A stretch of DNA of 64,000 bases from assembly GCA_003210055.1 (NCBI GenBank), contig QCNS01000007.1, forward strand, positions 1 to 64,000, read 5' to 3'. The stretch comes from SAR116 cluster bacterium AG-426-I14 (lineage in GTDB: Bacteria > Pseudomonadota > Alphaproteobacteria > Puniceispirillales > Marisalimonadaceae). Both the position numbers and the translations under genes were made by a program. The notes under the pieces are model-generated. The model ran no database searches and was not told the origin of the DNA. It saw only the letters and a list, made by a program, of their open reading frames with translations. Below, piece after piece: positions 1 through 64,000 of this stretch (position 1 is the stretch's first letter; every line of letters begins with the position of its first letter).

Positions 1-1
1 A

Positions 2-325
2 TTCTTATGTTGTCCTGAAGCAGGTACATCAGAAATCCATAAACAATATTTGTTAAATGAACATAAAAGAAAAACCAAACTTACTAAGGCCTTTTCTGGA
101 AGATTAGCTCGAGGTATTGTGAATAAATATATTCAAGAGATGGAAAATAAATCTATTTTACCTTTCCCTGCTCAAAATACATTAACCACCCCATTACGCA
201 GGCTTTCTACAAAGAAAAATAATGGAGAGTTCATAAATTTATGGGCAGGTAAAAATTTTCATAAAATAACATCATTAAATGCAAATGACTTAGTTATGAA
301 GTTAAAAGAAGAATTAAAAGATTAG
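2..325 (+). CDS. Nitronate monooxygenase, C-terminal part (5' truncated by window edge)
   Basis: The frame is open to the left edge, so only the last ~107 residues are seen. They contain the LCCPEAGTSEIH segment, an AFSGRLARGI motif and a LWAGKNF stretch near the end, the usual order in the C-terminal third of FMN-dependent nitronate monooxygenases (2-nitropropane dioxygenase family), which oxidise toxic alkyl nitronates. A TTG at 50 could be mistaken for a start, but the homologous residues continue upstream of it. It ends 16 bases before the stop of the convergent lipoprotein gene, with no clear hairpin between. Family call is firm; the substrate cannot be told. Confidence 0.8.
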   Translation, partial: FLCCPEAGTSEIHKQYLLNEHKRKTKLTKAFSGRLARGIVNKYIQEMENKSILPFPAQNTLTTPLRRLSTKKNNGEFINLWAGKNFHKITSLNANDLVMKLKEELKD

Positions 326-340
326 ATTTGATGATTTATT

Positions 341-955
341 TTATTTCTTTCTTCTTTTTTCTATTTCAGCTTCTAAATCAGCCATAGCTTTATCAGCATC
401 TTTTTGTGTGCTTAAGATTTCATCTTGCTTGATTTGATTTAATAATTCTTGGTTCTTTTCACCAATAGGATACTCTAATAAGGTAAAATATCTGTATCTA
501 CCTTTTTCGTTTATAACCTTTGATTCGGTGACCTTATAGCCAACCAAGGTAGTTTCAGGTATAAGATTTCTTGAAATTATTTCTAATCTTTTCTTTACCT
601 GTTCATTGTTTTGAGTACCAGTTGTTTTTGTATAATTATCTATTTTAGACATAATTGTACTTTTAATTGAATCTACAAGAAGTGCTTTTCCATTCATTAT
701 CGATCTGGTTCTGGAGAGATTTAAGTCAGAAGAAATACCGATTCCACATGAGTATCTTGCATCTTCATTTCCAGGCAATTTTGTACACCAATTTGGCATT
801 TCAGCAATAGTCTTATTAACATTATCATTTTGTACTTTAATAGCTTTTTCTTTCTCTTTTAATTTTGCTTCAGGAGAACCTGGTTTTGATGAACATGAAG
901 ATAATAACAAAATTGTTAAAAAAACTCCTAAACATAAAAAATTATTTTTTTTCAT
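341..955 (-). CDS. LPP20-like lipoprotein
   Basis: About 204 residues from ATG at 955. The N-terminus is a lipoprotein signal peptide with lipobox LLSSC (Cys21), so the mature protein should be membrane anchored. The body has a MPNWCTKLP segment, then a YSCGIGISSD glycine-rich stretch followed by a helix, the pattern of the LPP20 family; the C-terminus is a charged helix rich in Lys/Glu. An in-frame ATG at 1000 would put 15 hydrophilic residues before the signal and lies inside the upstream gene, so 955 is preferred. The start follows the stop of the DUF4384-like gene by two bases, so it is the third gene of the 3286-to-341 minus operon. Function unknown. Confidence 0.7.
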   Translation of the reverse strand: MKKNNFLCLGVFLTILLLSSCSSKPGSPEAKLKEKEKAIKVQNDNVNKTIAEMPNWCTKLPGNEDARYSCGIGISSDLNLSRTRSIMNGKALLVDSIKSTIMSKIDNYTKTTGTQNNEQVKKRLEIISRNLIPETTLVGYKVTESKVINEKGRYRYFTLLEYPIGEKNQELLNQIKQDEILSTQKDADKAMADLEAEIEKRRKK

Positions 956-957
956 TT

Positions 958-1740
958 TTAATCCCTCACTATTGAATAACCTAACCTTTGCATTTGCCAT
1001 TGAGACCTACCTAGGTTTTGTAATCTTTTATATAGTTCTATTATATTTTCTTCTTCCAGTATGTCTATTTTTACTTTGGATGCAATAATAACTATAAATT
1101 CTTGAGTAATATTTTTATAAAAGTTCTGAGGAAAGTTAACTTTTAGATTATAATGAGAGTTAGGAATTGAAAATTTATTTTTAGTAAAGTTATTTTTATC
1201 ACTTTCGTTTGGGTATAGCTTATAATATACATTTTTTTTAATGTCAGGATACCATCCTAACACAGTTATATAAGAATTTTTGTTAACCTCTCCACTGATT
1301 TGAATATTATCATTACTATATAGAATTTTTTTGTTATCTAATTTTACACTCAGGGCATAATTGCTATCTGCCTTTTGATTATATTGCTCAACATTTGCAT
1401 TGATATTGATTATACACTCATCTTCTATGGATTCTTTATTAATAGTTTCTGTATAATCAAACTCCTTAATAAAACCTCCTTCTACATAATCAAATGTACT
1501 TTGATAAAATGTACAATCAGTTTTATCTTTGATTTCAGTACAAATATCTAATTGATCAGATTTAAACTTTTGAAAACCATTTTTTGACAATGCATTTCTT
1601 TTAGCAAGCATTAATGCTCTATCACATGCTTCACCTTTAGATATATTCCTAGATATAAAATATCTACCTTCTGCTTTTGTCCAGTCTGCATAAACGTTAG
1701 TAGATAGTAAAAATAAGAATATTAATTTATTGACTAACAA
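958..1740 (-). CDS. Exported DUF4384-like protein
   Basis: About 260 residues. From a TTG at 1740 it begins with a clean signal peptide (MLVNKLIFLFLLSTNVYA, then DW). ATGs at 1788 or 1785 are alternatives but would overlap the upstream gene by about 60 bases and put extra residues ahead of the hydrophobic core; which is used is uncertain. Residues ~140-260 form a beta-rich domain with ISGEVNKNSYITVLGW and a closing segment LGRSQWQMQRLGYSI, typical of DUF4384. Such domains occur in exported proteins found with caspases and trypsin-like proteases, as here. Translationally coupled to the TPR-protease gene (14 bp overlap) and to the LPP20 gene. Biochemical role unknown. Confidence 0.65.
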   Translation of the reverse strand: MLVNKLIFLFLLSTNVYADWTKAEGRYFISRNISKGEACDRALMLAKRNALSKNGFQKFKSDQLDICTEIKDKTDCTFYQSTFDYVEGGFIKEFDYTETINKESIEDECIININANVEQYNQKADSNYALSVKLDNKKILYSNDNIQISGEVNKNSYITVLGWYPDIKKNVYYKLYPNESDKNNFTKNKFSIPNSHYNLKVNFPQNFYKNITQEFIVIIASKVKIDILEEENIIELYKRLQNLGRSQWQMQRLGYSIVRD

Positions 1741-3286
1741 TAAAAACGACTGAAGGACGCATATATTTATAAATTTCTGAGGCATCATATTTTTGAACTG
1801 AATTTGATTTATTATTTATTGGTTCATTTAAAAAACTTAAAAGAACATCTCCTGAAATTGCTAAGTTTACATCTTGTACAAGAATTCCTTTTTGTTTAAG
1901 TAAGAATTTTTTATCTAACTTTGCCAGTGAAACTCCGACAACAAGACCGTTTTGATTAAAAACAGGTCCCCCAGAATTACCTACATTTAAAGTTGCAGTC
2001 ATTTGGAACTCACCAGGCAACTCTCCAAAGCCAGAATTCTTACTTATTATGCCTTGTGTAATAGATGGATTATATCTTCCTAAAATTGAAGATATAGGAT
2101 ATCCCATGATAAAAATTTTTTCACCAACCTTAGGTTTAGCTATCTCTTTTGTAGTTAGACTTTCATTTTTTGGAAATGGATTATTTAAGACTAGTATTGC
2201 TAAATCTAAATTTTTATTTTTAGGATACCTAATTTTATTAACTTTTCTTGTTTTACCAAGTCCATTTCTAACTACAATATTTTTAGATTTTTTAATTACA
2301 TGTTTGTTTGTAACTATCCACTTACCCTGATTAATAATAAACCCACTTCCTGTAAAAACCTCTTTGTTACTATCAATTATAATTTTTTCAGGTTCACTGT
2401 CAGGTTTTAAAACCCTTCTATGAACTTTTTTAATTTTTGTTTTAGTAACATCAATTAAAACGTTGTTTTTATTGTTTTTTTTATTTACCTTATCTACTTT
2501 TTTTTCTTCAATATTAAGTTTTTTGTTTATATCTTTTGTAGTTAGCCATGACAAAATTTGTTCTGATTTAAACGAGTTTCCAGTATCTTTAAACATTCTT
2601 GATGATTTTGTTCTTAGTTTAATTGCTTCGTCAATATTACCTTCAATCCAATTAATTTTACCCAATAAATCAATAATCGAGGCATTTGGTTTTTTATCAA
2701 ACAAAGCATTCATAATAATTTTTTTTGCTTTAGAGGGATTTCCATATCTCAGTTTACTATTTGCATAAACTCTTATGGCATAAAGATTTTTGTTTGCTGA
2801 ATCGGTAATTAGAGCTTGTTTATAATACTTTTCTGCTACATCAGGTTGTCCATAATCGTCAAAAATTAACCCTAATGCAAGTTTGCCATCGACAGAATCA
2901 GGATTTAGTTTTATTGCTTTTAAAGCATAATTATGAGCATCATTTAAATTACCCATTTTTATAGATGATAAAGCTAAGCCAGCATATCCTTTATCTGCAA
3001 AAGCAACTGAGTTAAAAGTTGCTTTTTCAAAATAATTAAACGCTTTAACTGGTTTTTCTAAAGCAAGATATATTTTGCCCACCAACACTTGTGCATCAGC
3101 TGATAAATGTCTATTAATATTTGATTTTATTTTAAGCTGTTTGAATGCTTCATCGACATTTTCTTCTTCAATAAGATCATTTATAACTTTATAATCATTT
3201 TTATTTATTCCATAACTAGGAGTATGTATGATAAAAAATATTACAGTTAAAATTGTTGATATAAATTTAAAGATAGTCTTATGCAT
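1727..3286 (-). CDS. Exported TPR and trypsin-like (S1) serine protease
   Basis: 519 residues. A signal peptide (residues 1-26) is followed by TPR-type helical repeats (~30-240, with GLALSSIKMGNLNDAHNYALKA and similar units), a Lys-rich linker, and a chymotrypsin-fold protease domain (~300-490). The triad is intact: His329 in VTNKHV, Asp361 in LDLAIL, Ser438 in GNSGGPV. There is no PDZ domain, so it is not a standard DegP. The C-terminus ends SVVFIVSQ. First gene of a three-gene minus operon. Its ATG shares the palindrome ATGCAT with the start of the divergent lipoprotein gene. TPRs suggest it binds partner proteins; the neighbouring caspase lipoprotein is a candidate (inference). Confidence 0.85.
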   Translation of the reverse strand: MHKTIFKFISTILTVIFFIIHTPSYGINKNDYKVINDLIEEENVDEAFKQLKIKSNINRHLSADAQVLVGKIYLALEKPVKAFNYFEKATFNSVAFADKGYAGLALSSIKMGNLNDAHNYALKAIKLNPDSVDGKLALGLIFDDYGQPDVAEKYYKQALITDSANKNLYAIRVYANSKLRYGNPSKAKKIIMNALFDKKPNASIIDLLGKINWIEGNIDEAIKLRTKSSRMFKDTGNSFKSEQILSWLTTKDINKKLNIEEKKVDKVNKKNNKNNVLIDVTKTKIKKVHRRVLKPDSEPEKIIIDSNKEVFTGSGFIINQGKWIVTNKHVIKKSKNIVVRNGLGKTRKVNKIRYPKNKNLDLAILVLNNPFPKNESLTTKEIAKPKVGEKIFIMGYPISSILGRYNPSITQGIISKNSGFGELPGEFQMTATLNVGNSGGPVFNQNGLVVGVSLAKLDKKFLLKQKGILVQDVNLAISGDVLLSFLNEPINNKSNSVQKYDASEIYKYMRPSVVFIVSQ

Positions 3287-4555
3287 TTTTTTATTAAAAA
3301 TTTAATTCATTTAATATTACTTATTTTAATATCTAGTTGTCAAACACCACGTTATCAAAAAGTTACAAAAGTTACAGATCCTTCAAAGTTTTTGCCTGAA
3401 GTCCAATATTTTCTGAGTGAAAATTTTAATAAAAAAGATATTAAGTGTATTTTAATTGGTAAAATTAATAATGTATCGAAAAATACAAAGTTTAAAAATT
3501 TGAATAAAAAAAAGATCATTAGGCAAACAATTTACGGTCACTTATCACCCAAAAATTATAGAGACATAGAATTACATAGAATTAAAAGTTTTTTAAATAA
3601 AAAAAAGTCATTTAAATATATTTTAAATGAGCTCAATTGCGATGCAATCTTAGAAGGTGAAATAATAAGATTTGATAGTAATTTTTTTATAGCTTTTTCT
3701 TCTACAAATGTAGGTTTAAAACTTAGATTGAAGGGCAAAGATGATAAAGTTTATTGGGAGGCAAGTCATATCGCATCTTCAAAAGCAGGAACTTTCCCCC
3801 TTTCACCAATAGCAATAGCTTCTGGGTTATATTCTGCATCTATAAATAAGCATGAAGAAACGGCGCTTCAAATGGTAGATACTGTAGTAAGAAGAATTAT
3901 GAAAACATTACCTAATGTAAGTGATCTTAATAATAACGAACAAATAATGTTTTCTACTTTTACTAATCATAAAAAACATGAATTTGTAAATTCTAACTTT
4001 AATAAACCATTTGAATTATTTGCCAATGGTCAGTTTGATAAAGCTATTAATTTAATTAATCAATATCATAAAAAAAATGAATTTGATGAGAAGCTTATGT
4101 TTTTAAAAGGTAGGTCATATTTACTTCTAAATAACAATGAAGCTGCATCTCAGACATTTTTGGATGTTTTGGCTATTAGAGAAAAAAGTGAGTACTTTAA
4201 TGGTCTTGGCTACTCATATATGAAAATGAATAAGTCAAATAAAGCGATAGCAGCATACAATAAAGCAATTAATTTAGATAATAAAAATAGCTTTGCATAT
4301 TTTAATGCGGGTCTATTATTTGAGAAAGGAAAACTTTATTCTGAAGCTGTACGATATTATTATTCTGCGGGTACAAGCAGTATTTTAAAAAAAGATTATC
4401 AAAGAGTTTTTAATGTTAAAATTGCTTTAAAAAGATTAGCAAAATTTGATAAAAATGCTAATTCAAAAATTAAGAAAATAGATATGTTTCTGGATCAATT
4501 TTTATTTAATGACGAAAAACAATATCAAATTAAAAAGGTAAAAGGTAATTATTAA
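3281..4555 (+). CDS. TPR lipoprotein with GNA1162/DUF799-like domain
   Basis: 424 residues. Signal peptide with lipobox LISSC (Cys20). Residues ~35-200 form an alpha/beta domain (NCDAILEGEI, then VGLKLRLKG and VYWEASHIAS) reminiscent of GNA1162/DUF799 or CsgG-like outer-membrane lipoproteins; this match is from memory and only moderate. Residues ~230-390 carry TPR repeats such as GLGYSYMKMNKSNKAIAAYNKAI. No other start codon fits: an in-frame stop lies at 3257-3259 and no start codon follows before the signal peptide, so ATG 3281 is well fixed and overlaps the divergent protease start by six bases. Six bases separate its stop from the MORN-caspase gene, implying co-transcription. Confidence 0.7.
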   Translation: MHFFIKNLIHLILLILISSCQTPRYQKVTKVTDPSKFLPEVQYFLSENFNKKDIKCILIGKINNVSKNTKFKNLNKKKIIRQTIYGHLSPKNYRDIELHRIKSFLNKKKSFKYILNELNCDAILEGEIIRFDSNFFIAFSSTNVGLKLRLKGKDDKVYWEASHIASSKAGTFPLSPIAIASGLYSASINKHEETALQMVDTVVRRIMKTLPNVSDLNNNEQIMFSTFTNHKKHEFVNSNFNKPFELFANGQFDKAINLINQYHKKNEFDEKLMFLKGRSYLLLNNNEAASQTFLDVLAIREKSEYFNGLGYSYMKMNKSNKAIAAYNKAINLDNKNSFAYFNAGLLFEKGKLYSEAVRYYYSAGTSSILKKDYQRVFNVKIALKRLAKFDKNANSKIKKIDMFLDQFLFNDEKQYQIKKVKGNY

Positions 4556-4561
4556 CTTGAT

Positions 4562-7114
4562 ATGAGTAATTATAGAATATCATATTTAAATTTATTTTTT
4601 TTTATTTTTATCTTTGGATGTGTTTCTTCAAATCCCGACTTAAAAACTTTGTCTTCTGCATCAAAAACTTTTACTTGTGAGTTGATTTCATATGGTAGTG
4701 AAGAATGCAAAATTAAAAGTAAAAGTGATAAAGAAATATGTGAAAACTTCATATGTATACAAAAGGGTGTTTGTGTTGGAAATCTGTTATCTTATCAAGA
4801 TGAAATAACCTCAAGGAACATAAATTGTAACTTTGATAAAAAATATAAAAAATTTCAAGGTAATTTATATTTAAAACAAAAAGAATTTTTATTTGATAAA
4901 AATATCAGTAAAAATAAATCTTCTAAGAAAATTTATTGTAAGGGTCAAAATAAATCTCTTTGGACTAATTGCTTTGCAAAACTTGAATATAAAAATGGTG
5001 ATAAATACATTGGCGATTGGATTGAAGGAAAAATGCATGGTTATGGTAGTTTAAATTTTAAAAATGGAGATAAATATAGAGGGTTTTATAAAAATAATAA
5101 AAGAGATGGGAAAGGTATCTATAAATGGTCTAATGGAGATAGCTATGTTGGTTCCTGGAAAGAGGGTAAAGAGAGTGGGTTGGGGACATATACATGGTCT
5201 AATGGAAATAAATATATAGGAAATCATAAAAATGGAAAAGAAGAAGGTTATGGTGAATATATATACAAAAATGGTAAAAAGAAAAAAGGTTATTGGAAGG
5301 AAGGTAAATTTACTTCTACTTTAAGTTCGAAAGTTCAAGATAATAATCACTCTCTTCGTGCTTTTGGTTCGGTTTTATATTCTGACTTCAATTTGTGTTC
5401 AACTATAGGAAAAAAATTAAAACATAATTGTTTTGGTAAAAAAATATTTAAAAATGGAATTTATACAGGTGAGTTTAAAAACAATAAGCTAAATGGATTA
5501 GGTAAGTTTGAAACTTATAAAAAAGATATATATCTCGGAGAATTTAAAAATAATAAATATTCAGGCAAGGGTAAGTATTTTTATAATTCGGGACATAGGT
5601 TTAATGGTAACTATTTAGAAGGAAAAAGAGAAGGTTATGGTCATATAAAATATAAAGATGGAAGTGAGTATTTTGGAAATTATGTTAATGGAGAAAAAAG
5701 TGGATATGGAAAGTACTATTTTTCAAATGGGAATTCATATAAAGGATATTTCAAAAAAGGAAAATATAATGGAAAAGGAGCTTTTTTCTTCACAGATAAA
5801 AGTAAATATATTGGTATGTTTAAAGATAATAAATATCATGGTTTAGGAACTATGACTCTCAAAAATGGAAAAAGTTTTAGTGGTAAATGGGCGGATAATA
5901 AATTTTTAGGCTATACAGAACAAAAATCCTTTAAAAAAAATCAGCCTGAAATATCTCTTTCAGAGTTAGAAAAAGAAAGAAAAAAAATAATATTTTTAGA
6001 AAATGAATTAGAGAGATTAAAAAAAGAAAAAAAACAAAAAGATAGAGAGCTAGAATTAGATAAAACAAAACCATCTATATTAATTAATTTCAAAAAAGTT
6101 ACAGGTAAGCAAGGTGTTTTAAAAGGAAAAATAACGGATAGTTCTGGTATTGCAGAGCTATCTATTAATAATAAAAAAATTCATTTTAATGAAAACGGTG
6201 AATTTATTTTTTCTACATTCGTTCCTTTTGATGGCATAGATATACATATTGAAGCAGTAGATATGGCAGGAATAAGTAATTCAAAAATAATAAATTTTAA
6301 GAGAAAAATTAAAACAGCAACTAATCAATTTTCATTTGAAAGATTAAATCCAATATCAAAAATGGTTGAAAAAAATAAAAATGCAGTTGCAATAATCATT
6401 GGAATTCAAAATTATGAAAGTATAACTATTCCTGCTATTTATGCTGATAAAGATGCTCTGATGTTTAAAGATTATGCAACAGAAATTTTAGGTATTGAAG
6501 AAAGAAATATAAAATATTTTATTAATGAAAAAGCAGAATATGCAGAAATTTTATTATCAGTAAAGAGTTGGTTAAGAAGAGTTTCAAAACCTAATGAAAC
6601 AGAGCTTTATCTATTCTTTGCTGGTCATGGTTTGGCGTCTGATAATGGAAAAAACCTCTACTTACTTCCTTACGATGGTAGAAAAAGATTGCTTGAAAAA
6701 ACTGCAATATTAAAAGAAGAACTTTTCGAAGACATATTATTATCAAAACCTCGTTTTGTTAATGTTTTTTTAGATACATGTTATAGTGGTACTACTAGAA
6801 GTTCAGAATCTTTGATTAATTCAAGGCCAGTTACAATTGTACCAAAGGTTTTAGACTTTCCGGATAATTTCACAATATTTGTTGCTGCACGAGGTGATGA
6901 GACTAGCAAGCCACTAGAAGAGGCTCAGCACGGTATTTTTAGTTATTTTTTAATGAAAGGAATGGAAGGTTATGCTGACAAAAATGATGATAAAAAAATT
7001 ACAGCTGGTGAATTACATCAATATATTAAAAATAATGTAATGCAACATTCTTCTGGGTCACAAAATCCCGAGTTTTTTGGAGATACAAAAAAAGTATTAA
7101 TCAAGTTTAATTAA
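4562..7114 (+). CDS. MORN-repeat lipoprotein with caspase-like (C14) protease domain
   Basis: 850 residues. Lipobox IFIFGC (Cys20) predicts a lipidated envelope protein. Two MORN arrays follow: about 4-5 repeats at ~146-258 and seven at ~298-450, of the type GDKYIGDWIEGKMHGYG. A charged coiled coil (~460-502), a beta-rich Ig-like segment (~505-590) and a caspase-fold domain (~605-850) complete it. The catalytic dyad is present: His689 in FAGHG and Cys740 in LDTCYSG. MORN repeats usually bind membranes or proteins; the bacterial C14 family cleaves after Arg or Lys. Second gene of the plus arm of the divergent locus. Substrate unknown; the trypsin-TPR protein and the lipoproteins next door are candidates. 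Confidence 0.88.
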   Translation: MSNYRISYLNLFFFIFIFGCVSSNPDLKTLSSASKTFTCELISYGSEECKIKSKSDKEICENFICIQKGVCVGNLLSYQDEITSRNINCNFDKKYKKFQGNLYLKQKEFLFDKNISKNKSSKKIYCKGQNKSLWTNCFAKLEYKNGDKYIGDWIEGKMHGYGSLNFKNGDKYRGFYKNNKRDGKGIYKWSNGDSYVGSWKEGKESGLGTYTWSNGNKYIGNHKNGKEEGYGEYIYKNGKKKKGYWKEGKFTSTLSSKVQDNNHSLRAFGSVLYSDFNLCSTIGKKLKHNCFGKKIFKNGIYTGEFKNNKLNGLGKFETYKKDIYLGEFKNNKYSGKGKYFYNSGHRFNGNYLEGKREGYGHIKYKDGSEYFGNYVNGEKSGYGKYYFSNGNSYKGYFKKGKYNGKGAFFFTDKSKYIGMFKDNKYHGLGTMTLKNGKSFSGKWADNKFLGYTEQKSFKKNQPEISLSELEKERKKIIFLENELERLKKEKKQKDRELELDKTKPSILINFKKVTGKQGVLKGKITDSSGIAELSINNKKIHFNENGEFIFSTFVPFDGIDIHIEAVDMAGISNSKIINFKRKIKTATNQFSFERLNPISKMVEKNKNAVAIIIGIQNYESITIPAIYADKDALMFKDYATEILGIEERNIKYFINEKAEYAEILLSVKSWLRRVSKPNETELYLFFAGHGLASDNGKNLYLLPYDGRKRLLEKTAILKEELFEDILLSKPRFVNVFLDTCYSGTTRSSESLINSRPVTIVPKVLDFPDNFTIFVAARGDETSKPLEEAQHGIFSYFLMKGMEGYADKNDDKKITAGELHQYIKNNVMQHSSGSQNPEFFGDTKKVLIKFN

Positions 7115-7126
7115 CTTTATCTAGGT

Positions 7127-7930
7127 TTATTGCGCTGTTAAACCACCATCTACAACTAAGCTTGATCCAGTCATAAAACTTGAATCATTTGACGCTAAAT
7201 ACAAAATACCTTGAGCTATTTCGTATGGGCTACCAAGCCTTCCAATTGGTGTTTGATTTATACCTTCGTTATAAGACTGTTTTTTAGACATATTTGGATT
7301 TTGAATTAATCGTGAGCACTCAACTTGTTTTCCCATATCAGTCTCAATTATACCAGGGTGTATTTGATTAATTCTTATTGGATATTTTCTATTACCATAA
7401 TAAATTGCCATCGATTTAGTAAATGTTGTTATTCCTCCTTTGCTCATCGAGTAAAGAGGGTCCAATCTTGAACCAACTAATCCAGCAATCGAACTCAGAT
7501 TTATGATAGAACTCATAGAGTTTGAAAATTCACCGGCCCTTTTCAAGTGAGGAGTGATAAACTTTATACCAAAAAATGTTCCTAAAAGGTTAATTGAGGT
7601 TAATTCAGTAAAATCTTTTGAAGTAACTTTTAAAATGTCTTTTCCAAGATAGATACCAGCATTATTGACTAATATATCAATCTTATTTAATTTCTGAAAT
7701 TTGAGAAACTTTAAAAATGATTTCCAGTCAAGTTCTTTTGAAACATCCATTTGAAAAAAAAATGCATTTCCATATTTATTAATTTCTTTTAATGATTTTT
7801 CACCATTTTTTTTATTTTTATCCGTATAAATTACCAGTGCACCATTCTTTACGAATAATTTAGATGCTTCTAAGCCAATACCCTTGGCACCTCCTGTAAT
7901 GATGGCTATTTTATTATTTAATTTTTTCAT
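7127..7930 (-). CDS. SDR-family oxidoreductase
   Basis: 267 residues, a classical short-chain dehydrogenase. Cofactor motif TGGAKGIG lies near the N-terminus, NNAG at ~90, the catalytic Ser in INLSSIAG and YSMSK (Tyr and Lys of the active site), then an HPGIIETDM segment and a C-terminal MTGSSLVVDGGL. An acidic residue after the second strand (YTDKNKK) suggests NAD(H) preference. It is convergent with the caspase gene (12 bases between stops) and stands alone on this strand before ung. Substrate cannot be inferred; the motif set matches FabG-like, cyclohexanol or steroid dehydrogenase-like members. Confidence 0.85.
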   Translation of the reverse strand: MKKLNNKIAIITGGAKGIGLEASKLFVKNGALVIYTDKNKKNGEKSLKEINKYGNAFFFQMDVSKELDWKSFLKFLKFQKLNKIDILVNNAGIYLGKDILKVTSKDFTELTSINLLGTFFGIKFITPHLKRAGEFSNSMSSIINLSSIAGLVGSRLDPLYSMSKGGITTFTKSMAIYYGNRKYPIRINQIHPGIIETDMGKQVECSRLIQNPNMSKKQSYNEGINQTPIGRLGSPYEIAQGILYLASNDSSFMTGSSLVVDGGLTAQ

Positions 7931-8006
7931 ACATTAATATTTATTTATTTTACCATAGACAATTTAATTTTAGAAACAAAATAAGATTGCTTTTAACTTT
8001 TATAAT

Positions 8007-8702
8007 TTAATTATTCAAATCCCAATCAATAGATTTGATATTAAACTTTTCTAAATACTCGTTTGAAGTAGAAAATGGCTTAGACCCAAAAAAACCATTT
8101 GATGCAGAGTAGGGAGAAGGATGAGGGCTTTTTATGATTAAGTTTTTTTTATTATCAATAAAATTAGCTTTTTCTTGGGCTTTTTTACCCCAAAGTATAT
8201 AAACTATATTTTTTTTAAAAGAATTTAAATTTATTAAAACTTGATCAGTAAAATTTTCCCAACCTTTGTTAGCATGTGAACCTGGATTTCCTTTTTCAAC
8301 AGTTAAGATAGAGTTTAATAAAAAAACACCCTGATTTGACCATTTCTCTAAATTACCAAAATTATTAATTTCTATACCTAAGTCATTGTTCAATTCTTTA
8401 AAAATATTTTCTAATGAAGGGGGTTTTTTTGTACCTTTTTCAACTGAAAAACTTAACCCATGTGCCTGACCAGGGCCATGATATGGATCTTGGCCTAGAA
8501 TAACTACTTTTACATCTTTAAAATTCGTAAGTTTAAAAGCATTAAAAATTTTTTCACCAACTGGATAAATAATTTTTTGATTCAATTTTTCTTTCTTTAA
8601 AAACTTGCTCAGTTCTAACATGTAATCTTTTTCAAACTCATCAACTACTTTCCAATTTTCAAATATTTTTTTCCAATATTCATTAAGATTATTATTTTTC
8701 AT
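8007..8702 (-). CDS. ung: Uracil-DNA glycosylase (family 1)
   Basis: 231 residues, normal length for Ung. It removes uracil from DNA, starting base-excision repair. The water-activating motif GQDPYHG (Asp72), the AHGLSFSV segment, the uracil-recognition region VFLLNSILTVEKG and the HPSPYSA leucine-loop region are all in the expected order. The start ATG at 8702 lies 43 bases from the divergent enolase-superfamily gene. No sign of truncation. Confidence 0.96.
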   Translation of the reverse strand: MKNNNLNEYWKKIFENWKVVDEFEKDYMLELSKFLKKEKLNQKIIYPVGEKIFNAFKLTNFKDVKVVILGQDPYHGPGQAHGLSFSVEKGTKKPPSLENIFKELNNDLGIEINNFGNLEKWSNQGVFLLNSILTVEKGNPGSHANKGWENFTDQVLINLNSFKKNIVYILWGKKAQEKANFIDNKKNLIIKSPHPSPYSASNGFFGSKPFSTSNEYLEKFNIKSIDWDLNN

Positions 8703-8745
8703 AATTTAATTTTAAATTTTAATTTAATTTAGTAAATTTAAATAT

Positions 8746-9855
8746 ATGAAAATTGAAAATGTAAAGATATACGAATTAGAAATACCATTTACTAAGTTCG
8801 TCGGGGATAATAGTGGTGTATCTAGAGGGTTTCCAATTCAAAGGCAAGTTTTTGATTCATGTATAATTAAAATTTCTACAGATAATGGTTTAGTTGGTTG
8901 GGGAAGTGCCTTTGCTTATGAGTGTAGAAGGTCTGTAGCTGAATGTATTAGACACATGATAGTTCCCAAAATAATTGGTAAAAACCCTCTTCATGTAAAG
9001 CAAATCAATTTTGATCTTCAAAAAAAACTTCATTTGTTTGGAAGATATGGAATAACGTTATTTGGAATAAGTGCTGTTGATATAGCATTATGGGACCTTG
9101 TTGGTAAATATTATAATAAGTCATTAGCTGAAGTGATTGGCAAAAAACATAATAAATCTCTTGAAGGTTATTCTAGCTTGTATCGTTATGGTGACAAAGA
9201 TCAAATTTATGAAATGGTTAAAAAATCTATCGAAGAAGGTTATAAACACATTAAATTGCATGAAATAACGGAAGATGAAGTAAAAGCTTCTCGATTAGCT
9301 GCAGGTAATGAAATCTCTATTATGCTAGATACAAATTGCCCTTGGAGTAAAGATGAAGCTTTAATAATGGCAAAAAAGCTAAGTGAGTATAATTTGCTTT
9401 GGTTAGAAGAGCCTATAAACCCTCCAGAAGATTTTGATAGTCTAAGTGATATTCGTCACCAAACAGGAATCCCAATTGCTTCAGGAGAGAACGCTTGTAC
9501 TTATTTTCAGTTCAAACATATGATTGAAAAAGAAGCAATTGATTATGCTCAACCTAGTGTTACTAAAGTTGGAGGAGTAACTGAATTTCTTAAAATAATC
9601 TCATTATGTGAAGAAGAAAATGTTAAATTAATGCCTCATTCTCCATATTTTTGTCCAGGTTTTCTTGCTACTTTACATTTGTCTCAATGTACTAAAAATT
9701 TGAGTTTAATTGAAAGATTTTATGTCAAACCAGAAGCATATTTATATCCTGAAACTATTTTTGATCCAAAAAGTTGTCTTTTTATTCCTCCTGAAGGTGT
9801 AGGTTTAGGAATTGATCCAGATCTTGATGTTATAAAAACTTATAAAGTGAATTAA
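8746..9855 (+). CDS. Mandelate racemase/muconate lactonizing enzyme family protein with altered catalytic positions
   Basis: 369 residues. The N-terminal capping domain and TIM barrel of the enolase superfamily are recognisable. Metal ligands are present: Asp195, Glu221 (LEEP) and Glu248 (GENA). The second-strand motif is K170-L-H172, where mandelate racemase has KxK, and the position of the Asp of its His-Asp dyad is Ser271 (QPSVTKVGG), while His298 (PHSPYF) remains. So the chemistry probably differs from mandelate racemase; a dehydratase or racemase acting on an acid sugar is possible. 43 bases from ung, divergent. Confidence 0.8.
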   Translation: MKIENVKIYELEIPFTKFVGDNSGVSRGFPIQRQVFDSCIIKISTDNGLVGWGSAFAYECRRSVAECIRHMIVPKIIGKNPLHVKQINFDLQKKLHLFGRYGITLFGISAVDIALWDLVGKYYNKSLAEVIGKKHNKSLEGYSSLYRYGDKDQIYEMVKKSIEEGYKHIKLHEITEDEVKASRLAAGNEISIMLDTNCPWSKDEALIMAKKLSEYNLLWLEEPINPPEDFDSLSDIRHQTGIPIASGENACTYFQFKHMIEKEAIDYAQPSVTKVGGVTEFLKIISLCEEENVKLMPHSPYFCPGFLATLHLSQCTKNLSLIERFYVKPEAYLYPETIFDPKSCLFIPPEGVGLGIDPDLDVIKTYKVN

Positions 9856-9897
9856 TTTTTATTACTAAAAATAAAAAATATTGTTATATATAGCATA

Positions 9898-11337
9898 ATG
9901 AACAAATCTTTTTATAGAAAAATTGGTTTTGGATTATCTGCAAATGATAATGTGCCTAAAGATGCTATTAAATGGGCAACTGACCAGATAAAAGCTATGC
10001 CAGAATCAACTTGGAATGGACCTAAATATTCCCTAAAAGAAATGATGAATTTTCATGGAAAGTATAATTATACAGATAGAAGAGTTTTAAGAAAAAAACA
10101 TAAAAACAATAGACAAGATTATAAAGATGCTAAAAATAAGTTAAAATATACAACTGGTCATTTTTATTTCGAGCCTTTATGGTTATATAAAAGACATCAT
10201 GAAGCTGTAAATGGCTCCAGCCCTGTGTTTCATAGATTTCTTCATTTCTGGGGAAATCATTTTGCAATTCAAAAAAAAAATGCAATGTATGTTTATGATG
10301 TTGGTCCATATCATTTCGAAGTCATTGCACCTGCTATGCTTAAAAACATCGAAGACTTGGTCTATGATGTGACAATATCATGGGCTATGATTCACAATCT
10401 AGACAACTCAAAATCTATAGGGCCAAACTCCTTACGTGCATTAAAGATGTCTGAAAGGGGAAGATCTGCAAATTTAAATGAAAATCATGGAAGAGAGTTA
10501 CTAGAATTACACACAGTTTCACCGAGAGCTGGTTACAATCAAAATGATGTCATTGATATGTCTAGAGTAATGTCAGGGTGGATGCATAAAAAACATAAAT
10601 CTACCAAAAAAGAAGAAAATGTTCCAATTAGCTTTCAAGATGATTATCATGATAGTGGTCCCTTTGAAATTTTGGGTAAAAAATATAAAGAAAGTTTTGG
10701 AACTTCTTCCTCAAAAAGTATGCTTCGGAAAGTAATTAAAGATCTTGTAAGGCATCCCATATGTATAGACTTTGTTTCAAGAAAATTGTGCAATCATTTT
10801 GTTACAGAAAATCCTCCCTCTGAAATAATTCAACCCGTTAAAGATGCATGGATAAAATCTGATGGTGAATTAAAAATTATCCATGAAGCAGTTATAAAAC
10901 AAGCATTAAAATATTCTCATCTAAAAAAGTTTCAGACTCCCGAAACTTGGTTGCTTCAGTTTATTAGAATGTCTTCATTAGATTATTTTCCTAGTAATTA
11001 TAATTATGATTTTAAAAGCAAACCTTCACGTGTAATTGGTAAACCAGTTAGATGGTTAAGAAATTTAGGACATAACCCTTACAGACCACTTCAACCAAAC
11101 GGTTGGTCAGATTATGAGGCTGACTGGATGTCTCCAGAGTTTTTGTTTAGAAGAATAGGAATGATTAAAGTTCAACAAGATAAGAAAAGATTAGATCATA
11201 TTGATAAAAGTTATTTAAAAATGATTGTTACCAAAAATTTTGATAATGAAAGCGATGTTTTAAAATATATTAATTCTGCAAAGAACTCTGAAAAGATTCT
11301 TGCATTATTTTCAAGTAAATGGATGTTAAAAACATGA
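9898..11337 (+). CDS. DUF1800 family protein
   Basis: 479 residues. The RFLHFWGNHFAI segment and the NENHGRELLELHTVS motif are hallmarks of DUF1800, a family almost always next to a DUF1501 gene, as here. An Arg/His-rich N-terminal half and a Trp-rich C-terminal half (PNGWSDYEADWMSPEF) fit the family. I see no signal peptide. Its TGA overlaps the ATG of the next gene (ATGA at 11334-11337), so the two are translationally coupled. Function is not established; the pair is often suggested to act in envelope or extracellular processes because the partner carries a Tat-type signal. Confidence 0.85.
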   Translation: MNKSFYRKIGFGLSANDNVPKDAIKWATDQIKAMPESTWNGPKYSLKEMMNFHGKYNYTDRRVLRKKHKNNRQDYKDAKNKLKYTTGHFYFEPLWLYKRHHEAVNGSSPVFHRFLHFWGNHFAIQKKNAMYVYDVGPYHFEVIAPAMLKNIEDLVYDVTISWAMIHNLDNSKSIGPNSLRALKMSERGRSANLNENHGRELLELHTVSPRAGYNQNDVIDMSRVMSGWMHKKHKSTKKEENVPISFQDDYHDSGPFEILGKKYKESFGTSSSKSMLRKVIKDLVRHPICIDFVSRKLCNHFVTENPPSEIIQPVKDAWIKSDGELKIIHEAVIKQALKYSHLKKFQTPETWLLQFIRMSSLDYFPSNYNYDFKSKPSRVIGKPVRWLRNLGHNPYRPLQPNGWSDYEADWMSPEFLFRRIGMIKVQQDKKRLDHIDKSYLKMIVTKNFDNESDVLKYINSAKNSEKILALFSSKWMLKT

Positions 11338-12479
11338 AAATTTCTAGAAGATATTTTACAGTTGGTTCAGCGAGTTTACTTCTTACTGCCGCCTCTCCAT
11401 ATAAACTTTTGGCAAATAATTCGCAAAAAAAGAAAAACTTAATAGTGATTATGTTGAGAGGTGCAATGGATGGTTTGTCTGCTGTGCCATATATTCATGA
11501 TAATACTCTTCAAAAAGTTAGGCCTGATATATTCGTAAATAATAATTTAAAACTCAATAGTGATTTTAGTTTACATCCTAAATTGAATAATTTTCACAAG
11601 ATTTGGACTGAAAATAAGGCTTCAATTGTTCATGCTACCAATATTCCATATAACGAAAGGTCACATTTTGATGGTCAGAATTTAATGGAAAGTGGGGGTA
11701 CAGTCCCTTATAAACTAAAAACAGGATGGTTGGGAAGGGGTATTGATGTAGCAGGATTAGAAGGTTTATCTATATCATTACCTATGCCTCTATTGTTAAG
11801 GGGTGAAATTAATCATGATAATTTTTATCCTTCAAACCTTCGTATGCCCAGTCAATCAATGATTAATTTAATGCATTCGCATTATAATAGTGAAAAAATT
11901 ATAAAAAAATCTTTTGAGAAGTTAACTTCCAGGCCTCTTTCAATGATGTCTGGAAGAAAAAATAAAAGATTAGCTAATCTAGCTCGTATTGCAGGAAATG
12001 AGATGAAAAAAGACGATGGGCCTAGGGTTGCGGTCTTTGAAGTTTTTGGCTTTGATACACATGCTGCTCAAGGTGGAGCTGATGGCGAACATGGTCAAAA
12101 ACTTAGGCAAGTTGACATAACTTTTGCCTCATTAAAAAATTCTCTTGGAAAAGCTTTTGATAATACTCTAATTTTAACTTTAACTGAGTTTGGTAGATCT
12201 TTAGTACAAAATAATGGTTATGGCACTGAACATGGTTATGGAAGTGCAATTTTAATAGGTGGAGGCTTGCTAAAAAAGTCTCAAGTTTATACTGATTGGC
12301 CAGGAATTAAGAAAACAAATCTATTTGAAGGAAGAGATTTAGACTCTACAATAGACTCAAGATCCGTTTATTGCAGTGCTATGTCAGTTTGCTTTGATGT
12401 ACCATTTAAAAAACTTAATGATTTAGTATTCCCAGACAAAAAATTACCAAACTTAACTGATAAGTTATTTAACATGTAA
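11334..12479 (+). CDS. DUF1501 family protein, Tat-exported
   Basis: 381 residues from ATG 11334. The N-terminus MKISRRYFTVGS has a twin-arginine motif followed by a hydrophobic stretch ending in LLANN, so export by Tat is likely. An ATG at 11319 would add five residues and a longer overlap, so the ATGA-coupled start is preferred. Internal motifs are RGAMDGLSAVPY, the ERSHFDGQN segment, FDTHAAQGG and TLTEFGRS, all typical of DUF1501, which is related to the sulfatase/alkaline phosphatase fold. Paired with DUF1800. Substrate unknown. Confidence 0.87.
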   Translation: MKISRRYFTVGSASLLLTAASPYKLLANNSQKKKNLIVIMLRGAMDGLSAVPYIHDNTLQKVRPDIFVNNNLKLNSDFSLHPKLNNFHKIWTENKASIVHATNIPYNERSHFDGQNLMESGGTVPYKLKTGWLGRGIDVAGLEGLSISLPMPLLLRGEINHDNFYPSNLRMPSQSMINLMHSHYNSEKIIKKSFEKLTSRPLSMMSGRKNKRLANLARIAGNEMKKDDGPRVAVFEVFGFDTHAAQGGADGEHGQKLRQVDITFASLKNSLGKAFDNTLILTLTEFGRSLVQNNGYGTEHGYGSAILIGGGLLKKSQVYTDWPGIKKTNLFEGRDLDSTIDSRSVYCSAMSVCFDVPFKKLNDLVFPDKKLPNLTDKLFNM

Positions 12480-12480
12480 T

Positions 12481-13305
12481 TTATTGACTCATTACGAAGC
12501 CACCATTTGGAGAAATAGTTTGACCTGTCATGAATTTAGCTTCTTCTGAAGCCAAATAAACAGCAGCCCAGGCAATATCCTCTGCATCTCCAAATTTTTT
12601 CATAGGTGTTTGATTTTTTATAATTTCTCTAACAAATCCTAATTGATTTGTCATATTTGTTTTAATATAGCCAGGGGCAATTGCATTTACTCTTATATTT
12701 CTAGAAGATAACTCTCTAGCAAGAGCTCTTGTATAGCCAAGTATACCTCCTTTTGCTGCAGAATAATGTGGAGATGAAGGACCGCCAGTTGTTCCTAATA
12801 CAGAACCCATATTTATAATTGAACCTGAATTAAATTTATTCATGATTTTTAAAACCTCTCTTGTACAAAAAAAAGTACCACTTAAATGAACATCAAGCAT
12901 CTTAAACCAATCTTCATCAGTCATATTCACAGTAACATCAAAATGAGTTTCTATTTTTTTATTTTTAGAAAACTCTTCAATTTGAGCTTTATTTATTTCA
13001 TTACGTTTATCTATTATATCTTGTCTTTGCTCAAATCCATTTATACCTGCGTTATTAACTAAGATATCTACTTTTTTAAATAATCTATTGATTTTATTAA
13101 ATACTAACGCAACATTTTTAGAGTCAGAAACATCTAGTTTTATTGCGGTGGCATTAATTTTTTTGGAAAATGTTTTTGCTTCTTCGTACAAAATATCACA
13201 AATAATGACTTTAGCTTTTTCCTTGTGAAAAGTTTTCGCAATTTCAGCTCCTAAACCTCTCGCACCTCCAGTAATAACAGCAATTTTATTTTTTAGTCTT
13301 CCCAT
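12481..13305 (-). CDS. SDR-family oxidoreductase
   Basis: 274 residues. TGGARGLG cofactor motif, NNAG, catalytic MGSVLG serine, YSAAKGG (Tyr, Lys) and PGYIKTNMT are all intact, with C-terminal MTGQTISPNGGFVMSQ. A stretch of about 35 charged residues (~95-130, rich in Glu, Lys and Asn) between the NNAG strand and the following helix is longer than in most SDRs and may shape the substrate pocket. It is convergent with DUF1501 (one base between stops) and divergent from the trypsin-like gene (42 bases). Substrate unknown. Confidence 0.84.
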   Translation of the reverse strand: MGRLKNKIAVITGGARGLGAEIAKTFHKEKAKVIICDILYEEAKTFSKKINATAIKLDVSDSKNVALVFNKINRLFKKVDILVNNAGINGFEQRQDIIDKRNEINKAQIEEFSKNKKIETHFDVTVNMTDEDWFKMLDVHLSGTFFCTREVLKIMNKFNSGSIINMGSVLGTTGGPSSPHYSAAKGGILGYTRALARELSSRNIRVNAIAPGYIKTNMTNQLGFVREIIKNQTPMKKFGDAEDIAWAAVYLASEEAKFMTGQTISPNGGFVMSQ

Positions 13306-13347
13306 TATGTATACTCGTATTATATCATTAATTAAGGATAAATCATT

Positions 13348-14469
13348 ATGAGTAAATTTATATACTTTTTTTTCATCATTCTCTTTATTAATTCTTTTAA
13401 TAATGTTTTTGCTAATGAATGTGAAAGTAAAAAAGAATATAAAAAATCAGAAGATTGTTATTGGTTAAAAAGAGTTGTCGGTATTAGAACACCTGTGATG
13501 ATAGCAAGTGGCACGTTGATAGATAATAATTTTATAATAACCAATAGGCATGTTGCAGAGGATCATCCTCATGTTATGGTAAGATTTTTTAATGGAGAGA
13601 TTAGAAAAGCTTATCCTTTACCTAATAACTATCCTGTTGATTTGACAATACTTTCATTAAATAAAACTTTTATTCCTAAGAAAATAAATTTTACAATCAG
13701 TTCTAAGCCTCCTTTAAAATTAAAAGTTGTAGGTTTTGATCAAGGTAGAAGAAAGAGTAGAATTTATAAACAAGGTAAAGTTATTCATTTTCCTGATTTA
13801 AATAAATTCCCATTTTCAAGAATTCACACCAATGCTCAAAGTTTGCCGGGAAATAGTGGGGGAGCAGTAATTGATGAAAGATTTGAAATTATTGGATTTC
13901 TTGCTTCAGGAGATGGAAATTATAATGAAGTTGTCCCCTTACAAACTGTAACAAATGTTATTCAAAAAACAGATATAAATGTCAAAGAGGAATTTATTGA
14001 TTGGGGAAGAAATATTAGAATTTGCGCTGATACACTGGAATTTTCCTATAAGTTTCAAAAAAAACCACCACAAAACCTAATCAATAAAATTGAAAAATTT
14101 TGTTCTTTGTCTAAAAACAAGCAATTATTTGATCAAGTTGGTCAGACTTTCGGTCGTTGGGGGCTTTTTGACAAATCAATTCTCTTTTTGAAAAAAAGTT
14201 TAAATTTGGATCCTTATAGTCCCAATACTCTTTTATCATTAGCTATTAGCTTTCATATTAAAAGGGATATAAAATCTGAGGAACCAATAATTCTCAAACT
14301 ATTAAAGCTCATTCCTGAAGATCCACAGGTTTTAAGATTAGGCGTTCAAGTTGCGGGATATCTAAAAAATAAAAAATTAGGTAAAAAAGTTTTAAAACTT
14401 ATGAAAACTCATAATCCATCAGCCCATCCATTGGCAGAAAACTATCTAAAAAACGCATTTAAAGAATAA
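13348..14469 (+). CDS. Exported trypsin-like serine protease with TPR-like C-terminus
   Basis: 373 residues. Signal peptide ending near FNNVFA, then a compact S1 protease domain (~35-210) with His68 (NRHVAED), Asp98 (PVDLTIL) and Ser170 (GNSGGAV). Residues ~240-373 look like TPR or Sel1-type helices (GLFDKSILFLKKSLNLDP). The gene inverts the domain order of the 1727-3286 protease (TPR before protease there, after it here). An AAGGA ribosome site is 8 bases before the ATG. It is convergent with the subtilisin-like gene (one base between stops), so two exported serine proteases end back to back. Confidence 0.83.
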   Translation: MSKFIYFFFIILFINSFNNVFANECESKKEYKKSEDCYWLKRVVGIRTPVMIASGTLIDNNFIITNRHVAEDHPHVMVRFFNGEIRKAYPLPNNYPVDLTILSLNKTFIPKKINFTISSKPPLKLKVVGFDQGRRKSRIYKQGKVIHFPDLNKFPFSRIHTNAQSLPGNSGGAVIDERFEIIGFLASGDGNYNEVVPLQTVTNVIQKTDINVKEEFIDWGRNIRICADTLEFSYKFQKKPPQNLINKIEKFCSLSKNKQLFDQVGQTFGRWGLFDKSILFLKKSLNLDPYSPNTLLSLAISFHIKRDIKSEEPIILKLLKLIPEDPQVLRLGVQVAGYLKNKKLGKKVLKLMKTHNPSAHPLAENYLKNAFKE

Positions 14470-14470
14470 A

Positions 14471-15709
14471 TCAATTTATTAAATAATCATCAGATGGATC
14501 TGGTATCCAGCCATATTTTGAGACTGTTTTATCAGTTGTTAATGATCTTTTCTTCAAAAAATTTAATACATCATCAATAGATGATTCTTGGTTTTTTGTT
14601 AAATACCTTGAAATTAAAGCGCTCATCCTTGGAACGGCATAGCTAGTTCCTCCTGTATATGAATTTACACCCCTATGATCAATAACTGAAACATTCTCTG
14701 CTGGTAAAAGAAAATCAACATTTTCAGCACCAAAATTAGAATCGCGACCTAATTGTCCATTTTTTGTGCTAGATGAAACAACAATAATGTTTTTTAATTC
14801 AAAGGATGCGGGATAAATTGGGTTTATATCAATATTTTGTTTGTCATTACCAGCAGAAACTACAAAAATAAGATTTTTATATTTTTTAATAGAGTTAAAA
14901 AAACAATCCCAATCATTTCTATTTTTTGAACCCATTGATAAGTTGACAATTCTAAAGGACTTTTCCACTATTTCTTCGATTAAATCTTTAAATTTGCACA
15001 TTTTTAATGCAGGAAACCTGTATATACCAATATTAGTATTAGGGGCTTCATTTTTTAGAACACTGAAAACTGTTGTGCCATGATGACGTGGATAAAAAGG
15101 ATTACGTCTGGGATCGCTATCAAAAGGAAAATTATCATCGTCCCAAAAATCATAGCCTATAATTTTACCATGTTTATCAATAGCAAGGTTATTGACTAAT
15201 TTAGTTAATGTATAATTTACACCTGTATCAACTAAAGCAATCAAATTGTTGTTTGTCATTTTTAAGTTATGATTAAAAGTAGGGTTTACTTCCTGTTTAG
15301 ATAATGTTGTTTTAAAATCATTACTAAGAGTATTGATACTAATAGGGTTTATTCTATTATCATATATAATTATTCTTATATTTTGAAAATTACAGTTTTT
15401 ATCTAACCTTAATTGGATTATTGGAGCTTTTAATTTAAAAGTTAAAGTTATTAGGTTAATTTTATTTTGTCTTTGAAATATTGAAGAAGTAACATAAAAT
15501 TTTGTTTTTTTATGATAAAGAGTTTTATAATTTTTAGAAACTTTATTCCATTCAATATTTAATTTTTCTTTACCAATCAATGCCTTACATATATATTTTG
15601 AACTATTTTTTATAAATCTCAGTTCATTATTCAATGTTGAAGAGTTAACAGGTTTAATTAAAATATGAACTATAATAAGAAAAAAGTATAAAAAAAATAT
15701 CTTATACAT
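14471..15709 (-). CDS. Exported subtilisin-like serine protease (S8)
   Basis: 412 residues. A signal peptide (MYKIFFLYFFLIIVHI...) precedes a ~130-residue pro-region-like segment without recognised motifs, then the S8 domain: Asp161 (ALVDTG), His210 (RHHGTTV), the oxyanion Asn in VSAGND and Ser356 (GGTSYAVP). Two Cys residues in the catalytic domain (KMCKF and WDCFF) might form a disulfide. Last gene of a long minus-strand run beginning with the ABC ATPase at 19513; its ATG overlaps the stop of the upstream SDR by 8 bases. Target unknown. Confidence 0.88.
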   Translation of the reverse strand: MYKIFFLYFFLIIVHILIKPVNSSTLNNELRFIKNSSKYICKALIGKEKLNIEWNKVSKNYKTLYHKKTKFYVTSSIFQRQNKINLITLTFKLKAPIIQLRLDKNCNFQNIRIIIYDNRINPISINTLSNDFKTTLSKQEVNPTFNHNLKMTNNNLIALVDTGVNYTLTKLVNNLAIDKHGKIIGYDFWDDDNFPFDSDPRRNPFYPRHHGTTVFSVLKNEAPNTNIGIYRFPALKMCKFKDLIEEIVEKSFRIVNLSMGSKNRNDWDCFFNSIKKYKNLIFVVSAGNDKQNIDINPIYPASFELKNIIVVSSSTKNGQLGRDSNFGAENVDFLLPAENVSVIDHRGVNSYTGGTSYAVPRMSALISRYLTKNQESSIDDVLNFLKKRSLTTDKTVSKYGWIPDPSDDYLIN

Positions 15710-16472
15710 TATTTTTTCTTAGAGCTGGTAAACCTACACCTGTTGCTTCAAAACCACCATCAACAGACAAATTTTGACCAGTAATAAAACTAGCATTATC
15801 AGAGCAAAGAAAAAATATTCCATTAGCAATTTCTAACTCAGTTCCATATCTATTTAATGGTATTGAGTCGTGATAAGCATCAATAATATCTTGTGTATGA
15901 ACTGCCATAGCTAACTTTGTTTTAACTGGGCCAGGTGAGATACAATTTACTCTTATTCCTATTTCACCTAATTCACAAGCTTGTTGTTGCGTCAAATGTA
16001 TTATAGCAGCTTTTGAAGTTCCATATGCTACTCTTAATGTTGAAGCTCTTAAACCTGATATTGATGCTATATTAACTATACATCCTTTTGTTTTTCTTAG
16101 ATGTTTAATACAATTTTGAGTAGTTAAAAAAGATCCATCTAAATTTGTTTCCATTATTTTACGCCAACTATTATAATTTACTGTTTCTATTTTACCAAAA
16201 TCAGCTATGCCGGCGTTATTTACCAGGACATCAATCCTTTTACCCCAATTTATTATTTCTTCAATCATTATAGAATTTTTATCTACATCGGAAATATCAA
16301 ATGTAAAAGTTTTGTAATTTGGGTTATGTATATTAATTTTATTCAACTCTTCTTCATCTTTATCAACCATTGCTACTTTAAAATTGTTTTGTAAAAATAG
16401 TTTACTTGTTGCTAGTCCAATCCCTCTTGCGGCTCCTGTAACAATTACTAACTTTTTTTCTTCTAACCCCAT
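15702..16472 (-). CDS. SDR-family oxidoreductase
   Basis: 256 residues from ATG 16472, which lies one base past the upstream stop with a GGAGAA ribosome site about 11 bases before it; a TTG at 16490 is a poorer alternative. Motifs TGAARGIG, NNAG, ASISG, YGTSK (Tyr, Lys) and PGPVKTKLA are intact and the C-terminus FITGQNLSVDGGFEATG is standard. MVDKDEE after strand two suggests NAD(H). Tightly coupled to the atypical SDR upstream and to the S8 protease downstream. Confidence 0.85.
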   Translation of the reverse strand: MGLEEKKLVIVTGAARGIGLATSKLFLQNNFKVAMVDKDEEELNKINIHNPNYKTFTFDISDVDKNSIMIEEIINWGKRIDVLVNNAGIADFGKIETVNYNSWRKIMETNLDGSFLTTQNCIKHLRKTKGCIVNIASISGLRASTLRVAYGTSKAAIIHLTQQQACELGEIGIRVNCISPGPVKTKLAMAVHTQDIIDAYHDSIPLNRYGTELEIANGIFFLCSDNASFITGQNLSVDGGFEATGVGLPALRKNNV

Positions 16473-16473
16473 A

Positions 16474-17193
16474 TTACCAAATTTCTCCAAAAGGTCTTAA
16501 TTCGACTCTAAATGACCAGGTAGACTTGTCTTGCAGAACTGTCTTATACATTTCTTCGGCAATGGCTCGGGGTTTGGCAAAGAAATCATCATTTTTATCT
16601 GGTTGCAGAAAAGGTCTTGTTCTAGGAGTATCAATTGCCGCGTCAATTATAAAGTAAGCAACATGTATACCTTTAGGTCCAAATTCTCGAGCAATGGACT
16701 CTGCTAAAATTCTTTGGGAAGCTTTCGTTGATGCAAAAAATCCCCAGTGAGCTTTTCCTCTTGTAGAGGCTGTGTTTCCAGTAACAAGGATATGTCCATT
16801 ACGTTTTTTTAACATCCCAGGTAATGTTTCTCTCACTAAATAAAGAAGAGCAGTAGTATTAACTCTAAAGTTTTTTTCCAAATTTATGGGATCTAAATCT
16901 AAAATACTACCTCTTGAAGCACTGGGCGCGTTATGTATGAGTATATGAGCGTCTCCATGGTTATGTTTTATTATTTTTAGAGTTTCTAATAATTTTTCAA
17001 TATTTGATATATCACATGGATATGCAAAAGAATTGTTATATTTTTTTTCCAAGTTAAATAAATTCTCAGAATTTCTTGCTATCATAGCAACTATATAATT
17101 TTTTTCAGAGAAGTATTTTGCTATTTCTGCACCTGTTCCTTTTTCAGGACCAACTCCTGTTACAATACATAGTTGTTTTTTTTTATCATTCAT
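16474..17193 (-). CDS. Atypical SDR-family protein with Phe at the catalytic Tyr position
   Basis: 239 residues from ATG 17193 (8-bp overlap with the GST stop); ATGs at 17214 and 17241 would extend far into the GST gene. The fold motifs are SDR-like: a modified glycine motif TGVGPEKGTG and IHNAPSA where NNAG is usual. The catalytic YxxxK is FASTK, giving Phe153 and Lys157, so the usual acid/base Tyr is absent. Related annotated SDRs with FxxxK motifs exist, so it is probably a natural subfamily and not a mutation. It may bind cofactor without classical reduction, or use another residue. Confidence 0.75.
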   Translation of the reverse strand: MNDKKKQLCIVTGVGPEKGTGAEIAKYFSEKNYIVAMIARNSENLFNLEKKYNNSFAYPCDISNIEKLLETLKIIKHNHGDAHILIHNAPSASRGSILDLDPINLEKNFRVNTTALLYLVRETLPGMLKKRNGHILVTGNTASTRGKAHWGFFASTKASQRILAESIAREFGPKGIHVAYFIIDAAIDTPRTRPFLQPDKNDDFFAKPRAIAEEMYKTVLQDKSTWSFRVELRPFGEIW

Positions 17194-17824
17194 TTTTAAA
17201 ACAGTCTTTTTCATATAGTCTAGATTTCCACTTAATGACATTTTTGAATTTTGAAGGTACTTCGAATTTTAATCTCTCAAAACTGATAAAAATTGAGTGA
17301 CCGGTAATATCTGCAACTGAAAATTCTTCTCCACATATAAATTTATTTTTTTCTAAATGTGGTTCTATTCTATCAAAAAGAAGATTTGACATTTCAATAC
17401 CCCGTTCAACTATATCATTGCTTTGTTTAATATTATTTCTGGTACCAGCTAAAACCCGATCTGCAAAAAAAGATATTTTATTTCTTAAAGCATGACCTAA
17501 AGGTGTCAGACAATCTAGTTCAAGTCTTCTATTCCACATATCGATTTGAGCTCTTTTTTTTGGGGAGTTACCGAACAAAGGTGGATTAGGATAATACTCT
17601 TCTTCTAAATATCGGCAAATAGAAACACTTTCAGTTATAATTGTGCCGTCATCTAACTCTAGAAAAGGTATACAATTAAAAGAATTCATAGATTTAAATG
17701 GTTCTTTAAATTGCTCCCCATCTCTAACATTTACTTCATGAGTATCAAGTTTAATTTTTTTCTCTTTTAAAAAAGCTAATACCCTAAGTCCATTTGGAGC
17801 TAAAGAAAAATTATATAATTTCAT
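17186..17824 (-). CDS. Glutathione S-transferase family protein
   Basis: 212 residues, normal GST length. Thioredoxin-like N-terminal domain with the glutathione-binding TESVSICRYLE motif and cis-Pro in NCIPFLEL; all-alpha C-terminal domain with the conserved FSVADITGHSIF helix cap. Soluble cytoplasmic. Sits between an ABC-2 type exporter permease (8 bases upstream) and two SDRs, so a detoxification or small-molecule modification operon is plausible. Substrate unknown. Confidence 0.88.
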   Translation of the reverse strand: MKLYNFSLAPNGLRVLAFLKEKKIKLDTHEVNVRDGEQFKEPFKSMNSFNCIPFLELDDGTIITESVSICRYLEEEYYPNPPLFGNSPKKRAQIDMWNRRLELDCLTPLGHALRNKISFFADRVLAGTRNNIKQSNDIVERGIEMSNLLFDRIEPHLEKNKFICGEEFSVADITGHSIFISFERLKFEVPSKFKNVIKWKSRLYEKDCFKNE

Positions 17825-17832
17825 TAAAATAC

Positions 17833-18597
17833 CTATGTTTTTATTTTATATCCCGTTTTAAACATTTTCCATATAATTATATTACATATAACTATAAAAA
17901 TAACTGATGAAAAAATACTAATCCAAACACTTACTTCTCCTTCCCCAAAAAAAGAAAATCTAAATCCAGAAATAAGATAAAATATTGGATTGAAAAAAGT
18001 AATATTTTGCCAAAATTTTGGTAAAATATCTATTGTATAAAAACTTCCACCTAAAAATACTAATGGAGTAATTATTAACATTGGTACAAAATTAATCTGT
18101 TCAAAATTATCTGACCAAATACCTATTATGAAACCTAACAAACTAAATGATATGCATGAAAGAAAAAGCATTAAAAGCATTAACATAGGATAAACAACTT
18201 TTATATCAACAAAGAAAAAAGACGTTATTAAAATTATTAATCCTAAACAAAAAGATTTTGTAGTAGCTGCTCCAACATAACCGATTATTATTTCAATATA
18301 TGAAATTGGAGCAGATAAAAGTTCATAAGTTGTTCCTAAAAATTTTGGAAAGAAAATTCCAAATGATGCATTAGTTACACTTTGCATAGAAACTGTTAAT
18401 AAAATTAAACCAGGAACGATAAACGCACCGTATGGAATTTCACTAATAAGCTGCATATTTTTCCCAATCGCCGTTCCAAAAACAATAAAGTATAGTATTG
18501 TTGATAAAACTGGAGATATAAGGCTTTGTATTATTGTTCTAAATGTTCTTGCCATTTCAAATTTATAGATTGCCTTTATAGCTTCAAAATTAATCAT
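17833..18597 (-). CDS. ABC-2 type transporter permease
   Basis: 254 residues with about six membrane segments; the SMQSVTNASFGIFFPK and LLSAPISYIEIIIGY stretches are characteristic of ABC-2 exporter permeases, and length and partner match the E. coli YadH type. It overlaps the ATPase gene by 8 bases. Together they would export an unknown hydrophobic or polysaccharide-like substrate through the inner membrane. The GST gene starts 8 bases after its stop. Confidence 0.9.
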   Translation of the reverse strand: MINFEAIKAIYKFEMARTFRTIIQSLISPVLSTILYFIVFGTAIGKNMQLISEIPYGAFIVPGLILLTVSMQSVTNASFGIFFPKFLGTTYELLSAPISYIEIIIGYVGAATTKSFCLGLIILITSFFFVDIKVVYPMLMLLMLFLSCISFSLLGFIIGIWSDNFEQINFVPMLIITPLVFLGGSFYTIDILPKFWQNITFFNPIFYLISGFRFSFFGEGEVSVWISIFSSVIFIVICNIIIWKMFKTGYKIKT

Positions 18598-19513
18598 TAT
18601 TAACTATCTCTACAAAAATTTCTTCTAATGTTGACTGCCTTGTTTGAACATCAATCAATTCAATGCCTGAACTTTTAATTTTTGATAAAAGAGTAGTGAT
18701 CCCTGTTTTATTTCCTGAAGCTGTATAATCATATTCTAACTTTTTTTCATTTTTAAAAATTCTTAGATTAAATTTCTTAAGTGAATGAGGAATTGATTTT
18801 AGAATTTGTTTTGTATAGATGGTAAGAGTTTTTTTACTCATTTTCGAAATTAAATTATCTTTTTTATCTATAAGAAGAATTTTTCCGTTATTTATAACAG
18901 CAATTCTATCTGCGATCATTTCTGCTTCTTCAATGTAATGAGTTGTCAAAATAATAGTTACCCCATCATTTTTAAGTTCTTTTATTATTGACCACATATC
19001 TTTTCTTAACTCTACATCAACGCCTGCTGTGGGTTCGTCGAGAAATAATATCTTTGGCTCATGGCTTAAGGCTTTAGCAATCAGAACTCGTCTTTTCATT
19101 CCACCAGAAAGAGATTTAATAATTTGATTTTTTTTATCCCAAAGAGATAATTTTTTTAATAAGTTTTCTAAATAATTATCATTTCTTTTTTTTCCAAACA
19201 GTTGTCTAGAAAATTTAACAGAATCCCATACTTTCTCAAAAGGTTCGAGAGACAATTCTTGTGGAACCAATCCAATCAAATCTCTTGTTTTGCGGTATTC
19301 TTTTTCAACATTATATCCTTCAACAAAAACATTGCCAGATGTAATAGAAGATATTCCACATACATTTGATATTAATGATGTTTTCCCAGCTCCATTTGGG
19401 CCAAGTAAAGCTATTATTTCGCCTTTTTTAATACTTAAATTTACTTTATCTAATGCTGTATAATTATTATCATACACTTTCATTAAATTTTGGATTTCGA
19501 TGATATTAGACAA
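18590..19513 (-). CDS. ABC transporter ATP-binding protein
   Basis: 307 residues. Walker A GPNGAGKTS, signature LSGGMKRR, Walker B ILFLDEP, D-loop and switch His in TTHYIEEAE are intact. The C-terminal extension ends RQSTLEEIFVEIV, typical of the ABC-2/DrrA-type exporters; length and partner match YadG. First gene of the minus-strand run that continues through permease, GST, two SDRs and the S8 protease. The 140-bp upstream gap with the divergent sirtuin gene probably holds both promoters; no clear box can be singled out. Confidence 0.92.
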   Translation of the reverse strand: MSNIIEIQNLMKVYDNNYTALDKVNLSIKKGEIIALLGPNGAGKTSLISNVCGISSITSGNVFVEGYNVEKEYRKTRDLIGLVPQELSLEPFEKVWDSVKFSRQLFGKKRNDNYLENLLKKLSLWDKKNQIIKSLSGGMKRRVLIAKALSHEPKILFLDEPTAGVDVELRKDMWSIIKELKNDGVTIILTTHYIEEAEMIADRIAVINNGKILLIDKKDNLISKMSKKTLTIYTKQILKSIPHSLKKFNLRIFKNEKKLEYDYTASGNKTGITTLLSKIKSSGIELIDVQTRQSTLEEIFVEIVNND

Positions 19514-19653
19514 ATTTTATCCTTATGCTAACTTGTATTTTATAGATATAAGAGTTTTAAAAGCAAATTTAAATATTTCATAGAAGACATTTGGTATTAG
19601 TTAGTTTAAGGAAATATTATAAATATACTTAAATTAAAAGGTTAAGATAAATT

Positions 19654-20409
19654 ATGCAAAAACCAATAAACAAAAAATTGTTTATTACTGGTGCAGGTGT
19701 TTCTGCTAGTAGTGGTATTCCTACTTTCAGGGGAAATGATGGTTTTTGGACAATAGGAAGTATTAATTACACTCCTCAAGAAATGGCAACAAGACAAATG
19801 TACGAAAATGATCCGTTTCAATTTTTACTTTGGTATTATAAAAGGTTTGCAAAATATAAAGATGCTAAACCAAATTTTGTACACAAATGGTTATCAGACA
19901 AAAAACTTATCACGCAAAATATAGATGGTTTAGATTTTAAAGCTGGAAATCTAGATTATATCCCAATTCATGGTCGACTAGATAAATTAATTAAATACGA
20001 TAATGAGTTTACATCTCAAGAACCAATTGATGCAAACTGGGAAAATATAGATAATACTTTAAAAGATGATGAATTATCACTGGCTCTAATAAAAAAATTT
20101 AAAATACCACTTATTAATGGTAAGCCAAAGCCTCAATTAGGTTATTCATTGAAACCATATGTTTTGTTGTTTGATGAAATGTATACGGAAATTTATAGGT
20201 TCTCTGAAGCCGAAAAATGGATGGAGACAGCAAATTGTATAGTTTTTATGGGTACTTCTTTTAGTGTTAATATAACTTCAATTGCTTTGAGAATAGCTTT
20301 ATTAAAAAACACTTCCATAGAAATTGTTGATCCAAATCCTATTAAGTTGGATTATCAAAATGTAAAATATTTCTCTATGTCAGCTGAAGAGTACTGTAAA
20401 AACAATTAG
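19654..20409 (+). CDS. Sir2-family NAD-dependent deacylase lacking the zinc cysteines
   Basis: 251 residues. The NAD-binding motif ITGAGVSASSGIPTFRG, TQNIDGLD and the catalytic His106 (PIHGRL) are present, as are MGTSFSVN and IVDPN near the C-terminus. The four Cys of the normal zinc ribbon (two CxxC pairs after the catalytic His) are missing: the only Cys in the protein are in ANCIVF and EEYCKNN near the end. NAD-dependent lysine deacylation is the expected role but the small domain must fold without zinc. Convergent with the thioesterase, overlapping 4 bases. Confidence 0.85.
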   Translation: MQKPINKKLFITGAGVSASSGIPTFRGNDGFWTIGSINYTPQEMATRQMYENDPFQFLLWYYKRFAKYKDAKPNFVHKWLSDKKLITQNIDGLDFKAGNLDYIPIHGRLDKLIKYDNEFTSQEPIDANWENIDNTLKDDELSLALIKKFKIPLINGKPKPQLGYSLKPYVLLFDEMYTEIYRFSEAEKWMETANCIVFMGTSFSVNITSIALRIALLKNTSIEIVDPNPIKLDYQNVKYFSMSAEEYCKNN

Positions 20410-20840
20410 TTTTTTTCAAATACTTTCCATGTAGAGGTTGAGTAAGCAGCTAACTTTTTGTCATTTCTATACAATTTTGCTTCCATTACACTTATGGTTT
20501 TACCTTTTTTTATATATGAACCTTCGCAAATGATTTTTTCTGTTCTAATTGGTAAAAGAAAATTTGTTTTTAATTCAATAGTGGTACCAGCTAATTGTTC
20601 TTTTTCAAATAAATGACCCATCGAAATATCCATTAATGTAGAAATAATACCTCCGTGAAGGGTACCTTGTGGATTAAATAGGTTAGGGATAGAGTTGAAG
20701 GCAACAAAACATTTGTTATTTTTAAAACTTATATTAAGGCCTAATAATCTTGACAAATAAAATGAACCAAAAACTTGTTCTTCAGAGCTATTCGCTCTTT
20801 CAACCATTTCTAATCCAGCTTTTTTTATATTCAAAGTCAT
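20406..20840 (-). CDS. PaaI-type hotdog thioesterase
   Basis: 144 residues. The hotdog-fold signature is NPQGTLHGGIISTLMDISMG, with the conserved HGG and the downstream Asp typical of PaaI/YbgC-type acyl-CoA thioesterases, followed by ELKTNFLLPIR. Hydrolyses a cytosolic acyl-CoA; the acyl group is unknown. Its stop overlaps the end of the sirtuin gene by four bases, tail to tail. No operon partner close upstream (65 bases to the enolase-superfamily gene). Confidence 0.86.
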   Translation of the reverse strand: MTLNIKKAGLEMVERANSSEEQVFGSFYLSRLLGLNISFKNNKCFVAFNSIPNLFNPQGTLHGGIISTLMDISMGHLFEKEQLAGTTIELKTNFLLPIRTEKIICEGSYIKKGKTISVMEAKLYRNDKKLAAYSTSTWKVFEKN

Positions 20841-20905
20841 TTTATCAAAGCCTCAGTCAAACTTGAAAATATTTTGTACTGCTACATTCTGCTTTTAAGG
20901 TATTT

Positions 20906-21994
20906 TTATTTGATTGCATAAGAATTTAGTTGTTCAAAATCAAATGTTATCCCATGTCCTGGTTTATCTGAAGGTGATGTAAAACCATTTTCAATAGATA
21001 GCTTTCCATCAATAAAGTCATCCACTCTCCAAGCGTGGAATTCCATATAAGATGCATTTGGGCAGGCTGATAATAAATGGGAATGAAGCTCATGTACACC
21101 ATGTGATATAACTGGTAAATTATTAATTTCAGACAGTTTGGCAATCTTCATAAAAGGTGTTATTCCCCCACATGTAGTTAAATCAGGTTCAACAAAATCA
21201 ACTCCTAATGCATTAATTAAAAAATTAAATTCGCTCATTGTATGAAGATTTTCACCAGCCGCTATTGGGACTTTACCAAGAGATTTAAGTAACTTATATC
21301 CTGAGAAATCATCAGGCTTTATTGGTTCCTCTATCCAAACTAAATTAAATTTTTCAATTTCATTAAAAGCTTTTACAGCCTGATCAACTCTCCAAGCTTC
21401 ATTTGCATCAGCCATAAGAGCAATTTCGTCTGGCAAATGGTTTCTCATAGATTCTAATCTATCTAAGTCTTCTTTTAATGATTGTCTACCTAGTCTCATT
21501 TTAATGGCTTTAAAACCTTCATTGAGACACTTGGATGCTTCAGTCAATAGTTTTTCTTTTGAAAAATTTAAGTCTATATTCCCTGCATAACATAGAACCT
21601 TTTTACTATGTCCACCTAGAATTGACCATAATGGTTCTTTTAGACATTTTCCTTTTAAATCCCATAATGCAACATCTACAGCTGCTATAGCAAAGCTTAC
21701 TGGGGCACCTCTGCCTGCATAATGTACATTTTTCCACATTAGTTGCCATAAGTATTCAATGTATCTTGGATCTTGGTTTATTAAAATGTTTTTGAAGCTA
21801 TTTTTAATAATTTCAGAAATTGCTAATCCTTGGTTTTCATGAACAGTTATGTATCCAACACCCTCAATACCATCATCATTTGTTATCTTACATATAACTA
21901 AATCAAAAGCTTTCATAATTCCTGCCGCATATGCCTCAACTGGCTCAGGTAAAGGTATTTTGTAAGTTTTGATTTGAATTTCGGAAATTTTCAT
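20906..21994 (-). CDS. Mandelate racemase/muconate lactonizing enzyme family protein
   Basis: 362 residues. Enolase-superfamily ligands are seen in MADANEAW (Asp), WIEEP (Glu) and AAGENLH (Glu). The second-strand motif is KMR (KxR where mandelate racemase has KxK). The His-Asp dyad is intact: Asp in VEPDLTTCGG and His in ISHGVHELH, unlike the paralogue at 8746. A sugar-acid dehydratase or racemase is likely. In contrast to its divergent hsp20 neighbour it has no clear heat-shock signal. Confidence 0.85.
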   Translation of the reverse strand: MKISEIQIKTYKIPLPEPVEAYAAGIMKAFDLVICKITNDDGIEGVGYITVHENQGLAISEIIKNSFKNILINQDPRYIEYLWQLMWKNVHYAGRGAPVSFAIAAVDVALWDLKGKCLKEPLWSILGGHSKKVLCYAGNIDLNFSKEKLLTEASKCLNEGFKAIKMRLGRQSLKEDLDRLESMRNHLPDEIALMADANEAWRVDQAVKAFNEIEKFNLVWIEEPIKPDDFSGYKLLKSLGKVPIAAGENLHTMSEFNFLINALGVDFVEPDLTTCGGITPFMKIAKLSEINNLPVISHGVHELHSHLLSACPNASYMEFHAWRVDDFIDGKLSIENGFTSPSDKPGHGITFDFEQLNSYAIK

Positions 21995-22040
21995 ATAGCA
22001 CTCACTTAAAGATTAATTTATTTAATTTAGATAATAGATA

Positions 22041-22069
22041 CTTGAATGTCTAATTTTATTTATTATATA
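22041..22069 (+). promoter_or_regulatory. Sigma32 (RpoH)-like promoter for hsp20
   Basis: CTTGAA at 22041-22046 and TTATATA at 22063-22069 are separated by 16 bases. This resembles the alphaproteobacterial RpoH consensus (CTTG-rich -35, CYTATNT -10). It is placed about 90-120 bases upstream of a small heat-shock gene, which is what RpoH controls. In DNA this AT-rich the -10 alone means little; the -35 and the gene context carry the call. A start near 22076 would give an 80-base leader. Confidence 0.5.
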
Positions 22070-22136
22070 CAATATTGTATCGCCAATAACGGGATACATA
22101 ATTTAAAAAGAAAATAGCCTCATGGTATTTTCGATA

Positions 22137-22154
22137 ACTTGCTTTTAAAGGAGT
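22137..22154 (+). promoter_or_regulatory. ROSE-like RNA thermometer hairpin over the hsp20 ribosome site
   Basis: The RNA ACUUGCUUUUAAAGGAGU can fold so that A37-U54, C38-G53, U39-A52, U40-G51 pair, G41 bulges, and C42-G50, U43-A49, U44-A48 close a three-base loop (numbers are 22100 plus). This buries the AAAGGAG ribosome site. The UUGCU with a bulged G opposite AGGA is the hallmark of ROSE thermometers that control hsp20/ibp genes in Alphaproteobacteria. Structure was drawn by hand, not computed. Confidence 0.6.
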
Positions 22155-22159
22155 ATATT

Positions 22160-22582
22160 ATGACTTTATTACCTTCACTCGCCTTACGTTCCTTCGTAGG
22201 CTTTGATAATCTTTTCAACGAACTCGAAAATTTCAATAGTCAGAAAAAGAATTCTTTTCCTGCTTATGACATTGTTAAAGTTAATGATGATGAGTACGAG
22301 ATTACATTAGCTGTATCTGGATTGAATAAAAAAGATATACACATGGAAGTGCATGATGGCGTATTAACAATACAAGGTCAAAGTGCAAATGAAGTGGAAG
22401 ACAGTAGTATTCAATATGTCTATAAAGGTATTGCTAGAAGGGCATTCGAACAAAAATTCAGACTAGAACAGTTTGTAGAAGTTAAGGATGCTAAATTAGT
22501 TGATGGATTATTAACTATTTCTTTAAAAAGGGAAATCCCTGAAGAGAGAAAGCCAAAGAAAATTCCATTAAAAGTTGCTTAA
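22160..22582 (+). CDS. Small heat-shock protein Hsp20/IbpA
   Basis: 140 residues from ATG 22160, chosen because AAAGGAG lies 6 bases before it; a TTG at 22139 would start within the thermometer hairpin. The alpha-crystallin domain (~35-125) shows FPAYDIVKVNDDEYEI, LAVSGLNKKDI, GVLTIQGQ and the C-terminal GLLTISLKREIPEE with a final IPL anchor motif. The N-terminal MTLLPSLALRSFVGFDNLF is IbpA-like. ATP-independent holdase for unfolding proteins in the cytoplasm. Likely heat-induced both by RpoH and by RNA melting (inference from the two upstream elements). Confidence 0.95.
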   Translation: MTLLPSLALRSFVGFDNLFNELENFNSQKKNSFPAYDIVKVNDDEYEITLAVSGLNKKDIHMEVHDGVLTIQGQSANEVEDSSIQYVYKGIARRAFEQKFRLEQFVEVKDAKLVDGLLTISLKREIPEERKPKKIPLKVA

Positions 22583-22591
22583 CTTTAAATT

Positions 22592-22622
22592 TAGCAAAGC
22601 AACTTGAATAGTTGCTTTGCTA
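22592..22622. terminator. Perfect 12-bp hairpin after hsp20
   Basis: TAGCAAAGCAAC, loop TTGAATA, GTTGCTTTGCTA form a perfect stem 9 bases after the hsp20 stop. No T-run follows (TACTTACATC), so it may be a weak or Rho-assisted terminator, an mRNA-stabilising 3' hairpin, or a symmetric element. It separates hsp20 from the small gene at 22639. Confidence 0.6.
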
Positions 22623-22638
22623 TACTTACATCTAAAAT

Positions 22639-22854
22639 ATGGAATTTCTCTTATTATGGTTTTTTAACCAAAATGTATTCGATAGTGGTTTGAGATATAA
22701 AACTGCTGCATCATGTTTTTCTAACGCACAGAATGTAGGTATGGAATTAAGAGAAGTTGGTCTTAATCCTCCTACTTTTACATGTATACCTATTGCAAAA
22801 GGTAAAGATTTAAAAATCTATAGGCCGGGAAGTAATTCTAGGTTCCCATTCTAA
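22639..22854 (+). CDS. Small uncharacterised protein
   Basis: 71 residues, MEFLLLWFFNQ at the N-terminus, then a region with two spaced Cys (ASCF and FTCIP) and a basic, proline-containing tail ending SRFPF. Amino-acid composition is normal for a protein and the second half (GMELREVGLNPPTFTC) reads like a folded domain, so I consider it real. I do not recognise a family. No good ribosome site precedes the ATG; the hsp20 hairpin ends 17 bases upstream. Could be cytosolic; the N-terminal hydrophobic run is too short for a certain membrane segment. Confidence 0.5.
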   Translation: MEFLLLWFFNQNVFDSGLRYKTAASCFSNAQNVGMELREVGLNPPTFTCIPIAKGKDLKIYRPGSNSRFPF

Positions 22855-22900
22855 TTTTGTTATTTCTACAAAATATTTACTTTCAGTAATATATAAAAAC

Positions 22901-22968
22901 TTTGTTAAACAAAATGTTTGTTAATATTTAAAAATTTGATAGCTTATACTCAATTTAAAGGGGGATAA
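22901..22968 (+). promoter_or_regulatory. Putative control region of the TAXI TRAP operon
   Basis: TTTGTT-A-AACAAA at 22901-22913 is a 13-bp inverted repeat, and TTTGTTAA recurs at 22901 and 22917 (16-base period, about 1.5 helical turns). A TATACT -10-like box is at 22945-22950 and a strong AAAGGGGGA ribosome site at 22957-22965 precedes the ATG at 22970. The repeats sit where an operator or activator site would be. Boxes in AT-rich DNA are weak evidence, so the promoter itself is uncertain. Confidence 0.35.
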
Positions 22969-22969
22969 A

Positions 22970-23920
22970 ATGAATTTTAAATTATCGCTATTTTCGATAA
23001 TAGCTTTTTTCTTTTCAATATCAAATAGTTATTCTGATACGAAAATTACATATAAATCTGCTAAATCAACATCGTCATATTATCAAATGGGGGTTCAAAT
23101 AGCAGAATCAATGAAGAAATCGTCAAATGGTTCTATTATAGTTACCGTTGAGGAAAGTCAGGGCTCTGTCCAAAATGTAAAAGAGGTTATTGCCAGAAAA
23201 GGTAATTATGTTTTTACTACACCACCTGTTTTAGTTAAATTAGCTATAGCTGAAAAAGCAATGTTTAAAGGTAAAGGAAACCCAAGATTTGCAGAGATTA
23301 GAGCATTGTTTCCAATTCCTTCTCTTACAATGCATTTTGTTATGTCAAAAAAGGCAAAAGTAAATACTTTTGAAGATATGGCTGGAAAAACAATATTATT
23401 AGGCAAGGGATCCTTTGGTGCAAAAGAAGGTGCAAAATATTTAAAAAAGTTTGGTTTAGATGGAAAAGTGAAGCTAGCTAATGTTGAACTTTCAAATGCT
23501 GTTCCAGCACTAAAAAATGGTCAAATTGATGGATTTGTTACTGCTGGATCTTTTCCTGCTCCTAATGTTATTGAAGCAGCGTCTTCTGTAGGTGTTAATG
23601 TAATTTCACTCTCAGATGAGCAAATAAAAATCAGTAAAAGGACTAAATTAATTATACCTGCTGGAACTTATGCTGGTCAATCTTCTGATATTACAACAAC
23701 TTCATTGCCGGTAGTAACTTATACTACTACTGATATGTCAAATGAAGTTGCTTATAAACTTACTAAAACTTACTGGGATAGTAAAAAAATGTTAGGTAAT
23801 GCTGCGAAGTGGTGGAATGGAGTAAGTCATTCAATGATAAAAAATATTTCTACTAAAATTCATCCTGGAGCTTTAAAGTATTACAAAGAAAAAGGGGTTA
23901 AAATAGCTTCTCATCATTAA
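22970..23920 (+). CDS. TRAP transporter TAXI-family substrate-binding protein
   Basis: 316 residues with a Sec signal peptide ending near NSYSD. The mature protein matches the TAXI family: YYQMGVQIAESM near the N-terminus, the EESQGSVQNVKEV loop, GKTILLGKGSFGAKEG and the ALKNGQIDGFVTAG segment. It binds an organic acid or amino-acid-like ligand in the periplasm and hands it to the fused permease encoded three bases downstream. Ligand unknown; TAXI proteins often bind glutamate or dicarboxylates. Confidence 0.9.
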   Translation: MNFKLSLFSIIAFFFSISNSYSDTKITYKSAKSTSSYYQMGVQIAESMKKSSNGSIIVTVEESQGSVQNVKEVIARKGNYVFTTPPVLVKLAIAEKAMFKGKGNPRFAEIRALFPIPSLTMHFVMSKKAKVNTFEDMAGKTILLGKGSFGAKEGAKYLKKFGLDGKVKLANVELSNAVPALKNGQIDGFVTAGSFPAPNVIEAASSVGVNVISLSDEQIKISKRTKLIIPAGTYAGQSSDITTTSLPVVTYTTTDMSNEVAYKLTKTYWDSKKMLGNAAKWWNGVSHSMIKNISTKIHPGALKYYKEKGVKIASHH

Positions 23921-23923
23921 TTA

Positions 23924-25684
23924 ATGAATAATATAAAAAAAATATGGATTTTACTTGGTTTATTATCAATTATTTTCCATATTTTTTTAATTTTCTCAGG
24001 TTTAATACCAAATTTAATTTCTAGACCATTACATATGGCCCTTGCAATTCCTTGGGTTTTTATATATAGAAATCAAATAGTTAAATACTTTTATTTAAAC
24101 TTCGCTTTAGTTTTAACTGGAATATTTTTTTGTTTATGGATTGCGTTTAATCATAATCCAATAGCAGATCAATATGGATTTATTGAAAACAATTTTCAAT
24201 TTTTTGTAAGTTTATTTTTAATATTTTTAGTTTTAGAGATGGCGAGAAGATGTGTTGGTTATCCACTTCCTTTAGTGGCATTAATAGCTTTGATTTATGG
24301 TGTTTTTGGAACTTTTATACCTGGTGAATTTGGTCATCCCGGTATACCTTTGAATAGTTTTTTTGGAAATTTAGTTTTTGCAGAGGGCGGAATTTGGGGA
24401 ACTTTAACTAGTGTATCAGTAACAATTGTATCAATTTTTGTAATTTTTGGATGTATTTTAAACGCCGGTGAAGCAGGTGAGGGATTTATGAATATAGCTA
24501 AACTTTTTGCAGGGAAACTTAAAGGTGGAGCTGCAAAAGTATCTATTGTTTCTTCTGCATTATTTGGATCGATTTCTGGTTCTGCCTCTGCAAATGTTGC
24601 TTCAACTGGTGCAATTACTCTTCCAACAATGATAAAACTTGGATATCCCAAAAGATTAGCAGCTTCTGTTGAGGCGGTAGCTTCATCGGGAGGTCAAATT
24701 ATGCCTCCTTTAATGGGTGCAGGAGCTTTTGTTATGGTCGAATTAACAGGAGTTCCTTATGAGAATATTATTATAGCCTCTTTTTTCCCTGCTATACTGT
24801 TTTTTTTTACTGTTTGGGTGGGGATAAATTTTTACTCAAGCTACCTGAGTTTAAAACCAATTCCAAAAAAAGATAATCCTAAAAGTAAAGAAACCTTGAT
24901 AACATTTCTTTTTTTTCTTATACCCTTTGCTACTTTGCTATTATTTATGTTTTCAGGTTTTACTCCTCAATATTCTGCAGCAATTGCAATTTTATTAGGC
25001 TTTATTTTACTTTTTTTCAATATTAAGAATAAATTTGATTTTAAAAAAGGATTAGAGAGATTTTTTAAAGCTTGTTTGTTGACTGGCAATCAAATTTCAT
25101 TGATAGCTTCAATTATTTTATGTGCATCTATTATTATTGGTGTGCTCTCAATGACGGGTCTTGGTATAAAACTTACATCATTGATAGTTTCATATTCTGA
25201 TAATAACCTTTGGTTAGCATTACTTTTTACAGCTTTTGCATGTTTAATTCTTGGAATGGAGGTACCAACGACTGCTGCATATATAATATGTGTTTCTGTA
25301 GCTGGTCCAGCATTGGTTGATATGGGGCTTGATATACTATTAGTACATTTATTCATTTTCTGGTTTGCATTATTATCAACCATAACCCCTCCAGTGTGTG
25401 GGACAGTATTTATAGCCTCAGGAATGGTAAATGAAAATTGGATTAAAGTTTCAATCACTTCTATGACCTTAGGACTTGGATTATACTTTATACCATTAGG
25501 AATGATAGCAAATCAGGATATAATAAACCTTCAGAATAATCCATTAAATGCTATTATATCCCTATTTAAAATAGCCATAGGGTTACTAATTTTTTCATTT
25601 GCAATAATTCAATTAAGAAATGTGTTTTTAAAAGTTAGCCTTTTTATTATTGGGCTTACAATAATATTTATTAAAGTTCTTTAA
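23924..25684 (+). CDS. TRAP transporter fused permease (DctQM-type)
   Basis: 586 residues, the usual size of the fused 4TM+12TM permease that goes with TAXI binding proteins. The first ~120 residues hold about four membrane segments; the rest has the DctM signatures GSISGSASANVASTGAI, SGGQIMPPLMGAGAF and the repeat GMEVPTTAAYI with TITPPVCGTVF. Sodium-driven uptake is the family norm. Starts 3 bases after the binding protein; its 3' end overlaps the convergent HugZ-like gene by 14 bases. Confidence 0.94.
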   Translation: MNNIKKIWILLGLLSIIFHIFLIFSGLIPNLISRPLHMALAIPWVFIYRNQIVKYFYLNFALVLTGIFFCLWIAFNHNPIADQYGFIENNFQFFVSLFLIFLVLEMARRCVGYPLPLVALIALIYGVFGTFIPGEFGHPGIPLNSFFGNLVFAEGGIWGTLTSVSVTIVSIFVIFGCILNAGEAGEGFMNIAKLFAGKLKGGAAKVSIVSSALFGSISGSASANVASTGAITLPTMIKLGYPKRLAASVEAVASSGGQIMPPLMGAGAFVMVELTGVPYENIIIASFFPAILFFFTVWVGINFYSSYLSLKPIPKKDNPKSKETLITFLFFLIPFATLLLFMFSGFTPQYSAAIAILLGFILLFFNIKNKFDFKKGLERFFKACLLTGNQISLIASIILCASIIIGVLSMTGLGIKLTSLIVSYSDNNLWLALLFTAFACLILGMEVPTTAAYIICVSVAGPALVDMGLDILLVHLFIFWFALLSTITPPVCGTVFIASGMVNENWIKVSITSMTLGLGLYFIPLGMIANQDIINLQNNPLNAIISLFKIAIGLLIFSFAIIQLRNVFLKVSLFIIGLTIIFIKVL

Positions 25685-26153
25685 TGTAAGCTTTACCGAA
25701 ACCTTTGATATAAGTGTATTTAATGATTTCAAATCTGTAAAAATTAAAGTCTTCAAATTTACCCCAGAATTTAGCTCCTTTTTCTATATTTGAATAATTT
25801 TTTAATAATTCAGAAAACATTTGACTGTTTTTAGTTATATTTAATTTTTTTGTCTTTCCAGTTAAAGTTAGTCTAGGGTTATTTAATTTTTGTTGATGTA
25901 TTTCTTTTGCAGAAAAATATATGCTTGAATCTTTATTAGTTTTTATATTTTTAGTATGTTCACTTAAGTCACTCAAAAGTAAATAAAGATTATCTTTATA
26001 ATTCATAGGAATTATTTTTGATAAAAAAGGAAAATTATTTATGTCAATAGTTCCAAAAACTACATTTTCATATTTTCCATTAATAATATCTTCAATTTCA
26101 TTTTTTTCTTTTTCAGAAACTATATGATATTGACTTTTGTTTTTTTCATTCAT
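25671..26153 (-). CDS. HugZ-like pyridoxamine 5'-phosphate oxidase-family protein
   Basis: 160 residues with the split-barrel FMN-binding fold: VFGTIDINNFPFLSKIIPM, then LLLSDLSEHTKNI and LTLTGKTKKL, and the family's terminal YIKGFGKAYI. Members bind FMN or haem (HugZ/HutZ). No haem-use neighbours are present here, so the role is open. Monocistronic, tail overlapping the TRAP permease by 14 bases and divergent from the MFS gene (48 bases). Confidence 0.75.
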   Translation of the reverse strand: MNEKNKSQYHIVSEKEKNEIEDIINGKYENVVFGTIDINNFPFLSKIIPMNYKDNLYLLLSDLSEHTKNIKTNKDSSIYFSAKEIHQQKLNNPRLTLTGKTKKLNITKNSQMFSELLKNYSNIEKGAKFWGKFEDFNFYRFEIIKYTYIKGFGKAYIKEL

Positions 26154-26201
26154 AGTAAATAATATTAAAACAAAATTTTATTAATATACATACATTTAAA
26201 A

Positions 26202-27425
26202 ATGTTTTCATTTAAAAATTATAAAAAATTTTTGCCTGCAATTTTTATTTTATTATTTTGTTTACTAATGACTTCATTTAGTCGAGGTATAGGAGAAAGT
26301 TTTGGAGTATTCTTGCTTCCACTAAGTAACCATTTTGAGTGGTCTAGAGCTTCTGTAACTTCTGTATATTCCATATATATGTTTTGCCTAGGAATAGGTT
26401 CTCTATTATCTGGTTTGGCATTTGATAGATTTGGGTCTAAATTTAATTATATTTTTGGAACATTTCTTCTTACCGTTGCCTATGGCCTTTCTGGTTATCT
26501 TACAAAATTATGGGAGTTTTACTTATTTTTAGGAGTTTTAGGAGGTATTGGTGCCTCAATGGTGGGTATTGTTCCAAGTCAAAGTATCTTAATAAAATGG
26601 TTTGATAAAAGATTATCTACTGCTTTATCTATAGCATATGCTGGGCAGGGATTGGGTGTCCTTTTTTTGGCTCCTTTGTGTCAGGTTTTGATTAATAATT
26701 TTGGATGGATGAAGTCTTATAATTTTATTGGAATATTTTTTTTTATTGTTTTGTTTCTATTAATTTTTTTTCCATGGTCAAAAATTAATACAGGCAAATC
26801 AATTATAAAGAAAGAATTATATTCAAATAAATTAAATAATATTTCATTGAAAGACGCGTTGTTTAAAAAAGCCTTTTGGATTTTCTTCTTTATTTTTTTA
26901 TTTACAGCAATGGGAATTTTTGGTGTTAGTCTTCAAGTGGTTGCATATTTAATATATTGTGGGTTTTCAGAAATTGAGTCTGCATTTTTTTTCGGATTGA
27001 TGGGAATGTTAACTTTTCCAGGTATGGCTTTTACTGGATTTGCAGCTGATATTTGGAAAAAACATTATGTATCTACTTTTAGTTATTTTTTAAGTTTTCT
27101 TGGGATATTTGCTTTGTATATACTACAATATCAATCAAATTATTACGTTTTATTAATTTTTATTGTTACTTTTGGTTTATCCGCTGGTGCTAGAGGCCCA
27201 ATCATTACTTCATTGATTGCAAAAATATTTGCAGGTAAGGGCCTAGCTTCAATTTATGGTGCTTCCAACTTAGGGCAAGGTATTGGTGCTGCTACAGGAG
27301 CCCTTTGTGCAGGTTATCTATTCGATATTACAACTAATTATAATATTGGATTTTTATTTTGTTCTTTTTTTACTTTTATTGGTGCGTTATTATTCTGGTT
27401 TATTCCTGGAATAAAAAAAATTTAA
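26202..27425 (+). CDS. MFS transporter
   Basis: 407 residues with about 12 membrane segments. The motif between helices 2 and 3 is GLAFDRFGSKFNY and the helix-4/5 GGIGASMVGIVPSQSILIKWFDKR segment is typical of monocarboxylate/oxalate-formate-type MFS members. Inner-membrane carrier, substrate unknown. The SMP-30 gene starts 15 bases after its stop, so a coupled uptake-hydrolysis pair is likely. Confidence 0.88.
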   Translation: MFSFKNYKKFLPAIFILLFCLLMTSFSRGIGESFGVFLLPLSNHFEWSRASVTSVYSIYMFCLGIGSLLSGLAFDRFGSKFNYIFGTFLLTVAYGLSGYLTKLWEFYLFLGVLGGIGASMVGIVPSQSILIKWFDKRLSTALSIAYAGQGLGVLFLAPLCQVLINNFGWMKSYNFIGIFFFIVLFLLIFFPWSKINTGKSIIKKELYSNKLNNISLKDALFKKAFWIFFFIFLFTAMGIFGVSLQVVAYLIYCGFSEIESAFFFGLMGMLTFPGMAFTGFAADIWKKHYVSTFSYFLSFLGIFALYILQYQSNYYVLLIFIVTFGLSAGARGPIITSLIAKIFAGKGLASIYGASNLGQGIGAATGALCAGYLFDITTNYNIGFLFCSFFTFIGALLFWFIPGIKKI

Positions 27426-27440
27426 CTACTTTGTTTGCTA

Positions 27441-28385
27441 ATGATTAAAAAACAAAATTTAAAAACAAGAATAATTGCTAAAGATTTGTTATTCCCTGAA
27501 GGACCAATTTTTTTAAGTGACAATTCAATACTTTTGGTAGAAATAGCGAGAGGTACCCTTACTAAAGTTTTAAAAAATGGTAAAAAAAAGGTTGTTGCTT
27601 ATCTTGGTGATGGACCTAATGGAGCCGCAATAGGACCAGATGGATTTTGTTATGTTTGTAATAATGGTGGTTTTGAATGGGAAATTTCTGATGATAAAAA
27701 ATTTCGGCGACCAGTTTTACAATCAAAAAATTATAAAAATGGAAAAATTCAAAAAATTGATCTTAATACGGGTAAATTTAAAACACTTTACGATAGTTGT
27801 AACGGAATACCTTTATGTGGGCCTAATGACATTGTTTTTGATAAAAAAGGAAACTTTTGGTTCACTGATTTAGGAAAAGTCCGAGAGCGTTCCATGGACA
27901 GAGGAGCTATCTATTGGGCTAAATGTGATGGTTCAGAGATAAAACAGGTTATTCAGCCGTTTATGACACCAAATGGTATTGGTTTAGCCCCAGATGAAAA
28001 GACTCTCTATGTGGCAGAAACAGAGGGAGGAAAGTTGTTTAGTTATGAAATTATTGGTGATGGAGAGGTCAGAAAATTAAATTTTCCTTATTCTGTTAAT
28101 GGAGGACTTCTTCTTAATTCTGAAGGAGGAATAAAAAGATTTGATTCATTAGCTGTTGAAAAAAATGGAAACATATGTGTAGGAACATTATTTGACGGAG
28201 GTATTTCAGTTATATCACCTTCAAAGGGTCTGATTGAGTTTCATAAATTAGCGGATCCATATATAACAAATATTTGCTTTGGAGGACAAGGTTTTGATAA
28301 GGCTTTTATAACAGCTTCATACGAAGGATTACTTTTAAAAGCTAATTGGAAGAGAGATGGATTGAAATTAAATTTCAATATTTAA
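27441..28385 (+). CDS. SMP-30/gluconolactonase family lactonase
   Basis: 314 residues from ATG 27441; a TTG at 27435 adds two residues. Beta-propeller motifs: LLFPEGPIF (metal Glu), GPNGAAIGPDGF, CGPNDIVFDKKGNFWFTDLG (Asn/Asp metal ligands) and TPNGIGLAPDEKTLYV. These are the calcium/zinc-dependent lactonases that open sugar or hydroxy-acid lactones. With the MFS carrier upstream, import and opening of a lactone is plausible. No signal peptide, so cytosolic. Confidence 0.88.
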   Translation: MIKKQNLKTRIIAKDLLFPEGPIFLSDNSILLVEIARGTLTKVLKNGKKKVVAYLGDGPNGAAIGPDGFCYVCNNGGFEWEISDDKKFRRPVLQSKNYKNGKIQKIDLNTGKFKTLYDSCNGIPLCGPNDIVFDKKGNFWFTDLGKVRERSMDRGAIYWAKCDGSEIKQVIQPFMTPNGIGLAPDEKTLYVAETEGGKLFSYEIIGDGEVRKLNFPYSVNGGLLLNSEGGIKRFDSLAVEKNGNICVGTLFDGGISVISPSKGLIEFHKLADPYITNICFGGQGFDKAFITASYEGLLLKANWKRDGLKLNFNI

Positions 28386-28420
28386 TGGTAAAGATAAACA
28401 TATTTTAAAAAGATTATAAA

Positions 28421-29911
28421 ATGGCAGATTTTGATACACTTATAAGTAATGGGCATATAATAGACGGAACTGGAGAAAAAAGATTTTTATCAAATTTGAT
28501 TATTCATAATGACAAAATTATTTCACTTTTTCATCCGAGCAAAAAAAAGATATCAATAAGAAACAAAAATTATTTGATTAAAGATTTAAAATTTAAAAGA
28601 GAAATAGATGCTCAGTTTCATATTGTTACTCCTGGTTTTATAGATGTTCATACTCATGATGACCAAAATGTATTTGATGATCCAACTATGTCATGTAAAA
28701 TTAGCCAAGGGGTTACAACTTGTATTGTAGGTAATTGTGGAATTAGTCTAGCACCATTTAATTTTTCCGGAGATGTCCCAGCTCCTATTCCATTGTTGGG
28801 GAAAAAGGAAGTGTTTAAATATGCAAGAGTAAGAGATTATAGAGATAATTTTATAAAAAACCCAAGTTCTATAAATGTTGCATTACTTACTGGTCATTCA
28901 ATGTTAAGAGTTCAAGCCATGAATGGTGATTATAATAGAGCTGCAGATGAAGAAGAAATAAAAATAATGCAAGATTTACTGCACAAGGCTATGAAAGATG
29001 GTTCAATTGGTCTTTCAACAGGTTTAGCTTATCCTGCAGCAAGCTCAGCACCAACGGATGAAATAATTGAACTAGCCAAAGTGCTCAAAGAATATAATGG
29101 AATATTTACAACTCATATGAGAAACGAAGGGGATAATTTAATAAATTCTGTTAAAGAAACGATAAAAATTGGAGAAGTTTCTGGTGTAAGGACTGTCATT
29201 TCTCATCATAAATGCGCGGGAAGAACAAATTGGGGTAAAAGTAAAAAGTCTTTAAAGTTAATTGAGAATGCTAAAAATAATCAACATTTAGATTTAGATT
29301 GTTACCCGTATACTGCAAGTTCTACAATGCTTTTAAAAGAATTTATTGCTAGAGCAGATAAGGTTTTGGTCACTTGGTCAGATAAAGTTAAAGATTTAAA
29401 GGTAAATGATATCAACAATATAGCGGAAGAGTTTAATTGTTCAGTTAATGATGTTGTAGATAAATTATATCCAGCAGGTGCAATTTATTTTCAAATGGAT
29501 GACGATGATTTAAATAGAATTTTAAAATTTAATGGTTCAATGATAGGTTCTGATGGCTTGCCTGGTGATAAACATCCTCATCCAAGGTTGTGGGGAACAT
29601 TTCCTAGGGTTTTAGGGAAATATTCAAGGGAAATGCAATTATTTTCACTAGAAGAGGCAATTTTTAAAATGACAGGCAAAAGTGCAGCAACATTTGGATT
29701 AGAAAAAAGAGGATTGATAAAAGAGGGATATTTTGCAGATATTGTTATCATAGATGAACGAAATGTAATAGATAACGCTACTTACGAAAAACCACTAATT
29801 CCTTCATCTGGAATTGAACAGGTTTTTACTAATGGACAATTGGTTTGGAAAAATTTAAAAGCTAAACTCAATTTTCCAGGAAAGTTTTTAGAAGGAAAGA
29901 AGTTTAATTAA
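28421..29911 (+). CDS. N-acyl-D-amino-acid deacylase/D-aminoacylase family amidohydrolase
   Basis: 496 residues. The metal-binding FIDVHTHDDQNVF, GNCGISLAP (the conserved Cys), TGHSMLR, GLSTGLAYPA and the C-terminal GSDGLPGDKHPHPRLWGTFPR are diagnostic. It hydrolyses N-acyl-D-amino acids to the acid and D-amino acid. It follows the SMP-30 gene by 35 bases and overlaps the convergent GNAT gene by 8. Its context next to an N-acetyltransferase and sarcosine oxidase suggests catabolism of modified amino acids. Confidence 0.9.
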   Translation: MADFDTLISNGHIIDGTGEKRFLSNLIIHNDKIISLFHPSKKKISIRNKNYLIKDLKFKREIDAQFHIVTPGFIDVHTHDDQNVFDDPTMSCKISQGVTTCIVGNCGISLAPFNFSGDVPAPIPLLGKKEVFKYARVRDYRDNFIKNPSSINVALLTGHSMLRVQAMNGDYNRAADEEEIKIMQDLLHKAMKDGSIGLSTGLAYPAASSAPTDEIIELAKVLKEYNGIFTTHMRNEGDNLINSVKETIKIGEVSGVRTVISHHKCAGRTNWGKSKKSLKLIENAKNNQHLDLDCYPYTASSTMLLKEFIARADKVLVTWSDKVKDLKVNDINNIAEEFNCSVNDVVDKLYPAGAIYFQMDDDDLNRILKFNGSMIGSDGLPGDKHPHPRLWGTFPRVLGKYSREMQLFSLEEAIFKMTGKSAATFGLEKRGLIKEGYFADIVIIDERNVIDNATYEKPLIPSSGIEQVFTNGQLVWKNLKAKLNFPGKFLEGKKFN

Positions 29912-30446
29912 AAAAAGTTTTCATTCTTTTTTTATCCTTAAAATAAACAGGTTTAAATCCTAATTTTTGATATAATGGTAAAGCAGCCCTATGATCTAAA
30001 CTACAAGTATTAACTTTTAACTTTTTAATTTCTCTTTTGTCCCAAGCAGTTAAAATTGCAGTTTGAAATATATATTTTCCCAGTCCTTTCCCGATATATT
30101 TATTAGTTAAACCTATATAACTCAATTCACAAACTTTCAGTATTCTATAGTCCAGAATAAAAAAACCAATAGGACTTCCTTTATGGAATAATGAAAAAAA
30201 ATTAACATTCTTATTTTGAATAAACTTCTCTAAATTTTTTGATGATTGTTTATATATATCGGTCCATTCATATCTATATCCTATTTCCTTATAAAGAGCC
30301 AAAAAGTACCAGAGAGGAACATTAATAGACTCTAAAAGAAATACATTTTTAATCGGTAAAGGAGGATATAAATATCTTGGCCTTGAGTCCATTTCTAAAA
30401 AAGTCACTCGATATTTTAGAAATATCTTTTTTTTCTTGATTGGCAT
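29904..30446 (-). CDS. GNAT-family N-acetyltransferase
   Basis: 180 residues. The acetyl-CoA loop is YIGKGLGKYIFQ (motif A) followed by LNTCSLDHRAALPLYQKLGF-type motif B (here KVNTCSLDH...KLGFKP). A preceding PIGFFILDYR strand fits. The acceptor is unknown. It is divergent from mmsA (68 bases) and tail-to-tail with the D-aminoacylase, an enzyme of opposite chemistry. Confidence 0.8.
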   Translation of the reverse strand: MPIKKKKIFLKYRVTFLEMDSRPRYLYPPLPIKNVFLLESINVPLWYFLALYKEIGYRYEWTDIYKQSSKNLEKFIQNKNVNFFSLFHKGSPIGFFILDYRILKVCELSYIGLTNKYIGKGLGKYIFQTAILTAWDKREIKKLKVNTCSLDHRAALPLYQKLGFKPVYFKDKKRMKTFFN

Positions 30447-30514
30447 ATTACTATATAATTCGAAATAAAAACATATTATTATAAAAATATATTATATAGG
30501 AATTTTAATAAATA

Positions 30515-32011
30515 ATGAAAAAAATTGAACATTTTATAGGTGGAAATTTTACCTCAATTACTTCAAAGGAAACTTCTTTAGTTTATAATCCAGCCACTGG
30601 AGAAAATATAGCTGAAGTATCTTTAGGAAATGAAAGTTGTATCAATCAAGCTGTCGAGTCTGCAAAAGTTGCTTTTCAAAAATGGTCATTAGAAACTCCT
30701 TTAAATAGAGCACGTAAAATGTTCAAATTAAAAGAAATTGTTGAGACTAGAAAAGATGACTTAGCAAAGCTAATTACACTTGAACATGGAAAAACTTTTG
30801 ATGATGCACTTGGAGAAGTCGGAAGAGGTTTAGAGGTTATAGAATTTGCATGCGGTATACCATCTCACTTAGCGGGTAATTTCACAAGTGATGTTGGCAC
30901 AGCAGTTGATAGTTGGTCTGATTACAGACCTATTGGTATTTGTGCAGGAATTACACCTTTTAATTTTCCAGTAATGGTTCCATTGTGGATGTTTCCTATA
31001 GCAATTGCCTGTGGTAATTGTTTTATTTTAAAACCTTCAGAAAGGGATCCTAGTTCTACTAGCATGCTTGCTGAAATGGTATTAGAGGCAGGTATCCCTC
31101 CAGGTGTTTTAAATGTGGTTAATGGTGGTAAAAGTGCTGTAGATGCAATTCTAAGTCATCCTGATATTGGTTCTGTTAGTTTTGTTGGTTCGACGCCGAT
31201 AGCACACTATGTTTATCATGAAGCTGCAAAATATGGAAAAAAGGTTCAAGCTATGGGTGGAGCTAAAAACCACATGGTTGTTATGCCAGATGCAGATATG
31301 GATTTAGTCTCAGATTCAATCATGGGATCAGTTTTTGGTTCAGCTGGTGAGAGATGTATGGCAATTTCAGTAGTTGTTCCAGTTGGCCAAGAAACCGGAG
31401 AGATAATAAGAAAAAATATAATATCCAAAATAGAAAACTTAAAAATTGGTCCTGGAATTGATCCTTCGTCTGAAATGGGTCCATTAGTTACAAAAGATCA
31501 TTTAAATAAAGTTAGGCAATATATAGATAAAGGTGTTCAAGAAGGAGCTGAACTCGTGGTTGATGGAAGGAATTTTAGTCTTCAAGGCTATGAAAATGGA
31601 TATTTTTTAGGTGGTTCTTTTTTTGATCATGTAAATACAAATATGTCAATTTACAAAGAAGAAATTTTTGGCCCAGTAATGTCAATGGTAAGAGCAAATG
31701 ATTTTAATGATGCTTTAGATATGGTTAATAAGCATGAGTATGGGAATGGTACTGCAATATTTACTTCAGATGGAGGTGTTGCAAGAAAATTTTCAAATGA
31801 ATGCCAAATAGGGATGGTTGGTATAAATGTACCTATCCCCGTACCTGTTGCTTATCATTCTTTTGGTGGATGGAAAAGATCTGTTTTTGGAGGACATGGC
31901 GTTTATGGAATGGAGGCTGTCAGATTTTATACTCGTCTTAAAACCATAACTGGACGTTGGCCAGCAGGGAAATCCTCAGGTGCTCAGTACACCTTTCCAA
32001 GTAACAATTAA
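30515..32011 (+). CDS. mmsA: CoA-acylating methylmalonate-semialdehyde dehydrogenase
   Basis: 498 residues, normal MmsA length. PFNFPVMVPLWMFPIA and GERCMAIS (catalytic Cys) are the signature of the CoA-dependent methylmalonate-semialdehyde dehydrogenase class; the catalytic region lacks the general-base Glu pattern of hydrolytic aldehyde dehydrogenases. It makes propionyl- or acetyl-CoA from methylmalonate or malonate semialdehyde. Its TAA overlaps the soxB ATG by one base (TAATG), so it heads the soxBDAG operon. Start ATG 30515. Confidence 0.9.
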   Translation: MKKIEHFIGGNFTSITSKETSLVYNPATGENIAEVSLGNESCINQAVESAKVAFQKWSLETPLNRARKMFKLKEIVETRKDDLAKLITLEHGKTFDDALGEVGRGLEVIEFACGIPSHLAGNFTSDVGTAVDSWSDYRPIGICAGITPFNFPVMVPLWMFPIAIACGNCFILKPSERDPSSTSMLAEMVLEAGIPPGVLNVVNGGKSAVDAILSHPDIGSVSFVGSTPIAHYVYHEAAKYGKKVQAMGGAKNHMVVMPDADMDLVSDSIMGSVFGSAGERCMAISVVVPVGQETGEIIRKNIISKIENLKIGPGIDPSSEMGPLVTKDHLNKVRQYIDKGVQEGAELVVDGRNFSLQGYENGYFLGGSFFDHVNTNMSIYKEEIFGPVMSMVRANDFNDALDMVNKHEYGNGTAIFTSDGGVARKFSNECQIGMVGINVPIPVPVAYHSFGGWKRSVFGGHGVYGMEAVRFYTRLKTITGRWPAGKSSGAQYTFPSNN

Positions 32012-33261
32012 TGAATTATAATTTTTTAAAATTATTAATAGAAGGCCTTAATAATAATAAAGGTTGGTTAAAAACTTGGGAAAACGTTAATCCAAAAAAA
32101 CATTATGATATTATAGTGATAGGTGGAGGAGGGCATGGGTTGGCAACTGCATTTTATTTAGCAAGTGAATATAAAGAAATGAATGTTGCTGTTTTAGAAA
32201 GAGGTGATATTGGTCTTGGAAATGTTGGAAGAAACACAACAATAATAAGGTCAAATTATTTGTTAAAAGAAAATATTCCATTTTATGAGTTTTCTTTGAA
32301 ACTTTGGGAAGGTTTGGAAAAGTCTCTAAATTACAATGCTATGGTGAGTCAAAGAGGTGTTTTAAACATTTTTCATTCCGATTACCAAAGAGATGCTTAT
32401 ACACGACGTGGAAACAGTATGATATTAAACGGTGCCGATGCAGAATTACTCAATGTTGATGAAATAAAAAGAATGTACCCGTTTTTTGATTATGATAACG
32501 CAAGGTTCCCAGTAAAAGGTGGATTGTTGCAACGTAGAGGTGGGACAGTAAGACATGATGCTGTTGCATGGGGTTATGCTCATGCTGCCAACAAACTTGG
32601 AGTTGATATAATTCAGAATTGTGAAGTAATAAATTTTAGAATTAAAAAAAATAAAGTTGAAGGAGTTGATACCTCAAAAGGGTATATTTCTTGTAAAAAA
32701 GTTGGATGTGCGGTAGCAGGTTCATCAAGTATATTATTATCTAAACTAAATATGCAATTACCTATAGAAAGTCATGTATTACAAGCTTTTGTTAGTGAAA
32801 GTTTAAAACCTGTTATTTCTGGCGTAGTCACCTTCGGGGCTGGTCATTTTTATATCTCTCAGTCAAATAAAGGTGGTTTAGTATTTGGGGGTGATATAGA
32901 TGGTTATAATTCATATGCGCAAAGAGGTAACTTAGCTACTTTAGAGGATGTGTGTGAGAGTGGTATGGCATTAATGCCTATGCTTGGCAATTGTAGACTA
33001 CTTCGAACTTGGGGTGGAACTATGGATATGAGTATGGATGGTTCTCCAATTATTGACAAAATTCATATAAAAAATATTTTTTTAAATGCTGGGTGGTGTT
33101 ATGGAGGTTTTAAGGCCACTCCTGCCTCAGGTTGGTGTTTCGCTCACTTAATATCCACTGGAAAACCACATAAATTGATATCTGATTTTACACTTAATAG
33201 ATTTTATGATGGTTCTATTATCGATGAAAAGGGGCAAGGTGCACAACCAAATCTTCATTAG
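32011..33261 (+). CDS. soxB: Sarcosine oxidase beta subunit
   Basis: 416 residues. FAD-binding GGGGHGLATAFYLASEY and the substrate-side HVLQAFVSESLKP stretch are present. His182 in RHDAVAWGY corresponds, as far as I recall, to the residue covalently linked to FMN in heterotetrameric sarcosine oxidases. The TetraSox complex demethylates sarcosine to glycine, passing the methyl group to tetrahydrofolate. Coupled to mmsA by a TAATG and followed after 11 bases by soxD. Confidence 0.92.
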   Translation: MNYNFLKLLIEGLNNNKGWLKTWENVNPKKHYDIIVIGGGGHGLATAFYLASEYKEMNVAVLERGDIGLGNVGRNTTIIRSNYLLKENIPFYEFSLKLWEGLEKSLNYNAMVSQRGVLNIFHSDYQRDAYTRRGNSMILNGADAELLNVDEIKRMYPFFDYDNARFPVKGGLLQRRGGTVRHDAVAWGYAHAANKLGVDIIQNCEVINFRIKKNKVEGVDTSKGYISCKKVGCAVAGSSSILLSKLNMQLPIESHVLQAFVSESLKPVISGVVTFGAGHFYISQSNKGGLVFGGDIDGYNSYAQRGNLATLEDVCESGMALMPMLGNCRLLRTWGGTMDMSMDGSPIIDKIHIKNIFLNAGWCYGGFKATPASGWCFAHLISTGKPHKLISDFTLNRFYDGSIIDEKGQGAQPNLH

Positions 33262-33272
33262 TAGGACAATTA

Positions 33273-33542
33273 ATGTATATTGAACACCCATTGCTTGGAA
33301 GTCGTAGTATTGATGAATTCATATATTATGGTGATGCCTCTCTATTAAAAAGGCCAGTTTTCAATCAAAATAAAATTCTAGAAAAATTTCATAAATATTT
33401 ATATTTAAGAAAAAATCCTAATGGCATTCATTCTGAATTATGGTTTCATCTCTATGGTGATAGAAGCTGGTTAATTGTTGAAAGAGATACGAAAACTCAT
33501 GAAATAAGAAATGTTATTTTAGCAAATAAAGAATTGGGTTAA
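33273..33542 (+). CDS. soxD: Sarcosine oxidase delta subunit, without zinc ligands
   Basis: 89 residues. The family pattern is clear: GSRSIDEFIYYGDA, KRP, YLYLRKNPNG and HSELWFHLYGDRSWL with an ERDTKTHEI tail. However the CxxC near the N-terminus is HPLLG here and the usual GCR is GDR, so no Cys remains for the zinc site; only a His is retained. Direct neighbour of soxB (11 bases) and soxA (contiguous). A divergent but probably functional subunit, since the rest is well conserved. Confidence 0.85.
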   Translation: MYIEHPLLGSRSIDEFIYYGDASLLKRPVFNQNKILEKFHKYLYLRKNPNGIHSELWFHLYGDRSWLIVERDTKTHEIRNVILANKELG

Positions 33543-36479
33543 ATGATCAAAAATAAATTTAAAAACTTAAAAACACACAAAAATAAAATTAAGTTTATTT
33601 TTGATGGTAAAACAATGTTTGGTTATAAAGGAGATACATTAGCCTCAGCATTATTAGCAAATAATATAAATATGGTAGGAAGATCTTTCAAATATCATAG
33701 ACCAAGAGGTATTTTTGCATCTGGTGTTGAAGAACCTAATGCACTAGTTGAAATTATAGAAGATAAAAACATTATACCCAACATTAAGGCAACAACTCTT
33801 GAATTGTATGAAGGTTTAATTGCTAAAAGTCAAAATTACTGGCCTAGCTTGAAATTTGATATTTTAGGCATCTTTGATCTTTTTTCAAATTTTTTAGTTG
33901 CTGGTTTTTATTATAAAACATTCAAGTGGCCATCATTTTTTTGGGAGAAGTTATATGAACCCATGATTAGAAAAGCAGCAGGGTTGGGAAAAGTATCTAC
34001 AAATCCTTCCAGAGTGATATCAGAAAAAGGATATTTATTTTGTGATTTTTTAGTTATTGGTTCTGGCCCAACTGGGCTTTTAGCGGCATTAATTTTAGGA
34101 AATTCGGGAAAATCTGTAATTTTGATGGAGCAAGATTTTGTTTTTGGAGGTTCTTTGAATAGAGATAATCCAATTATTGATAATGTTAGTTCAAAAATTT
34201 GGAAAAACAAGATAATAACAAGGCTTGAAAATTTGCCTAATGTTAGGACTATGAAAAGAACTACTGTTCTTGGCATGTACGATCATGGTTCTTTTGCTGC
34301 AACTGAAACATTTAAAAAAGAATCTGTTAAAAAACAATATCAAATTTTATGGAGAGTAAAATCTAAAAAAACTTTTCTTTGTTCAGGTTCAACTGAAAGA
34401 CATATATCTTTCCAAAACAATGACATACCTGGAATTATGTTATCAAGTTCTATTAGAGAATATACTAATAGATGGCAGTTAAAAACATTTAAAAATGTTG
34501 TATTTTTTACTAACAATGATTACCCATATTATGTTGCAAGAGATTTGATTTCAAGAGGTACAAAACAAGTTTCAATAGTTGATGTAAGAAAAGAAATTAA
34601 ATTTTCTGATCCTACAATTTCAATTTATAAAAACGCTGAAGTAATTAATACAAAAGGTAAGAGAAAAATAGAAGGAGTTTTCATTAAAGCAAAAAATAAA
34701 CCTATTTTATTTCTTCATTGCGATACTTTGGGAGTTTCAGGAGGCTGGAATGCAAATATTCAAATTTCTACTCATACAAACGAAAAACCAGTTTGGAATG
34801 AACAAGTTTTATCTTTTGTTCAAAAGAAAATATCGAAAAACTCAAATATTAAATGTCTTGGTTCAGCAGACGGCATTTATGAATTAAATGATTTATTTAT
34901 TAACACCAAAAAAGAAGTTTTTAAATATTTAAAAACTCTTAATTTAAAATCAAAAAATATAGACTTACCAAATGTTAATACAAAAGAAACTTATAATATT
35001 AAGCCTTTTTGGTTTGTAAAATATGGTAGTGATAGAAAATGGGTGGATTTTCAAAATGATGTAACGGTTAAAGACATACAAATTTCTTATAAAGAAAATT
35101 TTCGTTCAATAGAGCATCTAAAGAGGTATTCAACTTTAGGTATGGGAACGGATCAAGGAAAAGTTGGTAATATTGTTGGACTTGGTATTTTGTCTGAAAT
35201 TTCAAATAAAAGTATTAGGAATATTGGCACATCTACTTTCAGACCTCCATATGTTCCAGCATCAATTGATGCTTTTGTTGGGTTTACTAAAAACAAAAGT
35301 TTTAAGGCAAAAAGATTAACTCCCTCTCATGCTTGGTCAAAAAAAAATAATAGTGAATTTGTTGAAACAGGTCTTTGGTATCGTTCGCAATGGTATCCTA
35401 AAAAGAATGAAATAAATTGGCTAGACACTGTTAATAGAGAGGTATTAAATGTAAGGAATAATGTAGGATTTTGTGATGTATCTACATTAGGTAAAATCGA
35501 TATTCAAGGTAAAGATTCATTAGAATTTATTAATAAAATTTATTGTAATAATTTTAATAATTTATCCATTGGAAAAGTAAAATATGGATTAATGTTAAGA
35601 GAAGACGGAATGATTATGGATGATGGGACCACTGCACGTCTTGATGAGAATCATTTTATAATGACAACAACCACATCAAATGCTGAGAAAGTTTATCAGC
35701 ATTTAGAATTTTGTCATCAGTGCCTATGGCCATATATGGATGTAAATTTAATTTCGATAACTGACAGTTTTTCTCAATTTTCAGTTGCTGGTCCAAATTC
35801 AAGGAAGCTTTTACAAAGTATTTTGGATAATAGTGAAGAAATTTCTAATAAAAACCTGCCTTTTATGGGGTTTAAAAAAATTTGGTTAAAAAATGGATTA
35901 TCTGCAAAGATATTTAGAATTTCATTTTCTGGTGAGTTGGCATATGAAATTTCGATTGAGACGCAATATTCAGATGTATTCTTAGAGATATTAGAAAAAG
36001 AGGGAAAGAAGTTTAATCTATCCCCTTATGGAACTGAAGCACTTTCAGTATTAAGAATTGAAAAAGGTCATATATCTGGGCCCGAAATAAATGGAAATAC
36101 AAGCCCATTAAATGTAAATATGCTAAATATATTGAATTTCCAAAAGGACTGTGTTGGAAATATATTATTTCAACGCAAAAAAATACTTAATAATAATTTG
36201 AGGTTAGTTGGTTTGCTATCAGATAATAAAATTCACTCTGGTTCCCTTATTTTTGATAAAGATATGAAAATGAATTCTGAAAATGAATTAGGGTACGTAT
36301 CTTCGTCATGTTTCTCTCCTTGTTTAGGAAAGTATATTGCCCTCTGTTTCTTTTCTGGAGGTGAAAAATATTTTGGAAAAAATATAATTGTTAAAAATTT
36401 TTTAAAAAAATATAAAACCTTTGCTAAAATTTGTAGTCCTGTTTTTATAGATAAGGAAGGGAAAAAACTTCGTGTTTAA
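33543..36479 (+). CDS. soxA: Sarcosine oxidase alpha subunit
   Basis: 978 residues, normal size. N-terminal Fer2_4-like domain (GKTMFGYKGDTLASALLA, then GRSFKYHRPRGIFASGVEEPNA), a Rossmann domain with GSGPTGLLAAL that binds NAD, a SGGWNANIQ segment, and a C-terminal GcvT-type folate domain from ~residue 600 (VGFCDVSTLGKIDIQGKDS, FSGELAYEIS, EKGHISG). The stop overlaps soxG by 8 bases. Catalytic core and folate site of the complex. Confidence 0.94.
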   Translation: MIKNKFKNLKTHKNKIKFIFDGKTMFGYKGDTLASALLANNINMVGRSFKYHRPRGIFASGVEEPNALVEIIEDKNIIPNIKATTLELYEGLIAKSQNYWPSLKFDILGIFDLFSNFLVAGFYYKTFKWPSFFWEKLYEPMIRKAAGLGKVSTNPSRVISEKGYLFCDFLVIGSGPTGLLAALILGNSGKSVILMEQDFVFGGSLNRDNPIIDNVSSKIWKNKIITRLENLPNVRTMKRTTVLGMYDHGSFAATETFKKESVKKQYQILWRVKSKKTFLCSGSTERHISFQNNDIPGIMLSSSIREYTNRWQLKTFKNVVFFTNNDYPYYVARDLISRGTKQVSIVDVRKEIKFSDPTISIYKNAEVINTKGKRKIEGVFIKAKNKPILFLHCDTLGVSGGWNANIQISTHTNEKPVWNEQVLSFVQKKISKNSNIKCLGSADGIYELNDLFINTKKEVFKYLKTLNLKSKNIDLPNVNTKETYNIKPFWFVKYGSDRKWVDFQNDVTVKDIQISYKENFRSIEHLKRYSTLGMGTDQGKVGNIVGLGILSEISNKSIRNIGTSTFRPPYVPASIDAFVGFTKNKSFKAKRLTPSHAWSKKNNSEFVETGLWYRSQWYPKKNEINWLDTVNREVLNVRNNVGFCDVSTLGKIDIQGKDSLEFINKIYCNNFNNLSIGKVKYGLMLREDGMIMDDGTTARLDENHFIMTTTTSNAEKVYQHLEFCHQCLWPYMDVNLISITDSFSQFSVAGPNSRKLLQSILDNSEEISNKNLPFMGFKKIWLKNGLSAKIFRISFSGELAYEISIETQYSDVFLEILEKEGKKFNLSPYGTEALSVLRIEKGHISGPEINGNTSPLNVNMLNILNFQKDCVGNILFQRKKILNNNLRLVGLLSDNKIHSGSLIFDKDMKMNSENELGYVSSSCFSPCLGKYIALCFFSGGEKYFGKNIIVKNFLKKYKTFAKICSPVFIDKEGKKLRV

Positions 36480-37053
36480 ATATAATTTGGTTAACAAGTC
36501 TGTTGCAAAAGATAAAATAATCTTGAAATCAAAAGATATAACTTTTATTAAAAAAAAAATTAAATTAATTTATTCTTTTTCAATATACAATGGTCAATCA
36601 ACAAAATTTAAAAATAATTTTAAAAAACAATTTAATCTTAGTTTACCTAACATTTCTGAATACTCTAAATTAGATAAAATCACCGTATTGTGGATAAGAG
36701 ATAATTCTTACTTTGTTTGTTCTGATTTTAATCTAAAAAAAAAATTTGAAAAAAGTGTTAACACCTTTTATTCACTTGCTTCAATAACTGATCAATCTGG
36801 AGGTTGGGCTAGTTTTTTTATTGAAGGGAGTTTAAAAAAAATGTTGTTAGAAAAAATGATAAATATTGATTATAATAAGCTCTCAGAAAAATCTGTAATA
36901 AGCACTTCTTTTTATGGTATAAGATGTTTATTTGTTAACAATTTAAACATAAATAAGTTGGAAGTTCTTTGTCCCATATCTTTTTCAGACTCAATTGAAA
37001 AAAAACTGTTAAATGTAATTAATTTTACAAAGGCTGTACAATCAAATTATTAA
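36472..37053 (+). CDS. soxG: Sarcosine oxidase gamma subunit
   Basis: 193 residues, very Lys/Asn-rich and weakly conserved as this subunit usually is. The DQSGGWASFFIEGSLKKMLLEK segment and the later CPISFSDSIEKKLLN stretch match the GcvT-like fold of SoxG. Position last in soxBDAG with an 8-bp overlap to soxA supports it. A stronger call would need alignment. Confidence 0.78.
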   Translation: MFKYNLVNKSVAKDKIILKSKDITFIKKKIKLIYSFSIYNGQSTKFKNNFKKQFNLSLPNISEYSKLDKITVLWIRDNSYFVCSDFNLKKKFEKSVNTFYSLASITDQSGGWASFFIEGSLKKMLLEKMINIDYNKLSEKSVISTSFYGIRCLFVNNLNINKLEVLCPISFSDSIEKKLLNVINFTKAVQSNY

Positions 37054-37099
37054 CTTCTAGAATTTTATTTAGGGTATAACAAGCTTTGAAAGTTGCAAA

Positions 37100-38113
37100 A
37101 TGGTAAATGATAATAATCAATCAATTGAACTATCGCTAGAGGAAATTAAAACATTAGTAATAAGAGTTTTTTCAAATAACGGTTGTGATATTAATAATTC
37201 TAATGCTTTGGCTTCAACAATAACAGCTGCTGAAAGAGATGGTGCTTCATCACACGGATTGTTTAGAATACCAGGTTACATAGCTTCACTGGTTTCAAAA
37301 AAGGTTAATGGTAAATCAAACCCTATGGTTAAGAATAAAACAAATATAATTTTAGAGTGTGATGCAGATAACGGATTTGCACCTTTAGCTTTGGAAAAAA
37401 GTTTACCAATATTAGTAAATTCAGCAAAAAATAATGGTATTTCCACATTGTCTATTAAAAATTGTTATCATTTTGCTGCATTATGGCCTGAAACAGAATT
37501 TTTGGCTAAAAACGGATTAGTAGGTATTGCTTGTACAGCATATAAACCTTCTGTTGCACCGGCTGGTTCCAAAGAACCTTTTTTTGGAACAAACCCTATA
37601 TCAATGGCTTGGCCCAGAGATAATCATAATCCAGTAGTATTTGACATGGCTACAGCTACTATGGCTAAGGGAGAGGTAATGATAGCCGCTAGAGATGGGC
37701 ATGAGCTTCCAGAGGGTGTTGGTCTTGATTCTAAAGGTAATATAACAAAGAACCCAAAAGAAATATTAAAAGGGGTTTTATTACCATTTGGAGGTTATAA
37801 AGGTTCTGCTATTTCATTAATGGTTGAACTTTTTGCAGCAGGATTGACTGGAGATTATTTTTCATATGAGGCAGAATTATCAGATAATAATGATGGTGGT
37901 CCGCCAAAGGGAGGTGAGTTTTTATTAGCAATGAACCCTGATATAATTGCAGATAATAATTGGAAAATTCATTGTGAAAATTTTTTTTCAAAAATAAAAA
38001 CTTTAGATGGTGTTAGGCTCCCTGGTGAACGCAGGCATAAAATTCGAAATCAAACAAATGCTACAAGAAATGTTAACAAAGAACTTTATAATAAAATTAA
38101 TGAACTTTGTTAA
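37100..38113 (+). CDS. Ldh_2-family (malate/L-lactate dehydrogenase-like) oxidoreductase, DpkA-like
   Basis: 337 residues. AERDGASSHGLFRIPGYI, SIKNCYHFAALWPETEFLA, GTNPISMAWPR and PFGGYKGSAISLMVELFAAGLTGD are the signature of the Ldh_2 family. The length and the SKEPFFGTNP region fit delta-1-piperideine-2-carboxylate/pyrroline-2-carboxylate reductases, which reduce cyclic imino acids, and ureidoglycolate-type members are an alternative. 46 bases after soxG, possibly part of the same operon. Convergent with the DUF3726 gene, stop codons adjacent. Confidence 0.85.
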   Translation: MVNDNNQSIELSLEEIKTLVIRVFSNNGCDINNSNALASTITAAERDGASSHGLFRIPGYIASLVSKKVNGKSNPMVKNKTNIILECDADNGFAPLALEKSLPILVNSAKNNGISTLSIKNCYHFAALWPETEFLAKNGLVGIACTAYKPSVAPAGSKEPFFGTNPISMAWPRDNHNPVVFDMATATMAKGEVMIAARDGHELPEGVGLDSKGNITKNPKEILKGVLLPFGGYKGSAISLMVELFAAGLTGDYFSYEAELSDNNDGGPPKGGEFLLAMNPDIIADNNWKIHCENFFSKIKTLDGVRLPGERRHKIRNQTNATRNVNKELYNKINELC

Positions 38114-38725
38114 TTAATAACCTGCACCTTTTTCCTTTGAAGAAATGCTATCTTTAACAAAACTATTTTTTCCAAAAGAAAGGATTGTACTCCAATCATT
38201 GTCATCAATTTTGTATTCATTAACCTTTTTCAATAGTGACAAATTATTTGACTGTATACATAACTTTTCTTGACTTATAAAGTAATAATCTGAATTTAAG
38301 TTTCTTTTTAAAACACACACTTTTGACTTATTTGATTTAGCGATAAGAATATTTTTTTTATTTTTTATTGAAAATTTAATATTAAATTCTTTTGCAAACA
38401 TACCAATCGCCGCAATTAAAAATTGAGGGGCAAAAACGTAACCTTCCCATTGACATTTTTTTGAAATAATATTCTCTATTAAACTTAAAGAAAAAAATGG
38501 AGCAATAAAAAGATTCTCTTTTTCTTTACAAATTAAGTTAGGTATATAATTTATCTTATTGTATTTGTTTAACAAATAACAAATTTCTCTACTGTATTTT
38601 ATATTATGCTGAGATAAAAAAACACACATTTTACCTGTTTCGTAAGCAAGCCCCCATTCTAAGTTTATACCTCTAATTGCCTTGACAATTTCTGAATTAA
38701 TTTGGTTGAGAGATACTCGAGTCAT
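38114..38725 (-). CDS. DUF3726 family protein
   Basis: 203 residues. The N-terminus MTRVSLNQINSE, then INLEWGLAYETGKMCVFL, matches DUF3726, whose members are of unknown function. Its start overlaps the 3' end of the 564-residue gene by 29 bases, so the two are almost certainly co-translated. No signal peptide or membrane segment. Last gene of the five-gene minus operon that starts with the amidase. Confidence 0.6.
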   Translation of the reverse strand: MTRVSLNQINSEIVKAIRGINLEWGLAYETGKMCVFLSQHNIKYSREICYLLNKYNKINYIPNLICKEKENLFIAPFFSLSLIENIISKKCQWEGYVFAPQFLIAAIGMFAKEFNIKFSIKNKKNILIAKSNKSKVCVLKRNLNSDYYFISQEKLCIQSNNLSLLKKVNEYKIDDNDWSTILSFGKNSFVKDSISSKEKGAGY

Positions 38726-40391
38726 AATTTTCTAATATAGGAAAGAACCATTCTATTTTTTGTTTTTTAATTATTTGATAGGGTAATGGCGCTCCTTGAA
38801 ACAAAGTAATTCTTGTCCACAAATCAGATTTTGGATCAAACTTTGTTGCACCAAAAAAACTTAATTTAAATCTTAAAATATCAATTGGTTTCATTTTTTT
38901 ATGAGTTAAACTTTCATGAATTTCACTATATTTATACTTTTCATTTATCAAAATTCTTTTGATAATATATTTCATTTCTGGATTAATTAATATTAAATCT
39001 GAAATCTTTAATTTTTTACTATATTTGTTTAATAAAAAATATAATTTATTTACTTGCAAGCAAATATCTAAGGGTAATCTCTTATCATATCCATTATCTA
39101 AATTTTTAACACCCAATCTTGGTTCTTCTTTAGTTTCAGATACATACCAAAAATAGTGATCATTATTTTTATACTTATTATTTTTGTTTATTGCCCACAA
39201 ATAATTTTTTAAAATTATTTTCTTTAACTTTGATATTGTATGATTAAAATTAACTAGTTCATTTTCATCACAGCTCATTTTATTTGAAATATTATCAGAC
39301 ATAATAGGAAAAGCTTCAATAAAAATACTATATAGTATTTCCTTTGTTTCTTGAGAAACATCTTTGATATAAGACAAAAAATTTTTCAATGGAAATTCAT
39401 TTTTTAATAATGATAAGACTTTCTTATTATTGATTATTGATGATAATTCTTTTCTACTCTTGAGTATTTTTCTTTTTTGAACTGTATCTTCTACTTTCCA
39501 TTGACATATATGTAAATAAGCTTTTTTTAACGATGCAATAATAAACTTTATACGATTTTGGCTAACAACTTTTTTTGAACTAATTTTTTTAAGTAATTTG
39601 TATTTATTATCAATCCATGTATGTATTAACTTTGGATGATTAATTATATAAGGCGCCATTCCAAGACCTGTCGCATTTCCAGTTCCAATAAACTGAGAAA
39701 TTTTCTCATCGAGCTTAATACTTGTTGTACCACCTTTGGCTTTCGCTAAAAAATTTATTAGTTCTATAGAAAAATATTTAAGCATATAAACAGTTAACAT
39801 TTCAGCCCAGAAAGGATTTCTTAAAACCTTACAATTATCTTTTATATCAAAATCATGGATGCCAAACTTTCCATTCCCATAAACGGCCGTAGTTCTAAGA
39901 AGATATCCAATATCCCTTATAAGGTTAAAATCAGGTTGTTTACCTTTAGCTAAGTTATTTAGAGTATGTTTATATAACCTCATAGATTTATTTGCTCTAC
40001 TGAGAGTAATTTGTTTATTTAAATGCTGACCTTTCTCTTGAAGTGGAACATTTTTTTTTAAATGAATAAGTTCTTTTTTACTAGGTACGCCTTTGAACAA
40101 AGTGAATGTTAAATCCCATTTATCAGCGATTACTCTATCACTTCTATCTTCATCAGTTATTAAGTGAGCAAAAACAATTAAAGAATATATATTCTCATGA
40201 GTATTCACAGTAATTATTGAAGAACCTTTTCCTTTATTATTTATTTTCCAATCTAAAATATTAAATACCCATTGCTTTTTAAAAATTTCGTTAATTAATT
40301 GCCTTGAAAAAGATAATCTTGTTGAATGAAATGACCCGAGATTATCAAGCTTCATTAAGTCATTTGGTAGATCTGAAATAAGATGGTTCAT
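38697..40391 (-). CDS. Uncharacterised 564-residue protein, partner of DUF3726
   Basis: A soluble protein without a signal peptide. Conserved-looking segments include the LGSFHSTRLSFSRQLINEIF start, ADKWDLTFTLFKGVPSKK, TTAVYGNGKFGIHD, AEMLTVYMLKYF and ATGLGMAPYIINHPKL. I recall a hypothetical family with this motif order in Proteobacteria but no assigned activity. It lies 26 bases downstream of the dipeptidase gene and overlaps DUF3726. Proposed link to amide/peptide catabolism rests on context only. Confidence 0.6.
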   Translation of the reverse strand: MNHLISDLPNDLMKLDNLGSFHSTRLSFSRQLINEIFKKQWVFNILDWKINNKGKGSSIITVNTHENIYSLIVFAHLITDEDRSDRVIADKWDLTFTLFKGVPSKKELIHLKKNVPLQEKGQHLNKQITLSRANKSMRLYKHTLNNLAKGKQPDFNLIRDIGYLLRTTAVYGNGKFGIHDFDIKDNCKVLRNPFWAEMLTVYMLKYFSIELINFLAKAKGGTTSIKLDEKISQFIGTGNATGLGMAPYIINHPKLIHTWIDNKYKLLKKISSKKVVSQNRIKFIIASLKKAYLHICQWKVEDTVQKRKILKSRKELSSIINNKKVLSLLKNEFPLKNFLSYIKDVSQETKEILYSIFIEAFPIMSDNISNKMSCDENELVNFNHTISKLKKIILKNYLWAINKNNKYKNNDHYFWYVSETKEEPRLGVKNLDNGYDKRLPLDICLQVNKLYFLLNKYSKKLKISDLILINPEMKYIIKRILINEKYKYSEIHESLTHKKMKPIDILRFKLSFFGATKFDPKSDLWTRITLFQGAPLPYQIIKKQKIEWFFPILENYDSSISQPN

Positions 40392-40417
40392 TTTGTAATA
40401 TTTAATACCATTAATTG

Positions 40418-41389
40418 TTACCTAAAAGAATTAGTTCTTTTAAAAAAATCGATCCAATTTTCACCTTGTATTTTTTTTATCTGATTATCTGTTAAGCCTG
40501 ATTGAGATAAATTTTCAAAAATTTTATGCCAATCTTTATTATCTTTAAACCAACTTGGCATTTTTGGAAATCCTGGATTTGAAGGTGATCCTTCTCCATA
40601 ATCCATATTTTTTGTCCATCTACCAACTCTCATCCATTCTACAATTGAATCAGGTTGATCTTGACACAAGTCAGAACCAAAGCCAATGTGTTCAACACCA
40701 ATAAGTTCAATAAGATCTTTTATCATGTTTGTAAATTCTTCAACACTACAATTTGATGAATTTTTTAGATGATGTGGATATAAAGAAAGGCCTAATATAC
40801 CGTTATTTTCTGATAATGCTCTTAAAACTTTATTTGATTTATTTCTTTTTGCTTTATGCCAAAACTCTGGGTTTGCATGACTGATTGTTATCGGGACTGA
40901 TGAATATTCAATTGCTTCTAAAGTTGATTTTTCAGAAGAATGTGACATATCAATAATCATGCCTACTCTATTCATTTCTTTTACAACCTCTTTTCCCATT
41001 CTTGTTAGACCACTATCTTGTTCTTCATAACAACCAGTAGCTAACAAAGATTGATTATTATAAGTTAATTGCATAAATCTAGCGCCCAACCTATGTAAAA
41101 TCTCTATTAATCTAATATCATCTTCAATTGGGGAGGGGTTTTGAAAACCAAAAATAACTGCAGTTTTATTATTTTCTTTGGCATAAATAATATCTTTAAG
41201 ACTGTATGCAGGAAGTATTAAATTAGAAAAACTTTCAAAATAGGAATTCCATTTTTCAAAATTTAAAATAGTTTCACGAAATTGTTCATGGTAAGCAATT
41301 GTAACATGAACTGCGGTTAAATTAGACATTCTCCATTGTTTAAATATTTTTTCAGACCAATTGCAATATTGTAATCCATCTATAATCAT
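40418..41389 (-). CDS. M19 (membrane dipeptidase) family protein with altered metal site
   Basis: 323 residues. Late M19 motifs are present: IIDMSHSS and SHANPEFWH (His ligands) and VEHIGFGSDLC. But the N-terminal HxD is replaced (IIDGLQYCNW), the bridging-Glu position in the EGG loop reads FQNPSP, and the LTHN His is LTYN. At least one of the two zinc sites must therefore be lost or rebuilt. The protein is a distinct M19-like clade; dipeptidase activity cannot be assumed. Second zinc ligands remain. Fits the amidase-led operon. Confidence 0.78.
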   Translation of the reverse strand: MIIDGLQYCNWSEKIFKQWRMSNLTAVHVTIAYHEQFRETILNFEKWNSYFESFSNLILPAYSLKDIIYAKENNKTAVIFGFQNPSPIEDDIRLIEILHRLGARFMQLTYNNQSLLATGCYEEQDSGLTRMGKEVVKEMNRVGMIIDMSHSSEKSTLEAIEYSSVPITISHANPEFWHKAKRNKSNKVLRALSENNGILGLSLYPHHLKNSSNCSVEEFTNMIKDLIELIGVEHIGFGSDLCQDQPDSIVEWMRVGRWTKNMDYGEGSPSNPGFPKMPSWFKDNKDWHKIFENLSQSGLTDNQIKKIQGENWIDFFKRTNSFR

Positions 41390-41398
41390 TATTTATCT

Positions 41399-41989
41399 CT
41401 ATTTTTTTGACTCTATTTTTAACATATTAGAAAAGTCAGATATTCTTGGTATAGGCCAATCAGGTGTGTCACACGGCACTTTAAAAACATTTAAGGTCAT
41501 AGAAATTAAACTATAATATCCACATATTCCGACAATATCTATTACTTTTGTTTTGCCAAGTTTTTCTAATGCTAAATTAAAAGTATTTTCTTCAACATTT
41601 TTTAAAATATTAGCTTCTGCAGAAAAATCAAAAACTATTTGTTCAATTTCATTTTCAAAAATCGGTCGTTCAGCTTTTGATATTATATCAACATGTTCTT
41701 TTTTTATTCCAGCTTTAATAGCAAGTGGTGCATGATGCTCCCATTCGAATTCAGAAGACCATACTCTTCCAGTTGTTATTATAGCTAATTCTGATAAAGA
41801 TGGATCTAAACTTGTTTTATATCTCGCATATGCTCCAACTTGTTGAGCACATTTTGCTAATTCTGGATTATTTAACCAAATTCTTAGTGGCCCAACTACT
41901 TTTCCTCTAGGGCCATTTACAATTTCGTCATATACTTTTTTTTGTTCAATATTTAAATCATTTTCATTCCAGTCTTTTAACCTTGGCAT
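41399..41989 (-). CDS. Carboxymuconolactone decarboxylase-family protein
   Basis: 196 residues. The central helix motif SELAIITTGRVWSSEFEWEHHAPLAIKAGI matches the AhpD/CMD superfamily, with Glu and His in place of the CxxC of the peroxidase-type members, so a hydrolase or decarboxylase role is more likely than thiol chemistry. Between amidase and dipeptidase genes with gaps of 12 and 9 bases. Substrate unknown. Confidence 0.8.
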   Translation of the reverse strand: MPRLKDWNENDLNIEQKKVYDEIVNGPRGKVVGPLRIWLNNPELAKCAQQVGAYARYKTSLDPSLSELAIITTGRVWSSEFEWEHHAPLAIKAGIKKEHVDIISKAERPIFENEIEQIVFDFSAEANILKNVEENTFNLALEKLGKTKVIDIVGICGYYSLISMTLNVFKVPCDTPDWPIPRISDFSNMLKIESKK

Positions 41990-42001
41990 TTTATTTACTC
42001 C

Positions 42002-43144
42002 TTAAAACTTATGTAAATTTTGTAAAATTACTTCATCAGTATTTTTACTTCCTAGTATTGATAGGCCAACCGGCCCATTCTTCATTATGAATTTAGGTAT
42101 AGATACTTGTGGTCTTGATGATAAACCCGAAATTGAAGTCATCATCATTATTTTTTTTCTTGCTTCTAGTGATTTATTTTGAGACATGCTTAATTTAGGT
42201 GCAGAGAATGGGGTAGTTGGAAAAATAGCAAACATTTCAGAGGTCAAATTTTCATTCAAGTTTGCAACCAACTTATTTTTAAACTCAATTGCTTGTAAAT
42301 ACTCCTTTTCTGAAATTTTATTTGCCATTTCTAAACGAGAATTAATTTCGCTAGATATTTTAGGATTATTTTTTAAAATCCATGGAATAACATTTTTTTG
42401 AACCTCAAAACCTTGTATGATTCTAAATTTATCAGAAATAATATCTTTTTTAAAATGAGTTATATTAATTTTTTTAATATTACCAAATTTGAACTTACAA
42501 TATTCATTAAATTTTGTTTTAACTTCTTCTGTAGCTAGATCTAATAAATCTTGAGCTATTACAATTGTTTCAATAGATTTATCTTTGATGTTTTTTAAAA
42601 AAACTGTTCCCAATAATTTAAAAGTATTTATGTTTTTGGAAAACCAGCCAATAGTATCTAAACTTGGAGCCATTGGATAGACTTTATCTGTATTAATTCT
42701 TCCATGTGTAGGTCTTATTCCATATAAACCACAAAATGAGGCTGGTACTCTAACAGAACCGCCAGTGTCACTTCCTATTGAAAAATGAATATTTTTTTGA
42801 GTTAAACCTGCAGCAGAGCCTGAACTGGAGCCTCCTGGAACACAACCTGGTGCAGATTTATTTGATGGTGTGCCATAATGTTTGTTTTCACCAATAATAG
42901 AATAAAAAAACTCGTCACATATTGTGATTCCTTTTAATATAGCACCTTGATCTAAAATTTGTTTTAAAAATGGAGCAAAATCTTTAGCGGGTGTACATTT
43001 TTTGTAGAAGTCTGGATTACCACAAGAGCATTTTAGACCTCTGACATCGCACATATCCTTTAATAAAAATGTCTTTCCATTCAAAATACCTTTTTTCGAT
43101 AAACGAATAGTTTTCTTCGGAGAATGTGGCATCAAAAAATTCAT
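42002..43144 (-). CDS. Amidase (amidase signature family)
   Basis: 380 residues. The catalytic triad is visible: Lys in FLLKDMCDVRG, the cis-Ser in GGSSSGSAAG and the nucleophile Ser in GSDTGGSVRVPA. Shorter than many GatA-like amidases. A Cys cluster (KCSCGNPDFYKKC) near residue 40-50 is unusual and may bind a metal or stabilise a loop. First gene of a minus operon with CMD, M19, the 564-residue protein and DUF3726. Divergent from apt (50 bases). Confidence 0.88.
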   Translation of the reverse strand: MNFLMPHSPKKTIRLSKKGILNGKTFLLKDMCDVRGLKCSCGNPDFYKKCTPAKDFAPFLKQILDQGAILKGITICDEFFYSIIGENKHYGTPSNKSAPGCVPGGSSSGSAAGLTQKNIHFSIGSDTGGSVRVPASFCGLYGIRPTHGRINTDKVYPMAPSLDTIGWFSKNINTFKLLGTVFLKNIKDKSIETIVIAQDLLDLATEEVKTKFNEYCKFKFGNIKKINITHFKKDIISDKFRIIQGFEVQKNVIPWILKNNPKISSEINSRLEMANKISEKEYLQAIEFKNKLVANLNENLTSEMFAIFPTTPFSAPKLSMSQNKSLEARKKIMMMTSISGLSSRPQVSIPKFIMKNGPVGLSILGSKNTDEVILQNLHKF

Positions 43145-43194
43145 TTGTTTCGTAACCTAGATTAATTATTATAATATTATTTTGTTAAAATATT

Positions 43195-43716
43195 ATGAGC
43201 AATATAAATTTATATAATTATATAGAAAGTATTAGTGATTTCCCAAAAAAGGGGATTTTATTTAGAGATATTAGTCCTTTGCTTGCTAATTTTGAAGCGA
43301 TTTCTGAACTTAGAAGTATTTTTTTAAATGAAGCTTTGAAATATAAAATTGATTATGTGGCGGGAATAGATGCTAGAGGTTTCTTATTTTCTACTTTATT
43401 AAGTCAAGATTTAAAGGTTGGTTCAATTTTGATCAGAAAACCAGATAAACTTCCAGGAGAGTTGTACACTCGCACTTATAAATTAGAATATGGTGAATCC
43501 AACTTATCAATTAAAAAATCTTTAGATATTAAGAATAAAAATATAATTTTAATAGATGACTTATTAGCTACTGGAGGCACATTAAAATGTGCAGAAGATT
43601 TAATAAATGATAATGGTGGTAATGTAACTCTTTCAATGGTTGTCATAGAATTAGTTTCACTTAAGGGAAGACATAAACTCTCTCCTAATTTTTATTCAGT
43701 TTTAAAGTATGATTAA
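43195..43716 (+). CDS. apt: Adenine phosphoribosyltransferase
   Basis: 173 residues, normal length. PKKGILFRDISPLL, AGIDARGFLF and the PRPP loop NIILIDDLLATGGTL define Apt, which converts adenine and PRPP to AMP. The ATG at 43195 has no strong ribosome site. It overlaps the downstream nucleosidase by 8 bases; together they recycle adenine released from methylthioadenosine or SAH. Confidence 0.95.
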   Translation: MSNINLYNYIESISDFPKKGILFRDISPLLANFEAISELRSIFLNEALKYKIDYVAGIDARGFLFSTLLSQDLKVGSILIRKPDKLPGELYTRTYKLEYGESNLSIKKSLDIKNKNIILIDDLLATGGTLKCAEDLINDNGGNVTLSMVVIELVSLKGRHKLSPNFYSVLKYD

Positions 43717-44257
43717 AAAGAGTGATACAGTTATCCTTGTTGCAATTCCCAAAGAGCTGCCAAAATTATTATTGCCAGATTGGAATATTATTTATACTGG
43801 CGTTGGTAAAATAAATGCTTCTTTTGCTATTTCAAAAGCTTATTTTGAGTTTAAGCCTAAAATATTTATAAACTATGGTACTGCTGGCGCTTTGAATCAT
43901 TCTCTATCTGGTTTATTGGAGGTGTCAAAGTTTGAGCAAAGAGATATGGAAGTTTCGGCATTAGGTTTTAAAATTGGAGAAACTCCTTTTGAAAAATTAT
44001 CTACAATAACTAATTCAGAAAAAGGTTTTTCATGTAGTACGGGAGATAATTTTGTGACTAAAGTTCCAAAAATTAAAACTGATTTAGTTGATATGGAGTC
44101 ATATGCATATGCCAAATTCTGTAATTTATACAATATTAAATTTTACTGTTATAAGTATGTTTCTGATAATGCCAATGAAAATGCTTCAATCGATTGGAAT
44201 AAAACTATCAAAAATGGTGCAAAAGAATTTGCTAATTTTCTTTTAAATTTTAATTAG
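43709..44257 (+). CDS. MTA/SAH nucleosidase-like phosphorylase-superfamily protein
   Basis: 182 residues, shorter than Pfs (about 230). The catalytic Glu is in VDMESYAYAKF and the Asp in VSDNANENA. YTGVGKINASFAI at the N-terminus is the phosphate-loop region. It probably releases adenine from methylthioadenosine or S-adenosylhomocysteine, feeding Apt, with which it is translationally coupled. The T-rich terminator overlaps its stop. Confidence 0.75.
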   Translation: MIKKSDTVILVAIPKELPKLLLPDWNIIYTGVGKINASFAISKAYFEFKPKIFINYGTAGALNHSLSGLLEVSKFEQRDMEVSALGFKIGETPFEKLSTITNSEKGFSCSTGDNFVTKVPKIKTDLVDMESYAYAKFCNLYNIKFYCYKYVSDNANENASIDWNKTIKNGAKEFANFLLNFN

Positions 44258-44292
44258 AAGATGACGAAAATGCCATCTTCTAATTTTTTTTT
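44254..44292 (+). terminator. Intrinsic terminator for apt-nucleosidase
   Basis: TTAGAAGATG (44254-44263), a 10-base loop region, and CATCTTCTAA (44274-44283) form a stem followed by nine T residues. It overlaps the stop codon of the nucleosidase gene and reaches the stop codon of the convergent membrane gene, so the intergenic space is fully used by it. Confidence 0.85.
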
Positions 44293-44872
44293 AAGAAAAA
44301 GAATTTTGAGCAACTGTCATGCCTACTAACATAGGTATAGATAGTAATGTATTAGTTCTTGAAAACAGCATAGCAGTTTTTGCTGATTTTGCTTTAGTTT
44401 CAGCATCAACTTTCACTATACCTAAAGCTCTTTTTTGATTAGGCCAAATTACAGCCCAGACATTAATAAACATTATTATACCTAACCACATACCGATGCC
44501 AATTGGCCAAAATTCATTAGAAAATGTCAATGCCTCGAACAAGTAGCCTTTGATATATGCTAATTTTAATCCAGTTAAGATGGTTATAACTGCACCCCAT
44601 CTGAACCAAAATAGTGCACTTGGTGCAATAAATTTACTAATAGCTGGCTTTTGATCATCTGGTATTCTGCTCATATTAGGTATTTGAACAAAATTAAAAT
44701 AATATAATATACCTACCCACATTATAGCTGATAAAACATGTAACCATCTTAATATCCACATACTAAAGGCGGTTTTATCAAAGGAATTTCCAGATAAAGC
44801 TATTATAAATAAAACGGCTAATACAAAAGAAATGATGATTGTAAACTTTAAATTATTTAGTATGAAAGTCAT
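44291..44872 (-). CDS. PuuD-like urate oxidase N-terminal membrane protein
   Basis: 193 residues with about five membrane segments: RWLHVLSAIMWVGILYYF contains the His typical of the family and FINVWAVIWPNQKRALG follows. It corresponds to the membrane part of the bacterial urate hydroxylase PuuD, but the C-terminal cytochrome c domain of full-length PuuD is absent. Urate oxidation is therefore not assured; it might act with a separate cytochrome or have another substrate. 27 bases from sodB in the same direction. Confidence 0.7.
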   Translation of the reverse strand: MTFILNNLKFTIIISFVLAVLFIIALSGNSFDKTAFSMWILRWLHVLSAIMWVGILYYFNFVQIPNMSRIPDDQKPAISKFIAPSALFWFRWGAVITILTGLKLAYIKGYLFEALTFSNEFWPIGIGMWLGIIMFINVWAVIWPNQKRALGIVKVDAETKAKSAKTAMLFSRTNTLLSIPMLVGMTVAQNSFS

Positions 44873-44899
44873 TTAATTTAAATATATGAATTGTAATAA

Positions 44900-45499
44900 T
44901 TATAATTTTGCTGCTACATATTCCCAGTTTACTAAATTATCCAAGAAATTTGTTAAATAAGCTGGTCTTTTGTTTCTAAAGTCAATATAGTAAGAATGTT
45001 CCCAAACATCACATCCTAACAAAGCTGTTTGACCAAAGCAGATTGGATTAACTCCATTTTCTGTTTTAGTAATCTTTAACGTTCCATCAGTATCTTTTAC
45101 TAGCCAACACCAACCTGACCCAAATTGAGTTGCACCAGCATCTGCAAACTTATTTTTAAAATCTTCAATACTACCAAATTGATCTGTCAAAGCGTTTTCT
45201 AATTCACTTGGTATTATGCTATTGTTAGGACCCATCATATTCCAAAATTCTTTATGGTTCCAATGTTGAGAAACATTATTAAATATACCATTTTGAGCTA
45301 TTTGTGATTTGTCATAAGTTCCTTTTATTATTTCTTCTAGTGATTTATTTTCCCACTCTGTTCCTGATAAAAGTTTGTTGCCATTATCCACATAGGCTTT
45401 GTGATGAATATCATGATGAAATTCAAGCGTTTCTTTGCTCATACCTTTATCTGATAGAGCATCATGAGAATAGGGTAGATCGGGTAATTCTAAAGTCAT
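44900..45499 (-). CDS. sodB: Superoxide dismutase (Fe type)
   Basis: 199 residues from ATG 45499, with GGAG seven bases upstream; an ATG at 45511 would lie too close to no ribosome site. Metal ligands are the His in LEFHHDIHH, the His in VSQHWNHKEFW, and the Asp/His in LGCDVWEHSYY. Gln in FGQTA-type context (QFGSGWCW) suggests Fe/Mn-type. Removes superoxide in the cytoplasm. Precedes the PuuD-like gene by 27 bases. Confidence 0.95.
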   Translation of the reverse strand: MTLELPDLPYSHDALSDKGMSKETLEFHHDIHHKAYVDNGNKLLSGTEWENKSLEEIIKGTYDKSQIAQNGIFNNVSQHWNHKEFWNMMGPNNSIIPSELENALTDQFGSIEDFKNKFADAGATQFGSGWCWLVKDTDGTLKITKTENGVNPICFGQTALLGCDVWEHSYYIDFRNKRPAYLTNFLDNLVNWEYVAAKL

Positions 45500-45672
45500 T
45501 TTTTTCTCCATACGTTTTTAATGTCTTGATGCATGTATATCATATATAGTCTTAAATATATATTGCAAAAATTATTTTTATAATCTTAAAGCTTTGAATA
45601 ATAATTTATAAATTAATTGATATTATAAGTATTTCAATTTAAAAATTATAATTGAAAATTTACGGAGATTTT

Positions 45673-46656
45673 ATGAAACAAAGGGTTGTTAAGCTTACTG
45701 ATTTTGGTGCCTCTGAAAACATGGTTATTTTTGAAGCAGATATTCCAGAACCTAAAGCAGATCAAATTATTGTTAAAAATAATGCTATTGGTCTAAATTA
45801 CTTAGATACTTATTTCAGAACAGGTTTATATCCATGGCCAAATGAAGATGATTTAAAAATACCTGGTTCAGAGGGTGTAGGAAATGTTTATGCAGTAGGT
45901 TCCAATGTAAAGGATTTTAGAGAAGGGGATAGGGTGTCTTATGTTACACCTGTTGGTGCATATGCTGAGTATGCAGTGGTAAATGCTTTACATGCCGTTA
46001 AAATAAAAGTTGATGTAAAAGACCATGATGTTGTTGCTAGTACTCTTAAAGGGTTAACAACACATTATCTTTTACATTTAACAATTAAGTTAAATAACAA
46101 TATGACTGCTCTAGTTCATGCTGCCGCAGGTGGAGTAGGACAACTCATGGGACAATGGGGTTCAGAAATTGGGGCTACAATGATTGGTACAGCAGGTGGT
46201 TCCGATAAAGTTGATGCAGCAAAAAAAGCTGGTTATCATCATGTGATTGATTATAAAAGTGAGGACTTTGTAAAAGAGGTTATGAAAATAACAAATAATA
46301 AAAAATGTGATGTGGTTTATGATAGTGTAGCAAAAGATGTTTTCCCTGGCTCAATGGACTGTTTAAAACCTAGAGGGTTGTGGGTTCTTTTTGGACAAGC
46401 ATCTGGACCTATAACTGATTTTAATTTAGCTTCATTGTCAGCAAAAGGATCACTTTTTGTAACAAGACCAACTTTATTCACATATATTGCAAATAGAGAA
46501 GAATATAATGATGCTTCTCATCAATTATATAGTCGAATTGCAGATGGAAGATTAAATATAGCTATTCACAAAACAATGCCTTTAGAAGAAGTTGTTGCAG
46601 CTCACAATGAACTGGAAGGAAGACAAACAAAAGGCGCAATAGTCTTTACTCTATAA
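45673..46656 (+). CDS. Quinone oxidoreductase (zeta-crystallin-like, MDR family)
   Basis: 327 residues from ATG 45673, preceded by CGGAG; a TTG at 45652 is the longer alternative. Medium-chain reductase fold with no zinc site: NAIGLNYLDTYFRTGLYPWP, PGSEGVG and VHAAAGGVGQLMGQWG (NADPH motif). Matches NADPH:quinone oxidoreductase (QorA). The GST gene follows after 15 bases with its own AAGGAG, so the pair may respond to electrophile stress. Confidence 0.9.
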   Translation: MKQRVVKLTDFGASENMVIFEADIPEPKADQIIVKNNAIGLNYLDTYFRTGLYPWPNEDDLKIPGSEGVGNVYAVGSNVKDFREGDRVSYVTPVGAYAEYAVVNALHAVKIKVDVKDHDVVASTLKGLTTHYLLHLTIKLNNNMTALVHAAAGGVGQLMGQWGSEIGATMIGTAGGSDKVDAAKKAGYHHVIDYKSEDFVKEVMKITNNKKCDVVYDSVAKDVFPGSMDCLKPRGLWVLFGQASGPITDFNLASLSAKGSLFVTRPTLFTYIANREEYNDASHQLYSRIADGRLNIAIHKTMPLEEVVAAHNELEGRQTKGAIVFTL

Positions 46657-46671
46657 TTTTAAGGAGAAAAA

Positions 46672-47310
46672 ATGATTGATTTATACACATGGCACACGCC
46701 AAATGGACGTAAAATTTCAATAATGTTAGAGGAAATAGGGTTGGATTATAATGTTTATCCAATAAACATTGCCAAGGATGAGCAGTTTCAAGACCATTTT
46801 TTAAAAATTTCACCAAATAATAGAATACCCGCTATCGTTGATAAAAATAATGATAATTATGCTCTATTTGAATCTGGTGCAATTTTAATGTATTTAGCTG
46901 AAAAATCTGGAAAATTACTTAATTTCGATAATAAAGATGAATATTATAGAACAATTGAGTGGTTAATGTGGCAAATGGGTGGTGTTGGGCCAATGTTTGG
47001 TCAAGTTCATCACTTTGTAAAATATAATAAAGGAAAGTCAGAATATTCTGAACAGAGATATTCCAAGGAAGCGAAAAGATTATATGGTGTTATGAATAAA
47101 AAACTAGGAAACCATCAATTTGTTGCAGGAAAATCATATAGTATTGCTGATATATCTATTTGGCCTTGGACAGCTAGGTTTGATTGGCAAGAAGTTGATT
47201 TAAATGAATTTCCAAATGTTGTTAGGTGGTACAAGGAAATGGCTGACAGGCCAGCTGTCCAAAAAGGGTGGTTAGTCCCACAAAATGATCAAGTTATTCC
47301 AATACCATAA
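46672..47310 (+). CDS. Glutathione S-transferase, YfcG/GstB-like
   Basis: 212 residues. YTWHTPNGRKISIMLEEIGL at the N-terminus and PNNRIPAIVD (cis-Pro), then FESGAILMYLAEKSG, match the nu-class/YfcG type that binds glutathione or glutathione disulfide. The C-terminal domain has SIADISIWPW. AAGGAG is 6-7 bases before ATG. Follows the quinone oxidoreductase; thiol redox or detoxification role. Confidence 0.9.
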   Translation: MIDLYTWHTPNGRKISIMLEEIGLDYNVYPINIAKDEQFQDHFLKISPNNRIPAIVDKNNDNYALFESGAILMYLAEKSGKLLNFDNKDEYYRTIEWLMWQMGGVGPMFGQVHHFVKYNKGKSEYSEQRYSKEAKRLYGVMNKKLGNHQFVAGKSYSIADISIWPWTARFDWQEVDLNEFPNVVRWYKEMADRPAVQKGWLVPQNDQVIPIP

Positions 47311-47317
47311 AGTTCGA

Positions 47318-48316
47318 ATGTTTAAAATAGCAATAGCAGGTCTTGGTTGGTGGGGAAAGGTTATAATCAATAGATTATCTAATTCCAAAAAAGTTAAAAT
47401 TGTATTTTTAATTGATCCTCAGCCAGATAATGAAGCTAAAACAATAGCTAAAAGTAAAAACTTAACTATATATAACAACTTTGAAGAAGCTGTGTTGAGT
47501 TGTAAATTAGATGGTATCATTCTTTGTACTCCAAATACACTTCATATGAAACAAACAATTTTTTGTGCAAAATATGGGATAAATGTTTATTGTGAAAAAC
47601 CTCTTTCTCTTAAGCCTGTTGAAGCAAAAAAAATGATAGATGTTTGTAATCAAAATAATATTATCTTAGGAGTAGGTCATGAAAGAAGGTTTGAAAAAGG
47701 TTGGTTGAAATTAAAAGATTTAGTTTCTTCAGAAGTTTTAGGAAAAATAATGTATGCAGAAGCCCACTTTAGTCATGATAAACTCGCAGGATTGTCAAAA
47801 GATAATTGGAGAGCAAACCCAAAAATAGCTCCTGCAGCAGGAATGACCGCTATGGGGGTTCATCTAACAGATTTAATGATTTGGCTTTTTGGTTCGGTGG
47901 AAAAGGTCTTTGCAACAACATCAAAAAGAATTCTAAAATTCAAAACTGGAGATGTCGTTTCTGCTACCTTGCTTCATAAAGATGGTTTAAGCTCCCAGAT
48001 TACAGCAATTTTAAAAACTCCTCATTATCAAAGAGTCACAATTTTTGGAGACAAAGGATGGGTAGAGCTTATTGATAGTTCTCATCCAGACACACCAGGT
48101 CCGTCAGAATTAATACTTAGAATGAATAATGGTAAAATTAAAAAAACTAACTTGAATTGGACTGATACTGTCTCTGCGAATATTAATAACTTTATAAATG
48201 CCGTACAAAGAAAAAAAGAATATATTTTTACAGATGAAGAAAAGTTTCAGAATGTAGCTGTTCTTGATGCAATAAATAAATCTAGTTTAAAAAGAAAAGT
48301 GATAAATATAAAATAA
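47318..48316 (+). CDS. Gfo/Idh/MocA-family oxidoreductase
   Basis: 332 residues from ATG 47318, 7 bases after the GST stop; upstream start codons lie inside the GST gene. Rossmann motif AGLGWWGKV, then GIILCTPNTLH, the EKPLSLKP motif (catalytic Lys) and the VGHERRFEKGW segment. NAD(P)-dependent sugar or inositol-type dehydrogenase. It abuts holB (5 bases), where many alphaproteobacteria carry tmk. Substrate unknown. Confidence 0.88.
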   Translation: MFKIAIAGLGWWGKVIINRLSNSKKVKIVFLIDPQPDNEAKTIAKSKNLTIYNNFEEAVLSCKLDGIILCTPNTLHMKQTIFCAKYGINVYCEKPLSLKPVEAKKMIDVCNQNNIILGVGHERRFEKGWLKLKDLVSSEVLGKIMYAEAHFSHDKLAGLSKDNWRANPKIAPAAGMTAMGVHLTDLMIWLFGSVEKVFATTSKRILKFKTGDVVSATLLHKDGLSSQITAILKTPHYQRVTIFGDKGWVELIDSSHPDTPGPSELILRMNNGKIKKTNLNWTDTVSANINNFINAVQRKKEYIFTDEEKFQNVAVLDAINKSSLKRKVINIK

Positions 48317-48321
48317 CTATT

Positions 48322-49341
48322 ATGTCTGATGACTTTATTTTTGATGAAGAATTAAGCTCTAATATTGCTAATTTAATAGTTAAACACTCTAGTGCATCTT
48401 TTTTGTTTTATGGAATTGAGGGAATTGGTAAAAAATCAATGGCTTCGATTATTACAAACAACCTATTAAATTTACATGAAAATAATTTTAATGAAATTAG
48501 TTCAAACCCTTTGAAACTAATAAAAAATATTCGGTATAATTCAAAAGAAGAAAATCTTTTTTTCAATAATACACATCCTGATTATTATCTTTTGGTAAGT
48601 GAAGAACATAAAAAAATATCAGTTGATGAAACTAGAAAGTTAAACCATTTTTTTCATAATACAAAAAGCATCTCAAATGTAAAAGTAGTGATTATTGATG
48701 GAATTGAAGATCTTACTCTTAGTGCAACCAATATGATTTTAAAGTTATTAGAAGAGCCTCCAGAAAAAACGTATATCTTTATTATTTCTAACAAACAATC
48801 CAATTTATTGAAAACTGTTAACTCAAGGTTATTTAAGTTTTATTTCAAACCATTAAAAAAAGATGAATTTCTTCGTATTCTATCAAATTTTAAAAATTTC
48901 AATCTTTCGTCTGATGAAATAGAACTTGCTTGTGACATTTACTGTTGTAGTCCTGGATTAGCTAAAAAATATTATGATAAAAATTTATACAGTAATTATC
49001 TAAATTGTTTGGATTATTTTGTTAAATCTTTAAAAGATAAAAACTTTGAAGGAGTCTATGATTTTATTAAATCGAAAGATAATTTAAAAGATGAGTACAA
49101 TTTAGTTAGAATAATTAATAGAATTGTTAAAAATTTATTAATTTTTGAATCTGAGAAAACTCTATTAGATGGTATAACAAATCATGAAAAAAAATTGATA
49201 ACATCCATGTCACAAAATGATAAATGCGATAATTTATATGAAAAGTATGTTAATTTGCAAAAAGATTTGTATCATTCCGAACAACTAAATGTGAATAAAT
49301 TTGATATTATCGATAATTTCATTAAAAGTTTAAATTATTAA
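48322..49341 (+). CDS. holB: DNA polymerase III delta' subunit-like clamp-loader protein
   Basis: 339 residues. ATPase fold with Walker A-like GIEGIGKKS, then KVVIIDGIEDLTLSATNMILKLLEEPPEKTYIFIISNK, the DnaX-family helical pattern. No zinc Cys cluster is evident. Part of the replisome clamp loader. Upstream of metG by 3 bases in the classical holB-metG-tatD run. Confidence 0.87.
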   Translation: MSDDFIFDEELSSNIANLIVKHSSASFLFYGIEGIGKKSMASIITNNLLNLHENNFNEISSNPLKLIKNIRYNSKEENLFFNNTHPDYYLLVSEEHKKISVDETRKLNHFFHNTKSISNVKVVIIDGIEDLTLSATNMILKLLEEPPEKTYIFIISNKQSNLLKTVNSRLFKFYFKPLKKDEFLRILSNFKNFNLSSDEIELACDIYCCSPGLAKKYYDKNLYSNYLNCLDYFVKSLKDKNFEGVYDFIKSKDNLKDEYNLVRIINRIVKNLLIFESEKTLLDGITNHEKKLITSMSQNDKCDNLYEKYVNLQKDLYHSEQLNVNKFDIIDNFIKSLNY

Positions 49342-49344
49342 TTT

Positions 49345-50856
49345 ATGAAGAATTTTTATATAACCACACCTATTTATTATGTTAATGATGTTCCGCATAT
49401 AGGTCATGCATATACTAGTTTAGCCTGTGATGTTATCTCAAGGTTTAAGAGGCTTGATGGATATGATGTATTTTTTTTAACTGGTACAGATGAGCATGGG
49501 CAAAAGGTTGAAAAAGCAGCAAAAAACAAAGATATAAAACCAATTGATTTTGTAAATAATGTTTCTTCAAATTTTAGAAATTTATCAAAGACACTTAATT
49601 TATCTAATAATGATTTTATAAGAACGACAGAACAAAGACATTTAGAGAGTTGTCAGAAATTATGGAAAAAGCTTTTAGAATCTGGGAATATTTATCTAGA
49701 TAAATACTCTGGGTGGTATTCTGTAAGAGATGAAGCTTTTTTTGGCGAAAATGAAATTCAAAATGGATTAGCACCGACTGGTGCGAAAGTAGAGTGGGTT
49801 GAAGAGCCTTCATACTTTTTCAAACTATCAGACTGGCAAGATAGATTGTTAGCTTTTTATAGAGAGAATGAAGGTTTCATTCTTCCAAAAACTAGACGAA
49901 ATGAAGTTATAAGTTTTGTCGAGGGAGGTTTAAAAGATTTGTCGATAAGTAGAACAAGTTTTAATTGGGGTGTAAAGGTTCCTAATGATGAAAATCATAT
50001 CATGTATGTATGGTTGGATGCACTTACTAATTACATCACTGCAGCAAATTATAATTCAAATAATAATGATTTTTCTAAACTATGGCCAGCAGATATTCAT
50101 ATGGTTGGTAAAGATATACTTAGATTTCATGCTGTTTATTGGCCTGCTTTTTTGATGGCAGCTGATTTACCATTACCAAAGCGAATTTTTGCTCATGGTT
50201 GGTGGACAAATGAAGGCGAAAAAATATCAAAATCTGTAGGTAATGTGATTGACCCAATAACAATAATAAATGATTTTGGTCTAGACCAAATTAGATACTT
50301 TTTAATAAGAGAAGTTCCTTTTGGAAATGACGGAGATTTCTCAAAAAATCAATTAATTTTGAGAATAAATAGTGATTTAGCAAATAACTTAGGTAATTTG
50401 TATCAACGAGTTATTTCATTTTCCTTTAAATTTTGTAATCAGATGGTTCCTAATCATAACAACAATATTCAAGATGAAGATCTCAAAGTTATCGAGCTTT
50501 TTTCTAAAAGTATTAATATCTTGAAAAAACAAATTGATGAACAAAAATTAGATGAATGCATAAAATTAATTTGGAAGAACATTACTGAGGCAAATAAATA
50601 TATTGATACACAAGCTCCTTGGAGCTTAAAGGATAAGAACCCGGAAAGAATGAGTGTTATACTTTATACTTTAATAGAATTCTTGAGGCAAGCTGGTATA
50701 ATGTTACAACCTTTTATACCTGATACTGCAGAAAAAATTCTTGATAGTTTGTCTATTAATATAAATAAAAGAACTTTCGAGAATATAGATGATAGAATTA
50801 GTCCTAATATTGTGATAAATAAACCTGAAGTTCTCTTCCCAAGAATTGATAATTAA
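49345..50856 (+). CDS. metG: Methionyl-tRNA synthetase
   Basis: 503 residues, the short form without a C-terminal tRNA-binding domain. HIGH-like motif in PHIGHAYTSLACDV and KISKS (the KMSKS loop) are intact, with LTGTDEHGQKVEKAA and HMVGKDILRFHAVYWPA between. Charges tRNA-Met. ATG at 49345 is 3 bases after holB. Confidence 0.97.
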   Translation: MKNFYITTPIYYVNDVPHIGHAYTSLACDVISRFKRLDGYDVFFLTGTDEHGQKVEKAAKNKDIKPIDFVNNVSSNFRNLSKTLNLSNNDFIRTTEQRHLESCQKLWKKLLESGNIYLDKYSGWYSVRDEAFFGENEIQNGLAPTGAKVEWVEEPSYFFKLSDWQDRLLAFYRENEGFILPKTRRNEVISFVEGGLKDLSISRTSFNWGVKVPNDENHIMYVWLDALTNYITAANYNSNNNDFSKLWPADIHMVGKDILRFHAVYWPAFLMAADLPLPKRIFAHGWWTNEGEKISKSVGNVIDPITIINDFGLDQIRYFLIREVPFGNDGDFSKNQLILRINSDLANNLGNLYQRVISFSFKFCNQMVPNHNNNIQDEDLKVIELFSKSINILKKQIDEQKLDECIKLIWKNITEANKYIDTQAPWSLKDKNPERMSVILYTLIEFLRQAGIMLQPFIPDTAEKILDSLSININKRTFENIDDRISPNIVINKPEVLFPRIDN

Positions 50857-50857
50857 C

Positions 50858-51667
50858 ATGACTGAAGTAAAGCTAATAGATACTCATGCACATTTAGATT
50901 TCCCAGAATTATGTCCTAGAATTACAGATGTTCTAAGTGATGCAAAAAAAAATAAAGTTACTGATGTTGTTACTATATCCACTCATTTAGATAAAATTAA
51001 TACAATTATTGATTTATCAAAACAATATTCAGAAATTTTTTTTACTGTAGGAGTCCATCCTAATAATGCGCATAAAGATTCCAATTATAAAAATGGTAAT
51101 ATGATGATCGATATTTCTAAAAATAATAAATGCGTAGGAATAGGTGAGGGTGGGCTTGATTATTTTTATTCTATGGAATTTGTCGATTACCAAAAAGAAT
51201 CGTTTATAACCCAAATAAATGTAGCAAGAGATACAAAATTACCACTGATTATTCATTCTAGAAATGCTGATAAAGATATGATCGATATTTTAACCAGTGA
51301 ATTTAAGAACGGTTCCTTCAAGGCTATTTTGCATTGTTTTAGTTCTGGATCAGAACTTGCTAAATGCGGTTTAGACTTGAATTTTTTTATATCTTTTTCT
51401 GGTATAGTTACTTTTAATTCTGCAAAACAGATTCAGGAAATAGCCAAAGATGTACCTCTTGATAAAATTTTAATTGAAACGGACTCACCTTATTTGTCAC
51501 CTTCTCCATATAGAGGATCAATTAATGAACCTAAAAATTGTTTTTATACTGCAAAATTTATATCTGAATTAAAAAATATAGAGTTTGAAGAATTCGCAGA
51601 AAACACATATAGAAACTCTTTAAATATTTATCAAAAAATTAGACAATGGAAAACAAATGAAAATTAA
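50858..51667 (+). CDS. tatD: TatD-family metal-dependent DNase
   Basis: 269 residues from ATG 50858, one base after metG's stop. LIDTHAHLDF (HxH metal site), GEGGLDYFY, HSRNADKD, LHCFSSG and LIETDSPYLSP are all present. 3'-5' exonuclease or deoxyribonuclease of the PHP-like amidohydrolase fold. Its stop overlaps the MBL hydrolase start by 11 bases. Confidence 0.95.
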   Translation: MTEVKLIDTHAHLDFPELCPRITDVLSDAKKNKVTDVVTISTHLDKINTIIDLSKQYSEIFFTVGVHPNNAHKDSNYKNGNMMIDISKNNKCVGIGEGGLDYFYSMEFVDYQKESFITQINVARDTKLPLIIHSRNADKDMIDILTSEFKNGSFKAILHCFSSGSELAKCGLDLNFFISFSGIVTFNSAKQIQEIAKDVPLDKILIETDSPYLSPSPYRGSINEPKNCFYTAKFISELKNIEFEEFAENTYRNSLNIYQKIRQWKTNEN

Positions 51668-52433
51668 TGTTTTGGGCACAGGTACTTCCGTAGGTATTCC
51701 ATCAATTGGTAAACTAGGTTGGGGGAAATGTAATCCTGATAATCCAAAAAATAGGCGTCAAAGATGTGCAATTACAGTTGAAAATAATAATACACGAGTT
51801 CTCGTAGATGCTGGCCCAGATATAAAAAATCAATTATGGGATAATAATATTGATAAAATTGACTCACTTTTAATAACACATGAGCATTCTGATCATGTAT
51901 CTGGTCTTGATGAATTGAGACCTTTTTATTTTACTACACGACAAAAAATTGATGTTTTTACTCACAAAAGAACCGCCTCATTCATTAAAAAGCGTTTTGA
52001 TTATTTATTTACTAAAAGTTCAAACTCACAATCTTACTTTGAGCCTCCTTTGAAAATGAATATTATTAATTTTTATGAAGAATTTGTAATAGGAAATATA
52101 AATATTAAGACAATTAAACAAGACCATGGAGTAATGAGCACTCTTGGGTATATATTTAATAATAAATTTGCTTATTGTACTGATGTTGTAAATTTCCCTA
52201 AAAAAAGTTTTGATTTGTTATATGATCTTGATGTTTTAATTATAACTGGATTAAGAAAAAATCCTCATATTGCTCATGCTCATTTTGATATGACATTTAA
52301 GTGGATTGAGGAATTAAAACCTAAATTTACCTACTTAACCCATTTTAGCCCAGACAGTGACCATGAAGAAGTTTTAAAGTTATGCCCAATGAATGTTGAG
52401 CCAGCTTACGATGGTTTAATAATAAATATATAA
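51657..52433 (+). CDS. MBL-fold metallo-hydrolase (PhnP-like)
   Basis: 258 residues. GTGTSVGIPSIG, THEHSDHVSGLDELRPF (HxHxDH) and the YLTHFSPDSDH His are in family order. PhnP-type phosphodiesterases hydrolyse cyclic phosphates, and the position after tatD is common in Alphaproteobacteria. Last gene of the run; followed by a 167-base gap with an 11-bp hairpin. Confidence 0.88.
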   Translation: MKINVLGTGTSVGIPSIGKLGWGKCNPDNPKNRRQRCAITVENNNTRVLVDAGPDIKNQLWDNNIDKIDSLLITHEHSDHVSGLDELRPFYFTTRQKIDVFTHKRTASFIKKRFDYLFTKSSNSQSYFEPPLKMNIINFYEEFVIGNINIKTIKQDHGVMSTLGYIFNNKFAYCTDVVNFPKKSFDLLYDLDVLIITGLRKNPHIAHAHFDMTFKWIEELKPKFTYLTHFSPDSDHEEVLKLCPMNVEPAYDGLIINI

Positions 52434-52531
52434 ATAAATTACATAATATATATTATGCGACAAAGAACTAAATAATTATTTTATAACATATACATATCGC
52501 CTATTTCACTTTGATATTAAATTAGAAGTAT

Positions 52532-52559
52532 AACTGTCTAATATAATAATTAGACAGTT
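52532..52559. terminator. 11-bp perfect hairpin between convergent genes
   Basis: AACTGTCTAAT, loop ATAATA, ATTAGACAGTT form a perfect stem in the 52434-52600 gap between the MBL hydrolase and the small lipoprotein, with TTT after it on the plus strand. The symmetric stem could serve both directions. The rest of the gap is AT-rich with no ORF or further structure that I can see. Confidence 0.6.
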
Positions 52560-52600
52560 TCCTATTAAATAAAAAATATATGAAATGATTTATAATTTAA

Positions 52601-52816
52601 TTAGAACCAGCTAAACGGATTCCACCATGTGGCATCAGAATCTTCATCCTTTGTTTCTTCAACTTTTTTACTTTCATCAGTTGCGCCAATTTGCATCCAA
52701 CTTGGAACAAGAGAATTGTAATCAGATTTATCATAAATAAATTCACCCTTTGATGAACAATTTGATAATAATGATATCGATAGTATAGTTAGAATTAAAA
52801 TAAATTTTTTTTTCAT
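52601..52816 (-). CDS. Small lipoprotein of unknown function
   Basis: 71 residues. Signal peptide with lipobox SLLSNC (Cys20). The mature part contains YNSLVPSWMQIG and an acidic linker, and ends DATWWNPFSWF, an aromatic tail that would suit contact with a membrane or a partner. No recognised Pfam family. A GGAGC ribosome site precedes the ATG on the minus strand. Monocistronic, flanked by the 52532 hairpin and the PhyH gene. Confidence 0.7.
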   Translation of the reverse strand: MKKKFILILTILSISLLSNCSSKGEFIYDKSDYNSLVPSWMQIGATDESKKVEETKDEDSDATWWNPFSWF

Positions 52817-52876
52817 TGCTAAGCTCCTTGATACAAGTATTAAACATAGTTTATTGATTTATTGCAATTTTATTAT

Positions 52877-53749
52877 TTAAGTATAATGAGTGAATGGGAA
52901 ATCTTTAGGTCTTTGCAACCAATTATCCTTACAATATTCAGTGTTTCTACTAAAAAAATGTAATACATACGCATTTCTAGACAAGTTTGACGTATTTTTT
53001 GAACTTTTATGAGCCAATGAACCATGAAAAAGAATAATAGAACCTTTTTTTGCACACAAAGGATACTTTTGTCCATCAACCCAATCTTTTTTATTTAAAG
53101 TTTCTCTGATAATTTGACCTTTAACATGTTTTACTCTTTTTCTTATATTTTCAACATGAGAGCCAGGTATTACATAAAGACATCCATTGTTTTCATTTGC
53201 ATCATCTATGGCAGTCCATATTGCTGTACAGCTCAATGGTTTTGTTAACAAATAAGTTGAGTCTTGATGCCATAAATACTCTCCACCAATAAAAGGTTGT
53301 TTAAATATATAAGATGATTGGCTAAGAGTGGGGTTTTTAAGATTAATAATATCAAGTAAATTCTTAAATTTTTTGTTATAAGAAAATTTTTTAAACACTT
53401 TATCTAAATCATGCAAACAATGCCCTAACTTACTGATACAATTTATTTTTTTATCTATAAAATTACCATTTTTATCTATCATTTCATCTTCATAGAAGTA
53501 GTTAATCTTATAAGCAGATGATAAAAAATTATTATCAGAATGGTGATTATTTTTTTTTAGTGAAAACCCTATTGTTTTTAAAGATTTATCTTCTTCTACT
53601 AGCCGTTCAGCTCTTTTTTTCATTTCCTGACATTGAATCAAGCTAAATACATTTTCTACAACAAGAAAACCATAAGCTTTATAATATTTCTGCGCATTTT
53701 CAGGTTCTTCTAATACCTGATTGTAGGTAAATGTACTTTCTAATTTCAT
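52877..53749 (-). CDS. Phytanoyl-CoA dioxygenase (PhyH) family protein
   Basis: 290 residues. Fe(II)/2-oxoglutarate dioxygenase: YKAYGFLVVENVF start, HQDSTYLL (His-x-Asp iron ligands), TAIDDANENNGCLYVIPGSH, and the distal His in HGSLAHKSSKN with a following Arg for 2-oxoglutarate. Hydroxylates an unknown substrate in the cytoplasm. 5 bases downstream of the cupin gene, so a two-gene operon. Confidence 0.85.
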   Translation of the reverse strand: MKLESTFTYNQVLEEPENAQKYYKAYGFLVVENVFSLIQCQEMKKRAERLVEEDKSLKTIGFSLKKNNHHSDNNFLSSAYKINYFYEDEMIDKNGNFIDKKINCISKLGHCLHDLDKVFKKFSYNKKFKNLLDIINLKNPTLSQSSYIFKQPFIGGEYLWHQDSTYLLTKPLSCTAIWTAIDDANENNGCLYVIPGSHVENIRKRVKHVKGQIIRETLNKKDWVDGQKYPLCAKKGSIILFHGSLAHKSSKNTSNLSRNAYVLHFFSRNTEYCKDNWLQRPKDFPFTHYT

Positions 53750-53754
53750 ACAAT

Positions 53755-54120
53755 TTATACAGTGAAAGTTTCAAATTTTGAAGGGCTTGTAATTTCAATT
53801 AATTCTAAATCGTCAGAATGTTCAATCTCTCTATGATGTATTTCAGGCGGCTGATACACGACATCACCTTTTTTTAAAACATGAGTTCCCTCACCTTTAT
53901 ACTCAAATTTAACCCAGCCTTTTAAAATATAAACCATTTGAAAATTTAATTTATGATAATGCCAATCGCCATTAGCATGTTTTCCCTCTATAGCTTTGAT
54001 TACATTTGCCCCGTAATCCCCTTTTGTAGCTTCTTCAATACCTAAATCTTTGTATTCAAAAAAACCTCTAAGACCTTTTGTAAAATCATTATCTTTATTT
54101 CTTGTAATTTTAAACTTCAT
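53755..54120 (-). CDS. Cupin-domain protein
   Basis: 121 residues. Single cupin: HANGDWHYHKLNFQMVYILKGWVKFEYKGEG (metal His pair region), then KKGDVVYQPPEIHHREIEHS. Might bind an iron or a substrate as a dioxygenase-like or regulatory cupin. Precedes the PhyH gene by 5 bases, suggesting sequential steps or substrate binding. Confidence 0.85.
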   Translation of the reverse strand: MKFKITRNKDNDFTKGLRGFFEYKDLGIEEATKGDYGANVIKAIEGKHANGDWHYHKLNFQMVYILKGWVKFEYKGEGTHVLKKGDVVYQPPEIHHREIEHSDDLELIEITSPSKFETFTV

Positions 54121-54229
54121 ACAATCTTCCTCGAATCAAATATAAGTTAATAAATATGTCTTTATATTCTAAACTAAATCTTCATAATTAATAAATAACT
54201 TGTTAAATTTTATTTTGGAAGGAAAAATT

Positions 54230-55288
54230 GTGGAACTTAGACCTTATGGAGCTACTGCAGCTAGACAACATTTTGAAAGAAAAGAAAGATATTCTAAAAA
54301 CTTAACAATTGACGCTCATTGTCATCTTCACGTTCAGGAAGCAGCTGACTTGGTGGTAGATTTGTTTGATCCATTGATGGTACCAGCCTTTAAATCAACA
54401 AATGAAATTACTTCTAAGCAAAACAAACAACAATCTGAAGATAGAATGTTAAACTTAACTAATCTAGATCAAAGATTAAAAGACATGGATAGACAAGGTA
54501 TAGATATGCAGTTATTAATACCTGTTCCATTTCAAGCTTATTATGCAATAAGAAACGCTAGAGGCCTCAAAGCGATACAGATTATAAATAATACTCTTTC
54601 TAAAGTATCCGAAAAAAGACCAGATAGGTTTATTTCTTTAGGCACATTGCCTTTACAAGATGGTGATGCAGCTGCAAAAGAGTTAGAAAGAGGAGTAAAA
54701 GAGCTTGGATTAAAAGGCTTTCAAATTTTAGGCACTGTTGACGGTCATGAATTATCAGATCCAATATTAGATCCATTTTGGGAGACAGCAGAAAAATTAA
54801 ATACTTTGATTTTCCTTCATCCTAATGGTTACCCACAAGGAGATAGATTAAAAAATCATTATTTTAATAATGTTATTGGAAATCCATTAGATACAACAGT
54901 AGCTTTGCATCATTTAATCTTCGATGGCACATTAGAAAAATTTAAAAATTTGAAAATACTTGTATCTCACGGGGGTGGTTATTTACCTGCTTATTCAGGA
55001 AGGATAGATCATGCTTGGGGGGCAAGACCTGATTGTAGATTAAAAATAAAGTCACCTCCTACATCATATTTGAAGAAATTATATTTTGATACAATTGTAT
55101 TTACATATGAACAGTTAGATTATCTGGTAAGTATGTTTGGTTCAGACCATATAGTAATGGGTACAGATTACCCATATGATATGGCTGAGGATGACCCCAT
55201 TGGACATGTTTTAGGTTCTACAAGTTTATCAGAACAAGACATTAAAAACATTACTGGTGAAAATGCATCAAAGTTACTTAAACTATAA
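54230..55288 (+). CDS. Amidohydrolase-2-family decarboxylase/hydrolase (ACMSD-like)
   Basis: 352 residues from GTG 54230, chosen because GGAAGGA lies 6 bases before it; a TTG at 54200 is a longer option. Metal motif IDAHCHLHV, then LIFLHPNGYPQGDR, VSHGGGYLPAY and MGTDYPYDMAEDDP (Asp), as in aminocarboxymuconate-semialdehyde decarboxylase-like enzymes. Probably acts on a carboxylate that the downstream TctABC system could import. Gap of 102 bases to the Gfo/Idh gene. Confidence 0.88.
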   Translation: MELRPYGATAARQHFERKERYSKNLTIDAHCHLHVQEAADLVVDLFDPLMVPAFKSTNEITSKQNKQQSEDRMLNLTNLDQRLKDMDRQGIDMQLLIPVPFQAYYAIRNARGLKAIQIINNTLSKVSEKRPDRFISLGTLPLQDGDAAAKELERGVKELGLKGFQILGTVDGHELSDPILDPFWETAEKLNTLIFLHPNGYPQGDRLKNHYFNNVIGNPLDTTVALHHLIFDGTLEKFKNLKILVSHGGGYLPAYSGRIDHAWGARPDCRLKIKSPPTSYLKKLYFDTIVFTYEQLDYLVSMFGSDHIVMGTDYPYDMAEDDPIGHVLGSTSLSEQDIKNITGENASKLLKL

Positions 55289-55390
55289 CTTAGCTTAACG
55301 AATTATCAGTTTAACTTATAATTTAAATTAGATTTTATCATTTTGTTTACTTTCATTTCTAAACTAGAGTTTATTTAAGGAGATTTTATT

Positions 55391-56431
55391 TTGATTAAAC
55401 AAATTAATGTAGGTGTAATTGGCACAGGATGGTGTGGAGGAATAAGAGCCAATGCGTGTAACTCTAATCCTCTAGTGGATAAATTATATATTGCTGAAAC
55501 TAATGAAACAAGAATCAATGAATTAAAAGATAAGTTACAATTAGAAGAAGCTACTAATGATTGGAAGACATTAATTAATAACCCTGAAATAGATACTATC
55601 ATTATATCTGCAACACCTGAGGACACTCATTACCCTATGGCTTTGTCTGCTCTTCAATCAGGTAAAAATGTGTTTTTAGAGAAGCCTATAGCCACAACAA
55701 TGGCTGAAGCAGAAGAATTAATAGAAGTATCAATTAAAAATAATCTTAAGTTCACCATTGGTTACTCCCAAAGATTTAATGCAAAATATGCCTATGTAAA
55801 AAAAACTATTGATGAGAATTTAATTGGTGAACCAGTGACATGCTTAGTTAGTAGAAATATAACAAGAGAATTAGGGGCAAAAATTTCTGGTCGAACTGCA
55901 TTGTCCCCTGCTGCCATGGAAGCTACGCATGATTTAGACTTTTTATTGTGGTGTTTACAACCCAGAAAACCAGTAAAAGTATATAGCCAAACATCAGGGA
56001 AACTTTTTTCCAAAAATAGTAATACACCAGATCATCAGTGGATCATGGTAACGCTTGACGATGGAATGACAATTACAATTGGAGCAGGATGGATTCTTCC
56101 ATTAGGTTATCCAAATTTTTCAAATACCTGGATTGAGATAATAGGTACTGAGGGTTCTTTATTTATTGATGACACTCATAAAGATGTTCAATTAAATACT
56201 GTCAACAAAGGGATACAATACCCAATGTCCTCTATGCCTGGTGAACCAGTAGAACATACCTACGCGGGGCCAATGCACGAAGAAACGAACCACTTTCTTG
56301 ATGCTGTTGCCTTAAATAAACCAGTATTAGTGAAACCTGAAGAAGCAAAATTAGTAATGGATTTATATCTCGCTGCAGATTTATCTGTAGAAAAAGGTGA
56401 ACCTATTACAATGCCAAGAAATAAAAGTTAA
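55391..56431 (+). CDS. Gfo/Idh/MocA-family oxidoreductase
   Basis: 346 residues with a TTG start at 55391, supported by AAGGAG 8 bases before it; no other good start. VGVIGTGWCGG (Rossmann), TIIISATPEDTHY and the EKPIATTMAEAEELIE (catalytic Lys) are typical, plus GYSQRFNAKYAYVKK. Oxidises or reduces a polyol, inositol or sugar acid. Its TAA overlaps the TctB ATG (TAATG), coupling it to the transporter operon. Confidence 0.88.
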   Translation: MIKQINVGVIGTGWCGGIRANACNSNPLVDKLYIAETNETRINELKDKLQLEEATNDWKTLINNPEIDTIIISATPEDTHYPMALSALQSGKNVFLEKPIATTMAEAEELIEVSIKNNLKFTIGYSQRFNAKYAYVKKTIDENLIGEPVTCLVSRNITRELGAKISGRTALSPAAMEATHDLDFLLWCLQPRKPVKVYSQTSGKLFSKNSNTPDHQWIMVTLDDGMTITIGAGWILPLGYPNFSNTWIEIIGTEGSLFIDDTHKDVQLNTVNKGIQYPMSSMPGEPVEHTYAGPMHEETNHFLDAVALNKPVLVKPEEAKLVMDLYLAADLSVEKGEPITMPRNKS

Positions 56432-56943
56432 TGAAAAAAATTGTTTTTACTCCAAATTTAATAACAGGTTTTATAAGTATTTTAATTGGAATTTTTATAA
56501 TTTTTAAGATTCCCAGTGAAATTGAGAAACCAGTATTGCTCTTTGGGCAATCATCTTCTGAAATTAATCCTGAATTGGTTCCATTTATTGTTTCAGTAAT
56601 GTTAATACTATTTGGCTCATACACTATGATTTTTGAAAGAAACTCATTATCAAATAATTGTTGGCCATTTATAACAAAATTATTATTGAAAAACGTTGGT
56701 TTTGCAGTTTTATGTTTAACATTATATTCGTATCTATTCATTGTATTAGGTTTTGTATTAGCAAGTGCAATACTCATATTTGTACTTAGTCAATACTTGG
56801 GAGATGTTAACAATTATATATCTTTATTACTTTCTATAATCTTTCCATTAATTGTTTTTGTTGTATTTGTTAATATAATGCATGTTTTTTTACCAGAATT
56901 CCCTTTCTTTGAGATGAGAATAGGAAACTATTTAATAATGTAA
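56431..56943 (+). CDS. Tripartite tricarboxylate transporter TctB-family small membrane protein
   Basis: 170 residues with four membrane segments and little sequence signature, the usual look of TctB. The assignment rests on length, topology and position between Gfo/Idh and TctA; it overlaps the former by one base and is followed by TctA after 15 bases. Inner membrane. Confidence 0.8.
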   Translation: MKKIVFTPNLITGFISILIGIFIIFKIPSEIEKPVLLFGQSSSEINPELVPFIVSVMLILFGSYTMIFERNSLSNNCWPFITKLLLKNVGFAVLCLTLYSYLFIVLGFVLASAILIFVLSQYLGDVNNYISLLLSIIFPLIVFVVFVNIMHVFLPEFPFFEMRIGNYLIM

Positions 56944-56958
56944 TAAAGAGTTTTAATT

Positions 56959-58491
56959 TTGTATGAAAGTTTTTTAAATTCTTTTCCAATTTTATTTGGC
57001 AGTGGTAATTTTCTTACAATTATATTTGTTGTTGCCTTAGGTTTGTTAATTGGTTTATTCGTAGGAGCACTGCCTGGCTTAACAACTTTGATGGCTATGG
57101 CAATTGTTTTACCAATTTCTTTTTTTATGGATCCTTTAGTAGGAATACCATTTTTAATAGGTGTTTATAAAGGAGGTATATTTGGGGGTTCAATTCCTGC
57201 AATTTTAGTCTCTCTTCCTGGAACAGGTGCATCAGTTGCTACTACATTTGATGGACCACCATTAACTAAACAAGGCAAGGGTAGAAAAGCACTTGAAACT
57301 GCCCTATTCTCATCTGTCATAGCTGACTTTTCTAGTGATATAGTTACAATTCTTTTGATTGGACCAATTGCGTTGATAGCATTATTAATTGGTCCTCCAG
57401 AATTAGCAGCTATTCTGTTTCTGAGCATTTTGATCATTTCATCTACTTCAAACGGATCTGTTGGTAAAAACATGATTATGCTCGCAGTAGGATTACTTAT
57501 AGCTATGATTGGTCAAGACCCAATTGCGGCATTATCAAGATTTACTTTTGACGTTTTTGAATTGAGAGCTGGTATACCTCTTCTACCAATGTTAATCGGA
57601 TTGTTTGCCATTCCAGAAATTTTGATAAACATCGAGTCAAAAGCCAAACAATTTGTTCAATCAAAAGTGAATATCAAAAAAGAACAAAGACTTACATGGA
57701 AAGAATTTCTAGCTTTGAGAAAAACGATATTTAGAAGCACAATGATTGGCACAACGATAGGAATGATTCCAGGAGTTGGTCAAGTTGTAGCTGCATTTGT
57801 AGGCTATGCCGCAGCTAAAAATGCTTCTCCAAATCCTGAAAAATTTGGTAAGGGCGAATTAGAAGGTATTGCCGCTCCAGAAGCGGCTAACAATGCTGTT
57901 AATGGACCAACATTAGTCCCTTTGTTAACACTTGGGATACCTGGAGATAATGTAACTGCTATTTTATTAGGTGCATTTGTTGCACATGGATTGAGGCCTG
58001 GTCCTCAATTAATGACAGAACAAGGAAGTATAGTTTTTGCAATACTTTTATGTATGCTTTTAGCTAATGTTCTTTTTCTAATTTTAGGTTACTTTACAAT
58101 GCCATTGTTTTCAAAAGTGGTAAGCATTAAAAAATCATACCTTTTACCATTAACAATTGTATTCGCATTTGCTGGTTCATTTGTATTTAGACATAATCCT
58201 GCAGATTTATATTTTTTATTATTTTTTGGTATATTTGGTTATATACTAAAAAAACTTGAATTTGATGTCACTCCATTAGTAATGGCTTTTATTCTGGCCC
58301 CTTCATTAGAATATGCTTTTGGGCAGACATTAAGCTTAGGTGATGATAGTTTAATTAAGTATTTGCTTTTAGAGCGACCAATAGCAGCTTTAATAATTTG
58401 TGCTACTCCAATTATAACTTGGAAGCTCTGGAAAAGAAGCAAAAGGTTGCGAAATGTTGCAGCCGAAATTACCTCTAAGCAGGTAAGTTAA
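56959..58491 (+). CDS. Tripartite tricarboxylate transporter TctA-family permease
   Basis: 510 residues, about 12 membrane segments. Family motifs: GLFVGALPGLTTLMAMAI, GGIFGGSIPAILVSLPGTGASVATTFDG and GKGELEGIAAPEAANNAV with LGIPGDNVTAILLGAF. The start is TTG at 56959 with AAAGAG upstream; no in-frame ATG is placed to replace it. Forms the carrier with TctB and the TctC binding protein. Confidence 0.92.
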   Translation: MYESFLNSFPILFGSGNFLTIIFVVALGLLIGLFVGALPGLTTLMAMAIVLPISFFMDPLVGIPFLIGVYKGGIFGGSIPAILVSLPGTGASVATTFDGPPLTKQGKGRKALETALFSSVIADFSSDIVTILLIGPIALIALLIGPPELAAILFLSILIISSTSNGSVGKNMIMLAVGLLIAMIGQDPIAALSRFTFDVFELRAGIPLLPMLIGLFAIPEILINIESKAKQFVQSKVNIKKEQRLTWKEFLALRKTIFRSTMIGTTIGMIPGVGQVVAAFVGYAAAKNASPNPEKFGKGELEGIAAPEAANNAVNGPTLVPLLTLGIPGDNVTAILLGAFVAHGLRPGPQLMTEQGSIVFAILLCMLLANVLFLILGYFTMPLFSKVVSIKKSYLLPLTIVFAFAGSFVFRHNPADLYFLLFFGIFGYILKKLEFDVTPLVMAFILAPSLEYAFGQTLSLGDDSLIKYLLLERPIAALIICATPIITWKLWKRSKRLRNVAAEITSKQVS

Positions 58492-58520
58492 GTTGATTAT
58501 TCATTTGAAAGGAGGAAAAA

Positions 58521-59468
58521 ATGAAAAATTTACTAAAAATGTTTTTAGGATTTTTAGCTATTCTATCTTTTACAGGAATTGTAAAGGCTGATTATCCTGA
58601 AAAACCAATTACAATGGTAATTCCTTTTGGACCTGGAGGTTCACACGACCTTAACGCAAGAGTTTTTACAAGTATTGTACCTCAGTATCTTGGAAATGCT
58701 ATAATTGTTAAGCTTGTCCCTGGTGCCAGTGGTCAAACAGGAACTGCTATGGTTGCGCAAGCAAAGCCAGATGGATATACACTTCTTTTTACTCATAATT
58801 ATGTTGACCAATTACAACATCATGTAAAAAAATTACCATACAAACCTCTAGAGGATTTTGTAACTGTAGCTAGAATTAATTATGCTGCAGCTTGTATGAT
58901 TGTTTTAAGTAAATCAAAGTATAAATCTGTTCAAGATGTATTTGATGCAGCAAAATCAAGCGGTGGAAAAATGAAACTTGGTCACTCAGGTATGTGGGGT
59001 GCTACAATGGTACCTATGGCACAATTATTATCTTGGGGAAAAGTACAAGCTAATTTAACACCTTATAAAGGTGGAGGTCCAATGGTAAAAGGACTTCTCT
59101 CTGGCGATGTAGAAGCTGTATTACACTTTCCATCAGTTATCAAAGGACAAGGTTCAAAAGTAAGAACATTAGGATGTGGTTCAAATGAAAAAGCACTTGG
59201 CTCACCTCCAACCTTTGACTCTTTGGGCTTTACTGGCCAAATAGGTTACATGGATAGAATCCTAATGGCTCCAGCAAAAACTCCACCTGATCGTATCAAA
59301 AAGTTACAAGATGCGTTAGGTAAATTAAAAGGAGATAAAACTTTTAAAAAGTTTATGGGAAGATTAGGTGAAAATATGGAGTTCATGAATGGCCCTGACT
59401 ATGAAAAAGTAAGAGCTGAGAAATCCAAAAACTATAAAAATTTAGTTAAACAAATGACTAAAGGTTAG
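58521..59468 (+). CDS. Tripartite tricarboxylate transporter substrate-binding protein (Bug/TctC)
   Basis: 315 residues. Sec signal peptide ending FTGIVKA, then YPEKPITMVIPFGPGGSHDLNAR, the Bug-family start, and GASGQTGTAMVAQAKPDGYTL. Strong GGAGG ribosome site. Carries a carboxylate to TctAB. The high expression implied by the RBS and by the terminator behind it fits a periplasmic binding protein. Confidence 0.93.
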   Translation: MKNLLKMFLGFLAILSFTGIVKADYPEKPITMVIPFGPGGSHDLNARVFTSIVPQYLGNAIIVKLVPGASGQTGTAMVAQAKPDGYTLLFTHNYVDQLQHHVKKLPYKPLEDFVTVARINYAAACMIVLSKSKYKSVQDVFDAAKSSGGKMKLGHSGMWGATMVPMAQLLSWGKVQANLTPYKGGGPMVKGLLSGDVEAVLHFPSVIKGQGSKVRTLGCGSNEKALGSPPTFDSLGFTGQIGYMDRILMAPAKTPPDRIKKLQDALGKLKGDKTFKKFMGRLGENMEFMNGPDYEKVRAEKSKNYKNLVKQMTKG

Positions 59469-59478
59469 TAGTTTTTTT

Positions 59479-59514
59479 AACCACATCCATTAAATAAATG
59501 GGTGTGGTTTTTTC
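59479..59514 (+). terminator. Intrinsic terminator after TctC
   Basis: AACCACATCCATT (59479-59491), loop AAATA, AATGGGTGTGGTT (59497-59509) with one G-U pair, followed by TTTTTT-rich DNA. A textbook hairpin ending the amidohydrolase-TctBAC run. The AEC gene start (59519) lies directly behind the T-run. Confidence 0.88.
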
Positions 59515-59518
59515 TTAA

Positions 59519-60403
59519 ATGTTTTATCAAATTTTATCAATAACAGGACCAGTTTTTATATTAATATTTATTGGTGTTTTTATTTCTAAATTAAAAATTG
59601 ATATTCATCAAAAAACTCTCGGTTTTTTGCTAACGCATATTGGATCACCATGTTTAATTTTTAATGCTTTATCTACTACAAATATTAACTATTTAACTTT
59701 GATTGAAATAGGCTCTGCTGCATTAAGTGTTATATTTATTTCTTCGATTTTAGCTATAATTGTAATTAAACTTCTAAAAGAAAATTATAGTCCTTACTTT
59801 AGTTGTTTGATACATCCTAATTCTGCTAACCTAGCCCTACCCTTATCAATACTAACTTATGGAGAACAAGGATTAATATTTGCAATTCCATATTTTGTAG
59901 TTGTTGCCTTTTCTCAAAATACTCTGGGTTATATGACTATAATAGGAAGTGTAAACTTATTTAGATTATTTTATCATCCAATATTTGTAATGACATTTCT
60001 AGGAACTTTTATTTTGATTAGCCAAACAAATGTCCCTGAAATTGCTCTAACATGTACAAAACATCTTGGAAATCTAGTTATTCCATTATCTTTAATTTTA
60101 TTAGGTTACTCTTTGCCATCATTAAAAGTTCACAATTTAAAAAAAGGTTTAATTTTTTCAATCGTTAGATTTTTTATAGGTTTTATTAGTGGATTAATAG
60201 TTATTTATTTTGGAGATTTTAGTGGTCCACAAGCAGGTGTTATAATTATCATGTCTATGATGCCTGTGGCACTTTTGAATTATATTTTTTCTGTTCAAAA
60301 TGATAAAGATTCAAATACCGTTGGAAGTTTAGTCGTGATATCTACTACTATCATGCTATTAATTTTACCAATTTTTATGAAACTAGTCCTAGAATATTTT
60401 TAA
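59519..60403 (+). CDS. AEC family transporter
   Basis: 294 residues, about 10 membrane segments. ISKLKIDIHQKTLGFLLTHIGSPCLIFNAL at the N-terminus and SANLALPLSILTYGEQGL, LLGYSLPSL fit auxin-efflux-carrier-family permeases that move organic acids. The ATG comes 6 bases after the T-run of the TctC terminator with no ribosome site, so it must be leaderless, or read through. Followed by 95 AT-rich bases without visible structure. Confidence 0.88.
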   Translation: MFYQILSITGPVFILIFIGVFISKLKIDIHQKTLGFLLTHIGSPCLIFNALSTTNINYLTLIEIGSAALSVIFISSILAIIVIKLLKENYSPYFSCLIHPNSANLALPLSILTYGEQGLIFAIPYFVVVAFSQNTLGYMTIIGSVNLFRLFYHPIFVMTFLGTFILISQTNVPEIALTCTKHLGNLVIPLSLILLGYSLPSLKVHNLKKGLIFSIVRFFIGFISGLIVIYFGDFSGPQAGVIIIMSMMPVALLNYIFSVQNDKDSNTVGSLVVISTTIMLLILPIFMKLVLEYF

Positions 60404-60498
60404 TACTTAATCGTTTATAATCAATTTCTTATAATAGTAAACTAAATGTATATCTTAGAATTATAAAACATTTTTTAAAACTTTGATTATAAGTTATA

Positions 60499-61422
60499 AT
60501 GAAAATAACTAAAATATTTAATGGTATTGTGTTGAAAAAACTTATCAAAATAGCTGGATATCAAGGTAAAGAATCTGTCCACACTAGAGCTATGCAAAAA
60601 TTTATTAGTTTAATAAAAAATGAATTTTCAATTTCTTTCATTGAGGACATTACATCAAATAATAAAAAAGCTTCGGATCTTATAAGTCAAACTCAAAATG
60701 GTGAAATTAACATTTCTTATCTTTTTACAAGTTATTTTACAAACCTAATACCAGAATTATTATATTTAGATTTACCTTTTTATTTTAATTCTAAGGAAGA
60801 AGCTTTTAATGATTTAAATAAAAATTTAAAACCTCTGATAAATGATGAGTTGAAAAACAAACATAATTTATTTTTACTGGGTTTTTGGGATAACGGTACT
60901 AGACATATCTCTAGTTCTAAAAAATTTATACATACTCCAAAAGATTGTATTGAACAAATTATAAGAACAACACCAAACCAACTTCATATTGATACATTTA
61001 AATCTTTTGGATTTATACCAAAGCCTTTAGATGTATTAGATTTTAAGAAGGCATTATTAACTGGTGATTTAGATGCTCAAGAAAATCCAATTACAAATTT
61101 TTATCAATTTAAAGTTTATAAGAAACAAAAATATTTCACAAAAACTGCTCATGTTTATGGTTTTTGTTTATTTTTAATCAATAAAAATTATTTTCAAAAA
61201 TTATCGGATAATGAAACAAAACTATTAATAAAGTCTGCTAATACAACAAATTCATTTCAAAAAAAGCTCGCTCATGAAGAAGAACAAAAATTATTTAAAA
61301 AAATAAAAAGTGAAAATGTAAAAATTTCTAATATATCGAAAAAAAATATAAGTGAATTTAAAAAAATCTCAGAACCATTTCATATTGAGTTTTTCAAAAA
61401 ATTTAAAACACTTAATTTCTAA
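60499..61422 (+). CDS. DctP-like TRAP substrate-binding-fold protein without signal peptide
   Basis: 307 residues. The DctP pattern is recognisable: YLDLPFYFNSKEEA, LLGFWDNGTRHISSSKK, IRTTPNQLHIDTFKSFGFIPKPLD, LTGDLDAQENPITNFYQ and KTAHVYGFCLFLINK. But the N-terminus (MKITKIFNGIVLKKLIKIAG) has no signal peptide, and an in-frame stop lies two codons before the ATG, so none can be hidden upstream. No DctQ/DctM genes are near. A cytoplasmic sensor or binding protein is possible, or a decaying gene. Very Lys/Asn-rich. Confidence 0.75.
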   Translation: MKITKIFNGIVLKKLIKIAGYQGKESVHTRAMQKFISLIKNEFSISFIEDITSNNKKASDLISQTQNGEINISYLFTSYFTNLIPELLYLDLPFYFNSKEEAFNDLNKNLKPLINDELKNKHNLFLLGFWDNGTRHISSSKKFIHTPKDCIEQIIRTTPNQLHIDTFKSFGFIPKPLDVLDFKKALLTGDLDAQENPITNFYQFKVYKKQKYFTKTAHVYGFCLFLINKNYFQKLSDNETKLLIKSANTTNSFQKKLAHEEEQKLFKKIKSENVKISNISKKNISEFKKISEPFHIEFFKKFKTLNF

Positions 61423-61423
61423 A

Positions 61424-62611
61424 TTATTTGATTACTTTAAAATTTATTCTTGGTAAAAGTTTGCTAACTAATGTTGCATGTAAATAACAAGTTCTCTCAG
61501 ACATGTCTATAAGTCTTTCATTTTCTTCATCACTAGCAGTTCCATTTACAAATAAATGCGTGTCTAAAGGTAGCATCTTTAGCGAATTAGATGAGTCTTC
61601 CTCAAAAGTTGCATATTGTGACATCCTTAAACCTTCAATTGCAAACTTTTGGTGTTTAATATATCGATGTGTTTGAGTTAAAAAACAAAAAGAGATTGCA
61701 GCACCCATTACATTAACAGGTGAAGGAGCTTTTAAACCGTTAATATCCATAGATATTACAAAATGGGACATACCAGGAAGACCTAATACAGTATCAACCT
61801 CAACTGTTTCATCGTTGTTTTTTGTGATACTATTACCAACAATAGTTCTAATTATTTTATTAAAGTTTTCATTTCCTGGGACACTTCCACTACTTGCGGA
61901 AACATTATACCCATCAACAGGCTCAATTTCCCCATCTGATACTCTACCTGTTTTAAGTATCATTCTTTTACTGTAATTTTCATTTTTATTAGGCGAAGGC
62001 GATTTTGAATAAAATTGATATGGATCCTCTGCATCTATTTTTTTACTATCATTTAAGTTACTTAGTTTCTTTCTTCTTCCATTTGCAGTTAAAGAAAAAG
62101 TATTTTTTAGTGGTGTTCTGAGTGCAGTTAAAATAGGTGATGTCTGAGAACATTTTTCTATTAGCTGTTCTATTTTTGAATTTTCTTCAGCAGTTTTAAT
62201 TACAAGATTTATTTCTGTTGGCTCAGCATGCCCCTTTCCATCTCCTTTTACAAATGAACCAGTAAGGAAATAAGAATTTTTTACTTCACATTTTATCTCA
62301 TCAATTAATAAATTTTCTATTTTTGCTAATTTAAATATTCTACCAACAACGTCACCATGAATGCATGCATTGAAAAATCCTAGTGGAAACGGAGCTAAAT
62401 CTGTCCCTTTAAGATGCCCTCCTTCGTCTGACGTTAATCTCCATGAATGTGAATTTAATCCGCCTTCATAACCAATAGTTTCTTTTTGAAGAAGTGCCAT
62501 TTGTCTTGTATGTGAAACATATGTCTTATTTAAGTTATTACTATCAGTAATTCCTTCATTTATTAAAAACCCTAATGGATAGTCATCTTTTTTTATATCA
62601 TCATATTTCAT
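61424..62611 (-). CDS. Tandem OsmC-like domain protein
   Basis: 395 residues. The first half contains WRLTSDEGGHLKGTDLAPFPLGFFNACIHGD and the APTEINLVI-like strand, the OsmC fold; the second half (AIEGLRMSQYATFEEDSS, TCYLHATLVSKLLPR) looks like a second OsmC unit. The OsmC catalytic Cys pair is only partly visible: one Cys sits in the helix of each half. Two bases from the DctP-like gene (convergent) and 14 bases after the IlvD-type gene (same strand). Confidence 0.7.
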   Translation of the reverse strand: MKYDDIKKDDYPLGFLINEGITDSNNLNKTYVSHTRQMALLQKETIGYEGGLNSHSWRLTSDEGGHLKGTDLAPFPLGFFNACIHGDVVGRIFKLAKIENLLIDEIKCEVKNSYFLTGSFVKGDGKGHAEPTEINLVIKTAEENSKIEQLIEKCSQTSPILTALRTPLKNTFSLTANGRRKKLSNLNDSKKIDAEDPYQFYSKSPSPNKNENYSKRMILKTGRVSDGEIEPVDGYNVSASSGSVPGNENFNKIIRTIVGNSITKNNDETVEVDTVLGLPGMSHFVISMDINGLKAPSPVNVMGAAISFCFLTQTHRYIKHQKFAIEGLRMSQYATFEEDSSNSLKMLPLDTHLFVNGTASDEENERLIDMSERTCYLHATLVSKLLPRINFKVIK

Positions 62612-62625
62612 TATTCTTCCTTATT

Positions 62626-63999
62626 TTAAATTAAAAAATCAAAATCAACACCCTCATCAGCTTGCATTACGTGACTCATAAAAAGTTTGTTATACCCTCG
62701 TCTTTTAGTAAATTGCGTTTTAGATTTTTTTGAAATTCTATTTTCTATTTCATCTTTATCAATCAATAAATTTATTGAACGATTTTTTACATCGAGCTTT
62801 ATAAGGTCTCCATCTTTAATGATTGAAAAAATATCGTTTTCATCAGTTTCTGGGCATACATGAAGAATTATCGTACCTGAAGCTGTCCCACTCATTCTTC
62901 CATCAGATATTCTTACCATATCTTTTACCCCAACTTTTGCCAATTTTTTTGGAATTGGAATTAGACCAGCCTCTGGCATGCCTGGCGCTGTTCTTGGGCC
63001 AATATTTTGAAGAATAAGCACTGAATTTTTATCAACATCTAATTCTTCACTATCAATTCTGTTTGCTAAGTCCTCCAGACCTTTAAATACAACTGCTTTA
63101 CCCTCATGATATAATAAATCTTCACTAGCCGCTGACTGTTTAATTATTGCAGATCTTGGAGCTATGTTACCAAATAGCACAGCAATACTTCCTTTTTCGA
63201 AAATAGGATTATCTTTTGTCTTAATAATATTTTGTTTCCATTTATTATTATTATTAATAAGTTCTCCTAGTTTTTTCCCAGTTACGGTCATAACATCTAA
63301 ATTTAAATAATCTTTAATTTCATAAAGAATTCTGGGAACCCCTCCGGCGTTATACAAATCCTCCATATAACCTATACCAGACGGTTTTAAATCAACTATC
63401 ATTGGTATGTCTCTAGTTAATTCATCAAATTTTTTCATATCAATTTTTTGACCAATTCTACCTGCAATTGCAGTTAAATGAACCAAGCCGTTAGTTGAAC
63501 CACCAATTGCAGATAGAGTGATTAGAGCGTTTTCAAAATTTTTAATGTTAAGATATTCACGAGGTATATGTTTTGATTGCGCTATTTTCACAGATTCAAC
63601 CCCAGTTTTTTCTGCTATTCTTCTTCTTTCAGACGAAACAGCAGGCGCACAAGCACCAGATGGTATCATTAAGCCTAAAGCTTCTGTTAATATAGCCATT
63701 GTGCTTGCTGTACCCATAACTCCGCAAGTCCCAACAGTTGGAACAAGTTGATTATTAACATTATTTATATCTTCTTCATTTATCTCTTCAGCTCTATAAG
63801 CTGCCCAGAAACGCCGACAGTCTGTACAAGCCCCTACTCTTTCACCTTTAAATGAACCAGTTAACATTGGTCCAGTTACTAGTTGTATAAATGGAATATT
63901 TGAACTTAATCCACCCATTAATTGAGCTGGAACTGTCTTATCACACCCTCCTATTAATACACATGCATCCATAGGTTGAGCTCGTAACATTTCTTCTGT
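62626..63999 (-). CDS. IlvD/Edd-family dehydratase, 5' truncated by window edge
   Basis: The frame stays open to the right edge, so only the last ~458 of about 570-600 residues are seen. GGCDKTVPAQLMGG, GERVGACTDCRRFWAAYRA and VGTCGVMGTASTMAIL carry the iron-sulfur Cys, typical of the sugar-acid dehydratase branch (arabinonate or xylonate dehydratase-like), not of IlvD proper. The C-terminal VRISDGRMSGTASGTIILHVCPE is standard. Co-directional with the OsmC gene, 14 bases apart. Dehydrates an aldonic acid (inference). Confidence 0.9.
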   Translation of the reverse strand, partial: TEEMLRAQPMDACVLIGGCDKTVPAQLMGGLSSNIPFIQLVTGPMLTGSFKGERVGACTDCRRFWAAYRAEEINEEDINNVNNQLVPTVGTCGVMGTASTMAILTEALGLMIPSGACAPAVSSERRRIAEKTGVESVKIAQSKHIPREYLNIKNFENALITLSAIGGSTNGLVHLTAIAGRIGQKIDMKKFDELTRDIPMIVDLKPSGIGYMEDLYNAGGVPRILYEIKDYLNLDVMTVTGKKLGELINNNNKWKQNIIKTKDNPIFEKGSIAVLFGNIAPRSAIIKQSAASEDLLYHEGKAVVFKGLEDLANRIDSEELDVDKNSVLILQNIGPRTAPGMPEAGLIPIPKKLAKVGVKDMVRISDGRMSGTASGTIILHVCPETDENDIFSIIKDGDLIKLDVKNRSINLLIDKDEIENRISKKSKTQFTKRRGYNKLFMSHVMQADEGVDFDFLI

Positions 64000-64000
64000 A

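What the first reader, a model, noticed from the sequence alone, without database searches (positions are those of the whole stretch)
341..7114. Divergent five-gene locus joining caspase, trypsin, MORN, TPR and lipoprotein modules
A MORN-repeat lipoprotein with an intact caspase dyad (His689, Cys740), a TPR lipoprotein, a TPR-trypsin protease with intact triad, a DUF4384-like protein and an LPP20-like lipoprotein lie in two arms from one point. All five carry signal peptides or lipoboxes, so they should meet in the envelope. The caspase and trypsin classes are coupled in one unit with likely scaffolding domains, which suggests a proteolytic signalling or envelope-quality system. This is the best candidate for an undescribed system here.
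Basis: partly seen in the sequence, partly recalled or inferred. Interest (0 to 1): 0.8.

Follow-up and report, generated by a model that had tools for sequence, protein, structure and literature searches.

The report
Exported caspase islands with swappable heads
Some ocean-surface bacteria (SAR116, SAR11 and a few others) carry a conserved set of envelope proteins next to one or several secreted caspase-like proteases that keep the same cutting end but have very different front ends, which looks like a mobile detect-and-cut system that I found no description of and whose function is untested.

Summary
All five genes are at the stated places, the caspase dyad (His689/Cys740) and trypsin triad are intact, and all five have export signals. 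The window is a SAR116-cluster (Puniceispirillales) genome.

The unit S1-TPR > DUF4384 > LPP20, with a PelC/GNA1162-like TPR lipoprotein and a caspase, recurs in SAR116, SAR11, Litoricola (a gammaproteobacterium) and other marine alphaproteobacteria. All 18 order-level genomes with the DUF4384 gene also carry the caspase (18/18, against 6 of 63 without it).

The finding is larger than described. The MORN caspase is one member of a polymorphic family: a constant C-terminus (Ig-like domain, caspase, EF-hand-type loop; catalytic residues invariant in 64/64) behind variable N-termini (MORN, TPR, Sel1, PDZ, a whole solute-binding protein, many unknown). Neighbouring copies can share 93-94% of the C-terminus while their N-termini are unrelated. 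One four-gene array lies between two tRNA-Gly copies beside an integrase.

Most likely an accessory envelope system in which variable heads sense or bait something and an activated caspase cuts. Activation by the trypsin partner or by calcium, and a defence role, are inference. The envelope quality-control reading remains a serious rival.

The parts
341..1000 (-). LPP20-like lipoprotein; probable start Met at 955, lipobox LSSC
   Evidence: homologues beside DUF4384 in all but one of 33 DUF4384-bearing contigs
958..1788 (-). Exported DUF4384-like protein with conserved Cys (C83, C92, C125 invariant, C55 at least 90%)
   Evidence: model pLDDT 80, no clear solved-structure relative
1727..3286 (-). 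Exported TPR + trypsin-like (S1, HtrA-type without PDZ) protease; triad H329/D361/S438; overlaps the next gene by 62 nt
3281..3286 (.). Shared palindrome ATGCAT: the two divergent arms start on overlapping ATG codons, no intergenic space
3281..4555 (+). Lipoprotein: PelC/GNA1162-like domain (about aa 25-210) followed by TPR repeats (about aa 242-410)
4562..7114 (+). Lipoprotein: MORN repeats, Ig-like domain, C14 caspase
4958..5971 (+). MORN repeat region (about aa 133-470), the variable N-terminal module of this copy
6059..6301 (+). Ig-like domain (Glucodextran_B/Big_6-like), start of the constant region
6386..7081 (+). Peptidase C14 domain
6626..6628 (+). Catalytic His689 codon
   Evidence: invariant in 64/64
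6779..6781 (+). Catalytic Cys740 codon, in D738-T-C740-Y-S-G
   Evidence: invariant in 64/64
6977..7012 (+). EF-hand-type loop D806-x-N808-x-D810-x-K-I-T-x-x-E817 inside the caspase C-terminal part
   Evidence: D806, D810, E817 invariant and N808 at least 90% in 64 proteins

Best explanation
This is one copy of an accessory, horizontally spread envelope protease system of marine picoplankton. Shown by sequence: a fixed core (S1-TPR protease > DUF4384 > LPP20, usually overlapping genes in that order, often with a PelC/GNA1162-like TPR lipoprotein) stands next to one to five exported caspases. The caspases have a constant C-terminus (Ig-like domain, C14 caspase, EF-hand-type loop) and interchangeable N-termini, which here is MORN. 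Inferred: the variable N-termini are sensors or baits that bind something foreign or damaged in the periplasm or outer membrane. The PelC-like TPR lipoprotein and LPP20/DUF4384 proteins form an outer-membrane platform that clusters them. The S1 protease cleaves, or clustering with Ca2+ activates, the caspase, which then cuts envelope proteins, either destroying the intruder (phage, contact toxin, predator) or sacrificing the cell. The P1 preference is probably Arg/Lys, because the caspase has the metacaspase-type Asp two residues before the catalytic Cys (recalled from metacaspase structures, not tested). Confidence refers to the whole statement, including the conflict/defence role; the anatomy alone is about 0.9.
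For: Conserved unit in the order and across SAR116, SAR11, Litoricola and other alphaproteobacteria. DUF4384/caspase co-occurrence 18/18 against 6/63 (Fisher 3e-13; relatedness not corrected). Catalytic dyad and EF-type loop invariant in 64 caspases, trypsin triad in 9/9. 31 N-terminal clusters among 87, including MORN, TPR, Sel1, PDZ and a complete SBP_bac_5 domain. Paralogues with C-termini 93-94% identical and unrelated N-termini, with a sharp DNA boundary. Fusions S1-DUF4384 and DUF4384 N-domain-C14. Island features: two tRNA-Gly copies bracketing four caspases next to a Phage_integrase gene in L047; tRNA within 500 bp of a caspase in 10 of 51 loci against 4.0 expected; syntenic site without the locus in genus g3 relatives. 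Precedents: trypsin-activated pro-enzymes and Ig-like caspases in antiphage systems (PMC12799240); trypsin + pseudo-caspase + DUF4384 in one alphaproteobacterial protein (PMC6426788).
Against: No functional data. No PADLOC defence model matches closely. All parts are exported, whereas the bacterial caspase defence systems I know of act in the cytosol. No nuclease or other obvious killing effector was recognised in the unit. No substrate or activation site was identified. The SAR116 MORN-caspase next to the core is kept in several related genomes, so heads are not hypervariable everywhere. 24 of 81 genomes have the caspase and 6 of these lack a detected DUF4384 gene (possibly incomplete genomes). 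The window's own copy has no tRNA or recognised integrase nearby (window start is the contig end).
Confidence: 0.4

Rival explanations
1. Envelope quality control or remodelling: the N-termini are adaptors that bring the caspase to particular endogenous envelope substrates or sites, with the S1-TPR protease and TPR lipoprotein working like DegP and NlpI-Prc.
For: All parts exported; S1 domain most similar to HtrA/DegP; the TPR part of the lipoprotein matches NlpI among others in solved structures; some N-termini are ordinary periplasmic modules (SBP, SurA_N, PDZ, TPR).
Against: Very patchy (18 of 81 in the order, 3 of 385 and 2 of 399 in class and phylum samples including the window's own genome); tandem polymorphic copies and island features are unusual for house-keeping.
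Confidence: 0.3
2. Offensive or extracellular weapon: the caspases are displayed or released against competitors or grazers, with variable N-termini as targeting heads.
For: Exported lipoproteins with a constant enzymatic part and variable heads; polymorphism between neighbours.
Against: No immunity gene or recognised secretion apparatus noticed in the unit; the core proteins look like fixed periplasmic/outer-membrane parts.
Confidence: 0.12
3. Stress-triggered programmed cell death as proposed for cyanobacterial metacaspases, without a recognition function of the N-termini.
For: Metacaspase-type dyad and EF-type loop invariant; metacaspases are widely proposed to act in cell death (PMC3501461).
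Against: Does not explain the variable N-termini or the conserved exported partners.
Confidence: 0.1
4. Chance neighbours with no joint function.
For: Each domain type occurs widely; LPP20-like relatives without a DUF4384 relative exist in 2 of 81 genomes.
Against: Ordered co-occurrence in several classes and domain fusions.
Confidence: 0.02

Closest known systems
Bacterial metacaspases/orthocaspases (Peptidase C14; PMC3501461, PMC6426788)
   Same: Caspase domain with His-Cys dyad, many accessory domains, sometimes several per operon, EF-hand and N-terminal Ig-like domains reported in some
   Different: No described set with a fixed exported core (S1-TPR, DUF4384, LPP20, PelC-like TPR) and a constant Ig-caspase C-terminus behind swapped N-termini in the papers searched
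Alphaproteobacterial QC pseudo-orthocaspases: trypsin + p20 + DUF4384 in one protein (PMC6426788)
   Same: Same three domain types are coupled
   Different: There in one polypeptide with a changed caspase dyad; here separate genes with an intact dyad
Canu caspase-nuclease antiphage loci (PMC12799240)
   Same: Caspase with Ig-like fold, TPR partners, variable loci, proteolytic activation logic
   Different: No MBL-type nuclease seen here; Ig-like domain is N-terminal to the caspase; proteins are exported
Diversifying conflict systems with acquired protein modules and proteolytic cascades (PMC7159879)
   Same: Constant catalytic or core parts with highly variable modules, trypsin and caspase peptidases
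   Different: Those described are NTP-dependent and mostly cytosolic; no NTPase here
PelC / GNA1162 outer-membrane lipoproteins
   Same: Predicted fold of the N-terminal domain of 3281-4555
   Different: About 10-19% identity, fused to TPR, no Pel or CsgG genes noticed beside it
tRNA-linked islands of pelagic bacteria such as tycheposons (PMC10872708)
   Same: tRNA plus tyrosine recombinase with cargo genes, as at L047
   Different: Best shown here for one locus; the window copy has neither nearby

Membership tests
Peptidase C14 (PF00656) | Profile match over cut-off and His-Cys dyad | tested here: met
   50.6 bits against 21.4; dyad invariant in 64/64
Metacaspase sensu stricto | p20 plus p10, acidic S1 pocket, Ca2+ dependence | tested here: inconclusive
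   Weak profile match to solved metacaspases over p20 only (E 9e-5); Asp before the catalytic Cys present; activity and Ca2+ not testable here
MORN repeat proteins | Repeated MORN motif over cut-off | tested here: met
   123 bits, 10 stretches
HtrA/DegP proteases | Trypsin_2 domain plus PDZ | tested here: not met
   Trypsin_2 82.5 bits, no PDZ; DegP models far below their cut-offs
DUF4384 (PF14326) | Score over Pfam gathering cut-off | tested here: not met
   19.1 against 27 bits; resemblance only
LPP20 (PF02169) | Score over Pfam gathering cut-off | tested here: not met
   15.5 against 25.9 bits; resemblance only
PelC/GNA1162-type lipoproteins | Fold of the lipoprotein domain | tested here: inconclusive
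   Foldseek E 2e-6 to 1e-5 with PelC and GNA1162, TM-score to target 0.57-0.70, but the model has mean pLDDT 73; ring formation not testable
Canu antiphage system | Adjacent MBL-fold pro-nuclease | tested here: not met
   None among the five genes; flanks examined only in part
Known defence systems in PADLOC | Close match to a PADLOC protein model | tested here: not met
   Only generic protease/caspase-domain matches
Known defence systems in PADLOC | Protection against phage | not testable with these tools
   needs experiment
tRNA-linked mobile island | tRNA site, recombinase, duplicated tRNA end | tested here: inconclusive
   Met at L047; not at the window, which has no tRNA and begins at a contig end

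The most novel reading that the evidence does not exclude
A polymorphic, periplasmic caspase immune system: exported caspases with recombining bait domains, activated at an outer-membrane PelC-like platform by a partner trypsin and Ca2+, spread by islands among the most abundant surface-ocean bacteria. It would be an extracytoplasmic counterpart of inflammasome-type caspase immunity.
Probability: 0.25. Interest if true: 0.92.

Novelty: new variant of a known kind. Interest (0 to 1): 0.73.

Why it matters
Bacterial caspases with known defence roles act inside the cell. A conserved, exported caspase-plus-trypsin unit with swappable recognition heads in streamlined ocean bacteria would place caspase-type proteolysis in the cell envelope, and would give a concrete, testable role for the scattered 'metacaspases' of marine bacteria. 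SAR11 genomes are small, so keeping proteins of about 600-1300 residues of this kind implies strong selection (inference). The constant-end, variable-head design also offers a direct way to find what is recognised.

Tried and rejected
(1) Chance clustering: rejected by co-occurrence and fusions. (2) Phage cargo: a scan of IMG/VR gave only four distant caspases at 23-27% identity. (3) Integron-type cassettes in L047: the intergenic repeats were found, among the loci fetched, only in that array and match no Rfam family; read as tandem duplication with swapped middles. attC structure was not formally tested. (4) DUF4384 fold search: one Foldseek match at E 1.5e-4 (GbpA) with TM-score 0.3, not informative. 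(5) Promoter scan between the arms: no more matches than shuffles. (7) Rfam and tRNA scans of the window: nothing. (8) PDB sequence search for LPP20 and DUF4384: nothing credible. (9) Three requests failed for trivial reasons of region length or stop codons and were redone.
Full report
OBSERVATION. The five genes are present exactly as described. Pfam gives Trypsin_2 and TPR for 1727-3286, TPR for 3281-4555, MORN and Peptidase_C14 for 4562-7114, and sub-threshold DUF4384 and LPP20 matches for 958-1788 and 341-1000. The genes of the minus arm overlap (62 and 43 nt as called), so S1 > DUF4384 > LPP20 is probably one translationally coupled operon (inference). The two arms share their start: both ATG codons lie in the palindrome ATGCAT at 3281-3286, and in most relatives with this arrangement and intact genes the gap is also near zero.

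WHOSE GENOME. The window is contig C7 of a 1.88 Mb, 78% complete genome.

CO-OCCURRENCE. Each protein was searched in 81 genomes of the order. The S1-TPR, PelC-TPR, DUF4384 and LPP20 homologues fall in the same few genomes and lie side by side. The five-part divergent unit recurs with the same order in G002, G017, G025, G034 and G045. In G010 the gene after the TPR lipoprotein is a caspase without MORN; in G022 it is a MORN-trypsin and the caspase sits on the other flank; in G056 (another family) the caspase converges on the TPR lipoprotein. Smaller sets (caspase + DUF4384 + LPP20) are in G006, G023, G037, G063 and G065; in G018 the trypsin and DUF4384 are one protein. DUF4384 and the caspase co-occur in 18 genomes, 6 have the caspase only, none DUF4384 only, 57 neither (Fisher 3e-13; this ignores relatedness). 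In even samples of the class and phylum the DUF4384 family is rare (3 of 385 and 2 of 399, window genome included).

WIDER SPREAD. A scan of 84,980 species genomes with the Ig-caspase alignment returned SAR116, many Pelagibacteraceae (SAR11), Litoricola and a few other marine bacteria. Annotation of these contigs finds DUF4384 in 33 of 73, nearly always with LPP20 (32) and in 24 also with S1-TPR; many contigs are cut short. In SAR11 the usual order is caspase(s) facing LPP20-DUF4384-S1, and the LPP20 protein has a long, charged, coiled-coil-like N-terminus and no lipobox in the four read. Litoricola locus L148 lies on a 696 kb contig, so contamination is unlikely.

A POLYMORPHIC CASPASE FAMILY. 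In 64 full-length caspases the dyad (His689, Cys740) and the acidic positions of an EF-hand-type loop (D806, D810, E817; N808 at least 90%) are invariant. An Ig-like domain precedes the caspase (Glucodextran_B in 34 of 64, Big_6 in one examined). The N-termini differ: MORN in 11 of 64, and TPR, Sel1, PDZ, SurA_N, one complete solute-binding protein (L155, 272 bits), many without a Pfam match. A BLAST clustering gives 31 groups among 87 N-termini. In L103 two neighbours are 94% identical over the constant region (89% at DNA level over 1094 nt) and dissimilar before it apart from the signal peptide; in L047 two are 93% identical with unrelated N-termini. So constant ends are duplicated or homogenised while heads are exchanged.

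MOBILITY. In L047 four caspases lie between two tRNA-Gly copies 13.2 kb apart (90 nt at 96%), with a Phage_integrase gene next to the first. L127 also has an integrase gene beside tRNA-Gly. In four SAR11 loci a caspase starts 126-137 bp from tRNA-Ser. Overall 10 of 51 loci have a tRNA within 500 bp of a caspase against 4.0 expected (p 0.001; SAR11 loci share one site, so they are not independent). At the window, genus g3 relatives keep the surrounding gene order (uracil-DNA glycosylase, then a hydrolase and a YeiH-like gene) without the caspase unit, so it is accessory.

OTHER PARTS. The first domain of 3281-4555 has a PelC/GNA1162-like predicted fold (Foldseek E 2e-6 to 1e-5). PelC was solved as a dodecamer, which would make a platform at the membrane (inference; oligomerisation not tested). 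The DUF4384 protein has conserved cysteines, as expected in the oxidising periplasm. All families score as exported far above the flanking-gene background.

MECHANISM. Shown by sequence: shared compartment, intact active sites, fixed partners, swapped heads, fusions, patchiness and island features. Inferred: heads recognise something; S1 and/or Ca2+ activates; the caspase cuts. Trypsin-activated pro-enzymes in bacterial immunity and Ig-containing caspases (canu) are published (PMC12799240), and trypsin + pseudo-caspase + DUF4384 occur in one alphaproteobacterial protein (PMC6426788). These make a proteolytic cascade plausible, not proven. Envelope quality control with adaptor heads remains a serious rival.

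KNOWN OR NEW. Searches for caspase with LPP20/DUF4384, metacaspase with SAR11/SAR116, and MORN or trypsin with caspase homologues found no description of this unit; the library holds open-access papers only. I class it as a new variant of a known kind (multi-domain bacterial caspase loci). If the immune reading is right it would be categorically new.

Noticed in passing
L046 5757-12539 (G002, AG-426-B08): The same-genus copy has DUF4384, S1-TPR and PelC-TPR genes each split into two reading frames although 87-94% identical to the window: decay or single-cell sequencing errors.
   Followed up: no
L059 14986-17865; L060 6403-8289; L084, L086, L087, L100; G000:C11 8557-11160 (L043): MORN repeats are also fused to trypsin-like proteases in SAR116, in one genome at the very place of the MORN-caspase.
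   Followed up: partly
L047 4990-18291 (G065): Four caspases between two tRNA-Gly(gcc) copies with a tyrosine recombinase gene; the caspase genes are separated by repeated leader and intergenic segments.
   Followed up: partly
L155 7946-11044: A SAR11 protein joins a complete family 5 solute-binding protein to the Ig-caspase.
   Followed up: no
L144 2186-4201; L042 6009-8291: Single ORFs fusing the DUF4384-type N-domain to a caspase, and a trypsin to DUF4384.
   Followed up: partly
L164: A contig labelled Crocinitomicaceae RS467 has the same genes and lengths as SAR11 locus L167; probably a mis-binned SAR11 contig.
   Followed up: no
window 13348-14469: A second trypsin-like domain protein (373 aa) encoded 6 kb downstream, present also in G002.
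   Followed up: no
window 3281-3286: Two divergent genes start on one shared ATGCAT palindrome, leaving no intergenic promoter region.
   Followed up: partly
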